Shown: piece by piece, positions 1 to 43,391 of the stretch | How the letters are laid out: each line of letters begins with the position of its first letter | Numbering within the stretch: position 1 is the stretch's first letter | Assembly: GCA_002728855.1 (NCBI GenBank) | Contig: PBWA01000007.1 | Coordinates: forward strand, 86,792 to 130,182 | Direction of reading: 5' to 3' | Length of the DNA: 43,391 bases | From: Flavobacteriaceae bacterium | Lineage (GTDB): Bacteria > Bacteroidota > Bacteroidia > Flavobacteriales > Flavobacteriaceae | Notes under the pieces: generated by a model | What the model saw: the letters and a program-made list of their open reading frames with translations, nothing else | Database searches by the model: none | Told to the model about the DNA's origin: nothing | Program-made: the position numbers and the translations under genes

Positions 1-1
1 T

Positions 2-124
2 ATTAAAGAAAATAGGATTGATAGTGTTATGCCGAGTCTAAGAAATAAACTTAAAAATATTTACAAAAGATCTGATAAAAGTTTATACTCACATAATGTT
101 TCATCTAAAAAATTAGTTGATTAA
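2..124 (+). CDS. C-terminal end of an unidentified gene (cut by window edge)
   Basis: Frame 2 on the plus strand is open from the window edge for 40 codons and ends with TAA at 122-124. The residues are basic and polar (it ends SSKKLVD) with no motif I recognise. Forty open codons in such AT-rich DNA is suggestive but not proof of coding. The minus-strand frames here contain stops. If real, it converges on the repeat-protein gene at 330-662, with about 205 bases of non-coding DNA between them. I cannot assign a function from this fragment. Confidence 0.45.
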   Translation: MKENRIDSVMPSLRNKLKNIYKRSDKSLYSHNVSSKKLVD

Positions 125-213
125 ATTTGTGTCTCAATAATGAAAAATATCTCTTTTTTTTCTTTTTTTACTATTTATCTCAAGATAATGTTTTCAACAC
201 TTTTTATAAATCT

Positions 214-314
214 TTCTACATTACCCTAAATGTTGCTGTCAGATGACATTGGCCAGGCGCTCCTAATTATCAAACATAATTTCTTCAAAAAATGTTTTTA
301 GATTATATTAGGGT
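214..314. repeat. Intergenic inverted repeat around a small GC-richer patch
   Basis: The stretch 125-329 has no convincing reading frame. Within it ACCCTAA (223-229) and TTAGGGT (308-314) form a 7-bp inverted repeat about 80 bases apart. Between them lies an unusually GC-rich patch (about 232-265) that contains TGTCAGATGACA (237-248), a near-palindrome with 5-bp arms. It could be the folded 3' end of a transcript, a small RNA or a protein-binding site. I see no T-run that would make it a clear terminator. Confidence 0.3.
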
Positions 315-329
315 GTATCCTTTATAAAA

Positions 330-662
330 TTAATAGAGGAGATGTTTCTTAGAATTATTTCTCCAACCAGCCTGAGATCGATACTCAACAAAATAGATTT
401 TCAAATCGGCTTGAGATGAGTAATCAACAAAATAGATCTTTTTATCTGCTTGAGATGAATAATCAACAAAAAACCATAATCCTTCATTTCCTTTTACCTG
501 TGATGAATAATCAACCTTGTAAACTTTAAGATCTGCTTGAGATGAATAATCAACAACATATACCTTAACATCAGCTTGAGATGAATAATCTACCGAATAC
601 ATTTTTTGAGAATATGCGATACTTGAGCAAAGAAAAAAAATTAATAATATTTTTTTCATCAT
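330..662 (-). CDS. Small exported repeat protein, DUF6150 (Septknot)-like
   Basis: This 110-residue protein has a signal peptide (basic MMKK, hydrophobic core, likely cleavage after residue 18 or 19 near AYSQ). The rest is six imperfect copies of a unit starting VDYSSQAD, with a usual period of 13 residues (one copy has 16). Each copy alternates a Y-x-S-Q turn with a V/I-Y strand, and the last copy is degenerate (VEYRSQAGW). The pattern matches what I recall as DUF6150, a small Bacteroidota family of unknown function. Translation could start at either of two adjacent ATGs. It lies downstream of the ATP synthase operon on the same strand but is separated by a probable weak terminator, so it is probably its own unit. 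Location (periplasm or outside) is inferred from the signal peptide. Confidence 0.8.
   Translation of the reverse strand: MMKKILLIFFLCSSIAYSQKMYSVDYSSQADVKVYVVDYSSQADLKVYKVDYSSQVKGNEGLWFFVDYSSQADKKIYFVDYSSQADLKIYFVEYRSQAGWRNNSKKHLLY
364..600 (-). repeat. Tandem repeats encoding VDYSSQAD units
   Basis: At the DNA level the plus strand shows recurring copies of CTTGAGATGAATAATC with a few substitutions, normally 39 bases apart. They encode the six protein repeats. Several copies are identical over 16 bases, so the array may have expanded recently or be kept alike by recombination. Confidence 0.8.
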
Positions 663-679
663 TTAGCTTATATATAATA

Positions 680-700
680 AAAGAGGCAAAAACCATGCCT
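680..700 (-). terminator. Weak intrinsic terminator downstream of atpG
   Basis: Read on the minus strand, AGGCA - seven-base loop - TGCCT (arms 696-700 and 684-688) is followed by CTTTTATT. It lies about 35 bases past the atpG stop and just before the next minus-strand gene. The stem is only 5 bp, so strength is doubtful. It is one of the few hairpins with a T-rich tail that I found here. Confidence 0.35.
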
Positions 701-732
701 GATTTTTAAAGTATATTTAATATTTAGAAAAT

Positions 733-1596
733 CTAATTGTTTAAGGCCTCTGCTCCCCCAACAATTTCAAGTATTTCATTTGTTATCGATGCTTGTCTAG
801 CTTTATTATAAGTTAGCTTTAATTCGTCTCTGAGTTCAGTAGCATTGTCTGTTGCTTTATGCATAGCAGTCATGCGGGCCCCATGCTCACTCGCGAAAGA
901 ATCTCTTAGAGATTTATAAAATTTAACTTTTAAAGATTTTGGAATTAAGCTTTTTAAAATTTCCGTCTCAGAAGGTTCAAAAAAGGTATCAAAATTTTTA
1001 ATCTCTGTTTTTTCTATAATTTTTTCTACAGGCAAAAAATTATCAACTTCAACAAGCTGAGTTGCGGCATTTTTAAAACGATTATAAATTAATATAATTT
1101 TATTGTATTCTTTTTCTCTATAAGATTCCATAATTAGATCTGATACAGTTTCAGAGTTTTCAAAATTAAGATTATCAAAAAGATCATCATGCCTGCCTTT
1201 CAAATGAATCGATTTAGAAAGAATATCACCACCCTTTTTCCCTATGGAAAGAACCTCAACTGTTTTATCTTTAAAAGCAGTCTGTTTCAAACGGAGAGTC
1301 TCTTTTATAATATTTGAATTAAACGCACCACACAACCCTCTATTAGATGTAATTGGAACAATGAGGATCTTATTTGATTCATTAGTTCTAAAATATTCAT
1401 TATTTTCAATCCCTCCTGATCCGCTGGAAAGAACTCCTATAAGTTCATCCAACTTTTCAGAATAAGGTTTCAAAGCTGTAATAGCATCTTGAGCCTTTTT
1501 CAACTTGGCAGCAGAAACCATTTTCATAGCACTAGTTATCTGCATAGTTGAAGAGACAGATGTAATTCTATTTCTTATCTCTTTTAAATTAGCCAT
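733..1596 (-). CDS. atpG: F1Fo ATP synthase subunit gamma
   Basis: Central rotor shaft of F1, coupling proton flow through the c-ring to ATP synthesis in alpha3beta3. The 287-residue protein has the usual N-terminal coiled-coil helix (IRNRITSVSSTMQITSAMKM), the middle SNRGLCGAFN motif, and the C-terminal helix ending ITNEILEIVGGAEAL, which inserts into the hexamer. Length fits the family. It is the last gene of the atp operon and starts 5 bases after the atpA stop. The catalytic beta and the epsilon subunit genes are not nearby, as is usual in Flavobacteriia. Confidence 0.98.
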   Translation of the reverse strand: MANLKEIRNRITSVSSTMQITSAMKMVSAAKLKKAQDAITALKPYSEKLDELIGVLSSGSGGIENNEYFRTNESNKILIVPITSNRGLCGAFNSNIIKETLRLKQTAFKDKTVEVLSIGKKGGDILSKSIHLKGRHDDLFDNLNFENSETVSDLIMESYREKEYNKIILIYNRFKNAATQLVEVDNFLPVEKIIEKTEIKNFDTFFEPSETEILKSLIPKSLKVKFYKSLRDSFASEHGARMTAMHKATDNATELRDELKLTYNKARQASITNEILEIVGGAEALNN

Positions 1597-1601
1597 AAGT
1601 G

Positions 1602-3179
1602 TTATTCAAAAAGTTTTGCAGTTTCTTTAGCAACCTTTTCTAATGTAGAAATTACTTTATCAGTCAAATTGCCCGATTTAAGATCCTCTAATACAGGTTT
1701 ATGCTTCGATGATAATGTTTCTAAATACATCGCCTCAAATTCTTTTACTTTAGATACTGGAACATTAGATATCAAATTGTTAGTACCAACATAAATAGAA
1801 GCTATCTGATTCTCAATTTTAAAAGGATCATTAACCGATTGCTTCAAAATTTCAACATTGCGTTTTCCCTTTTCAATAACATTCATTGTTGCCGCATCTA
1901 GATCAGATCCGAATTTTGCAAAAGCTTCTAATTCTCTATATTGCGCCTGATCTAATTTTAGGGTACCAGAAACTTTTTTCATGGATTTAATTTGTGCAGA
2001 GCCACCAACTCTGGAAACAGATATACCAACGTTAATAGCGGGTCGAACTCCTGAGTTAAATAAGTCAGATTCTAAAAATATTTGCCCATCAGTAATAGAT
2101 ATAACATTTGTCGGTATATAAGCTGATACATCCCCTGCCTGAGTCTCAATAATTGGAAGGGCAGTGAGGGAACCTCCCCCTTTAACTTTATTTTTTAATC
2201 CTTTTGGGAGATCATTCATGTTTTTAGCAACTGAATCATCTGCAATAACTTTCGCTGCTCTTTCCAGAAGACGAGAATGAAGATAAAATACATCTCCAGG
2301 ATACGCCTCCCTTCCAGGAGGTCTTCTTAAAAGAAGAGATACCGCCCTGTAAGCAACTGCTTGCTTAGAAAGATCATCGTATATAACTAATGCAGGTCTT
2401 CCTGTATCTCTAAAATACTCTCCTATAGATGCTCCTGCAAATGGTGCGTATACTTGCATTGGAGCAGGATCAGATGCATTAGCAGCAACAATAGTAGTAT
2501 AGGCTAAAGCTCCTTTATCTTCCAATACTTTTGCAATAGCAGCAACCGTTGAAGCTTTTTGTCCAATTGCAACATAAATACAATATACTGGTTCTCCTGA
2601 GTCATAAAACTGCTTTTGATTTAAGATAGTATCAATACAAACAGTAGTTTTTCCTGTCTGTCTATCACCAATAACAAGCTCTCTTTGCCCCCGGCCAATA
2701 GGTATCATAGCATCTATTGCTTTAATTCCTGTTTCCATTGGCTCAGCAACAGGTTCTCTAAAAATAACACCCGGTGCTTTCCTTTCTAAAGGCATTTCAA
2801 CAGTAGGGCCTTTTATTGGTCCCTTACCATCTATTGGATGGCCTAGAGTATCTACAACACGTCCAATAATATTTTCGCCAACATTAATTGATCCAATCCT
2901 ATTGGTTCTTTTAACTACATCCCCTTCCTTGATTGATTTTGATGCCCCTAGTAAAACAACTCCTACATTGTCTTCTTCTAGATTCAAAACCATTCCAGAC
3001 ATTCCGTTTTCAAAGGAAACAAGTTCGCCATATTGGGCATTGGTTAATCCATAAATTCTCGCTATCCCGTCACCAACTTCAATGACATTTCCAACCTCAT
3101 CAAGAGAAGCTGAATCATCAAAATCTGACAATTGTTTTTTTAATAAAGCTGAAATTTCAGCTGGCTTTAGTTCTGACAT
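1602..3179 (-). CDS. atpA: F1Fo ATP synthase subunit alpha
   Basis: Non-catalytic nucleotide-binding subunit of the F1 head. The 525-residue protein has the N-terminal beta-barrel, Walker A GDRQTGKT at residues 171-178, Walker B-like ALVIYDDL at 263-270, and the alpha signature [17 protein letters not shown] containing the arginine that reaches the beta catalytic site. The C-terminal helical domain is complete. ATG start at 3179, 11 bases after the atpH stop. It can only form an active F1 with beta, which must be encoded elsewhere. Confidence 0.99.
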
Positions 3180-3190
3180 TTTATTCTTTT

Positions 3191-3727
3191 TTATGTTTTA
3201 ACTAGTTCTCTTTTTAAGACATTCAACCGATTAGATAAACTTGCATTATACTGCAAATCGCCAACTCTGAGTATAAAGCCTCCCAGAATTTTCGGGTCAA
3301 TAATCTTCTTTAACTTTATTTTAAATGATGTCAACTGGTCTGCTTTTTTTATAATTTCCTTTTCAGATTCAGCCGATAATGGTAAGGCAGAAATAATTGT
3401 TGCCGGGACAATTCCTTTGTTCTTATTATAAAGCTCTATGAATTTGTTTACTATCATTTTTAAAAAGACTTCTCTCTTATTTTTAATTAATAATTCCAAT
3501 AAATTATTTGTTTCTTTTGAAAAACTTTTAAATAAGTTTTCTTTTATTTTTAGTTTTTTTTCTACACTTAAGATTGGATCTGAAAAAAAATTATCTAAGT
3601 TAGAGTGCTTATCTACTGCCAAATATAGTTGCTTCATTTCTTGAGCAAGTTTTTCTTCTTTTTTGCATTCTAATGCATACTGAAGAAAAGCTTTGGCGTA
3701 TCTTGAAACAACTTTAGTTGATTTCAT
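3191..3727 (-). CDS. atpH: F1Fo ATP synthase subunit delta
   Basis: Peripheral-stalk cap joining b subunits to the top of F1. The 178-residue, mostly helical protein starts [15 protein letters not shown], the typical OSCP/delta N-terminal helix, and near the C-terminus has the conserved region around [21 protein letters not shown]. Length is normal. The start ATG is one base past the atpF stop codon, indicating tight translational linkage. Lysine-rich composition follows the AT bias of the genome. Confidence 0.96.
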
Positions 3728-3728
3728 A

Positions 3729-4232
3729 TTATTTCTTTATAGAGAGTTCCTTCAATAATTCCTTTACCATCTTGTCTTGAGTCTTCTTATCCTTCAATTC
3801 TTTTTTTATGATTTTTTCAGCTATTTCAATTGAAAACTCTGCTACCTGGTTTTTGATGTCCCTAACAAAAGATTTTTTTTCATTATCAATTCTTTCCTGA
3901 ACATCTTTTAAGATTTTCTCGGCTTCCATACTTGCTTCCTTTTTTGCGGATTCAACTATTTCAAGGCCCTTATTTTTAGCGTCCTTTAGAAGATTGTCTC
4001 TTTCAATTTTAGCTTCTTGTAAAATCTTCTGATTATCTTCTTTTAGAGATTGCATTTGCTTTTTTGCTTCTTCAGCAGATGAAAGCGCCTCCTTTATTGA
4101 ATTCTCTCGCTCATTGACAGAGTCGAGAATAGGCTTCCAAGCAAATTTTTTAAGTAAAAATATAAGCCCTAAAAAAATAAGGAGTTGCCAAAAAAATAAT
4201 CCAAAAGAAAACTCACTAATTAGTTTTTCCAT
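3729..4232 (-). CDS. atpF: F1Fo ATP synthase subunit b
   Basis: Membrane anchor and stator stalk. The 167 residues consist of one N-terminal transmembrane helix (about residues 10-28, FFWQLLIFLGLIFLLKKFAW) with the family WKPIL junction, then a long charged helix expected to form the right-handed coiled-coil dimer. There is a single b-type gene, so the stalk is probably a homodimer. It lies 29 bases downstream of atpE in the operon. Confidence 0.96.
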   Translation of the reverse strand: MEKLISEFSFGLFFWQLLIFLGLIFLLKKFAWKPILDSVNERENSIKEALSSAEEAKKQMQSLKEDNQKILQEAKIERDNLLKDAKNKGLEIVESAKKEASMEAEKILKDVQERIDNEKKSFVRDIKNQVAEFSIEIAEKIIKKELKDKKTQDKMVKELLKELSIKK

Positions 4233-4261
4233 TTTTAATAAATCTCTAAAATAATTATCTG

Positions 4262-4453
4262 TTATAGAACAAACATTGCTGCAAAACCAATACCTTCTAC
4301 AAGAGCAGCAATAATTAACATAGCTGTCTGTATCTTACCATAGGCTTCTGGTTGTCTACCTATAGCCTCCATAGCTCCTCTACCGATGCCTCCTAATCCG
4401 ATACCTACACCTATTACTATTAAACCTCCTCCTACAATTGCTGGAATTTCCAT
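4262..4453 (-). CDS. atpE: F1Fo ATP synthase subunit c
   Basis: Proteolipid that forms the rotor ring. The 63 residues make two transmembrane helices joined by the polar loop with the conserved RQPEA (33-37). The ion-binding carboxylate is Glu53 in ALVEGIGFA. The neighbouring residue is Gly, not Ser/Thr, and helix 1 lacks the glutamine of Na+-type rings, so a proton-driven ring is the better reading (inference from motif). The glycine-rich helix 1 is typical. ATG start at 4453. Confidence 0.98.
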   Translation of the reverse strand: MEIPAIVGGGLIVIGVGIGLGGIGRGAMEAIGRQPEAYGKIQTAMLIIAALVEGIGFAAMFVL

Positions 4454-4496
4454 ATTTATTATTTATTTAAATTAAACATTCATTTTATACTTGATC

Positions 4497-5576
4497 TTAA
4501 TGATCATGTTCTTCTTCTACAGCAAAACCAAAATATAATGCTGATAATATTGTAAAAATATATGCTTGCAAAAGTGCAACTAATATTTCAATTATAGAAA
4601 TAAAAAATGCTAATGCAAATGACAAACTTGATCCCAGCCAATTTCTAAAAATAAATATCATCGAAATCAATGTCATCATTGTAATATGCCCCGCTGTAAT
4701 ATTGGCATACAATCTAATCATTAGAGTAAACGGTTTAATAAAAACCCCCAATAATTCTATAGGGGCCATAATTAGTTTCATGTACAGGGGCATTCCCGGC
4801 ATCCAAAAGATATGTTTCCAATAATAAGTTGTACCACTTACAGTTGTAATTATAAAAGTTATCAAAGCTAAGCAAAATGTAACGGCTATATTTCCCGTAA
4901 CATTTATTCCTAATGGTGTAAGGCCAATCATATTGCAAAACCAAATAAAAAAGAAAAGAGTTAATAAAAAACTCATATATCTTTTATAATGTTTTTGTCC
5001 AATATTGGGTATGGCAATTTCATCTCTAATATATATGACTATTGGCTCAAAAAATCTTCCAATACCTTTTGCGACTAATCCATTTTTTGAGTAGGATCTT
5101 GCTAAGCTTTTGAAAAGTATAAACATTAAAAAAGAAACAAGAATCATACTAACTACACTTTTTGTAATTGAAAAATCTAATGGAGCAATATTAGTAGGAT
5201 ATCCTTTTTCATCATAATTAATAGTTCCATTAATGTCAGTTAAATAAATCTTACCATGATATAGTCTATAAAATTTTTCACCTACTTTAGCTAAAGACTC
5301 TCCATGACTAAATTTAGATGATGAAAAAATTTTAATGCCATCGTCCCAGATAATAACAGGGAGTGGTATTCCTATATAAACTTTTCCCCCATTTACCTCA
5401 TCTGTATATGATAATAAACTAAAATCGTGAGAATCTTTAACATGATGTAAAATATACTCTGTTAACTCTTCTTTTAAATTTTTAGATTTAGTCTCGTCAC
5501 CCTTAGCAAATAAATCTATGGAATTAGTTAGAAGAATAAGAAGGCTGAAAAGAAGTAAAACCTTTGTTTTTATAAT
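4497..5576 (-). CDS. atpB: F1Fo ATP synthase subunit a, full length with a non-canonical start
   Basis: Stator channel subunit. The first Met in frame is at 5147, but that would remove the first 143 residues. The frame stays open upstream to a TAA at 5577-5579, giving 359 residues and the N-terminal extension typical of Bacteroidota: a signal-peptide-like stretch (KVLLLFSLLILL, ending near FAKG), then an exported segment with IPLPVIIWDDG and ITKSVVSM leading into the first transmembrane helix. The essential arginine is in FTLMIRLYANI. No ATG, GTG or TTG occurs in the extension before the signal peptide. The only plausible starts are ATT (5576) or ATA (5573). A promoter-like TAAATTTG ends 25 bases upstream of the ATT. 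An ATG lost to a sequencing error cannot be excluded. Confidence 0.9.
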   Translation of the reverse strand: MIKTKVLLLFSLLILLTNSIDLFAKGDETKSKNLKEELTEYILHHVKDSHDFSLLSYTDEVNGGKVYIGIPLPVIIWDDGIKIFSSSKFSHGESLAKVGEKFYRLYHGKIYLTDINGTINYDEKGYPTNIAPLDFSITKSVVSMILVSFLMFILFKSLARSYSKNGLVAKGIGRFFEPIVIYIRDEIAIPNIGQKHYKRYMSFLLTLFFFIWFCNMIGLTPLGINVTGNIAVTFCLALITFIITTVSGTTYYWKHIFWMPGMPLYMKLIMAPIELLGVFIKPFTLMIRLYANITAGHITMMTLISMIFIFRNWLGSSLSFALAFFISIIEILVALLQAYIFTILSALYFGFAVEEEHDH

Positions 5577-5601
5577 TTAAAATTTAAAAGTTTGTCGCCT
5601 G

Positions 5602-5609
5602 CAAATTTA
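5602..5609 (-). promoter_or_regulatory. Bacteroidota -7 element upstream of atpB
   Basis: TAAATTTG on the minus strand is an exact match to the Bacteroidota sigma-A -7 consensus TAnnTTTG. It lies in the 77-base gap between the DUF6168 gene and the full-length atpB frame and would start transcription about 20 bases before the ATT. I see no good TTTG -33 box at 19-20 bases. It may be an internal promoter for atpBEFHAG. Confidence 0.5.
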
Positions 5610-5653
5610 ATTTTTTTTAATCAAAAAATTCTTTTGAACCAGATTTTTCTTTA

Positions 5654-6031
5654 TTAAAAATTTTTTAATAACATCATTAAGCTATAGGTCTCAAAAATTA
5701 AAGAAACTGAATAAGGGATAAAAAAGGAAAAGAACTCTAAATTTTCAATTATGCCATCTGATGAAAGGAAGGGGTGAAAAAAAATAAAAAAAACAGAAAA
5801 CTTTACTAAACTTCCTAATAAAAATATCCATGCTATATAAATACTTCTTTTTTTTAAATTGTAATGGAGTATGAAATATATGATAGCTGTAATAAATGTA
5901 TTGAAAAGATATGCCTGAATTATCATATCATCCCATAGATTGTTCGCTGTAAATTTCAATAAAGAAATGTGAATTAAAAAAGTAATGGTTAGAGTAAAAA
6001 TTAATCCTAAGCAAAAACTTTTAATCTCCAT
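5654..6031 (-). CDS. DUF6168-like four-helix membrane protein of the atp operon
   Basis: The 125-residue protein is almost entirely hydrophobic, with four predicted transmembrane helices (about residues 6-28, 38-58, 65-88 and 98-120). I recognise it by position and pattern as the DUF6168 protein found between AtpZ and subunit a in Flavobacteriia. A role like AtpI (c-ring assembly or ion supply) is inferred from its place in the operon, not shown by motifs. ATG start at 6031, six bases after the atpZ stop. Confidence 0.75.
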   Translation of the reverse strand: MEIKSFCLGLIFTLTITFLIHISLLKFTANNLWDDMIIQAYLFNTFITAIIYFILHYNLKKRSIYIAWIFLLGSLVKFSVFFIFFHPFLSSDGIIENLEFFSFFIPYSVSLIFETYSLMMLLKNF

Positions 6032-6037
6032 ATTAAA

Positions 6038-6238
6038 CTAAAAATTCTTTGTTTGCTTTTTTATCATAAAGATAACCGAAATAACTCCTATTACTGAACA
6101 AATAAAAGTAGGAATCTTTTTATCTGTGTAAATCTTTGACTCTATCCAAAAACCCAATGAAACCATTAGGTACATTACGATAGCAATTTGGATAAATAAA
6201 CTAGAGAAAATAAGCCATTTATTAGGCTGTCTTTTCAT
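6038..6238 (-). CDS. atpZ: AtpZ/AtpI family ATP synthase accessory protein
   Basis: The 66-residue protein has two transmembrane helices (about 9-30 and 42-59) with a short polar loop containing DKKIPTF. This matches AtpZ, which with AtpI assists c-ring assembly and perhaps Mg/Ca transport. The start overlaps the end of the bactofilin gene by 17 bases and DUF6168 follows after 6 bases, so the three are read from one transcript ahead of atpB. Confidence 0.8.
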   Translation of the reverse strand: MKRQPNKWLIFSSLFIQIAIVMYLMVSLGFWIESKIYTDKKIPTFICSVIGVISVIFMIKKQTKNF

Positions 6239-6623
6239 GATCTTTGTTAATCTTCGGGAGAATTTTTATATCATCAGATAATTCATCTTTTTTCATCCTG
6301 CATTTTGCATTTAGAGAGGCTCCAGATTCTACAATTAATTTTCCGATTGTAACTTCTCCCTCAACTATAGCTGTGCTTCTAAGATTAATACTCCCAGCAA
6401 CATTTATTTTACCCTTTATTTTTCCTTCAATATCAGCACTTTCGCAATTAATTGTTCCATCAATTAATCCCTCTTTACCCACGACAATTTTGCCTTTAAT
6501 CTTAATTGAACCTTCTAAAATACCATCAACTCTAAAATCCCCAGATGAAACAATTTCTCCTTTTAAACTGGTTGTATTTTCTATCCGACTATATTGCCCT
6601 GCAAAATCATTGTTTCTTGACAT
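6222..6623 (-). CDS. Bactofilin family cytoskeletal protein
   Basis: The 133-residue protein is a polymer-forming bactofilin. The core (about residues 18-110) is a right-handed beta-helix with short repeated rungs rich in G, V and I (GEIVSSGDFRVDGILEGSIK, then KIVVGKEGLIDGTI and similar), flanked by polar tails. These proteins form nucleotide-free filaments on the inner membrane and often organise envelope growth or peptidases. The gene overlaps sprE upstream and atpZ downstream by 17 bases each, an arrangement I recall from other Flavobacteriia. Confidence 0.93.
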   Translation of the reverse strand: MSRNNDFAGQYSRIENTTSLKGEIVSSGDFRVDGILEGSIKIKGKIVVGKEGLIDGTINCESADIEGKIKGKINVAGSINLRSTAIVEGEVTIGKLIVESGASLNAKCRMKKDELSDDIKILPKINKDHEKTA

Positions 6624-9084
6624 AATTCCAAGTTTTATTCTTTAATATCTCCCCGTATTGGGATGACAAAGCTACAAAATTATTTGTATTTAATTGATAA
6701 TCATATTTTTCTGAAAGCTTCTCCTGAAATTCATAGAATAAATTAATGTTTAATATTCCATGAATTACTAAAAAGTTATATTCCCTGTTGTAAAGGTCTT
6801 TTGAAAAAAACCATTTTTTAGTTATTTCTTTTTCGTCATGAAAAATTTTTTGAAGTTTTTGTTGTGATTCAATTAATTTTAATGAATCTTCAATGCGGTA
6901 TGGTAATATCCATTTATAATTTTTATAAACATTTTGTTTTTCAGCTGATTTAATTTCTTTTGATTTTTTGATAATTTTAATTGCCTGTTTTGCTTCGTTA
7001 GTTTCAGGATATTTTTTTTGAAACTTATTCAACTCCTCAATCCATTTACTTGCTCCATCTAACTTACCTATAACGTTTGCTTTTAAAAGATTATACTTGG
7101 GCTCTATTTCCGATCCACTAAATAAAATTTCATTTTCTTTGCCTTGTTCTAAAAATTTGATTAATTGCCCATTTTCATATAAATCCAAAAGATCTTTGTA
7201 TATGGCATTAGGGCCGACATCTTCAAATATTTTTAAAATATCCGGAGATTTTAAAATCTTTTCAAAAGGTGTCCCCTTGAAATCATTTAGTATCCTCTGT
7301 TTATAAACAATTGATAAAGAAGGGTTAAGCTCTTGATTAATCTTAAATAGGTGATAAAGAGTTGGTGCTTCAATATCTTTTGGGGGGAGCTTTGACAAAA
7401 GTACAGTAAGCTTATTTTTTGCTAATTGTAAGTTTTTAAAGCTTTCTTTATAAATCATGCCAAGTTGAAAGTAACTATTGAAATTCAAATCTTTAATACT
7501 ATCAATATGACTCTTTTTCTTTGGCAATTTATTTATGTAGTTATTTGGTGTTTCAATTTTGGATTTTTTGTCAGGCTCTTGAGGCCCATCATTGAATGAT
7601 ATAGTTGAATCAAAGTATTTAGGGATTGATGAAACTCTCCAATTATCAACATTTGATCTCTCTCCCCAAATTGATAGAAATTTTTGTTCTCCTTGTATTA
7701 ATAATGAAGGATTATAAAAATAAAATTGTTCTGATGGTTGGTTTTTTGAAAAAAGCTTGAAACGTTTTTTGCCCCAATTAATCATTGTTAATTCTTTGGC
7801 TTGTTTCTCTAAAATTAGATTTCTAAAAAATTCTATTTGCTTTTCTCTAGTTAAAGAAAGTATATATAAGATGCTATCGGTTGATTTAGCAATTTTTTCA
7901 TATTTAATTACATTATCCAAATTATCTCTCTCCCTTGCCGCAATTTTGCTCTCATATGTAAAGTCTGGTAAAATCCTTATGAGACTATCTAAGTATTTTC
8001 CAGATAAAATATATTCTCCTTTATCAAAATAGAAATCTGCTAAATCTCTATAATTCCTTTCCTTTGTTGGGTAATCAATGTTTTTAGATCTTAATGAAAG
8101 GTTTAAAAAATAAACTGTTAGCGAGTCAATAGAAGTGTTAGAATAATAATCTCCCAAAGCTCTGTAAATCCAATGCTTATAATTTTTATTTTCATAATCA
8201 TTTGACAACTTATTTAACCCCTCTTCTGGAGAATATCCATGAACTTTCAAATCAAGGGCTAATTGTTTTATTTTAGCATTAATAAAATATTTCCTTGGCA
8301 CCCTTCTTTTTAGTTTTATCAGCTTTTCAAAAGTCAATAAAGAAGAATCTGAAAGATTAAGCTCTTTATATAATTGTCCTATTATAAATAGATATCTAGC
8401 TTTAATATTATTGTTTCTCTCAGTTTTTAATGATCTTTTTAAATAAACTAGTGCAGAATCTATTTCATTTTTTTGAATAAATGCATCTGCAACTGAGGCA
8501 TTTGCTTCAGAATAAAACTTGCTTTTAATACTTATATTTCTGGCTAGAGGGCGTAAATTTTTTATGGCCACATCAACATTTTTGAGTCTTATATTTGTTT
8601 TTTCTCGCCAAATTCTGGCTTCAACGTAAGTTTTTTCATTGACATAATTTTCAAGTAAAAAATTAAATGCCTCTAAAGCAGGAAAAAATCTTCTATCAAA
8701 ATAACGTGATTTACCCAGGAGTAAATATGCCCTGTCTATTTCATTGTTTCTTTGACTGCCATTAATATTCATTGAGTGTCTTTGAATCGCTTTTACTGCT
8801 TTATCTTCAGCTTTTGAGAATCCAGGAATAATTGTAGTCTCATTAATATTTTCGCCATTAATACTTATTGGCTCAATTGGCAATATTTCGTAAAAATTAT
8901 CTTCATATGTTTTCGAAAGAATTTCTTTGCCAATTAAAAAGGAATTCTCTCCATTAAAAAGAACATTATATTTTGTATTCATTGAATGGTATTGTCTGTT
9001 TATGTATTTATCTTTTTGGGTAGAACAAGAAAAAATAAATAAACAGAGTAGCTGTATTGAGATTTTTTTATTGAAGACTAACAA
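6607..9084 (-). CDS. sprE: Type IX secretion lipoprotein SprE/PorW (TPR protein)
   Basis: The 825-residue lipoprotein has a lipobox ending FIFSC (Cys20) followed by STQKDKYINRQYHSMNTKYN, close to my memory of SprE (gliding flavobacteria) and PorW (Porphyromonas). After that come tetratricopeptide-like helical repeats through residues 100-640, including one reading SIDSLTVYFLNLSLRS, and a charged C-terminal part. SprE/PorW is a periplasmic component needed for type IX secretion and, in gliding species, motility. The start is TTG at 9084: no ATG precedes the lipobox. The sequence implies that the organism has a T9SS, but the core genes (gldKLMN, sov) lie outside the window. Confidence 0.88.
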   Translation of the reverse strand: MLVFNKKISIQLLCLFIFSCSTQKDKYINRQYHSMNTKYNVLFNGENSFLIGKEILSKTYEDNFYEILPIEPISINGENINETTIIPGFSKAEDKAVKAIQRHSMNINGSQRNNEIDRAYLLLGKSRYFDRRFFPALEAFNFLLENYVNEKTYVEARIWREKTNIRLKNVDVAIKNLRPLARNISIKSKFYSEANASVADAFIQKNEIDSALVYLKRSLKTERNNNIKARYLFIIGQLYKELNLSDSSLLTFEKLIKLKRRVPRKYFINAKIKQLALDLKVHGYSPEEGLNKLSNDYENKNYKHWIYRALGDYYSNTSIDSLTVYFLNLSLRSKNIDYPTKERNYRDLADFYFDKGEYILSGKYLDSLIRILPDFTYESKIAARERDNLDNVIKYEKIAKSTDSILYILSLTREKQIEFFRNLILEKQAKELTMINWGKKRFKLFSKNQPSEQFYFYNPSLLIQGEQKFLSIWGERSNVDNWRVSSIPKYFDSTISFNDGPQEPDKKSKIETPNNYINKLPKKKSHIDSIKDLNFNSYFQLGMIYKESFKNLQLAKNKLTVLLSKLPPKDIEAPTLYHLFKINQELNPSLSIVYKQRILNDFKGTPFEKILKSPDILKIFEDVGPNAIYKDLLDLYENGQLIKFLEQGKENEILFSGSEIEPKYNLLKANVIGKLDGASKWIEELNKFQKKYPETNEAKQAIKIIKKSKEIKSAEKQNVYKNYKWILPYRIEDSLKLIESQQKLQKIFHDEKEITKKWFFSKDLYNREYNFLVIHGILNINLFYEFQEKLSEKYDYQLNTNNFVALSSQYGEILKNKTWNYVKKQ

Positions 9085-9143
9085 AAGCTTTTTATTTTAA
9101 TAACTCAAAAAGCTATATTTTAGTATTCAAAATAAAAAAAACA

Positions 9144-9437
9144 ATGGGGGAAAAAGATTTAATTCATATTGAAATCATTTCTGAAAATGAAAATTTTAAA
9201 ATAGAAGGAGCTGAAGATAAAAGCATTTTAGAAGTTGCGCTTGAAAATGATATTGATGCCCCTTATTCATGCCAAGGTGGAATTTGCTCAACTTGTATAG
9301 CAAGAATAAAAAAGGGAACTGTTAAAATGGAAAATAATCAGATTTTAACTGAAGAGGAAATCAAAGATGGTCTAACCCTGACTTGTCAAGCGATTCCTGC
9401 CAGCAATTCAATTATTATTGACTATGATGATGTTTAG
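9144..9437 (+). CDS. 2Fe-2S plant-type ferredoxin
   Basis: The 97-residue protein carries the plant-type [2Fe-2S] pattern C-x4-C-x2-C-x29-C at Cys43, 48, 51 and 81 (PYSCQGGICSTC and LTCQA), with the usual beta-grasp fold implied by its length. It resembles the C-terminal electron-transfer domain of PaaE-type oxygenase reductases but stands alone, so it is a soluble cytoplasmic electron carrier whose partner is not encoded nearby. It is transcribed divergently from sprE. A TATATTTT at 9114-9121 may be a weak -7 box. It converges with the glycosyltransferase gene, with 6 bases between stops. Confidence 0.93.
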   Translation: MGEKDLIHIEIISENENFKIEGAEDKSILEVALENDIDAPYSCQGGICSTCIARIKKGTVKMENNQILTEEEIKDGLTLTCQAIPASNSIIIDYDDV

Positions 9438-9443
9438 TTTATT

Positions 9444-10487
9444 CTATTTTGATAATATTTCAATTGCTTTCTCAATAATTACTTTTGGATCAATAGATCT
9501 TAAAGCTTTTTTATATCCCTTAAAGACTTTTTTGCCATAAATTGAAGTTGGGATCTCAGGATATTTATCTCTATCCAAAAATATAGAATTTTCAAGTGGT
9601 TGACCAAAAGGAGTAAATCCGCAAAAAGGATGAGTTACTCCCCAAAGAGTTATTGTAGGAATAGCAAAGTTTGAGGAAAGATGACCGTTTGCAGAGTCCA
9701 TAGAAATCATTAAATCTAAGTTTGAAATTAAATTGATTTGATCATCAAAAGAAATTAATTCAGCAACGGAACAAACATTCGGATAAGCATTCTCCCAAAT
9801 ATAAAATTTCTCATTTTCCTTTTTGCCTTTGCCAAATAAAAAAATCTTGTGATCTTTTTGCAAGTACGCTATAACTTGTTGCATTAGATCCAAAGGATAA
9901 ATTTTACCTGGGAAAGCAGCAAATGGAGCTATTCCTATCAACTTTTTATTTTTATTTTTGGATATTTCTTTGGATATTATTTTCGGAACTATTCCCTTTT
10001 TTACAGGGAACTCATGCTTTTGAAAATCAATAGGGAATCCAAGCCTTCTAAAAACATCAACATATCTATATATTGTGGGAGTCAAGGGTTGAAATTTTTT
10101 ATTTTTTTTTCTTGTCAATAAATATTTTTCAAATCTTGCCTTGGAGATTTTTCTAACATGAAAAAAATTAATCTTAAAAAAAAAACAAAGTAAATCTGTA
10201 CGCATTACTGAGTGTAAATCAGCTACTCGGGTTATTGAAAGTTTTTGAATGTCTCTATATAACTGATATATTCCCTTTAAGCCCTTGTGTCTATTATTAA
10301 AATCTACAGGAAAAAAATTAACATTTTTAAACTCATTAAATAATGGTTGCATTGTTTTTCGGCTAACAATAGTTAGGAGTAAATTTGGATATGTTTTTAG
10401 AAGACATCTTATAACTGGAACAGTCATAGCAACATCTCCCAGGGAAGAAAATCTAAGAATTAACAAATGCTCCTTTTTTTGAGTCAA
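9444..10487 (-). CDS. Family 9 glycosyltransferase (heptosyltransferase-like)
   Basis: The 347-residue protein has the GT9 pattern. The N-terminal Rossmann domain starts ILRFSSLGDVAMTVPVIRCL. The C-terminal domain has IAPFAAFPGKIYPLDLM and MISMDSANGHLSSNF, which binds the nucleotide sugar. The family transfers heptose or a related sugar to lipid A-core in the inner leaflet. The exact sugar cannot be read from sequence. The start is TTG at 10487, three bases after the DUF4254 stop. A second TTG at 10466 would give MLILRFSSLG and equally fits. A TAATTTTG (10485-10492) overlaps the first TTG. Confidence 0.88.
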   Translation of the reverse strand: MTQKKEHLLILRFSSLGDVAMTVPVIRCLLKTYPNLLLTIVSRKTMQPLFNEFKNVNFFPVDFNNRHKGLKGIYQLYRDIQKLSITRVADLHSVMRTDLLCFFFKINFFHVRKISKARFEKYLLTRKKNKKFQPLTPTIYRYVDVFRRLGFPIDFQKHEFPVKKGIVPKIISKEISKNKNKKLIGIAPFAAFPGKIYPLDLMQQVIAYLQKDHKIFLFGKGKKENEKFYIWENAYPNVCSVAELISFDDQINLISNLDLMISMDSANGHLSSNFAIPTITLWGVTHPFCGFTPFGQPLENSIFLDRDKYPEIPTSIYGKKVFKGYKKALRSIDPKVIIEKAIEILSK

Positions 10488-10489
10488 AA

Positions 10490-11095
10490 TTATTTTCCCT
10501 TTTTGTGATAGAGGATAGGGTTTAATGAATCATCATTATACATTTTCATTTGCCTGTAAACCTTCATGATTTTTGTCCCATTGGAAATGTCCTTTAATAA
10601 ATCATCAATGGAATTTGAAAGATCTATTCTTTGAGCTAATAAAATTTGTAATTTGTCTTTACACTTATTTTTATGAATAGCATCTGCTTCTCTTTCTGTT
10701 TCTTCTCGCATGTGAAATATTTTAATCTCTAAAATAGATAGTCTATCGATTGCCCAAGCTGGGCTCTCAGAATTTATCTTTGCATTTTCCTTTAGATTTA
10801 CATTTTGATATTTTTGTAGGAAAAAATCATCTATTTTTTCTACAATATTTGTTCTAACCTGATTTGATGCATCTATTTTACGCTTGATTGACATGCCATA
10901 AGAATCATTTATCGCTGGATCCCGAATGATATCTTCATAGTGCCACTGAATTACATCAATCCAATTTTTATGATACAGAAGATGAGACAAATCTCCTTTG
11001 CTGTATGGGTTTTGAATTTTTTGATCTACAGAATCTTTTATGTGATAATTCTCTATACACTCTTGAAAAATTTTTACTGCCTTACCGCTTATCAT
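10490..11095 (-). CDS. DUF4254 family protein
   Basis: The 201-residue soluble helical protein has the conserved blocks WHYEDIIRDPAI and ESPAWAIDRLSILEIKIFHM that I associate with DUF4254, a Bacteroidota family of unknown function commonly next to GT9 glycosyltransferases. No signal peptide or membrane helix is visible. It is followed within three bases by the GT9 gene, so a role in lipopolysaccharide core synthesis is likely by context. A possible -7 box TATATTTA lies at 11123-11130. Confidence 0.85.
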   Translation of the reverse strand: MISGKAVKIFQECIENYHIKDSVDQKIQNPYSKGDLSHLLYHKNWIDVIQWHYEDIIRDPAINDSYGMSIKRKIDASNQVRTNIVEKIDDFFLQKYQNVNLKENAKINSESPAWAIDRLSILEIKIFHMREETEREADAIHKNKCKDKLQILLAQRIDLSNSIDDLLKDISNGTKIMKVYRQMKMYNDDSLNPILYHKKGK

Positions 11096-11178
11096 TTCTT
11101 AATGCTTTAATTAAAAATTTCTTAAATATACAACTTGCTGAAGATTTAAATTAAAAAAACTAAGTCAACAATAATTTA

Positions 11179-12129
11179 CTATAGATTAACTACATTAAAA
11201 TCAATTAGTTTAAAAATAACAGTTGTGATAAGTGAAAATAAGATTAAATAATTTTTCACTAATGTTGATCTAATAGAAGCAAGAAAAATTCCAATAAAAT
11301 ATGCAGCAGGAATAAAGCTTAAAAACCATCTCCCATCACCAACGTGAAGGCCAAGAAATCCAAGGATAATAGAGGCATATAACCAAAAAGACATAAAATT
11401 AAATCCTGAGATATTTTCTGGATTTGAATTTTGTTCATAGGTCTTAGGCTTATGAAAGATTGTTATATAAAATGATAGAATAATAACAATAAACCATAAA
11501 AACTCAGAATTTGATTTAATTTTAAAATCCCATAAATTAAGTTCCATAAATGAATAAAAAGAACCTAAAAATGTATCTGGAATAATATCATAAATTGCAT
11601 GCACAAAAACAGGGACAAAAATAACTGGAAGAAGGAAACAAGTTAAATGCTTTATATCACGATATTTCTGTTGAATCAAAATTGCCAAAGGAATAAGATA
11701 AAAAATAGCAAGAGAATTATTGTAAATTACTATAAGGGAAAATATAAAGGATAAATCAAATAAATTTTTAGCTGAATTATCAGAATATAATACTTTCCCA
11801 AAAACATACTTTGAATAAACTAACATTAACCCTAAAAAAATTTTTGAAACTATCAGCCCTGGTCCATGAGGGAAAAAAAGAAATATTAGTGGAAAAGCAA
11901 GTAAATGGATTGAATTATAATTACTGTAGGCATATCTACTCTCTAGATAAGTTATTACTAATATGAATAAAACAAAAATAACCCAAAAAAAAAGGCCCTT
12001 AACTATAATATCAATAGATAAAACGCCATAATTTTTACAAAACTGAATAAAAAAAACAACCATAAAAGAGAATATCAAAGAACTCAAATATGCTTTATAA
12101 GTTGTTTTTTGAAATAAATTTATAATCAT
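11179..12129 (-). CDS. DUF6427-like polytopic membrane protein
   Basis: The 316-residue protein is dominated by hydrophobic segments, about nine or ten transmembrane helices, with no catalytic motif I can name. Its size and its place between DUF4254 and the DUF6341/purD genes match the flavobacterial DUF6427 family. The layout (LLAFPLIFLFFPHGPG, long hydrophobic spans, short loops) loosely resembles membrane glycosyltransferases or polymerases, but that is only an impression. It is divergent from the DUF6341 gene with 35 bases between starts. Confidence 0.7.
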   Translation of the reverse strand: MIINLFQKTTYKAYLSSLIFSFMVVFFIQFCKNYGVLSIDIIVKGLFFWVIFVLFILVITYLESRYAYSNYNSIHLLAFPLIFLFFPHGPGLIVSKIFLGLMLVYSKYVFGKVLYSDNSAKNLFDLSFIFSLIVIYNNSLAIFYLIPLAILIQQKYRDIKHLTCFLLPVIFVPVFVHAIYDIIPDTFLGSFYSFMELNLWDFKIKSNSEFLWFIVIILSFYITIFHKPKTYEQNSNPENISGFNFMSFWLYASIILGFLGLHVGDGRWFLSFIPAAYFIGIFLASIRSTLVKNYLILFSLITTVIFKLIDFNVVNL

Positions 12130-12138
12130 TTTTTTTAT

Positions 12139-12146
12139 TAATTTTG
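12139..12146 (+). promoter_or_regulatory. -7 element for the DUF6341 gene
   Basis: TAATTTTG exactly fits TAnnTTTG and lies 18 bases upstream of the ATG at 12165. Its upstream half would sit inside the start of the divergent DUF6427 gene. No clear TTTG at the -33 position. Confidence 0.5.
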
Positions 12147-12164
12147 CAATATATACAAACCCTT

Positions 12165-12398
12165 ATGAATTGGAAAAACTTTTTTGAAGGTATAGCCTGG
12201 CTTTTTGAAAATATTCTTTTTATTCCATATGAAGGTTTAAGATCATTGCAACTAGACAGTTGGTGGGCTGCTAACCTAGTTTCCTGGATTTTTCTTTTAA
12301 TTGGCCTAATTGCATCAATATATTGGATTTATGAACTACACTTATCTGACAAAAGAGGTGAAGAAAAAAAGGATATTACTGCCCATTCCTTTTTATAA
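12165..12398 (+). CDS. DUF6341-like small membrane protein
   Basis: The 77-residue protein starts MNWKNFFEGIAWLFENILF. It has an aromatic amphipathic N-terminal segment, a conserved-looking WWAANLVSWIFLLIGLIASIYW membrane helix (about residues 37-58) and a charged tail. I recall this as the DUF6341 family next to purD in Flavobacteriia; function unknown. I chose the ATG at 12165 over an upstream TTG (12144) because that TTG lies inside the -7 box. Its stop codon directly abuts the purD stop on the other strand. Confidence 0.75.
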   Translation: MNWKNFFEGIAWLFENILFIPYEGLRSLQLDSWWAANLVSWIFLLIGLIASIYWIYELHLSDKRGEEKKDITAHSFL

Positions 12399-13664
12399 GT
12401 CAAAACCAATATCTTTTCTATAATTAATTCCATCAAAATTGATCTTTTTCAACTCTTCATAAGATTTTTTTACTGAATCTTTAAAACGATCCTCTAAAGA
12501 TGTAATTGCTAATACTCGGCCACCACTAGTAAAAATATTCATGCCTTTTGACGACGTCCCCGCATGAAAAACTTTACTATCTTGAACTTTATTGATCCCA
12601 ATAATTTTTTTCCCCTTTTGATATGATTCAGGGTATCCATCAGATACTGCGCATATTGTTGTGGCAAATTTATCTTCTATCTCAAGTTTTATTTCAGATA
12701 TCTTTTTGGATGAAATAGATAATAATATTTCCCCAAAATCATTTTTTATTCTTGGAAGCACCACCTGCGTTTCAGGATCGCCCATTCTTACATTATACTC
12801 TATAACATAAGGTGAATCCTGAACTTTAATTAAGCCAATGAAAATAAATCCAACAAAATCAATTTTATCTCTAAATAAACCTTCAATTGTTGGTTTAATT
12901 ATTTCTTTATCTATTTTATTTGAAAAAGACTCATCAACAAAAGGAACAGGAGAAACTGCTCCCATACCGCCTGTATTTAATCCGGTGTCGCCTTCACCTA
13001 TTCTTTTATAATCTTTTGCCATAGGTAATGTCAGATAAGATTTACCGTCTGCTATCACAAAACATGACAATTCAATTCCTTTTAAGAATTCTTCAACAAC
13101 AACTTTCCCAGACGCTAAACCAAATTTTCCCCCAACTAGCATTTCAGTTAATTCCTCTTTTGCTTGGGCTAGATCATCTATTATTAAAACCCCTTTACCT
13201 GCTGCTAAGCCATCTGCCTTTAGAACATATGGTGATTTAAGAGTATCTAAAAATTTATGCCCCTCTTTAACAGTTTTTTTATCAAAGGTCGCATGCTTTG
13301 CAGTTGGAATAGAATTTCTTTCCATGAATTTTTTTGCAAAGTCTTTACTTCCCTCTAGCATCGCTGCCTTTTTTGTTGGTCCAATTACAGGCACAGAATT
13401 GATAATTTTATCAGATAAGAAAAAATCATGGATCCCATTAACTAAAGGATCCTCAGGGCCAACAAGTACTATATCAATTTTGTTCTTTATTACTTCATCC
13501 TTGATAGCTAAAAAATCGTTAACGCTTATATCCAAGTTTTTACCGAGCTCACTTGTCCCAGCATTCCCTGGAGCAATAAAAATATTTGTGATGAATTTGC
13601 TTTTGGATAACTTCCAACAAAAGGCATGTTCTCTACCTCCTCCTCCTAATATTAATATGTTCAT
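12393..13664 (-). CDS. purD: Phosphoribosylamine-glycine ligase
   Basis: Second step of purine synthesis: joins phosphoribosylamine and glycine with ATP to make GAR. The 423-residue ATP-grasp enzyme begins MNILILGGGGREHAFCWKL and has SPYVLKADGLAAGKGV (ATP-binding), GLNTGGMGAVSP, and the metal-binding EYNVRMGDPETQ. All family signatures are intact. An upstream TTG (13685) is in frame, but the ATG at 13664 matches the family N-terminus. The start overlaps the glycosyltransferase 2 gene by 32 bases. Confidence 0.97.
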   Translation of the reverse strand: MNILILGGGGREHAFCWKLSKSKFITNIFIAPGNAGTSELGKNLDISVNDFLAIKDEVIKNKIDIVLVGPEDPLVNGIHDFFLSDKIINSVPVIGPTKKAAMLEGSKDFAKKFMERNSIPTAKHATFDKKTVKEGHKFLDTLKSPYVLKADGLAAGKGVLIIDDLAQAKEELTEMLVGGKFGLASGKVVVEEFLKGIELSCFVIADGKSYLTLPMAKDYKRIGEGDTGLNTGGMGAVSPVPFVDESFSNKIDKEIIKPTIEGLFRDKIDFVGFIFIGLIKVQDSPYVIEYNVRMGDPETQVVLPRIKNDFGEILLSISSKKISEIKLEIEDKFATTICAVSDGYPESYQKGKKIIGINKVQDSKVFHAGTSSKGMNIFTSGGRVLAITSLEDRFKDSVKKSYEELKKINFDGINYRKDIGFDL

Positions 13665-14553
13665 CTTTAAATTGTTTTTTATCAAAAAAAGAAAGGGTCC
13701 CGGATTTAAAAAAACTTTTAAAAATCCCTTTCCAGCGTCTTTTTTTTATAAACCTGCCCTGTTTTTGATCGACAAGAAATGACATTTTTTTTGATTTGGC
13801 TATAAAATATCCTGTTAAATAACTTTTAATTGTGGAAAAGCTACCTTTATTAATAGCTGATTTTATACCTGAAAGTAAAGTCAAAATAACCCCTAATCGC
13901 ATTTTATAACATGCTACTCCTTGCAATTTTTCAGATTCAGAGTCATACCTTTCACCAGTTTGTCTTAAGTGTTTTACTTTTAGTTCGGCATCAACTAAAA
14001 TATCCCATGAATAATATTTTGCTAAAAATTCATCAATTGTATCCCATCCAATGGACTTTTTTATTTTACCTATTTCTACAAAACAATCTTTCCTATAGGA
14101 TTTAATGGCGCCTCTTATGTGATCATGTCCATACTTATTTTCAGGAACCCACCTTCCTTCTTTTTTTAAATAACAAATACCTCCAACTATTCCTAGCCTG
14201 TCATTTCCTTGAAAATGCTCAGATATTTTTTTAATATAATTTGAATCAAAAATTAAATCTGCGTCAAACTTACAAATTACATCATACTGATCATCCAAAG
14301 AGGTATATCCTTCATAAAAGGCATTAATAATTTTTTCGCCTGGAGTGTGTTTTGGTGATGAAGCTTTATTTACAATTTTTATCCATTTATATTTATTACA
14401 AAACTTAGAAACAATTTTCTCAGTATCATCTCCAGAATTATCATTAACAACAACAATTTTTTTTGGGAGCAATGTCTGATTAACTAATGATTTTAATGTA
14501 AAGCTTATAGTCTTGCTTTCATTATGAGCGGGAATGATTATATAAAATTTCAA
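13633..14553 (-). CDS. Family 2 glycosyltransferase
   Basis: The 306-residue protein has a GT-A fold N-terminus, YIIIPAHNESKTISFTLKSL, then VVVNDNSGDDTEKIV and a DxD-like ICKFDADLIF (about residue 96), which binds the metal-nucleotide sugar. There is no clear transmembrane anchor. Acceptor and sugar are unknown; a cell-surface polysaccharide or glycolipid is likely from the family. The start must be TTG at 14553, as no ATG is in frame before IIIPAHNE. The basic tail ending RRRR comes from the part overlapping purD. Confidence 0.9.
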   Translation of the reverse strand: MKFYIIIPAHNESKTISFTLKSLVNQTLLPKKIVVVNDNSGDDTEKIVSKFCNKYKWIKIVNKASSPKHTPGEKIINAFYEGYTSLDDQYDVICKFDADLIFDSNYIKKISEHFQGNDRLGIVGGICYLKKEGRWVPENKYGHDHIRGAIKSYRKDCFVEIGKIKKSIGWDTIDEFLAKYYSWDILVDAELKVKHLRQTGERYDSESEKLQGVACYKMRLGVILTLLSGIKSAINKGSFSTIKSYLTGYFIAKSKKMSFLVDQKQGRFIKKRRWKGIFKSFFKSGTLSFFDKKQFKDEHINIRRRR

Positions 14554-14559
14554 AATAAT

Positions 14560-15072
14560 TTAATTCATTTTTTTTGCATAAATAATATAATATCTAGGAT
14601 AAAAGTTTCTAAGAATTGGTCTAAAACCAATCTTTCTAGATGGATTAGTCCATTTCTCTTTTGCTATTATTTTCCATCCTGTTTTCTCTAATAACCAGTT
14701 GAATTGCCACTCTTCAAATTCATGATAATGTCTATCTCTTGGATCGGTTTTACTCCGATATGCATTTGAAAACCACAACTTTAAGGGAACACTTGCAATC
14801 AAAGTTTGTGCTTTTATTTTCTTTAATAAGACATATGGTGACAATAAGTGTTCTATAATTTCCAAAGCAGACACTACATTAGCATTTGAAGAAATAATAG
14901 ATGATAAATTTTCATCTAAATCTTCCCCTTTTGTGTTTTCAACATAATATCCATTTTGCCTTAGAATCCTAGAAAAAGGGTTTTCTATACCTAAATCCAA
15001 AATTTTCTCATCCAATGAGACATGTTTCTTAAAAAATTTTAAAGTATTCTGATATCTTTTCTTTGGATACAT
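14560..15072 (-). CDS. Class I SAM-dependent methyltransferase, short
   Basis: The 170-residue protein has motif I degenerate (EKILDLGIENPFS instead of GxGxG), followed by SALEIIEHLLSPYVLLKKI (motif IV region) and LIASVPLKLWF. This is the pattern of small Methyltransf_11/23-type enzymes. The loss of the second and third motif I glycines may weaken SAM binding. It lies between the GH3-like and GT2 genes, 18 and 6 bases away, suggesting a shared envelope or glycolipid pathway. Substrate unknown. Confidence 0.75.
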   Translation of the reverse strand: MYPKKRYQNTLKFFKKHVSLDEKILDLGIENPFSRILRQNGYYVENTKGEDLDENLSSIISSNANVVSALEIIEHLLSPYVLLKKIKAQTLIASVPLKLWFSNAYRSKTDPRDRHYHEFEEWQFNWLLEKTGWKIIAKEKWTNPSRKIGFRPILRNFYPRYYIIYAKKMN

Positions 15073-15090
15073 TTCTGAAATAATTGTTAT

Positions 15091-16581
15091 TTACTTTGTA
15101 GTTAATTTGTCAACTATACTTCTATCGTTTGATAGTCTTGGCACTTTATTCTGTCCTCCCAATTTTCCTATTTCTTTCATATATTTTTGAAAGCCATTTT
15201 TAATCACTTTCCTTATAACTAGTTTTTTTAAAATTTTCCCACTAATAAGATCATCATAATAGAGATTTTGACTTCTCATTTCATTGTCTAAATGGAGAGA
15301 AAATTCTAAAATATTTTCTGGTGGCTTATCAAAATCTATAAACCATTCATGATAGGGCAATCCTCTTTCAGGATTAATTTGGGGAGCAACTGTAAATTCT
15401 CTTATAACACAAAAAGATTCCTCGGATGCTTTTTTAATTGCTGTTTCAACTTCTTTTCCAATAACATGTTCACCAAATGCTGATATGAAGTGCTTAATTC
15501 TGCCTGTAACTATAATTCGAAATGGATATAAGCTGACAAACTTAATTGTATCTCCCAAATTATATGCCCATAATCCGGCTGAAGTTGAAATTATCATAAC
15601 ATATTCAACTCCCTTTTTTACTTGACTTAATGGAATCCTATTATTATTGACTCCAAAATCCTTTACCTTAATAAACTCATAAAAAATATCATTATTAACT
15701 AAAAGGAGTAAGCCCGTTTCTTTTTGTTTGTCCTGATATGCAAAGAATCCTTCAGAGGCAGGAAAAACCTCTACAGAATCTATTTTTTTTCCAATTAATT
15801 TTTCGAATAAAGATTTATAAGGATCATAATTAACTCCTCCATGAACAAATAATGAAAAATCCTGAAATATTTCGCTTATTCTTTTTTTCTTCTTGCTTAT
15901 TATTTTTTCAAAATACATTTGAACCCAAGAGGGTATTCCTGAAATTAGGGTCATCTTTTCATTTAAGGTTTCTTCAATTATCTTGTCTACTTTTTTTTCC
16001 CAGTCCTCAATACAGTTTGTTTCCCAACTAGGCATTCTGTTTTTTTGAAGATAATTTGGCACATAATGTGCTGCAATTCCTGATAGTCGCCCAATATGAA
16101 TACCTTGTTTTTCTTCTAAAACAGGACTCCCTTGTAAAAAAATGTGCTTGCCATTTATAAATGAGGAATTCCCTGTTTCATAAATATAATTTAGCAATGA
16201 ATCTCGAGCAGAAATTATATGAGTTTTCATAGATTCCTTTGTTATGGGAATATACTTAAGTCCTGAGGTTGTGCCACTGGTTTTAGCAAGATAAATAGGT
16301 TTTCCAGGCCAAAGAACATTAATTTCTCCTAATAAAATTTTATCAATATAAGGTCTAATGTCTTCATAGTCCTTTATGGGAATATTTTTCTTGAAGTCAT
16401 CATAGGTTTTTATTTTGCTAAAAAAATGATCGCTGCCAAAAATTGTATTACTCCCCTTTTTAATCAAATAATTAAATGTTTTTATTTGGTACTTAATTGG
16501 ATTTTTTATCCATTTTTTATTTTTTAGATAAATTAAGTAAGCAAAAATTCTTCCTAATTTTTCTTTTAAATTTAGTCCCAT
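15091..16581 (-). CDS. GH3 family acyl-adenylating enzyme
   Basis: The 496-residue protein belongs to the GH3 (auxin-responsive promoter) branch of the ANL adenylate-forming enzymes. It shows LAKTSGTTSGLKYIPIT (nucleotide P-loop-like), VEVFPASEGFFAYQ and SAFGEHVIGKEVETAIK (C-terminal hinge). Plant GH3s conjugate acids to amino acids. Bacterial members, common in Bacteroidota, have no established substrate. It overlaps the end of the M23 gene by 10 bases. Confidence 0.92.
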   Translation of the reverse strand: MGLNLKEKLGRIFAYLIYLKNKKWIKNPIKYQIKTFNYLIKKGSNTIFGSDHFFSKIKTYDDFKKNIPIKDYEDIRPYIDKILLGEINVLWPGKPIYLAKTSGTTSGLKYIPITKESMKTHIISARDSLLNYIYETGNSSFINGKHIFLQGSPVLEEKQGIHIGRLSGIAAHYVPNYLQKNRMPSWETNCIEDWEKKVDKIIEETLNEKMTLISGIPSWVQMYFEKIISKKKKRISEIFQDFSLFVHGGVNYDPYKSLFEKLIGKKIDSVEVFPASEGFFAYQDKQKETGLLLLVNNDIFYEFIKVKDFGVNNNRIPLSQVKKGVEYVMIISTSAGLWAYNLGDTIKFVSLYPFRIIVTGRIKHFISAFGEHVIGKEVETAIKKASEESFCVIREFTVAPQINPERGLPYHEWFIDFDKPPENILEFSLHLDNEMRSQNLYYDDLISGKILKKLVIRKVIKNGFQKYMKEIGKLGGQNKVPRLSNDRSIVDKLTTK

Positions 16582-17444
16582 GAGAAATTTATAAAATCGA
16601 TTGGGTTAACTGGATATCCCGAAAGCCAAAGTTCAAAATGAAGATGTATGCCAGTTGAGAATTTTCCTGTACTTCCGGCACTAGCAATTACCTCTCCCGT
16701 TGAAACTAAATCACCTTGTTTTTTAAATAATGTTGAATTATGCTTATAAATTGATGTCAATCCCTTGGAATGTTTAATTATAAGTACATTCCCAGTTTCA
16801 GATGTCCATTCAGCAAAAATTACTCTTCCTCCTAAAATAGATTTAATAGGATAATTTTCACTTAAAGCAATGTCAATTCCATAATGCTTTGAGTCAGGAT
16901 CAAATTTTTGAGAAATTTCTCCTTTTGCAGGAGGAAATAAAAGCTCTATTAAATTTGTCTCATTAGATCTAGTAAAATTATACTTGTCTTCCTGAATAAC
17001 CCGTGATCTTAAAATAGAATCTTCTTTAACTTGAGTAACGGAATATTCAGCTATTTGCGATTCATTTTTAGGGGGAATATATTCTTTTGCTATTGCTTGA
17101 TTATCTTTACCTATTAGGGAATTTTTTATAGCCTCTAAAAATTTTTCTTGCTGTTGGGTAACTTTAACAATTGAATCCAAAAGAAAGGTGTTTTTCATAG
17201 CTTCAAGTCTAAGCTCAGATGATGGATATCCTGGTATAAATTCTTTAACAGGAGTCGATGAAATTAAAAAAAAAGTTCCTCCCATGATGCTACTTACAAG
17301 CAGTATTATAAGAACAATTAAATTTAATCTGGATAAGCGAAAATAAAATTGTTCTTCAAAAGTTTTCTCATTTACAATGATCATTCTATATTGATCAAGT
17401 AATTTCCCCTTCCATGATTTATTATTGTTGCTCTCTTTAGCCAT
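16572..17444 (-). CDS. M23 family peptidoglycan endopeptidase, membrane-anchored
   Basis: The 290-residue protein has a cytoplasmic tail, one transmembrane helix (about residues 37-59), a coiled linker and a C-terminal LytM domain. The domain has zinc ligands in HYGIDIA and HLHFE, and the G-rich GNVLIIKHSKGLTSIYKH. It probably cuts peptide cross-links in the periplasm or, if inactive, activates amidases. Both H-x-H and the first His/Asp are present, so catalytic activity is likely. It heads the M23-GH3-methyltransferase-GT2-purD cluster, and its ATG is 5 bases past an exact TAnnTTTG. Confidence 0.94.
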   Translation of the reverse strand: MAKESNNNKSWKGKLLDQYRMIIVNEKTFEEQFYFRLSRLNLIVLIILLVSSIMGGTFFLISSTPVKEFIPGYPSSELRLEAMKNTFLLDSIVKVTQQQEKFLEAIKNSLIGKDNQAIAKEYIPPKNESQIAEYSVTQVKEDSILRSRVIQEDKYNFTRSNETNLIELLFPPAKGEISQKFDPDSKHYGIDIALSENYPIKSILGGRVIFAEWTSETGNVLIIKHSKGLTSIYKHNSTLFKKQGDLVSTGEVIASAGSTGKFSTGIHLHFELWLSGYPVNPIDFINFSWD

Positions 17445-17449
17445 TTAAA

Positions 17450-17457
17450 CAAATATA
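17450..17457 (-). promoter_or_regulatory. -7 element directly upstream of the M23 gene
   Basis: TATATTTG on the minus strand fits TAnnTTTG exactly and ends 5 bases before the ATG at 17444. Transcription would begin at or within a base or two of the start codon, giving a leaderless message for the M23-to-purD cluster. Confidence 0.6.
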
Positions 17458-17494
17458 CGGATTACACCTAAAAATATTTTGCATATAAATTTTG

Positions 17495-17502
17495 TATGTT
17501 TG
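17495..17502 (+). promoter_or_regulatory. -7 element for tatA
   Basis: TATGTTTG matches TAnnTTTG and ends 15 bases before the tatA ATG, back to back with the M23 promoter. No convincing -33 box at 19-20 bases. Confidence 0.5.
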
Positions 17503-17517
17503 TATAAAATAATAAAA

Positions 17518-17703
17518 ATGTTTTCATTACCCCTTTTAATAAGTGCTATTGGCCCTTGGCAAATTGTACTAGTAGTAGTCGTGGTTCTTTTGCTTTTTGG
17601 AGGAAGAAAAATTCCAGAATTAATGCGTGGATTAGGTAGCGGAATAAAAGAATTTAAAAATGCAAGTAAAGAAGAAGCTAAGGAAACAAAAGAAAAAGAA
17701 TGA
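17518..17703 (+). CDS. tatA: Twin-arginine translocase subunit TatA
   Basis: The 61-residue protein starts [15 protein letters not shown] and has one short membrane helix (about residues 13-27). It then has the hinge [21 protein letters not shown], an amphipathic helix, and a charged tail of K and E. This is the flavobacterial TatA form that polymerises to pass folded proteins across the inner membrane. tatC is not in the window. Its ATG at 17518 was chosen over an upstream in-frame codon at 17479, which lies before the promoter. The stop is 16 bases from the convergent DUF4837 gene. Confidence 0.95.
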
Positions 17704-17719
17704 CTTTCAATGTAAAGTT

Positions 17720-18691
17720 TTATTCAAACTCTACAGATTTTAAAATAGTATTTAATTCAAACATTAAGTCCCGTTTCTTCAACGAAGGTGCAAAACAAAA
17801 ACCTTCTAATACAAGCCAATTTTTTTTAATACTATCCGAAATCATATAGTTTATAAAGGGTCCTGCCATAAAATCATTTTTGACTTCCCACATTCCCTTC
17901 GTTAGTAATGCGTCTCTATTTAAAATTTGTGTTTTATAGAAATATGGTCGGTAGGCTTTCTCTGTAATCATGTGTGAATTTTCAAGTCTGCCTGGCAGAT
18001 ATTTTTCACCAATAGAATCTCTTATCTTTATGATTGAATTCATTTTAAGGTCTTTATAATCAGATTGAGAAATTTGATAAACAATAAAATTTAGATGCCC
18101 TTTTTGAATTTCTTTTTGAAACCATATAAAATTTAGGGTGTCTTTTACTAGTTTGTATGCAGAAGGAAATAATAAAGAGATTTTGAAGCGAGATTTGATG
18201 CTCTTATCAAAATTTGGTGATTTTTTTATTCTTCTTAATTTTTCATGAGTTTCATTTTCATCAATAGAATTAATTATTTTTTTTATGTTGGTCTGAAGAA
18301 GATGACTTTTTTTATCATCACTAGGGGCTTTAATTTCAACAAAAATCTGTTCTTTAGCATATTTATTTTTATTTATTTTAAAGTTTAAAATTGAATCTGA
18401 TTGAAAAAAAATTATATTTCTAGAATTGCGAACAAAACCATTAAAAACTTTCAGAGGAATATAATTTAAAGTAAACTTAGGTTCATCTAAAGGTAATCCC
18501 TCATAAGGTTGCCTCAGTAAATTTCTTGTCATTTTGCCAAGATTACCATTCCAGCTTTTATTTGACATAACAATAGAAATTGTATTAAATCTTCCGTTAG
18601 AATCTGGTAAATATTTTTTTTGTGACTTCTCCGAGCATGAAAAATTTAATAGAGTTGTAAGGGCCAGAATTAGAAAAAGATATCTTTTCAT
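17720..18691 (-). CDS. DUF4837 family lipoprotein
   Basis: The 323-residue protein has a lipoprotein signal with lipobox LLNFSC (Cys19), then the segment LPDSNGRFNTISIVMSNKSW and EGLPLDEPKFTLNYIP, which I recognise from DUF4837. Function is unknown; it should be anchored in the inner or outer membrane facing the periplasm. It starts four bases after the pgk stop, so the two are probably cotranscribed, with no evident functional link. Confidence 0.88.
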   Translation of the reverse strand: MKRYLFLILALTTLLNFSCSEKSQKKYLPDSNGRFNTISIVMSNKSWNGNLGKMTRNLLRQPYEGLPLDEPKFTLNYIPLKVFNGFVRNSRNIIFFQSDSILNFKINKNKYAKEQIFVEIKAPSDDKKSHLLQTNIKKIINSIDENETHEKLRRIKKSPNFDKSIKSRFKISLLFPSAYKLVKDTLNFIWFQKEIQKGHLNFIVYQISQSDYKDLKMNSIIKIRDSIGEKYLPGRLENSHMITEKAYRPYFYKTQILNRDALLTKGMWEVKNDFMAGPFINYMISDSIKKNWLVLEGFCFAPSLKKRDLMFELNTILKSVEFE

Positions 18692-18695
18692 TGGA

Positions 18696-19880
18696 TTAAC
18701 TTAGGGCATCTATTCCAGGTAAATTTTTGCCTTCCAAATACTCAAGCATTGCACCTCCTCCAGTGGATATATAACTTATTCCTTCAGACATTCCAAATTT
18801 CTTGACAGCAGAAATAGAGTCTCCTCCGCCAACTAATGAAAATGCTCCTTCCTTTGTTCTTTTTACAATTTCTTGGCCCAATGCTTTTGTTCCGTTTGAA
18901 AAAGGCTCAAGCTCAAATACGCCTATGGGACCATTCCAAAGAATTGTTTTACTTTTTTGAATTATCTGTGAAAAAATTTTAATTGATTCAGGGCCTGCAT
19001 CCAATCCTTGCCATCCTTTGGGAATGGTATATACAGATGAGATATTAATTTTTGCATTATCAGAAAATTCATTTCCTATTACCACATCTTCAGGTAATAA
19101 TAATCTAACTCCTTTGTCATTAGCTAATTTGATAATCTTTTTTGAATATTCACAAAAATCATCTTCACAAATAGATTCTCCTATTTCTCCCCCTAAAGCT
19201 TTAATAAAAGTGTAAACCATTCCTCCTCCAATAATTAAAAAATCAATTTTATCCAGTAAATTTTCAATAACAGTAATCTTTGATGAAACTTTCGCCCCAC
19301 CAATTATTGCTGTTATTGGTTTCTCTCCATTTTTTAATACTCTATTAATAGACTTTATTTCTTTCTCTAAAAGTAATCCTGAAAATTTTTTCCCTTTGAA
19401 AAAATTTGCAATAATTGTCGTTGAACTATGTGCTCTGTGAATACTGCCAAAAGCATCATTAACAAAATAATCGCCTAATTTTGAAAGTTCTCTAGCAAAA
19501 TTTATGTCCCCTTTGGTTTCCTCTGGATAAAAACGGACATTCTCCATTAATATGACCTCACCCTCTTTCAAAGAATTTACAGATTCAATTGCCATGTCTC
19601 CAATACAGTCTTCACAAAATTTAACAGGAATTTTTAATATTTGTTCAACACAATAAATGATATGAGAAAGGGAATATTTTGACTCTTTAGAAATAGGTCT
19701 CCCCATATGTGAAAGTAAAATACATATCCCTCCCCTTTTAACTATCTCTTGAATAGTGTTTTTTGAAAATTCTATTCTTGTGGTATCTGTTACTTTATAA
19801 TTATCATCAAGCGGGACATTAAAATCTACCCTTACTATTACTCTTTTATTCTTAAAATTTTTCTGAAGAAAATTTTCCAT
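18696..19880 (-). CDS. pgk: Phosphoglycerate kinase
   Basis: Glycolytic and gluconeogenic kinase that transfers phosphate between 1,3-bisphosphoglycerate and ADP. The 394-residue protein has RVDFNVPL (substrate arginine and Asp), the LSHMGRP block, AHSS region, GGAKVSSKI, and FSLVGGGDSISAV for ATP. I chose the ATG at 19880 (MENFLQKNFKNKRV), which matches the family. Another in-frame ATG at 19913 would add 11 residues, and a TATTTTTA ends 8 bases before it, so the longer form is possible. Confidence 0.96.
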   Translation of the reverse strand: MENFLQKNFKNKRVIVRVDFNVPLDDNYKVTDTTRIEFSKNTIQEIVKRGGICILLSHMGRPISKESKYSLSHIIYCVEQILKIPVKFCEDCIGDMAIESVNSLKEGEVILMENVRFYPEETKGDINFARELSKLGDYFVNDAFGSIHRAHSSTTIIANFFKGKKFSGLLLEKEIKSINRVLKNGEKPITAIIGGAKVSSKITVIENLLDKIDFLIIGGGMVYTFIKALGGEIGESICEDDFCEYSKKIIKLANDKGVRLLLPEDVVIGNEFSDNAKINISSVYTIPKGWQGLDAGPESIKIFSQIIQKSKTILWNGPIGVFELEPFSNGTKALGQEIVKRTKEGAFSLVGGGDSISAVKKFGMSEGISYISTGGGAMLEYLEGKNLPGIDALS

Positions 19881-19971
19881 AATTACTTTAAAAATACTTC
19901 TATTTTTTGTCATATATTGAATAAAAATAAATAATTAAGTAAGTGTTTTATTTAATTCTCTTCTATAAACA

Positions 19972-21102
19972 ATGTATACAGGAAATATTGTTGGTCAAAA
20001 TCTTATAAAAAAACAGCTGCATAAAATGGTTGTTGAAGAAACGTATCCTCAAAGCCAAATCCTTATTGACAACAATGGATATGGAGGGCTCCCATTAGCT
20101 ATAAATAATGGTTTAAACTTAATTTATGGTTTAGAAAAAATGAAGGAGTATGAAAAAAATAAAATTCCATTTTCTAATATAGTAAATCACCCTGATCTGC
20201 ATTTTGCATATCCATGCATAAGTAAGTCTAAAACCAATTCTACAAATACAGATTTATTATCTTCCTGGAGGGATTTTATTATTTCCTCTCCTTATGGGGA
20301 TATTTATGAGTGGCTAAAATTACTTGAATCAGGAAATAAGCAAGGAATTATTAACGTCGATGAAGTGATTAAAATTCAAAAAAAAATAAGCCTAAAATCT
20401 CATTCAGGAGGTAATAAAGTCTTAATAATCTGGGGGGCAGAAAAATTGAATCCTCAAGCTTCTAATAAATTGCTTAAAATAATTGAAGAGCCTCCAGAAA
20501 AGTCATATTTCATATTGGTAACAGAGAAATCTTCAGTGCTTCTGCCAACTCTAATTTCCAGGTGCCAAAAAATTAAATTACCTCCTATTGAAGTAGAAGA
20601 AATTGAAAAGGCTTTAAAAAAATTGAATATGAATTCAAATTTAACTGAAATTATAAAATTTTCGAAAGGTAGCTGGAGAAAAGTATTAAATGATATTAAT
20701 AATAAAGAGGAAAAAGATAGATTTGAAAACTACTTAAATAATTTTTTAAATGCGTCCTTTAATATCAAAAAAAGTAAAAAAGCAATCATTGATTTATTAA
20801 ACTGGTCAGAATCAATAGCTTCACTAGAAAGAGAGGAACAAAAAGAGTTTATTAAATATGTTCTAGAAGTGATTAGACAATGTCTTTTGATTTCTTATAA
20901 TTCAACTCAACTAGTTGATTTTCAGTATTTTAAAAATGTAAACTTGAAAAATCTTTCTGCTCACATTCACAGTAAAAATATTTTAGAGATAACCACTTTG
21001 TTAGAAGAAACGATTTACTTTTTGGAAAGAAACGGTAATTCAAAAATTATTTTATCCAGTTTTTCAATAGAACTTGTTAGGCTATTGAATGTTAAAGAGT
21101 AG
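19972..21102 (+). CDS. holB: DNA polymerase III delta' subunit (clamp loader)
   Basis: The 376-residue protein starts with GNIVGQNLIKKQLHKMV, the usual clamp-loader N-terminus. It then has a degenerate P-loop (DNNGYGGLPLAI, without GKT, as in delta' subunits that do not bind ATP). Later come LIIWGAEKLNPQASNKLLKIIEEPPEKSYFILVTE (sensor region, with SRC after it) and a helical C-terminal collar. It works with DnaX and HolA to load the sliding clamp. It is divergent from pgk. The 3' end overlaps the methyltransferase gene by 11 bases. Confidence 0.93.
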   Translation: MYTGNIVGQNLIKKQLHKMVVEETYPQSQILIDNNGYGGLPLAINNGLNLIYGLEKMKEYEKNKIPFSNIVNHPDLHFAYPCISKSKTNSTNTDLLSSWRDFIISSPYGDIYEWLKLLESGNKQGIINVDEVIKIQKKISLKSHSGGNKVLIIWGAEKLNPQASNKLLKIIEEPPEKSYFILVTEKSSVLLPTLISRCQKIKLPPIEVEEIEKALKKLNMNSNLTEIIKFSKGSWRKVLNDINNKEEKDRFENYLNNFLNASFNIKKSKKAIIDLLNWSESIASLEREEQKEFIKYVLEVIRQCLLISYNSTQLVDFQYFKNVNLKNLSAHIHSKNILEITTLLEETIYFLERNGNSKIILSSFSIELVRLLNVKE

Positions 21103-21949
21103 TCTTTTTAAAAACAAAGGCCAGAGAAGAATAGTTTCTTGTTCTAAAAGATTTAAAATTAAAGTAAAGTCCTTTAAAAAGTCCAAATAACAGGGGAAAT
21201 TGATTTGATCTATTTTTCTCTGAAAGATAGCTGATATATAATGTGTCAAACCAAAGAGGGAAAATTTTTGCCAATTTAAACCCTTGTGTCTCTACAATTT
21301 TTATTAACCCATTAGAGGTAAAATGCCACAAATGTTTTGGTATATCTAATGCGGCCCATAAATTTTTATAATGGAGTGAATCAAAACTTTCAAGATTAGG
21401 AACGGCTATAATCAATATACCTTCTTTATCTAGTATTTTATGAAAAGATTTAACGGTTTTTGAGGGTTCTGGAAGGTGCTCTAGAACATGCCACATTGTG
21501 ATTGCTTGAAATTTGGTCTCTTTTAATTTTTTTATATCTGGCAAAGAAATTATTCCTTTTTTTTTAGAAATTTCTCTCGCTAATTTATTTGGCTCTACCC
21601 CATAAACTTTATGGCCTTTTCTTTTGAAATAACGCAAAAAGTCTCCAGTTCCAGAACCAAAATCTAATACTTTTGATTTTTTATATATATACTTTTTTAT
21701 CATTTTATATTTATAAATAAACATAAGGCTCCTTACGAAAGAATATGCAATGCTAATTAGGGTAAATTTTGTTTCAGAATGGGGTAGGTATTCAGCCAAA
21801 GCATTTTTTTTTGCTGCCTTATTCTCTTTGAATAAAGTTTTAGCTAGGCCTAATTCTTTGCTATATATCACATCCGCTTGAGTTGAAGAATAGATCTTTT
21901 GATTGTCTTTTAGCTGTATATCTGTACGTCTGTTATTTATAGTTTCCAC
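21092..21949 (-). CDS. Class I SAM-dependent methyltransferase
   Basis: The core has SKVLDFGSGTGDFLRYFKRK (motif I), VYGVEPNKLA, ITMWHVLEHLPEP (post-motif) and ILIIAVPNLES. This is a Methyltransf_11/23-type protein, about 285 residues from the GTG at 21949. The related family often begins with a CxxC zinc ribbon; here that region has no cysteines. The frame continues upstream to a GTG at 21997, which would overlap mnmG by 38 bases, and a TTG at 21958 is also possible, so the start is uncertain. The start lies inside a parS-like palindrome. Substrate unknown; the family often modifies sugars or lipids. Confidence 0.82.
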   Translation of the reverse strand: METINNRRTDIQLKDNQKIYSSTQADVIYSKELGLAKTLFKENKAAKKNALAEYLPHSETKFTLISIAYSFVRSLMFIYKYKMIKKYIYKKSKVLDFGSGTGDFLRYFKRKGHKVYGVEPNKLAREISKKKGIISLPDIKKLKETKFQAITMWHVLEHLPEPSKTVKSFHKILDKEGILIIAVPNLESFDSLHYKNLWAALDIPKHLWHFTSNGLIKIVETQGFKLAKIFPLWFDTLYISYLSEKNRSNQFPLLFGLFKGLYFNFKSFRTRNYSSLAFVFKKTTL

Positions 21950-21957
21950 GTGGAACA
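21942..21957. promoter_or_regulatory. parS-like centromere site (variant)
   Basis: The minus strand reads TGTTCCACGTGGAAAC, with a 12-bp perfect palindrome TTCCACGTGGAA (21944-21955) around CACGTG, the core of the ParB site. Compared with the general consensus TGTTNCACGTGAAACA it departs at one core-flank base and the last two. It lies just past the mnmG stop, in the start of the methyltransferase gene. Confidence 0.5.
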
Positions 21958-21959
21958 AT

Positions 21960-23828
21960 TTATCTACCCATTTTAACAAGAAGTGCACTAATATCACTTG
22001 GCTTGATTCCGCTTATCCTTGATGCTTGTGAGAGATCTTTTGGATTAATTGTGTTAAGTTTCTCTTTAGCTTCAGAAGAGAGAGACGATAGATTATTGTA
22101 ATTAAACCCCTTTGGAATCTTAATTTCTTCAAGCTTAGAAAGTTTTTTTGCATTCTGTTTTTCTTTTTCTATGTAGCCAGAATACTTTATTTCTATTTCA
22201 GCTTGTTCAATTGATGATTCGGTAATTTTTTCTTCTTTAAGATATTTTGAAATCTTACTTAGCCCCTTAAGTGATTTAATCGTAATGTTTGGTCTTGATA
22301 AAACCCTATTAATTTTATTTGATTGCTTCATTGGAGATGATTTTTTTTTCTCTAAAATATTATTAATCTCATCTGGAGTGACACTTTGAGTTGTTAGAAA
22401 ATTTATTAGCTTTTTTGTGTCTCTTAATTTGGATTTTACTAAACGAAGTCTTTCTTCTGAAGCAAGGCCTAGAGAAAAAGATAAGGGGGTTAATCTGATA
22501 TCAGCATTATCTTGTCTGAGCAGTGTGCGATATTCAGCTCGTGAGGTAAACATTCTATAGGGCTCCTCTGTGCCTTTAGTGATTAAATCATCTATTAGCA
22601 CCCCAATATAGGCCTGATCTCTTTTTAAAATAAAAGGCGACTCATCGGTAATTTTCAAATGAGCATTAATTCCAGCCATCAAGCCTTGTGCTGCAGCTTC
22701 CTCATAACCAGTAGTCCCATTAATTTGTCCAGCAAAAAACAGGTTATCTATAATTTTTGTTTCAAGGTTGTATTTTAACTGAGTTGGGGGGAAATAATCA
22801 TATTCAATGGCATATCCAGGCCTGAAAAGTTTAACCTGTTCAAACCCCTTAATTTTTTTTAAGGCTTGATATTGAATTTCTTCCGGCAAAGATGTTGAAA
22901 ATCCATTAACATAAACTTCAATAGTACTCCATCCTTCAGGTTCAACAAAAATTTGATGCCTATCTCTATCTTCAAATCTATTTATTTTGTCCTCAATTGA
23001 GGGACAATATCTTGGCCCAGTGCTTTTAATTCTTCCATTAAACATCGGTGAGCGATCAAAACCAGTTCTTAAAATATCATGGACATCAGAGGAAGTATAA
23101 GTAATATGACATGCTTTTTGAGACTTAAGAACATGTGATTCAAGAAAACTAAATTTGGAAGGTTCATTATCCCCCTCTTGTATCTCCATTAGATGATAAT
23201 TTAAAGACCTACCATCTACTCGAGGAGGAGTGCCTGTTTTCATTCTTCCTGAAACAAAACCGAGAGCTTCAAGATTAGAGGTTAGTCCTCGGGAAGAGCT
23301 TTCACCGGCTCTCCCTCCTGAAAAATTTTTTTCTCCAATATGTATTAAGCCATTTAAAAATGTACCATTAGTTAAAATAACTGCTTTTGAATGAATTCTA
23401 GAGCCTAATGATGTAATTACTCCACTAATCTTATTTTTTATGATTAATAATTCAACAACTGACTCTTGATAGAAATCTAGTTTGTCTGTTTTTTCTAAGG
23501 TTTCTCTCCATAACTTTGAAAACATATTTCTATCAGACTGCACTCTTGGGCTCCACATAGCAGGTCCTTTTGATTTATTTAACATTCTAAATTGAATAGC
23601 GCTTAGATCTGAAATAATTCCGCTTCCTCCTCCTAATGCATCTATTTCTCTAATTATTTGTCCCTTTGCAATACCTCCCATTGCAGGATTACATGACATC
23701 TGCGCGATTGTATTTAAATTCATTGTGATTAAAAGAACTGAAGATCCCATTCGAGCTGCAGCTAGGGATGCTTCGGCTCCAGAATGACCTCCGCCAACAA
23801 CAATTATATCGTACTCTTTTTCAAACAT
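21960..23828 (-). CDS. mnmG: tRNA uridine 5-carboxymethylaminomethyl synthesis enzyme MnmG
   Basis: FAD enzyme which with MnmE modifies the wobble uridine of tRNAs. The 622-residue protein has GGGHSG at residues 12-17 (FAD-binding), MSCNPAMGGIAKG, the GTPPRVDGRSL block, YEEAAAQGLMAG, and the GidA C-terminal helical domain ending ISGIKPSDISALLVKMGR. Complete and typical in length. The start overlaps the end of ybeY by 8 bases. MnmE is not in the window. The gene lies between two parS-like sites. Confidence 0.98.
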   Translation of the reverse strand: MFEKEYDIIVVGGGHSGAEASLAAARMGSSVLLITMNLNTIAQMSCNPAMGGIAKGQIIREIDALGGGSGIISDLSAIQFRMLNKSKGPAMWSPRVQSDRNMFSKLWRETLEKTDKLDFYQESVVELLIIKNKISGVITSLGSRIHSKAVILTNGTFLNGLIHIGEKNFSGGRAGESSSRGLTSNLEALGFVSGRMKTGTPPRVDGRSLNYHLMEIQEGDNEPSKFSFLESHVLKSQKACHITYTSSDVHDILRTGFDRSPMFNGRIKSTGPRYCPSIEDKINRFEDRDRHQIFVEPEGWSTIEVYVNGFSTSLPEEIQYQALKKIKGFEQVKLFRPGYAIEYDYFPPTQLKYNLETKIIDNLFFAGQINGTTGYEEAAAQGLMAGINAHLKITDESPFILKRDQAYIGVLIDDLITKGTEEPYRMFTSRAEYRTLLRQDNADIRLTPLSFSLGLASEERLRLVKSKLRDTKKLINFLTTQSVTPDEINNILEKKKSSPMKQSNKINRVLSRPNITIKSLKGLSKISKYLKEEKITESSIEQAEIEIKYSGYIEKEKQNAKKLSKLEEIKIPKGFNYNNLSSLSSEAKEKLNTINPKDLSQASRISGIKPSDISALLVKMGR

Positions 23829-24249
23829 TTTGGGTCTGTTTCACGTGAAACCTTTTTATGAGTTGATCTTCTTTTGACCTCATTATTTCCTTTTGCTTAT
23901 CAGTCTTATCTTTATAGCCAAGGCAATGCAAAAGACCATGAAAAACAAGTCTAATTGCCTCATTTTCAGCGCTTTGTGAATTTTGAAGGGCATTTTTCTT
24001 AAGAGTAGCTATAGAGATAAATACTTCAGCTGAAATTTTTTTGTTTTCAGTATAATCAAATGTAATAATGTCAGTTTCGTTACTGTGGCTTAAAAACTCT
24101 TTATTTATTTGAATTATTTTTTTTATAGAAATAAAATTATACACTATTCTATCAATGCTATAACCTTTGCCTTCAACTAAATCACAAAGCGATGCCTTTA
24201 GTTTTGGCTTGCTTATTTTAATAAAATCTAATCCTAAAAACTTTATCAT
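23821..24249 (-). CDS. ybeY: Endoribonuclease YbeY (rRNA maturation)
   Basis: The 142-residue protein is a YbeY/UPF0054 family metalloprotein involved in 16S rRNA 3' processing and quality control. It contains the expected SHSNETDIITFDY and VFHGLLHCLGYKDK. The first two zinc histidines (HGLLH) are present, but the third, in the usual GYDH, is replaced by K/D, which I recall as normal in Bacteroidota (not certain). The C-terminal tail FHVKQTQNV contains the parS palindrome in its codons. ATG is 7 bases past an exact -7 box. Confidence 0.93.
   Translation of the reverse strand: MIKFLGLDFIKISKPKLKASLCDLVEGKGYSIDRIVYNFISIKKIIQINKEFLSHSNETDIITFDYTENKKISAEVFISIATLKKNALQNSQSAENEAIRLVFHGLLHCLGYKDKTDKQKEIMRSKEDQLIKRFHVKQTQNV
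23837..23852. promoter_or_regulatory. parS centromere site
   Basis: TGTTTCACGTGAAACC differs from the broadly conserved parS consensus TGTTTCACGTGAAACA at only the last base. The inner 14 bases (23838-23851) are a perfect palindrome. It lies in the last codons of ybeY, 8 bases before the mnmG start codon. ParB would bind here to build the chromosome partition complex, which normally lies close to oriC. parA and parB are not in the window. Confidence 0.85.
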
Positions 24250-24256
24250 TACCAGG

Positions 24257-24264
24257 CAAAGATA
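24257..24264 (-). promoter_or_regulatory. -7 element for ybeY-mnmG
   Basis: TATCTTTG on the minus strand matches TAnnTTTG and ends 7 bases from the ybeY ATG. A TTTG lies 22 bases upstream (24287-24290), somewhat far for a -33 box. It would drive ybeY, mnmG and perhaps the methyltransferase. Confidence 0.55.
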
Positions 24265-24381
24265 ACTCTTGAATTTAAATATATTTCAAATAATCTTCTC
24301 ATATCAATTTAATAAAATAAAGCTACCTATTATAGCCTCATGAATCAAGTAAAAATAATTTCTTTATCGATCAACATCTCT

Positions 24382-24389
24382 TATCTTTA
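24382..24389 (+). promoter_or_regulatory. -7 element for gltX
   Basis: TATCTTTA (one base off TAnnTTTG) ends 6 bases before the gltX ATG. A TTTC 19 bases upstream (24359-24362) fits the -33 position loosely. Confidence 0.45.
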
Positions 24390-24395
24390 CGATTG

Positions 24396-25865
24396 ATGTC
24401 TGTAAGAGTAAGATTTGCACCTAGCCCAACAGGGCCACTTCACATAGGAGGCCTTAGAACGGCTTTGTATAATTATATATTAGCAAAAAAATATAAGGGG
24501 TCATTTATTCTTCGAATTGAAGATACTGATAAAAAAAGAGAGGTAAAAAGAAGTGAAAATTATATAATAAATTCTCTTTCCTGGATTGGAATAAAGCCCG
24601 ATGAAGGCCCATTACGCGGGGGGGCATTTGGGCCATATAGACAAAGTGAAAGAAATAATATTTATAAAAAATACGCTGAAAAGTTAATCGAAAATAATTT
24701 TGCATACTATGCTTATGACACAGAAAATGATCTGAAGACTGAAAGAGAAAAATTGAAAAAAAAAGGTTTGGTTTTTAAATACGGATCATCAAATAGGCTT
24801 TTATTCAAAAACAGCCTAACCTTAAAAAACGATCAGTCTCTAAAATCAAAAGAAAAAGTGATACGGCTGATGGTTCCCAAGAACAAAAAAATTCACGTAA
24901 AGGACGAGATAAGAGGGGAAATTAATGTCCTCTCGGAAGAGCTAGAAGACAAAGTGCTAATAAAAGCAGATGGTTCTCCCACTTATCATTTTGCAAATGT
25001 AGTAGATGATCATTTAATGAAAATTACACATGTTATTAGAGGTGAAGAATGGCTTCCCTCTCTTCCAATTCACAGGCTATTATATGATTCATTTGGTTGG
25101 GATATTCCAAAATTCTTGCACCTTCCATTAATACTAAACAAGGCTGGTCAAGGAAAGCTTTCAAAAAGAGATGGAGAAAAAGATGGTTTTCCAATTTTCC
25201 CTTTAAAATGGGAAAATTCACTAGGGTTTAAAGAAAAAGGATTTTTGCCAAATGGTTTAGCTAATTATCTGATTTTGCTTGGATGGTCTCCAAAATCTGA
25301 TAAAGAAATTTTTACTCCTGATGAGATTATAAAGATATTTGACGGTGAAAAAATTAATAAATCAGGGGCAAGATTTGATTTTGAAAAGGCCGTCTGGATT
25401 AATCAAAAACACATTCAAAATAGTGATTCGGCGTCTCTTTTAAATCAATTCCCTGAGTTTTTTGAAAACATCTCTCTTAATGAAAAATCAAAAGTCTCCA
25501 TAATATCACTTGTTAAGGAAAGAGCTTCACTTTTGACCGATTTTGAAAAAGAAAGTGATTTCATTAATAAGCCCCTGTCCTATGATTCAAACTCTATTTC
25601 AAAATTAAATAGAGCTAATTCTGTTCTTATATTAAAACATTTATGTGACTGTTTAAATCAAAAGAATTTTGTCAAAAAAAACTGGAAACCAGAAATTATA
25701 GATTGGGGCAAAAAAAAAGGTATAGCGCCAAGGGAAATTATGCAAACAATTAGAGTTGGGCTGGTTGGTTCATTAAATGGGCCTGATTTAGTTTCTATTT
25801 ATTCGCTAATAGGAGAAAAGGCGTTTTTAGATAGAGTTAAATCGCTTATAGCTTTCTTAAAATAA
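24396..25865 (+). CDS. gltX: Glutamyl-tRNA synthetase
   Basis: Class I synthetase charging tRNA-Glu. The 489-residue protein starts MSVRVRFAPSPTGPLHIGG with the HIGH-type motif at residues 16-19. Other family blocks are FILRIEDTD, VVDDHLMKITHVIRGEEWLPS and the KMSKS-type GKLSKRDG. The C-terminal domain is complete. The ATG at 24396 is preferred to a TTG one codon before. Divergent from ybeY with a shared 146-base promoter region. Confidence 0.98.
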   Translation: MSVRVRFAPSPTGPLHIGGLRTALYNYILAKKYKGSFILRIEDTDKKREVKRSENYIINSLSWIGIKPDEGPLRGGAFGPYRQSERNNIYKKYAEKLIENNFAYYAYDTENDLKTEREKLKKKGLVFKYGSSNRLLFKNSLTLKNDQSLKSKEKVIRLMVPKNKKIHVKDEIRGEINVLSEELEDKVLIKADGSPTYHFANVVDDHLMKITHVIRGEEWLPSLPIHRLLYDSFGWDIPKFLHLPLILNKAGQGKLSKRDGEKDGFPIFPLKWENSLGFKEKGFLPNGLANYLILLGWSPKSDKEIFTPDEIIKIFDGEKINKSGARFDFEKAVWINQKHIQNSDSASLLNQFPEFFENISLNEKSKVSIISLVKERASLLTDFEKESDFINKPLSYDSNSISKLNRANSVLILKHLCDCLNQKNFVKKNWKPEIIDWGKKKGIAPREIMQTIRVGLVGSLNGPDLVSIYSLIGEKAFLDRVKSLIAFLK

Positions 25866-25921
25866 AATCAAATTTTTTTCTTTTTATTTACACCTTTACA
25901 TATATTGTAATAAAAAATCAC

Positions 25922-26920
25922 ATGAATATTTCAACTTACATTATAATCTTTTTCGGAATTTTAGCACTACTATCGGCGCTGTTTATTGTCAAGCAACAGA
26001 CGGCAGCAATAATTGAGCGTTTTGGAAGATTTGTTGGTGTACGCCATCCTGGCTTGAGAATAAAAATTCCTATAATTGATCGAATAGCAGGCAGAGTAAG
26101 CCTTAGGGTTTTACAGCTAGATGTAATTGTAGAAACTAAGACAAAAGACGATGTTTTTACTAAACTTAAAATCTCTGTTCAATACAAAGTTATTCAAGAC
26201 AAGGTTTGGGAGGCTTTTTATAAATTGGATTCGCCTCAAGACCAAATAACATCATATGTTTTTGATGTTGTGCGAGCAGTTGTTCCAAAAATGAAACTCG
26301 ATGATGTTTTTGAAAAAAAAGATGAAATAGCAAATGCTGTTAAAGGCGAATTAAATGATGCAATGGGTAATTACGGGTATGATATAATTCGTGCTTTAGT
26401 AACAGATATTGACCCTGATACAGAAGTTAAAACTTCTATGAATAGAATAAATGCTGCTGAGCGAGAAAAAGTTGCCGCCCAATATGAGGGAGATGCTGCA
26501 AGAATTTTAATTGTAGAAAAAGCTAAAGCAGAAGCTGAAAGTAAAAGACTGCAGGGTCAGGGAATTGCTGATCAAAGAAGAGAAATCGCGAGAGGGCTTG
26601 AAGAGTCTGTAGATGTGCTGAATAATGTTGGTATAAATTCACAAGAAGCTTCTGCTTTGATTGTCGTAACGCAACATTACGATACCCTACAATCAATTGG
26701 GGAAGAAACAAACAGCAATTTGATACTTCTTCCTAACTCTCCTCAAGCAGGAAGTGACATGTTAAATAATATGGTGGCCTCATTCACTGCTAGTAATCAA
26801 ATAGGGGAGGCCATGAAAAAAGAAAACTTAAAAAGTGCAGCAAAAAAAAAAATAAATAAAAATAATGATGAGGATAATAAAGGAAAAGGTGATTCAAATG
26901 TCAATGCTCAAATAGACTAA
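25922..26920 (+). CDS. SPFH/band 7 domain membrane protein
   Basis: The 332-residue protein has an N-terminal membrane helix (about 4-23), then a band 7 domain: VKQQTAAIIERFGRFVGVRHPGLRIKIPI, KDDVFTKLKISVQYKV, and the end of the domain near NRINAAEREKVAAQYEGDA. A long coiled coil (RLQGQGIADQRREIARG) and a basic/acidic low-complexity tail follow. It resembles QmcA and the plant HIR-type group, which form large membrane-associated rings and organise lipid domains or regulate FtsH. No NfeD gene is beside it. The stop is 9 bases from the convergent glnS. Confidence 0.93.
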   Translation: MNISTYIIIFFGILALLSALFIVKQQTAAIIERFGRFVGVRHPGLRIKIPIIDRIAGRVSLRVLQLDVIVETKTKDDVFTKLKISVQYKVIQDKVWEAFYKLDSPQDQITSYVFDVVRAVVPKMKLDDVFEKKDEIANAVKGELNDAMGNYGYDIIRALVTDIDPDTEVKTSMNRINAAEREKVAAQYEGDAARILIVEKAKAEAESKRLQGQGIADQRREIARGLEESVDVLNNVGINSQEASALIVVTQHYDTLQSIGEETNSNLILLPNSPQAGSDMLNNMVASFTASNQIGEAMKKENLKSAAKKKINKNNDEDNKGKGDSNVNAQID

Positions 26921-26929
26921 GCATGTCCT

Positions 26930-28597
26930 CTAATGTTTTTTTTGATTTTTAAAGCTGTCTCTTAATCCTGTTGTTTTGTTGAAAATTATCTGTTTATCTG
27001 CATTTATCTTATCTACTATAAAATACCCTTGCCTTTGAAACTGTACTCTTTCTCCTGCCTTTAGTTTAGAAGCATAGGGCTCTATATACCCATTCTTTTT
27101 TACTAGAGAATTTGGATTAACATATTTAATAAAGTCTTCATGTTTGTCAGGGTCGGGAACCAAAAAAAGAGTATCGTATTGATTAACAATAATTTTTTTT
27201 GCTTTTTTTGAGCATACCCAATGAATTGTTGCCTTAACTTTTCTTTTACTCTCTTTAGTATCACTACCGCTTTTGCTCAAAGGATCATAAGTGCAAATTA
27301 TATTCTTAATCTGATCATTCTGATCCTTCTCCACGCTTTTAGCTTTTATTATATATGCGTTTTTTAATCTAACCTCATTGCCAAGGGATAATCTAAAAAA
27401 CCCCTTTTCTGCATTTTCTTTAAAATCATCTCTCTCTATGTATATCTCTTTAGAAAAAGGGATCATCCTTTTCCCAGACTTTTGATCCTCGGGATTGATT
27501 TCCCCAGAAAGCTCTTCTAATTCTCCCTCAGGATAGTTTTCTATAATTAATTTAACAGGATTTAAAACGGCCATTATCCTAGGCGAAATTTTATTTAAGT
27601 GCTCTCTTAAACAAAATTCTAATAAAGACAGTTCAATTATGTTTTCTCTTTTAGCCACTCCTGCTGTTCTGACAAATTTCTTAAGGGACTCAGGGGTATA
27701 TCCCCTTTTGCGTAGGCCAGAGATGGTAGGCATTCTTGGGTCGTCCCATCCGTCTACACATCCTTCTTGGATTAATCTTTTTAATTTTCTCTTACTAGTT
27801 ATTGTATAAGAGAGATTGAGTCGAGCAAACTCTCTCTGCTTAGGCGTTTTGTTTTCAGTTGGTCCTATAGCATAGAGGAACCATTCATAAAGCTCTCTGT
27901 GGGGCTTAAACTCCAAGGTGCACAATGAGTGGGATATCTTTTCAATTAAATCAGATTGGCCATGTGCCCAGTCATACATCGGATAGACGCACCAATCTTT
28001 ATTTGTTCGTTGGTGACTCATGTGAATAATTCTATACATTACTGGATCTCTTAAAAGCATGTTTGGTGATGACATATCTATCTTTGCCCTTAAAACATGC
28101 TCCCCTTCCATAAAACTTCCTTTCTTCATTTCTGAGAAAAGAAAAAGGTTGTCTTCTTTGCTCCTGTTTCGATATGGACTGTTTTTTCCTGCTTCTGTTG
28201 GGGTTCCCTTTTGCAAAGCGATTGTTGCTGAATCTTGAGAATCTATGTATGCTAACCCTTTTGTTATTAGCTGCTCTGCCCAATTATAGAGGTCATCAAA
28301 ATAATCTGATGCATAACATTCTTTTTCCCATTTATATCCAAGCCACTTAATGTCTTTTTTTATACCATCTACAAATTTTTTTTCCTCTGACGTTGGATTA
28401 GTGTCATCAAAACGAAGATTTACGGGCGCATTGAATGTCTCTCCTAAATCAAAATTTATGCATATTGCCTTTACATGGCCAATATGAAGAAATCCATTTG
28501 GCTCTGGCGGGAATCGAAAACAAAGGTTTTTCTGAGCTAATCCTTTTTGAAGATCATCCTTAATTATTTTTTCTATGAAGTTAGGTCCTTTTTGCAA
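26930..28597 (-). CDS. glnS: Glutaminyl-tRNA synthetase
   Basis: Class I synthetase charging tRNA-Gln directly. The 555-residue protein has FRFPPEPNGFLHIGH (HIGH at residues 38-41), LRFDDTNP, a KMSKS-like TSKRKLKRLI, PTISGLRKRGYTPESL, and the two beta-barrels of the anticodon-binding region. Having GlnRS means that the cell need not use the amidotransferase route for Gln-tRNA. The only possible start is TTG at 28597, with a stop in frame five codons upstream. Confidence 0.97.
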   Translation of the reverse strand: MQKGPNFIEKIIKDDLQKGLAQKNLCFRFPPEPNGFLHIGHVKAICINFDLGETFNAPVNLRFDDTNPTSEEKKFVDGIKKDIKWLGYKWEKECYASDYFDDLYNWAEQLITKGLAYIDSQDSATIALQKGTPTEAGKNSPYRNRSKEDNLFLFSEMKKGSFMEGEHVLRAKIDMSSPNMLLRDPVMYRIIHMSHQRTNKDWCVYPMYDWAHGQSDLIEKISHSLCTLEFKPHRELYEWFLYAIGPTENKTPKQREFARLNLSYTITSKRKLKRLIQEGCVDGWDDPRMPTISGLRKRGYTPESLKKFVRTAGVAKRENIIELSLLEFCLREHLNKISPRIMAVLNPVKLIIENYPEGELEELSGEINPEDQKSGKRMIPFSKEIYIERDDFKENAEKGFFRLSLGNEVRLKNAYIIKAKSVEKDQNDQIKNIICTYDPLSKSGSDTKESKRKVKATIHWVCSKKAKKIIVNQYDTLFLVPDPDKHEDFIKYVNPNSLVKKNGYIEPYASKLKAGERVQFQRQGYFIVDKINADKQIIFNKTTGLRDSFKNQKKH

Positions 28598-28613
28598 TTT
28601 CTTTTTTAATTAA

Positions 28614-28621
28614 CAAATATA
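28614..28621 (-). promoter_or_regulatory. -7 element for glnS
   Basis: TATATTTG on the minus strand matches TAnnTTTG exactly and ends 16 bases before the TTG start. It is back to back with the folB promoter. Confidence 0.55.
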
Positions 28622-28654
28622 TTAAAGCTGTTTCGTTTAAGTATTACTTAATTT

Positions 28655-28662
28655 TATCTTTG
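28655..28662 (+). promoter_or_regulatory. -7 element for folB
   Basis: TATCTTTG matches TAnnTTTG and lies 20 bases after TTTC (28631-28634), a reasonable -33 box. It ends 15 bases before the chosen TTG start of folB. The upstream in-frame TTG at 28660 lies inside the element and so cannot be used. Confidence 0.6.
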
Positions 28663-28677
28663 CTAAAAATTTTCTTT

Positions 28678-29037
28678 TTGGGTACTATACATCTTAAAAA
28701 TATTAAGTTCTACGCTTATCATGGCTGCCTTGGTGAAGAGAAGAAAATAGGTGCTGATTACCTTGTTAATCTTAAGGTTTCCGCTAACCTTGACAAAGCT
28801 TCTAAAAGTGATAATTTGGTTGATGCTGTTGACTATGTTCTTCTAAATGAAATTGTAAGCTCTGAAATGAAAAAAAGATCAAACCTGCTAGAAAATGTTG
28901 CTGAAAGAATTGTAAAAAAAGTTTTTGAAAAGTTTCATAGTGTAGATTTTGTAAAGGTTTGTGTTTCTAAAAAAAACCCACCTGTTCGAGGAAGCTTAGA
29001 TGACGTCTCTGTTTCTATTAAAAGAAAACGAAACTAA
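28678..29037 (+). CDS. folB: Dihydroneopterin aldolase
   Basis: Folate pathway: cleaves 7,8-dihydroneopterin to 6-hydroxymethyl-dihydropterin and glycolaldehyde. The 119-residue protein begins MGTIHLKNIKFYAYHGCLGEE (the YHG motif includes conserved Tyr) and continues with VDYVLLNEIV and LLENVAERIVKKV, then VRGSLDDVSVSI. I chose the TTG at 28678 because the resulting MGTIHLKN fits the family start. tRNA-Cys follows on the same strand 50 bases downstream. Confidence 0.93.
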   Translation: MGTIHLKNIKFYAYHGCLGEEKKIGADYLVNLKVSANLDKASKSDNLVDAVDYVLLNEIVSSEMKKRSNLLENVAERIVKKVFEKFHSVDFVKVCVSKKNPPVRGSLDDVSVSIKRKRN

Positions 29038-29073
29038 TTCAATCTTTGTTTTCTGTTTTTGTGAAAAGAATCA

Positions 29074-29081
29074 TATTTTTA
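29074..29081 (+). promoter_or_regulatory. -7-like element for tRNA-Cys
   Basis: TATTTTTA (one base off TAnnTTTG) ends 6 bases before the mature 5' end of the tRNA. If used, the primary transcript would have almost no 5' leader. Confidence 0.4.
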
Positions 29082-29087
29082 CCATAT

Positions 29088-29158
29088 GGCATCGTGGCCG
29101 AGTGGCTAGGCAGAGCTCTGCAAAAGCTTTTACAGCGGTTCGAATCCGCTCGATGCCT
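29088..29158 (+). tRNA. trnC: tRNA-Cys (GCA)
   Basis: All arms fold. The acceptor GGCATCG pairs with CGATGCC. The D stem GCC/GGC encloses the loop GAGTGGCTA. The anticodon stem GAGCT/AGCTT holds loop CTGCAAA with anticodon GCA. The T stem AGCGG/CCGCT has loop TTCGAAT. Discriminator base 73 is T, as expected for tRNA-Cys. The 3' CCA is not encoded. An overlapping open frame (29046-29294) is a shadow. Confidence 0.97.
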
Positions 29159-29161
29159 CTT

Positions 29162-31099
29162 TCATATTAAGGAAAAATATGCTTGCCTTTTTTTAAAATC
29201 TATTATTTTTACTTTCACCTCTATTTCATCTCCTAAAACATATTTGCGTTTGCTCTCCTCTCCCTTAAGCGTTAATTTACTCTCTTCAAAATAAAATCTT
29301 TCTTTTCCTAATTCTTTTGCTATTATAAAGCCTTCACACATGTTTTCAATTATTTCTACAAATAGGCCTCCTTCTGTTACTCCTGATATGAAACCTCTTT
29401 TTTGCTGCCCTACTTTGTTTTCTAAAAATTTTAACTGCATTAGTTTATTGCCCTCCCTCTCTGTTTTTGTTGATAAAATCTCTCTTTCGGTTATATGAGC
29501 ACACTTTTCTTTTAGGTCCTTTTCTTTAATTTTCCATATCTGCGAATTTGATAATATTCTGTGTGCAATAATGTCTGAATACCTTCTAATTGGTGAGGTA
29601 AAATGGGTGTAATTTGAAAAAGATAAGCCATAATGCCCGATGTTTTTTGTTGAGTACTCCGCTTTACTCATGCTTCTTATAATTAATTTGTTTATAAGGT
29701 TTTCTTCTTTTTTTCCTCTACTTTCTTTCAGTATTTTATTAAGCTGTTTATTTAACCCTTTCCCTTTTATGTTTAAAACATATCCTAGGGGCTCTATTAT
29801 TTTTTTAAGTGTTTTTAATTTTTTTTTATCTGGTTTATCGTGGGTTCTGTAAATAAAAGGTTTTTCTTTTTTATTTGATGACATTTGCTTTGCAGCGTTT
29901 GTGTTTGCTATTAGCATTAACTCCTCTACCAGTTGGTTTGCTTCTTTGTTTTTTTTTATTTTTATTCCCTCTGGCTGATTTTTTTCAGACATCAAATACT
30001 CTATTTCTTTTTTTTCAAAGGAAATTGTTCCTCTTTTTTTTCTTTCTTCCCTTCTTTTTTGTGAGAGTTTATTTAGAAACAAAATTGCTCCAAATATGTT
30101 CTCTTCTATTTTCTCCTCTTTCTTAGTTATACTTATTTCTTCAGGTATTTTTTTTTCTTTTTTTTCTATAATATGTTGCACTTCCTCATAGCTAAATCTC
30201 CTGTTTGATTTTATTAGTGTTTTTATAAACTTTCCTTTTTTAATTTCCCCTCCTTCTGTTAATTGAAAAATATATGAGAAAGTTTTTTTTTCTTCTCTCG
30301 GGTTTAAAGAACAAATCTCATTTGATATCTTTTCTGGAAGCATCGGTATAACTCTGTCTGGCAAGTATATTGAGTTTCCTCTTTTATAAGCCTCTTCGTC
30401 TAAAGGTGTACCTGGTTTTATATAGTGAGTTACGTCTGCTATATGAATGCCTATTTCTTTTATTCCTCCTTCTAATTTTTTAAAAGAAATAGCGTCGTCA
30501 AAATCTTTTGCTGTTACAGGGTCAATTGTGAATGTTAGTTCATCTCTTAAGTCTATCCTTTTTTCCTTACTTTTTATATGTATTTTCTCTAATTCTTCTA
30601 TTGCTTTTTGTGGAAACTCACTTTTAATTCCATTCTCAAATAAAATGCTTTTTATTTCTGTATCGTATTTTCCTGCTCCGCCCAAAGAGGCAACTAATTT
30701 TCCAAAAGGTGATTTGTTTCCCCTTGGCCAATCTAAAAATTCAACAATTACTTTTTCTCCATCAACATAGTTTTTCAAACTTTCTTGAGATAAAAAAAAA
30801 TCTGTATATATGTTTTTCTCTGTTGTGTTGACAAACGCATAGTTCTCACTAATCTCCAAAACACCAACAAATTTCTTTTTCCTTCTTTCTATTATATTAA
30901 TAACTCTCCCTTCCCATCTTTTTTTTTTATTTGAAAATTTTATTTTTAAAGAAACAAGATCTCCTGGGAATGATTTATTTGTATTCTTCTTAGAAATATA
31001 AATCTTTTCAGGAAACCCCAAAGTTTCTTTTATGAATGCTTTTCCATATGAGCCATAGGATATTATTCCTTGATGTTTGGTTTCTTTTCTTCTAATCAT
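29162..31099 (-). CDS. rnr: Ribonuclease R, short N-terminus
   Basis: 3'-5' exoribonuclease that degrades structured RNA. The 645-residue protein begins MIRRKETKHQGIISYGSYGK, already the first cold-shock domain. The N-terminal winged-helix domain found in most RNase R is absent. The RNB domain has IDPVTAKDFDDA with the four catalytic aspartates (193, 199, 201, 202), the HIADVTHYI block, and a C-terminal S1 domain ending KRQAYFSLI. The coding strand is unusually A-rich (lysine and glutamate). The ATG at 31099 is preferred to a TTG at 31120 because exact TATTTTTG ends 6 bases before it. Confidence 0.95.
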   Translation of the reverse strand: MIRRKETKHQGIISYGSYGKAFIKETLGFPEKIYISKKNTNKSFPGDLVSLKIKFSNKKKRWEGRVINIIERRKKKFVGVLEISENYAFVNTTEKNIYTDFFLSQESLKNYVDGEKVIVEFLDWPRGNKSPFGKLVASLGGAGKYDTEIKSILFENGIKSEFPQKAIEELEKIHIKSKEKRIDLRDELTFTIDPVTAKDFDDAISFKKLEGGIKEIGIHIADVTHYIKPGTPLDEEAYKRGNSIYLPDRVIPMLPEKISNEICSLNPREEKKTFSYIFQLTEGGEIKKGKFIKTLIKSNRRFSYEEVQHIIEKKEKKIPEEISITKKEEKIEENIFGAILFLNKLSQKRREERKKRGTISFEKKEIEYLMSEKNQPEGIKIKKNKEANQLVEELMLIANTNAAKQMSSNKKEKPFIYRTHDKPDKKKLKTLKKIIEPLGYVLNIKGKGLNKQLNKILKESRGKKEENLINKLIIRSMSKAEYSTKNIGHYGLSFSNYTHFTSPIRRYSDIIAHRILSNSQIWKIKEKDLKEKCAHITEREILSTKTEREGNKLMQLKFLENKVGQQKRGFISGVTEGGLFVEIIENMCEGFIIAKELGKERFYFEESKLTLKGEESKRKYVLGDEIEVKVKIIDFKKRQAYFSLI

Positions 31100-31105
31100 C
31101 TTGAT

Positions 31106-31113
31106 CAAAAATA
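31106..31113 (-). promoter_or_regulatory. -7 element directly upstream of rnr
   Basis: TATTTTTG ends 6 bases before the ATG at 31099. A second exact match, TAAATTTG (31118-31125), lies 18 bases before the ATG. Either could be used; the first would give a leaderless mRNA. Confidence 0.55.
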
Positions 31114-31523
31114 TTTCCAAATTTATGTTTTTAATAATTTATAAATAGAATTATTTATCAATACACATTATTATAATTCTTATATATTTAAAATTATTAT
31201 TGCTTATTGTTATTGTTTGTTAAAAGATATGATATAATTATTCTTTTTATTTGTTTTTTAAAATATTAAAAAAAAACATGTACTTATTTTCTCTTATTAA
31301 AGAAATAAAATACTGAAAATGAGTATAGTAATCATTTTGTTAACACCTTGTTTAAACTGTTTGATGTGAATAAAAATTTATTTTTCCCTGTTGAAAAAAG
31401 ATTTAAAAAAAAAGAGAATATTAACAAATTATAACCAGATCAAAAAATTAAATTTTTTTAAAATTTTAATTTTTTTTTATTAACAATCAATTAAACAATC
31501 ATTAAAATAAAAAAGGATCTTTA
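31114..31523. other. Long AT-rich intergenic region between rnr and rpiB
   Basis: This is the longest stretch without a gene (about 410 bases between the promoter boxes). It holds runs of A and T, TTAACA-type repeats (for instance near 31339, 31423 and 31480), and palindromic AT segments such as the one near 31449-31480. I see no credible ORF and no good copy of the DnaA box TTATCCACA. It could be a DNA-unwinding region near an origin, as parS sites lie 7-9 kb away, or simply the joint promoter region of two divergent genes. Confidence 0.5.
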
Positions 31524-31531
31524 TAACTTTA
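31524..31531 (+). promoter_or_regulatory. -7-like element for rpiB
   Basis: TAACTTTA (one base off TAnnTTTG) ends 4 bases before the rpiB ATG, similar in placement to the other leaderless candidates. No -33 box is visible. Confidence 0.35.
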
Positions 31532-31535
31532 TAGA

Positions 31536-31964
31536 ATGATAATTTCCATAGGAAACGACCACGCAGGAACCTCTTTAAAAAAAGAATTAAAAAAAGAATT
31601 AATTAATTCAGGTTACAAAACATTGGATAGAGGAACTTATGATGAAGAAAGTGTTGATTATCCCGATTTTATTCATCTTGTAGCGGAAGATGTTGAAAAA
31701 GGAAAAGCGAACAAGGGCATTATTATATGCGGATCAGGAAACGGAGCAGCAATGACAGCTAATAAATGGGAAAAGATAAGGGCCGCATTATGTTGGAACA
31801 AAGAAACGGCCATTTTAGCAAGAAAACATAATGATGCAAATATATTAAGCTTACCCGCTCGATTTGTTTCTTTAAAAAAAGCCAAGGAAATGGTTTTGTT
31901 GTTTATTAAAACAAGTTTTGATGGAGGGCGCCACAAAAAAAGAATTAAAAAAATTCCTTGTTAA
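31536..31964 (+). CDS. rpiB: Ribose-5-phosphate isomerase B
   Basis: Interconverts ribose-5-phosphate and ribulose-5-phosphate (pentose phosphate pathway). The 142-residue protein has the N-terminal ISIGNDHAGTSLKKEL, the active site GIIICGSGNGAAMTANK with Cys65, RKHNDAN with His98, and FDGGRHKKRI for phosphate binding. All key residues are present. The acetyltransferase gene follows after three bases, so the two form an operon. Confidence 0.97.
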   Translation: MIISIGNDHAGTSLKKELKKELINSGYKTLDRGTYDEESVDYPDFIHLVAEDVEKGKANKGIIICGSGNGAAMTANKWEKIRAALCWNKETAILARKHNDANILSLPARFVSLKKAKEMVLLFIKTSFDGGRHKKRIKKIPC

Positions 31965-31967
31965 TAC

Positions 31968-32417
31968 ATGTTATCTTGGGAAATAAAAAATTTTGAAGAG
32001 CTTAGTCTTTCAGAACTTTATGAGGTTATGAGAATAAGAGCGGAAATATTTGTTAAGGAACAAAATTGCGCATATAACGACCTTGACAATAAAGATAATA
32101 TTGCGAAACACTTACTAGCAAAAGAAAAAAATAAAATAATAGCATATGCAAGAATATTTAAAGAAGGAGACTTTTACGAAGGGAAGACGGCGATTGGCAG
32201 AATTTTAGTGAGCGAAAAAAAAAGAAAAGAGAAAATAGGGCACAAACTGGTGCAGAAATGCATAGATTATTGTAAGCAAAATTATCCCAATAAAGAAATA
32301 AAAATTTCAGCACAATCTCAGCTAAGAGAATTTTATAAAAAAATAGGATTTGTTTATAAAGGGGAAACATATCTTGAGGATGGAATACCTCACAGCTCTA
32401 TGTATTTTATTTACTAA
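31968..32417 (+). CDS. ElaA-type GNAT acetyltransferase
   Basis: The 149-residue GNAT protein starts WEIKNFEELSLSELYEVMRIRAEIFVKEQNCAYNDLD, the ElaA pattern (the VxEQ-C-Y-D block). It has acetyl-CoA binding IGRILVSEKKRKEKIGHKLV (V-x-x-x-x-R/K-x-K/G type) and the C-terminal GFVYKGETYLEDGIPHSSM. The acceptor is unknown. The 3' end overlaps rnpA on the other strand by 11 bases. Confidence 0.92.
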   Translation: MLSWEIKNFEELSLSELYEVMRIRAEIFVKEQNCAYNDLDNKDNIAKHLLAKEKNKIIAYARIFKEGDFYEGKTAIGRILVSEKKRKEKIGHKLVQKCIDYCKQNYPNKEIKISAQSQLREFYKKIGFVYKGETYLEDGIPHSSMYFIY

Positions 32418-32778
32418 GGACAACCTTTTTAAGCACTGAAAAAACGTTTTTGAAAATGTACTCAGAATCAGTAGCAGGAGAACCTCGAAAAGCAATGATA
32501 TAATCTCCAGAAGAAAAAGATTCATTAATAAAATCAATTTTTTTTATTACGGCCTCCTTAAGAAGACGTTTAATTCTATTTTTTTTTACCGCATTGAAAT
32601 GGGGATTTTTTACCACAGCAAAACCAAAGCGAATCATGTTTAACTCATTATCATTAACAAAAGACTTAAGGACAATATCGCCCGAATGAAAAGATTTGCC
32701 AGTGGAAAAAAGTTTATTGAAAGAGGAGTTTTTTTTTAATATAAAAACTCTTTTGCTATTTTTTTTCAGGGGCTTCAT
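32407..32778 (-). CDS. rnpA: Ribonuclease P protein component
   Basis: Protein subunit which helps the RNase P RNA process tRNA 5' ends. The 123-residue basic protein has KKNSSFNKLFSTGKSF (N-terminal binding cleft), FGFAVVKN and the RNR-like motif KKNRIKRLLKEA. Start ATG at 32778 (MKPLKKN) is preferred; an ATG at 32802 would add 8 residues. Both overlap the end of the M1 peptidase gene. rpmH is not beside it, unlike in many bacteria. Confidence 0.93.
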   Translation of the reverse strand: MKPLKKNSKRVFILKKNSSFNKLFSTGKSFHSGDIVLKSFVNDNELNMIRFGFAVVKNPHFNAVKKNRIKRLLKEAVIKKIDFINESFSSGDYIIAFRGSPATDSEYIFKNVFSVLKKVVLSK

Positions 32779-34591
32779 AAATGTTGTTTTCTCTGTCAAC
32801 ATCGGCCATATAGAAACTGGGATCTATTATTATAGACTCTATTTGATCAACCTTTTCATTTATTATAAATGAGAATTCCGGATAAGCCCAAGGCCAATCA
32901 TCAAGAACCTCCCAATTAAAAGCATAGGGATTTTCCTTTTTCCCTCTCATCAAAGGTATAGGAACATAATAGATCTTTTTTTTACCACTAGAGAAGGAAA
33001 CAAGAATATCTAAAGGCATTGGCATAGAGCCAATTCTTTCTAATGAAACTTGGGTTTTACCACCCTCAACAGATGAAATTTTTTTAATTGCGTAATCAAT
33101 GGTATTTGTTGTTTGTGTCCAATCTGTTAGGTACCACTTTAGCTGAATACCAGAAACCCTCTCAGCAACCCTTCTAAAATCGTTTGGCTGGGGGTGAGTA
33201 AATTTAAATTCTCTGTAATATTCTTTAATTGTTTTAGCTAAATTTTTTGGACCAATAATGTAACCAAGTTGGCCCAGAAAAACAGAGCCTTTACTGTAAG
33301 CAGTAGATTCATAGGCCATGTTATAATCATATCTGTTAGCATTTGTAGACTGAGGCTGTTCAAACCCAGAGAGAGCTAACCTCATGTAGCCGCGATAGGA
33401 CCCAGCATGAGGGAAAACAAGATTTTTCTGTAACACCTCATTTTCTGCTAAGTCAGATATATAAGAGGTAAAACCCTCGTCCATCCATTCGTGCTTCATT
33501 TCATTTGTGGCAAGAGCATGCTGGAACCACGAGTGAGCAAGCTCATGCGATGTAACTCCAACTAGACTTTCAAAAGAACGCTCCCTACCAATAAGGGTAA
33601 GCATAGCATATTCCATACCTCCATCCCCTCCCTGAACTACTGAATACTGATTATAAGGATATGGACCAATTGCTTTATTAAAGAAAACCATTAGTTCGGC
33701 AGTTATTGGCTGGATATTTTTCCAATTAGGTAAATTACTTTGTTTGTCTTTGTAAAAAAAATGTAGATCAACATTGTTAGGACCGGGATATATGTCATGA
33801 ATAAAATTAGGATCAGCGGCCCATGTAAAATCATGGACGTTCGGAGCTATGAAATGCCATGTTATTTTTTCTTTTTTTCTTTTCTTGGACTTAGAGCTAT
33901 AACCATGACCAACTTCATCAGGGTTTTGAATATAACCGCTTGAAGCAACAACATAATTTTTATCAATAGAAATTTTAACATCATAATCACCCCAAACACC
34001 ATGAAATTCTCTTCCTAAATACGGTTCAGCGTTCCATCCATCATAATCATATTCAGCCATTTTAGGAAACCATTGTGCCATCGAGAGAGCAATACCATCT
34101 TCTGAATTTCTACCCGCTCTTCTAACCATAACAGGAACCTGCCCATTAAAATCAAGGGTTAACAAAGCTGATCCTTTTGGCGGTATTGGAGAGTTTAGAT
34201 CAACTTCTAGAATTGTTCCCGAGACCTTACTTTCAATTTTTTTACCGTTTTGTTTTAAATTAAAAACCTTTAAAAATCCCTCTTGACTTGGTAGCAATGT
34301 GTCAATATCTACTTTAAATCTGTAGTTTTTGTCTTTTCCCGTCTTTATTCTCACAGCCATTTCACTTCCTTTTTGAAAGGCATTAAAAAAAAGATGATAA
34401 AAAACCTTTTGAATAGTATCAGGAGAATTATTGCTGTATAAAAGCTTTTGTTTTCCTGAGTATAGATAGGTGTTAACATCCATATCGACAGTCATTTCGT
34501 ACTCTACCTTTTGTTGCCAGTAATTTTGTGAAAACAAAGAAGGCGAAAGAGCCAAAAACAAAAAATAAAATAAAACCCTAATCTTTCTCAT
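32756..34591 (-). CDS. M1 family metallopeptidase, exported
   Basis: The 611-residue protein has a signal peptide ending near SLFSQ (residues 1-21) and a gluzincin M1 domain. It carries the GGMEY exopeptidase motif (324-328), zinc site HELAH at 349-353 and third ligand Glu372, spaced 18 residues as expected. It probably trims peptides in the periplasm or on the cell surface. The ATG at 34591 is preferred over in-frame codons upstream, as it starts a proper signal peptide and an exact TATTTTTG ends 6 bases before it. It overlaps rnpA at its end. Confidence 0.95.
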   Translation of the reverse strand: MRKIRVLFYFLFLALSPSLFSQNYWQQKVEYEMTVDMDVNTYLYSGKQKLLYSNNSPDTIQKVFYHLFFNAFQKGSEMAVRIKTGKDKNYRFKVDIDTLLPSQEGFLKVFNLKQNGKKIESKVSGTILEVDLNSPIPPKGSALLTLDFNGQVPVMVRRAGRNSEDGIALSMAQWFPKMAEYDYDGWNAEPYLGREFHGVWGDYDVKISIDKNYVVASSGYIQNPDEVGHGYSSKSKKRKKEKITWHFIAPNVHDFTWAADPNFIHDIYPGPNNVDLHFFYKDKQSNLPNWKNIQPITAELMVFFNKAIGPYPYNQYSVVQGGDGGMEYAMLTLIGRERSFESLVGVTSHELAHSWFQHALATNEMKHEWMDEGFTSYISDLAENEVLQKNLVFPHAGSYRGYMRLALSGFEQPQSTNANRYDYNMAYESTAYSKGSVFLGQLGYIIGPKNLAKTIKEYYREFKFTHPQPNDFRRVAERVSGIQLKWYLTDWTQTTNTIDYAIKKISSVEGGKTQVSLERIGSMPMPLDILVSFSSGKKKIYYVPIPLMRGKKENPYAFNWEVLDDWPWAYPEFSFIINEKVDQIESIIIDPSFYMADVDRENNIYEAPEKK

Positions 34592-34597
34592 TTCTAA

Positions 34598-34605
34598 CAA
34601 AAATA
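34598..34605 (-). promoter_or_regulatory. -7 element directly upstream of the M1 peptidase gene
   Basis: TATTTTTG on the minus strand ends 6 bases before the ATG at 34591. It lies 42 bases downstream of the preceding gene's stop, so the peptidase can be transcribed apart from the hydrolase gene. Confidence 0.5.
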
Positions 34606-34646
34606 ATAACAATAGATAAAACGACATCTTTTTTAAAACAAAACAA

Positions 34647-35504
34647 TTAATCTCCAAAATAAGAAAGCAAAGTATGTTTCTGATCAAAAATTACCCCTCG
34701 CTCTCCCTTTTTTAATGTAATAAGTTCGTTATACGGATCATGCTCCAAAAAAAGGAGATATTTTTTTTTACAAGCAAGATCCAATAAAAAGGCTTTTTCT
34801 TTTAATGTCAACAAAGGACGAGTATCGTAACCCATAATGTAAGGCACAGGCAAATGGCCTAAGGTGGGAATTAAATCTCCAGCAAAAATAATTGTTTGCC
34901 CCTTATAGTTTATTATTGGGAGTATTTGTTTTTCAGTATGGCCATCAACAATAAAAAACTCTAAATCCAAATCAGAAGATTTTATAAAGGAAGCATCTTC
35001 ATCAATCAATCTAAGCCGCCCACTTTCTTTAATAGGCAAAATATTTTCTTTTAAAAAGGAAGCCTTTTCTCTAATATTTGGACTTAGCGCCCAATCCCAA
35101 TGTTTTTTGTGACACCAAAAAGAGGCGTTCTTAAAAAGAGGCTCAAGCCCCCCCTTTTTATTATAAACAATTGCACCCCCACAGTGATCAAAATGAAGAT
35201 GAGTGAAAACGACATCAGTGATATCATCGGGAGAAAAACCTATTTTTTTTAATGAAGATAAAAGTGAAAAATCTCCCCATCTATCATAATGAGAGAAAAA
35301 CCTTTCATTTTGTTTATCTCCCAGCCCACAATCTATAAGGATTAGTTTTTTTTTATTTTCAATTAAAAGTGAACGCGTTGCCATATTTATTCTATTTTTA
35401 GAATCAGCAGGATTTGTTTTTTCCCATAATGCCTTTGGTACCACTCCAAACATAGCGCCACCATCTAATTTAAAATTCCCACATTCAATAGAATACAATT
35501 TCAT
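34647..35504 (-). CDS. Metallo-beta-lactamase-fold hydrolase
   Basis: The 285-residue protein has THLHFDHCGG (zinc ligands His102, His104, Asp106, His107), a middle VDGHTEKQILP with the next His, then FAGDLIP (bridging Asp) and LEHDPYNE. This arrangement is like the lactonase group of the superfamily, but substrate cannot be read from sequence. No signal peptide, so it should be cytoplasmic. It lies 44 bases downstream of the SulP gene. A weak TAACTTTA (35524-35531) may be its own -7 box. Confidence 0.9.
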   Translation of the reverse strand: MKLYSIECGNFKLDGGAMFGVVPKALWEKTNPADSKNRINMATRSLLIENKKKLILIDCGLGDKQNERFFSHYDRWGDFSLLSSLKKIGFSPDDITDVVFTHLHFDHCGGAIVYNKKGGLEPLFKNASFWCHKKHWDWALSPNIREKASFLKENILPIKESGRLRLIDEDASFIKSSDLDLEFFIVDGHTEKQILPIINYKGQTIIFAGDLIPTLGHLPVPYIMGYDTRPLLTLKEKAFLLDLACKKKYLLFLEHDPYNELITLKKGERGVIFDQKHTLLSYFGD

Positions 35505-35547
35505 GTCTATAGGCTAGAATATGTAAAGTTATATTTTTTAGTAAGAA

Positions 35548-37767
35548 TTAACTTCCTTTTTTTGATAACACATCGCCTAAACCTTCAGCAAACGCCATCA
35601 TTTTTTTAATTTCTTCAATACTTGCAAGCCGATCTCCCCCCTTTATAAGAACATTTCTACCGTTAGATTCAACATGGTAGGTTGGTTGACTTTCGAAAAA
35701 AGAAATTAGATCGCTTGAGAATAGAGATCGAATAGCTTTTCTGTCTTCACCATAAAGAAAAAACCGATTTGAGAAGACGGGATGTTGCTTAAAGTTGATA
35801 TCTTTTGATCTCGAAAAACTGTAAAATATTGACATTAGGTTTTCTTTATCTAACACAAAAACAGGAAGCTTATTGGGCGATTTTATTTTTAAAAATGTTG
35901 CTTCTAAGTTCTCTTTCGCAATAAACGCTCCTTCACTGTAAGAAAGATCAAAAAGCGAAGTAATATTATTTTTACTATTTAAAGAGTTGTATTGGTAATT
36001 AATCAATTTGGTTTTGAAAAACAGAAACTTTTCAAGATCTCCAGAATCAGAAATCGGCTCAGCAAGGTACTCCCAATCAAGAATTGTGGATAATTTTTGA
36101 AGACGAACTTGTCTTTTTGTAAGAGATGCTTTAAAATTCAAAAAATTACTTTGGGGTGAGCTTTTTCTAACAGCAAAGGGATGAGATGTTTCAGCCGTTC
36201 TTATATCTAGACCTATTGTTTCGAGAATACCACCCTTACTTGCAAAACTCCGCCGATAACTATTTAAACCTTCCATTACAGTATGATCAACAAAATCACA
36301 TAAAGAAAAATCTACAATGGCATGTTCTGTCTCTGGTATCTCATCAAGTTTTTTCTTAAGTTTAAAAAAGTTTAAAAAGCTACAAAAGTTCTTTACGCTG
36401 ACATAATAATTACCAGACTCTTCTTCCAAATACATTAAAACATTGGGTTTCAACCAATTTCGACTAAAAAGAACAAAACTATTATTTAAAAATAAGTGAA
36501 CGATGAATGTACACAAAATACCTAGTCCAATGCCCGTGATAAGGTCAGTTAATAAAGTTCCAAATAAAGTAACCAGAAAAATAAAAGCTTGCTCTTTGCC
36601 GATTTTATAAATTCGAATAAAATTTTCTGGAGCAGCAAGCCTGTAGCCTGTATAAACTAAAATAGCAGCTAAAGCAGGAAGAGGAATCTTTTGAATTTGC
36701 GAAACAAAAAGCAAAATAAAAAGTAAAAGAAAAAGAGCATGAAAGAAATTAGCAGACCTATTAGTTCCTCCATTATTGACATTTACAGAACTTCTGGCTA
36801 TGACTGTTACCACATTAAGACCTCCTAAAAAACCACTTGCAATAGTTGCTAAACCAAGAGCCCTAAGATCCTTATTCATATTTGATCTTCTTTTTTTTGG
36901 ATCTAGTTTATCTACAGCTTTAATACTCAATAAAGACTCCAAAAAAGCAACTAAAGTTATAGAAAGAGTAAAGCCTATAAAATCTATATTAAGAGCTTTT
37001 GTAAAATTTGGAGCAGGAAATTCACCTAAAAAGTTTTCTGGTAAACGGATCATAAGATCTTCACTTAAGGGCGCAGCGCTGTTTAAAAAAATTTCGTAAT
37101 AATAAACAACACCAATGGATCCAATAACAACCCACATTGGCGCAGGGATAAGATGAAAAAAAGGAATTCTTATTTTAGAATATATGAACATGAAAATTAG
37201 GCTTACACATCCAATTATAGCCCCTAACAGCATTTTCATGGTTGGATTTTCAAGCAGATATAATATGGTTTTTGGAACATTAGATATTTGCTCTAGAGCA
37301 CTTCCTTTTTCAGACGCAATGCCAAACATAACATGAACCTGCGTTGCTAAAATACCAATACCAATTGCAGCAAGCATTCCTTGCAAAGCAGAAGAAGGAA
37401 AAAATTCACTTAGTGAACCCAAACGGAAAACTCCAAAAAGAACAAGGATTAGTCCAGAAATAATTATTGCAGCAAGTGTAAAAAGATATCCTTGGTAATT
37501 GTCACCCTCACCTAATGTTAATATGGCAGAGAGGACAACAATTACAAGGCCATTACCAGGCCCTGTTATCGTGAGATTAGACCCTCCCAAAAGAGCAACT
37601 ACAGAACCTCCAACGATAGCTGAAATTATACCTGCCATGGGAGGAGCTCCAGAAGCAATAGCTAGGCCAAGACCAAGCGGAAGAGCAATTAAAGAAACAA
37701 CAAAACCAGAAAAAATATTTCTAGGCAAATCAGCAACAAAGTTTTGAAAAGTTAATTTATTTATCAT
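35548..37767 (-). CDS. SulP family anion transporter with STAS domain
   Basis: The 739-residue protein has about 12 transmembrane helices in residues 10-430. These include the family segment IALPLGLGLAIASGAPPMAG and GGSNLTITGPGNGLV, with a conserved-type VVTVIARSSVNVNNGG near 320-335. A cytoplasmic C-terminal STAS domain follows (HAIVDFSLCDFVDHTVMEGLNSY). About 200 further residues after that have no domain I recognise. Possible substrates are bicarbonate (BicA-like, Na-coupled) or sulfate. Its close pairing with a Usp gene (11-base overlap) favours a stress- or energy-linked role, inferred only. Confidence 0.94.
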   Translation of the reverse strand: MINKLTFQNFVADLPRNIFSGFVVSLIALPLGLGLAIASGAPPMAGIISAIVGGSVVALLGGSNLTITGPGNGLVIVVLSAILTLGEGDNYQGYLFTLAAIIISGLILVLFGVFRLGSLSEFFPSSALQGMLAAIGIGILATQVHVMFGIASEKGSALEQISNVPKTILYLLENPTMKMLLGAIIGCVSLIFMFIYSKIRIPFFHLIPAPMWVVIGSIGVVYYYEIFLNSAAPLSEDLMIRLPENFLGEFPAPNFTKALNIDFIGFTLSITLVAFLESLLSIKAVDKLDPKKRRSNMNKDLRALGLATIASGFLGGLNVVTVIARSSVNVNNGGTNRSANFFHALFLLLFILLFVSQIQKIPLPALAAILVYTGYRLAAPENFIRIYKIGKEQAFIFLVTLFGTLLTDLITGIGLGILCTFIVHLFLNNSFVLFSRNWLKPNVLMYLEEESGNYYVSVKNFCSFLNFFKLKKKLDEIPETEHAIVDFSLCDFVDHTVMEGLNSYRRSFASKGGILETIGLDIRTAETSHPFAVRKSSPQSNFLNFKASLTKRQVRLQKLSTILDWEYLAEPISDSGDLEKFLFFKTKLINYQYNSLNSKNNITSLFDLSYSEGAFIAKENLEATFLKIKSPNKLPVFVLDKENLMSIFYSFSRSKDINFKQHPVFSNRFFLYGEDRKAIRSLFSSDLISFFESQPTYHVESNGRNVLIKGGDRLASIEEIKKMMAFAEGLGDVLSKKGS

Positions 37768-38614
37768 TTTTTATAATTAATACATCTGTAGGGATCTCAG
37801 CTAAAATATGCTCTAGATCTTTAGGAAATAATCTGTTGATGAAAGAAGGCTTTTCTTCAGAACTCATTATCAACAAATCTGCTCGAACAACTTTAGCATA
37901 GTGCCCTATTGAATAACCTCTTTTTCCAAAAATACTTTGAGTTCTCCAATTAACATCTTCTTGAATTTCTTTTGGCAGATTTTTAATAACATCTTCAACC
38001 CTATTTTTTTCCTCTTTTGCTAGGCGTTCTTTTTTTAGAGTTGCTTTTTTTAACGTAAAATCATCATCTACTTTTACATCAACCATTGAGTTACTTATTT
38101 CTTCAACGAGAGTTAATTTTGAGGATAAAAAAGCACGCCACATAAAAAAAGCAATTTTTATTGTTTCTTTTGTTTTAGGACTATCAAAAGCATTAACAAC
38201 GATATGTTCGCGAAGACGATTTTTTATGGACGGATTTATTAAAAGCATAACAGAGCACGAAACTTTTCTTGTAATTTTTCTAGCAATAGAGCCAAGATAA
38301 AATTTCAAAACATTTTCTCTTTTAACCGCACCGATTAATAAAAGATCAATTTTAAGATCATAACATGCTTTTATTAATATTGGAACAGGCTTTCCATTTT
38401 TCCAGCAAACAGAAAAATTCTTGTTTTTTTGAGGGAAGGATTTTATTATACTTTCAATGGTTGATACTTTTTCACTAGTCTTTTCACCAACATGGAAAAA
38501 AATAATTTCTGCATTTATAGCAGATGAAATACGAAGCGCTTCATAAATATTTGCTTTAAGGTTTGGAGAAAAAGCAAATCCAATTAAAATTTTTTTAAAA
38601 GGCCGAAAATTCAA
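37757..38614 (-). CDS. Tandem universal stress protein (two Usp domains)
   Basis: The 285-residue protein contains two Usp domains. The first (about 5-127) begins KKILIGFAFSP and has GAVKRENVLKFYLGSIARKITRKVSCSVMLL, close to the ATP-binding G-2x-G-9x-G(S/T) motif. The second (about 135-283) ends DLLIMSSEEKPSFINRLFPKDLEHILAEIPTDVLII. The G-x-G part is weaker in the second. The start has no ATG: TTG at 38614 gives MNFRPFKKILIG. It overlaps the transporter gene by 11 bases and probably senses state for it. Confidence 0.9.
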   Translation of the reverse strand: MNFRPFKKILIGFAFSPNLKANIYEALRISSAINAEIIFFHVGEKTSEKVSTIESIIKSFPQKNKNFSVCWKNGKPVPILIKACYDLKIDLLLIGAVKRENVLKFYLGSIARKITRKVSCSVMLLINPSIKNRLREHIVVNAFDSPKTKETIKIAFFMWRAFLSSKLTLVEEISNSMVDVKVDDDFTLKKATLKKERLAKEEKNRVEDVIKNLPKEIQEDVNWRTQSIFGKRGYSIGHYAKVVRADLLIMSSEEKPSFINRLFPKDLEHILAEIPTDVLIIKNDK

Positions 38615-38684
38615 ATTATATTGTTTGTTTAAAAGGTAAAAATTAAGATAAAAAAAGCAAAATAATAAACAATAAAATTATTTA

Positions 38685-40481
38685 CTAACTATTTAATTTA
38701 AGCACAGCCATAAATGCCTGTTGAGGTATTTCAACTTTCCCCACTTGACGCATTTTCTTTTTGCCTTTTTTTTGTTTCTCTAAAAGCTTTCTTTTTCTTG
38801 TAATGTCACCGCCATAACATTTAGCAGTAACATCTTTTCTAAGAGCCTTAATAGTTTCTCGAGAAATTATTTTAGCCCCTATAGCCGCTTGAATTGGTAT
38901 ATCGAATTGCTGTCTTGGAATAAGTTCTTTTAGTTTTTCACATATCTTCTTTCCTATACTATAAGCATTTTCAGAATGTACAAGAGCGGAAAGCGCATCA
39001 ACAGGAGAGCTGTTCAGCAGGATATCAATCTTTACTAATTTAGACTCTTTCATATCAAGAGGTGAATAGTCAAACGAAGCATATCCTTTAGAGATCGATT
39101 TTAAACGATCATAGAAATCAAAAACTATTTCAGCTAATGGCATTTCAAATGTTAATTCAACTCTTTCAGGAGTGAGGTAGTTTTGATTTTTAATTATACC
39201 TCTTTTTTCAATACATAAGGACATTATGCTTCCTATAAAATCTGATTTTGTTATTACAGAAGCATTTATGTACGGCTCTTCAACACGATCTAAAAAAGAA
39301 ACATCAGGCAAGTCAGACGGGTTATTTATAGCAACAACTTTTTCTGGGTTTTTTTTTGTATACGCCTGATATGAGACATTGGGGACAGTAGTTATTACAG
39401 ACATTCCAAATTCTCTATCTAATCTTTCTTGAATAATTTCAAGATGAAGCATTCCTAAAAAACCACACCTAAACCCAAATCCTAAAGCCGCAGAACTTTC
39501 AGGCTGAAATACAAGAGAGGCATCATTCAACTGCAGCTTTTCCATACTAGACCTCAGATCTTCATAATCATCAGTATCAACAGGATAAATTCCAGCAAAA
39601 ACCATAGGTTTTACTTCTTCAAATCCAGATATAGGATTGGAGGTAGGCATATCTGAATTAGTTAGCGTATCTCCAACCTTAATCTCTTTTGCTTCTTTTA
39701 TCCCAGTTATGAGATACCCTACATCACCAGCTGATATAATACTTTTGGGTTCTTTTTCTAACTTTAATGTACCTATTTCATCTGCAAAATAATTTTTTTT
39801 TGTAGCTAAAAATTGAATTTTGTCACCCTTTTTAATTTCGCCATTGAAAATTCTAAAATAAGTTTCTATTCCTCTAAAAGGATTATATACAGAATCAAAA
39901 ATAAGTGCTTGAAGCGGAGCTTTATTATCCCCTTTAGGCGCAGGAATATTTTTTATTACAGAATCTATAATTTTTGGAATTCCTTCACCTGTTTTAGCAG
40001 ATGCTGAAATTATTTCTTCTCTTTTGCAACCCAAAAGATTGATTATATCGTCTTTTACTTCTTCTGGGTTAGCTGAAGGGAGATCAATTTTATTTAGAAC
40101 AGGAATTATTTCTAAATTATTTTCGAGCGCTAGAAAAAGATTTGAGATAGTTTGAGCTTGGACACTTTGCGAAGCATCTACAACTAAAAGGGCCCCTTCG
40201 CAAGCAGCAATGGATCTTGACACCTCATATGAAAAATCAACATGCCCAGGGGTATCAATCAAATTTAAAGTAAAACTTTCATTATTAACGTGATATTGCA
40301 TTTGGATAGCATGTGATTTAATTGTGATTCCCCTTTCTCTTTCTAAATCCATATCATCAAGCAATTGATCTTGTTTTTGGCGGGCGGTAATGGTTCCGGT
40401 AAAGTCTAACAGTCTATCTGCTAAAGTACTTTTGCCATGATCGATATGAGCTATTATACAAAAATTCCGAATTTTATCCAT
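38685..40481 (-). CDS. lepA: Elongation factor 4 (LepA)
   Basis: Ribosome-bound GTPase affecting translocation and initiation. The 598-residue protein has the G1 box AHIDHGKST (11-19), the effector region [15 protein letters not shown] (G3), NKID (G4) and SAKTGEG (G5). Domains II and III, the EF4-specific C-terminal domain and the end with [19 protein letters not shown] follow. Length is standard. The gene is divergent from dus. Confidence 0.98.
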
Positions 40482-40497
40482 TTCGTTTTGTGTTTTG

Positions 40498-40505
40498 CAA
40501 AGATA
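40498..40505 (-). promoter_or_regulatory. -7 element for lepA
   Basis: TATCTTTG on the minus strand exactly matches TAnnTTTG and ends 16 bases before the ATG. No clear -33 box. Confidence 0.55.
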
Positions 40506-40543
40506 ATGACTTTGTCTCTAGGCTCATGCTATTGTATGCTCGA

Positions 40544-40575
40544 TTTGAAAAAAAACCTATTAATACATATTTTTG
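40544..40575 (+). promoter_or_regulatory. Full promoter (TTTG-N20-TATTTTTG) of dus
   Basis: TTTG (40544-40547) and TATTTTTG (40568-40575) are separated by 20 bases, the exact Bacteroidota layout. The element ends 5 bases before the ATG at 40581, so the message is expected to be leaderless. This is the best-matched promoter that I found in the window. Confidence 0.75.
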
Positions 40576-40580
40576 CTTCT

Positions 40581-41564
40581 ATGATCCAAATTGGAAATAT
40601 ATCCCTTAAAGAGTTTCCTCTCCTTTTAGCCCCGATGGAAGATGTTAGCGACCCTCCATTTAGAGCACTGTGTAAAGAAAATGGTGCAGATCTGGTTTAT
40701 ACTGAGTTTATTTCATCAGAAGGATTAATAAGGAGCGCCTCTAAAAGTATTCAAAAACTTGATATTTATGAAAAAGAACGTCCCGTAGGTATTCAAATTT
40801 TTGGAGCTAATCTTGATTCGATGCTTGAGGCAGTTGATATAGTTGAAAAGACAAACCCTGATATTATAGATATCAATTTCGGATGTCCTGTAAAAAAAGT
40901 AGTTTCTAAAGGTGCTGGGGCAGGAATACTGAAAGACATTCCTTTGATGGTTAAGCTTACTAAGGAAATAGTTAAGAGAACAAAACTTCCCGTAACGATA
41001 AAAACCAGATTAGGTTGGGATGAAAAATCCATAAAAATTGTTGAGGTATCTGAAAGACTTCAAGACGTAGGGATTTCGGCTATTTCTATTCACGGGAGAA
41101 CTAGAGCTCAAATGTATAAAGGGGAAGCTGATTGGAGGCCTATAGCTAAAGTAAAAGAAAACCCTAGAATGCAAATACCCGTTTTTGGAAATGGCGATTT
41201 AAATACTCCAGAAAGAGTAAAAGAAATGAAAGATAAATATGGGCTAGATGGCGCCATGATAGGGAGAGCATCGATTGGCAATCCTTGGTTTTTTGATCAA
41301 GTAAAATACTTTCTTAAGTATAATAATCATAAACCGTTACCAAACCTATATCAGCGCATTGAAATGGCCAGAAGACATCTTCAAATGGCTATTTCCTGGA
41401 AAGGAGAAATACTTGGACTATTAGAGACACGAAGGCATTACGCAAATTATTTTAGAGGAATTAAAGGTTTTAAACCCTATAGGATATCAATGGTAACTGC
41501 TAATACACCTGAGGAGGTATATGATACTTTTGACAGGGTTCTAAGCAAAGAAATATTTGTTTAG
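40581..41564 (+). CDS. dusB: tRNA-dihydrouridine synthase
   Basis: FMN enzyme reducing uridines in tRNA D-loops. The 327-residue protein starts MIQIGNISLKEFPLLLAPMEDVSDPPFRALCKE and has DINFGCPVKKVVSKGAG with the catalytic Cys, TRLGWDE, and DGAMIGRASIGNPW (FMN phosphate site). DusB assignment rests on overall resemblance to the flavobacterial form. I chose the ATG at 40581 over an open stretch upstream (from 40437), which runs across lepA and the promoter. The stop overlaps the permease gene by 4 bases. Confidence 0.95.
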   Translation: MIQIGNISLKEFPLLLAPMEDVSDPPFRALCKENGADLVYTEFISSEGLIRSASKSIQKLDIYEKERPVGIQIFGANLDSMLEAVDIVEKTNPDIIDINFGCPVKKVVSKGAGAGILKDIPLMVKLTKEIVKRTKLPVTIKTRLGWDEKSIKIVEVSERLQDVGISAISIHGRTRAQMYKGEADWRPIAKVKENPRMQIPVFGNGDLNTPERVKEMKDKYGLDGAMIGRASIGNPWFFDQVKYFLKYNNHKPLPNLYQRIEMARRHLQMAISWKGEILGLLETRRHYANYFRGIKGFKPYRISMVTANTPEEVYDTFDRVLSKEIFV

Positions 41565-42775
41565 GAGTTGAAGCTTTTGTTAATAAAACTTATGTTTTTA
41601 ACTGTCACAAGAGAAGCCATACTTCCAAAAAAGATAAGTGTAAAAAAGACAAGCAAAAGATTTTCAAACTCTAGAATTACTGGATAAGCTAACTCAGTGC
41701 CTGGAACTTTTATAAATTGGAATTCCCTTTGGAAAAGTATAATTATGCACCCAATAATTATTCCTAATACTCCCCCAACAAATGTTATTAAACACCCGAC
41801 GTAAAAAAATATTTTCCTGAAAGCTAATTTTTCTAAACCTATGGCAGTTAGAATTTTTAATTGCCTTTTTTTATCCATAATAATTATTAGCAAAGCTCCT
41901 GAAAGATTAAACAGAGCTATGATTAGAATAAGTGTAAAGATTAAATAAACGGCTAGATTTTCAGTTTGCATCATTTTTTGAATGGCTTCATTCATATCAG
42001 ACCTACTTTTTATTTTCACATCGGCATTTAAAATCTTCTCAACTTTTTCTTTGAGAATACTTATATCTGTATTTGATTGAGATTTAATTTCTATAAATGA
42101 AAAATTATTTTGTTCTAAATCAAAAATATTCTTTGCAAAAGATAAGTTTGTAAAAATATATTTTTTGTCTATGTCTTCACTTACCTGATAAAGACCTACA
42201 ACTGAAGAAGGAAATGATGTGAAGGGTTTCTTATTGATTAAACTCCGCTTACTGGCCTTGGGTGCAGTAATTTTTAAAAAAGAGGAATAATCATAAACAC
42301 TTGCTCCGAGTATTTCAGCTATGCCAAATCCAATAACCACTGACGAAGATTCAGGATTAATCCATTCACCAATTGATAGAATAGAATCGATTGGTATAAC
42401 AGCTTCATAATTTTTACCTACTCCTTTTAGAAAAGCAACATGATTTTTTTCTTCAAAGGACAAAAAAACCTTTTCTTCTATTATTGGAGAGATTTCAACT
42501 ATTTCAGAAAGAGATTTAAGCTCATTTATTGCGATAGAATCAACATAAATTTGCTTTCCTTTACTCGGTAAGATCCTGAAATCAGGGTCAAAAACATTAG
42601 TAAAAGAAAGTCCATAATCTTTCAGCCCTGAGAAGGCACTTAAAACAATTAATAGCGAACAAGTGGCAACCAAAATAATAAATACAGCTAGATTACTTAT
42701 ACGATTAATAACTGTTTGCTTACTTTTAGAAAAAAAGTATCTCCAGGCAATTTTATAATTTACATTATTCATCAT
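41561..42775 (-). CDS. FtsX/LolC-type ABC transporter permease
   Basis: The 404-residue protein has an N-terminal transmembrane helix (about 27-49), a large periplasmic MacB-like domain (50-265), then three helices at the end (about 276-300, 320-345, 370-390). This is the LolC/LolE/FtsX permease layout, likely for lipoprotein or substrate release from the membrane. No ATPase gene is adjacent; the partner (LolD-like) must be elsewhere. The ATG at 42775 is followed by another at 42772. Confidence 0.88.
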   Translation of the reverse strand: MMNNVNYKIAWRYFFSKSKQTVINRISNLAVFIILVATCSLLIVLSAFSGLKDYGLSFTNVFDPDFRILPSKGKQIYVDSIAINELKSLSEIVEISPIIEEKVFLSFEEKNHVAFLKGVGKNYEAVIPIDSILSIGEWINPESSSVVIGFGIAEILGASVYDYSSFLKITAPKASKRSLINKKPFTSFPSSVVGLYQVSEDIDKKYIFTNLSFAKNIFDLEQNNFSFIEIKSQSNTDISILKEKVEKILNADVKIKSRSDMNEAIQKMMQTENLAVYLIFTLILIIALFNLSGALLIIIMDKKRQLKILTAIGLEKLAFRKIFFYVGCLITFVGGVLGIIIGCIIILFQREFQFIKVPGTELAYPVILEFENLLLVFFTLIFFGSMASLVTVKNISFINKSFNS

Positions 42776-42782
42776 CAAATTT

Positions 42783-43160
42783 TCAAAACCCTCCTTTTAT
42801 AGGATTAAAAGGTTTCTTAAGGGCCTTATCTATTCCCTCTATATAATCTAAGGAGTCATCTAAATAAAAATTTAATTCAGGAACTTTTCTTATACTAGAT
42901 TTAAGTTTTTGTGATAGTTTGTGTTTAATCAAGGAAGAATTATTTTTAATTTCTTCTATTTGCCTGGAGCTTAATTCAGAGGGGAAAACACTTATGTATA
43001 TTTTTGCAATCGAAATATCAGGAGTTACATATACTTTGGTAATTGATAAAATTAAATTTTCCTTATTTTCTTGTCTTATAAGTTCTTGAAAAAGTGATGC
43101 CAGTTCTTTTTTAAATAGCGAACCAATCTTTTTTTGCCTATTTGACTCTAAAAATTCCAT
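42783..43160 (-). CDS. rbfA: Ribosome-binding factor A
   Basis: Binds the 30S subunit and helps mature 16S rRNA. The 125-residue protein begins MEFLESNRQKKIGSLFKKEL and has the KH-like fold with the family end IRKVPELNFYLDDSLDYIEGIDKAL. Of several candidate starts, ATG 43160 (or 43163) is chosen because exact TATTTTTG (43167-43174) ends 6 bases before it. The permease follows 7 bases downstream, an arrangement I recall in Flavobacteriia. Confidence 0.95.
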   Translation of the reverse strand: MEFLESNRQKKIGSLFKKELASLFQELIRQENKENLILSITKVYVTPDISIAKIYISVFPSELSSRQIEEIKNNSSLIKHKLSQKLKSSIRKVPELNFYLDDSLDYIEGIDKALKKPFNPIKGGF

Positions 43161-43166
43161 CATTAA

Positions 43167-43174
43167 CAAAAATA
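43167..43174 (-). promoter_or_regulatory. -7 element directly upstream of rbfA
   Basis: TATTTTTG on the minus strand, 6 bases before the ATG at 43160 (3 before 43163). It is back to back with a second element at 43197-43204 on the other strand. Confidence 0.55.
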
Positions 43175-43196
43175 ACTATTCCAATGGATTATTTTA

Positions 43197-43204
43197 TATT
43201 TTTG
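43197..43204 (+). promoter_or_regulatory. -7 element of the gene at the right edge
   Basis: TATTTTTG ends 5 bases before the ATG at 43210, the same spacing as for dus and the M23 gene. No TTTG at the -33 position. Confidence 0.5.
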
Positions 43205-43209
43205 AAAGA

Positions 43210-43391
43210 ATGAAAAATATAATCGGAAGATCTAATTACACTTTATTTCTTTTTACAATTGGATGTTTTTTTACTCAATTAAATGCACAAAATAGCAATA
43301 AAGAAATCTCTGAACTGATAGTCTATGAAACTAATCTTCTTCGGGCAGAAAAAGACTTACCAAAATTAAAGTTGTTGGACACATTAATGAA
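43210..43391 (+). CDS. N-terminal part of an exported protein (cut by window edge)
   Basis: From the ATG at 43210 the frame is open to the window end (60 codons). It has a signal peptide (MKNIIGRSNYTLFLFTIGCF, likely cleavage near LNAQ) followed by a helical, leucine-rich segment (SELIVYETNLLRAEKDLPKL). This is compatible with the start of a TPR-type or sensor protein, but too little is visible to name it. It is divergent from rbfA with 49 bases between starts. Confidence 0.75.
   Translation, partial: MKNIIGRSNYTLFLFTIGCFFTQLNAQNSNKEISELIVYETNLLRAEKDLPKLKLLDTLM

What the first reader, a model, noticed from the sequence alone, without database searches (positions are those of the whole stretch)
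4497..5576. atpB appears to lack a canonical start codon
The full-length frame of subunit a runs from a TAA at 5577 through a good signal peptide, yet contains no ATG, GTG or TTG before it. ATT ATA are its first codons. ATT is a known rare start (infC, pcnB in E. coli), where it serves self-regulation. Using it for a subunit of ATP synthase could lower subunit a output. Starting at the internal Met (5147) would remove the signal peptide and the exported extension.
Basis: partly seen in the sequence, partly recalled or inferred. Interest (0 to 1): 0.55.

Follow-up and report, generated by a model that had tools for sequence, protein, structure and literature searches.

The report
ATP synthase gene without normal start
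In two related marine bacteria the gene for a core part of the ATP-making enzyme has lost every normal start signal and most likely begins at a rare, weak one, which may keep its output low; this is unusual for such a gene but of a kind already known.

Summary
The 359-codon frame of atpB (F-ATPase subunit a; PF00119) is closed by TAA just upstream, begins ATT ATA AAA ACA AAG, and has no ATG, GTG or TTG before the internal ATG at 5147. It is not a sequencing error: the only other species held of the genus (88% identical) reads ATC ATA AAA ACA AAG, also without a canonical start near the N-terminus. Codons 1-143 are under purifying selection (dN/dS about 0.13), so the internal Met is not the sole start. 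No reading frame from elsewhere crosses the site. Of 157 distinct atpB loci classified, 147 have an ATG, 8 only GTG/TTG, and 2, these two species, none. Relatives put ATG or TTG in the aligned column. Best reading: initiation on the AUU/AUC-AUA pair. Positional homology favours AUU/AUC; local start context and the inferred AUA start of infC in this order favour AUA. Reduced output or IF3 control is inference. A new member of a known kind: near-cognate start codons.

The parts
5574..5576 (-). ATT, first codon of the open frame; candidate start 1 (ATC in the sister species)
   Evidence: aligned with ATG/TTG of relatives
5571..5573 (-). ATA, second codon; candidate start 2, conserved in the sister species; would give M-K-T-K
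   Evidence: context 6.4 bits against 3.7 for ATT
5577..5579 (-). In-frame TAA directly upstream
5602..5609 (-). TAAATTTG, matches the TAnnTTTG -7 promoter consensus of Bacteroidota (consensus recalled)
   Evidence: such a box lies 5-70 nt upstream of the candidate start in 148 of 157 loci; shuffled mean 9.0
5502..5576 (-). Signal-peptide-like N-terminus (judged by eye)
   Evidence: translation; no predictor was run
5148..5576 (-). N-terminal region, codons 1-143, lost if the internal ATG were the start
   Evidence: dN 0.113, dS 0.867 between the two species
5145..5147 (-). First ATG in frame, codon 144
4530..5153 (-). ATP-synt_A domain PF00119, residues 142-349
4262..4453 (-). Next ORF, 63 aa, subunit c-like (atpE, by eye)
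   Evidence: no profile run

Best explanation
atpB of this genus is translated full length from a non-canonical start at the AUU/AUC-AUA pair at its 5' end. Shown: no canonical start in either species, purifying selection on the N-terminal region, no frame that could enter by frameshift, IF3 present, and an ATG or TTG in relatives at the aligned place. Inferred: fMet-tRNA pairs at two positions with AUA or AUU/AUC on a short A/U-rich leader made from the promoter box 25 nt upstream; IF3 discriminates against the mismatch so initiation is slow; the signal peptide is then removed, so the mature protein is unaffected. The cost is bearable, and perhaps selected, because one subunit a is needed per complex against many c subunits (stoichiometry recalled).
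For: Two of 2 genomes of the genus; dN/dS; no ATG/GTG/TTG-started frame in either other phase spans the start; initiation region among the more conserved: 2 mismatches in 27 nt, equalled or beaten by 5 of 44 ATG-started pairs; context score of ATA at or above 93% and 90% of 124 ATG starts, of ATT/ATC at or above 69% and 75%; IF3 gene present with both domains; infC itself lacks ATG/GTG/TTG in 30 of 31 sampled loci of the order and has ATA at the inferred start in 26 of 31, also in the sister species. Experimental precedents read in passages: AUA and AUU starts in S. aureus at about 10% of AUG in poor medium (PMC13009471); ATG > ATA > ATT in Listeria (PMC13068326); IF3 repression of a GTC start in Streptomyces (PMC5472188).
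Against: No protein or ribosome data. Both genomes are incomplete assemblies (83% and 67%). Choice between AUU/AUC and AUA is unresolved: positional homology and context disagree. A start at a further near-cognate codon inside the signal peptide is not excluded. Start-like context also occurs by chance: 4% of 8606 interior ATH codons score as high as ATT and 0.3% as high as ATA.
Confidence: 0.85

Rival explanations
1. Translation starts only at the internal ATG (codon 144), giving a 216-aa subunit a without signal peptide or N-terminal domain.
For: The PF00119 match begins at residue 142, so the membrane domain would be nearly whole; gene callers limited to ATG/GTG/TTG would choose this start.
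Against: Codons 1-143 show dN 0.113 against dS 0.867 between species, with 50 of 82 changes at third positions; the whole stretch stays open in a genome of 31% GC; its conserved motif is shared across the family.
Confidence: 0.04
2. Assembly or sequencing error, or a single-strain mutation, removed an ATG.
For: The window comes from an incomplete multi-contig assembly.
Against: The sister species, a separate assembly at 88% identity, has the same lack with a different third base.
Confidence: 0.03
3. The start is another near-cognate codon further into the signal peptide (for example AAG at codon 5 or a later ATH codon).
For: Only two species bound the site; the signal peptide varies elsewhere.
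Against: Codons 2-5 are identical between the species and changes begin at codon 6; a start at AAG would leave a short N-region before the hydrophobic core. Context scores of later codons were not obtained: one search stopped with an error before that step and one search scored only codons 1 and 2.
Confidence: 0.06
4. Entry by programmed frameshift or readthrough from an upstream canonical start, as in prfB.
For: This genome does use the prfB frameshift.
Against: In both species every ATG/GTG/TTG-started frame nearby ends before codon 1 or begins well inside the gene.
Confidence: 0.02

Closest known systems
infC (IF3) with AUU start in E. coli, ATC in Streptomyces (PMC5472188, passages), AUA in S. 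aureus (PMC13009471, passages)
   Same: No canonical start; near-cognate AUH codon; conserved between species
   Different: infC regulates itself through IF3; atpB has no such direct loop. Here IF3 dependence is untested
AUA/AUU starts of ccpN, citZ and cvfC1 in S. aureus (PMC13009471, passages)
   Same: Near-cognate start on a metabolic or other non-infC gene; lower output measured there
   Different: For infC, cvfC1 and ccpN an extended Shine-Dalgarno motif is predicted; none is seen by eye here, as usual for Bacteroidota (PMC6847099, passages)
sigR GTC start in Streptomyces (PMC5472188, passages)
   Same: Non-canonical start that sets a protein ratio, as proposed here
   Different: Regulatory protein, experimentally shown; here a structural enzyme subunit, sequence evidence only

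Membership tests
Genes with near-cognate (AUU/AUC/AUA) start codons | No ATG/GTG/TTG at the 5' end of the translated frame | tested here: met
   in 2 of 2 genomes of the genus
Genes with near-cognate (AUU/AUC/AUA) start codons | Region upstream of the first canonical codon is translated | tested here: met
   dN/dS about 0.13 for codons 1-143, 0.10 for codons 26-143; evidence by selection, not by protein data
Genes with near-cognate (AUU/AUC/AUA) start codons | Near-cognate codon at the place of the ancestral start | tested here: inconclusive
   13-sequence alignment puts ATT/ATC with ATG/TTG; 5-sequence alignment puts a gap there
Genes with near-cognate (AUU/AUC/AUA) start codons | Initiation shown by peptide, profiling or reporter | not testable with these tools
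   No such data
IF3-repressed start codons | IF3 gene present | tested here: met
IF3-repressed start codons | Output rises when IF3 activity falls | not testable with these tools
   Needs an experiment
F-type ATP synthase subunit a (atpB) | ATP-synt_A domain over cut-off | tested here: met
   183.4 bits, cut-off 33.9

The most novel reading that the evidence does not exclude
The amount of ATP synthase subunit a in this genus is set by IF3 through a fixed AUA or AUU/AUC start, in an order where infC itself keeps a conserved AUA start, so that ATP synthase assembly and initiation-factor supply are coupled.
Probability: 0.15. Interest if true: 0.65.

Novelty: new member of a known kind. Interest (0 to 1): 0.4.

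Why it matters
Core, conserved genes are expected to keep strong starts: AUG starts are under purifying selection, most of all in conserved, highly expressed genes (PMC5622118, abstract). A near-cognate start fixed in a core ATP synthase gene of two species is an exception that a cheap reporter test can probe, and gene callers restricted to ATG/GTG/TTG would truncate the protein by 143 residues. It also bears on how start codons are chosen in Bacteroidota, which initiate without Shine-Dalgarno sequences.

Tried and rejected
Sequencing error: rejected by the sister species. Internal start: rejected by dN/dS. Frameshift entry: no crossing frame. Loss of IF3: rejected, infC is present. A second independent case in relatives: L047 has ATT where relatives have ATG, but a TTG lies 3 codons upstream and TTG or GTG stands there in several relatives, so it is explained. 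RNA structure at the start: unremarkable, z -0.52. Sigma-70-type promoter scan: no more sites than shuffles, and not the promoter type of this phylum. The unfiltered ortholog screen was full of antisense frames and was repeated with a filter. Structure prediction was not run.

Literature: the ten paper searches listed no paper on a non-canonical atpB start in Bacteroidota nor on an AUA start of infC there; the library is partial and the listings were read by title and abstract start only. The 64-codon study of E. coli is known here only by citation; it is not held.

Full report
What is there. The minus-strand frame 4497-5576 encodes F-ATPase subunit a (PF00119) between an unassigned 125-aa membrane-like ORF (5654-6031; no Pfam or NCBIfam match) and a subunit c-like ORF (4262-4453, by eye). 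It is closed by TAA at 5577-5579, reads ATT ATA AAA ACA AAG, and has no ATG, GTG or TTG until ATG at 5145-5147. The window lies in a 1.62-Mb, 50-contig assembly, 83% complete, close to records named Flavobacteriaceae.

Relatives. The genus holds two species in this collection. The other reads TAA ATC ATA AAA ACA AAG (L002). A 21-base pattern over the site occurs once in each of these two genomes and in none of four neighbours. For the survey, 172 matching loci came, chosen by similarity or by me, not at random; 13 exact duplicates and 2 at contig edges were dropped; of 157 left, 147 have an in-frame ATG before the conserved region, 8 only GTG/TTG, 2 none. The class 'ATG' does not prove that this ATG is the start: L114, for example, counts as ATG but has a TTG at codon 2 where its close relatives L032 and L033 have only that TTG. 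In the atpB tree (49 of the 60 best-scoring loci; 2 without the anchoring motif and 9 duplicates dropped) the genus groups with the TTG clade (L032, L033, L114, L115) and an ATG clade (L004, L034, L112, L113), support 91/91, drawn as an open fork.

Which codon. A 13-sequence alignment places ATT/ATC in the column of ATG (L034) and TTG (L032, L033, L114), followed by [A/G]TA AAA [T/A]CA; a 5-sequence alignment instead places a gap there. Against this, a start-context profile from 124 unambiguous ATG starts of this genome scores ATA 6.38 and ATT 3.71 bits; in the sister species ATA 6.13 and ATC 4.42; the inferred infC ATA scores 5.99. In 31 infC loci the conserved block is preceded by ATA in 26, ATC in 2, CTG in 2 and ATG in 1 (read by eye); the sister species also has ATA. 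I put AUA and AUU/AUC at about even odds.

Is it translated. Between the two species codons 1-143 give dN 0.113, dS 0.867; codons 26-143 0.103 and 1.031; codons 1-25 0.164 and 0.413; codons 144-359 0.025 and 0.747. The N-terminal part is thus a selected coding sequence, though less constrained than the membrane domain; the first 25 codons alone are weaker evidence, as expected of a signal peptide.

How rare. The genome screen examined 293 putative genes in 427 kb. First canonical codons were ATG 231, TTG 46, GTG 15. Four genes had a long coding-like stretch upstream; atpB is the strongest, and the others are prfB, an antisense frame and a tamB-like gene at a contig edge, the last unresolved. 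The screen misses genes whose first canonical codon lies close to a non-canonical start. The comparison of 57 ortholog pairs agrees.

Mechanism. A TAnnTTTG box ends 25 nt before ATT in both species; such a box stands 5-70 nt before the candidate start in 148 of 157 loci against 9.0 expected from shuffles, so atpB in this family probably has its own promoter and a short leader. F. johnsoniae initiates without Shine-Dalgarno pairing, helped by A at -3 (PMC6847099, passages); ATA here has A at -3, ATT has T. With a near-cognate codon, measured precedents give about a tenth of AUG output in S. aureus in poor medium (PMC13009471, passages). Lower output here, IF3 control and any benefit for subunit stoichiometry are inferences.

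Verdict. Real, present in both known species of the genus, absent elsewhere in the sample, and of a known kind. The most surprising part is the gene: a core ATP synthase subunit.

Noticed in passing
L111:891-1448 and L135-L164; L185: infC in this order lacks ATG/GTG/TTG in 30 of 31 loci and has ATA at the inferred start in 26 of 31, also in the sister species: a conserved AUA start, parallel to AUU in E. coli.
   Followed up: partly
L175:3380-3580: prfB with a typical programmed frameshift site (AGGAGG...CTTTGAC; motif recalled) in this genome, though Bacteroidota mRNAs otherwise do without Shine-Dalgarno pairing.
   Followed up: partly
window 330-662 (-): 110-aa secreted-looking protein of repeated YSSQAD-like units, PF19647 (DUF6150), just downstream of the gamma-subunit-like ORF.
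   Followed up: no
window 5654-6031 (-): 125-aa membrane-like ORF between an AtpI-like ORF (below Pfam cut-off) and atpB, without any Pfam or NCBIfam match.
   Followed up: no
L032, L033, L114 (sister clade): atpB appears to start at TTG directly before ATA AAA TCA, so weak starts may be common in this wider group.
   Followed up: partly
L181:10-3408: tamB-like ORF with 47 weakly coding-like codons before its first canonical start, at a contig edge; unresolved.
   Followed up: no
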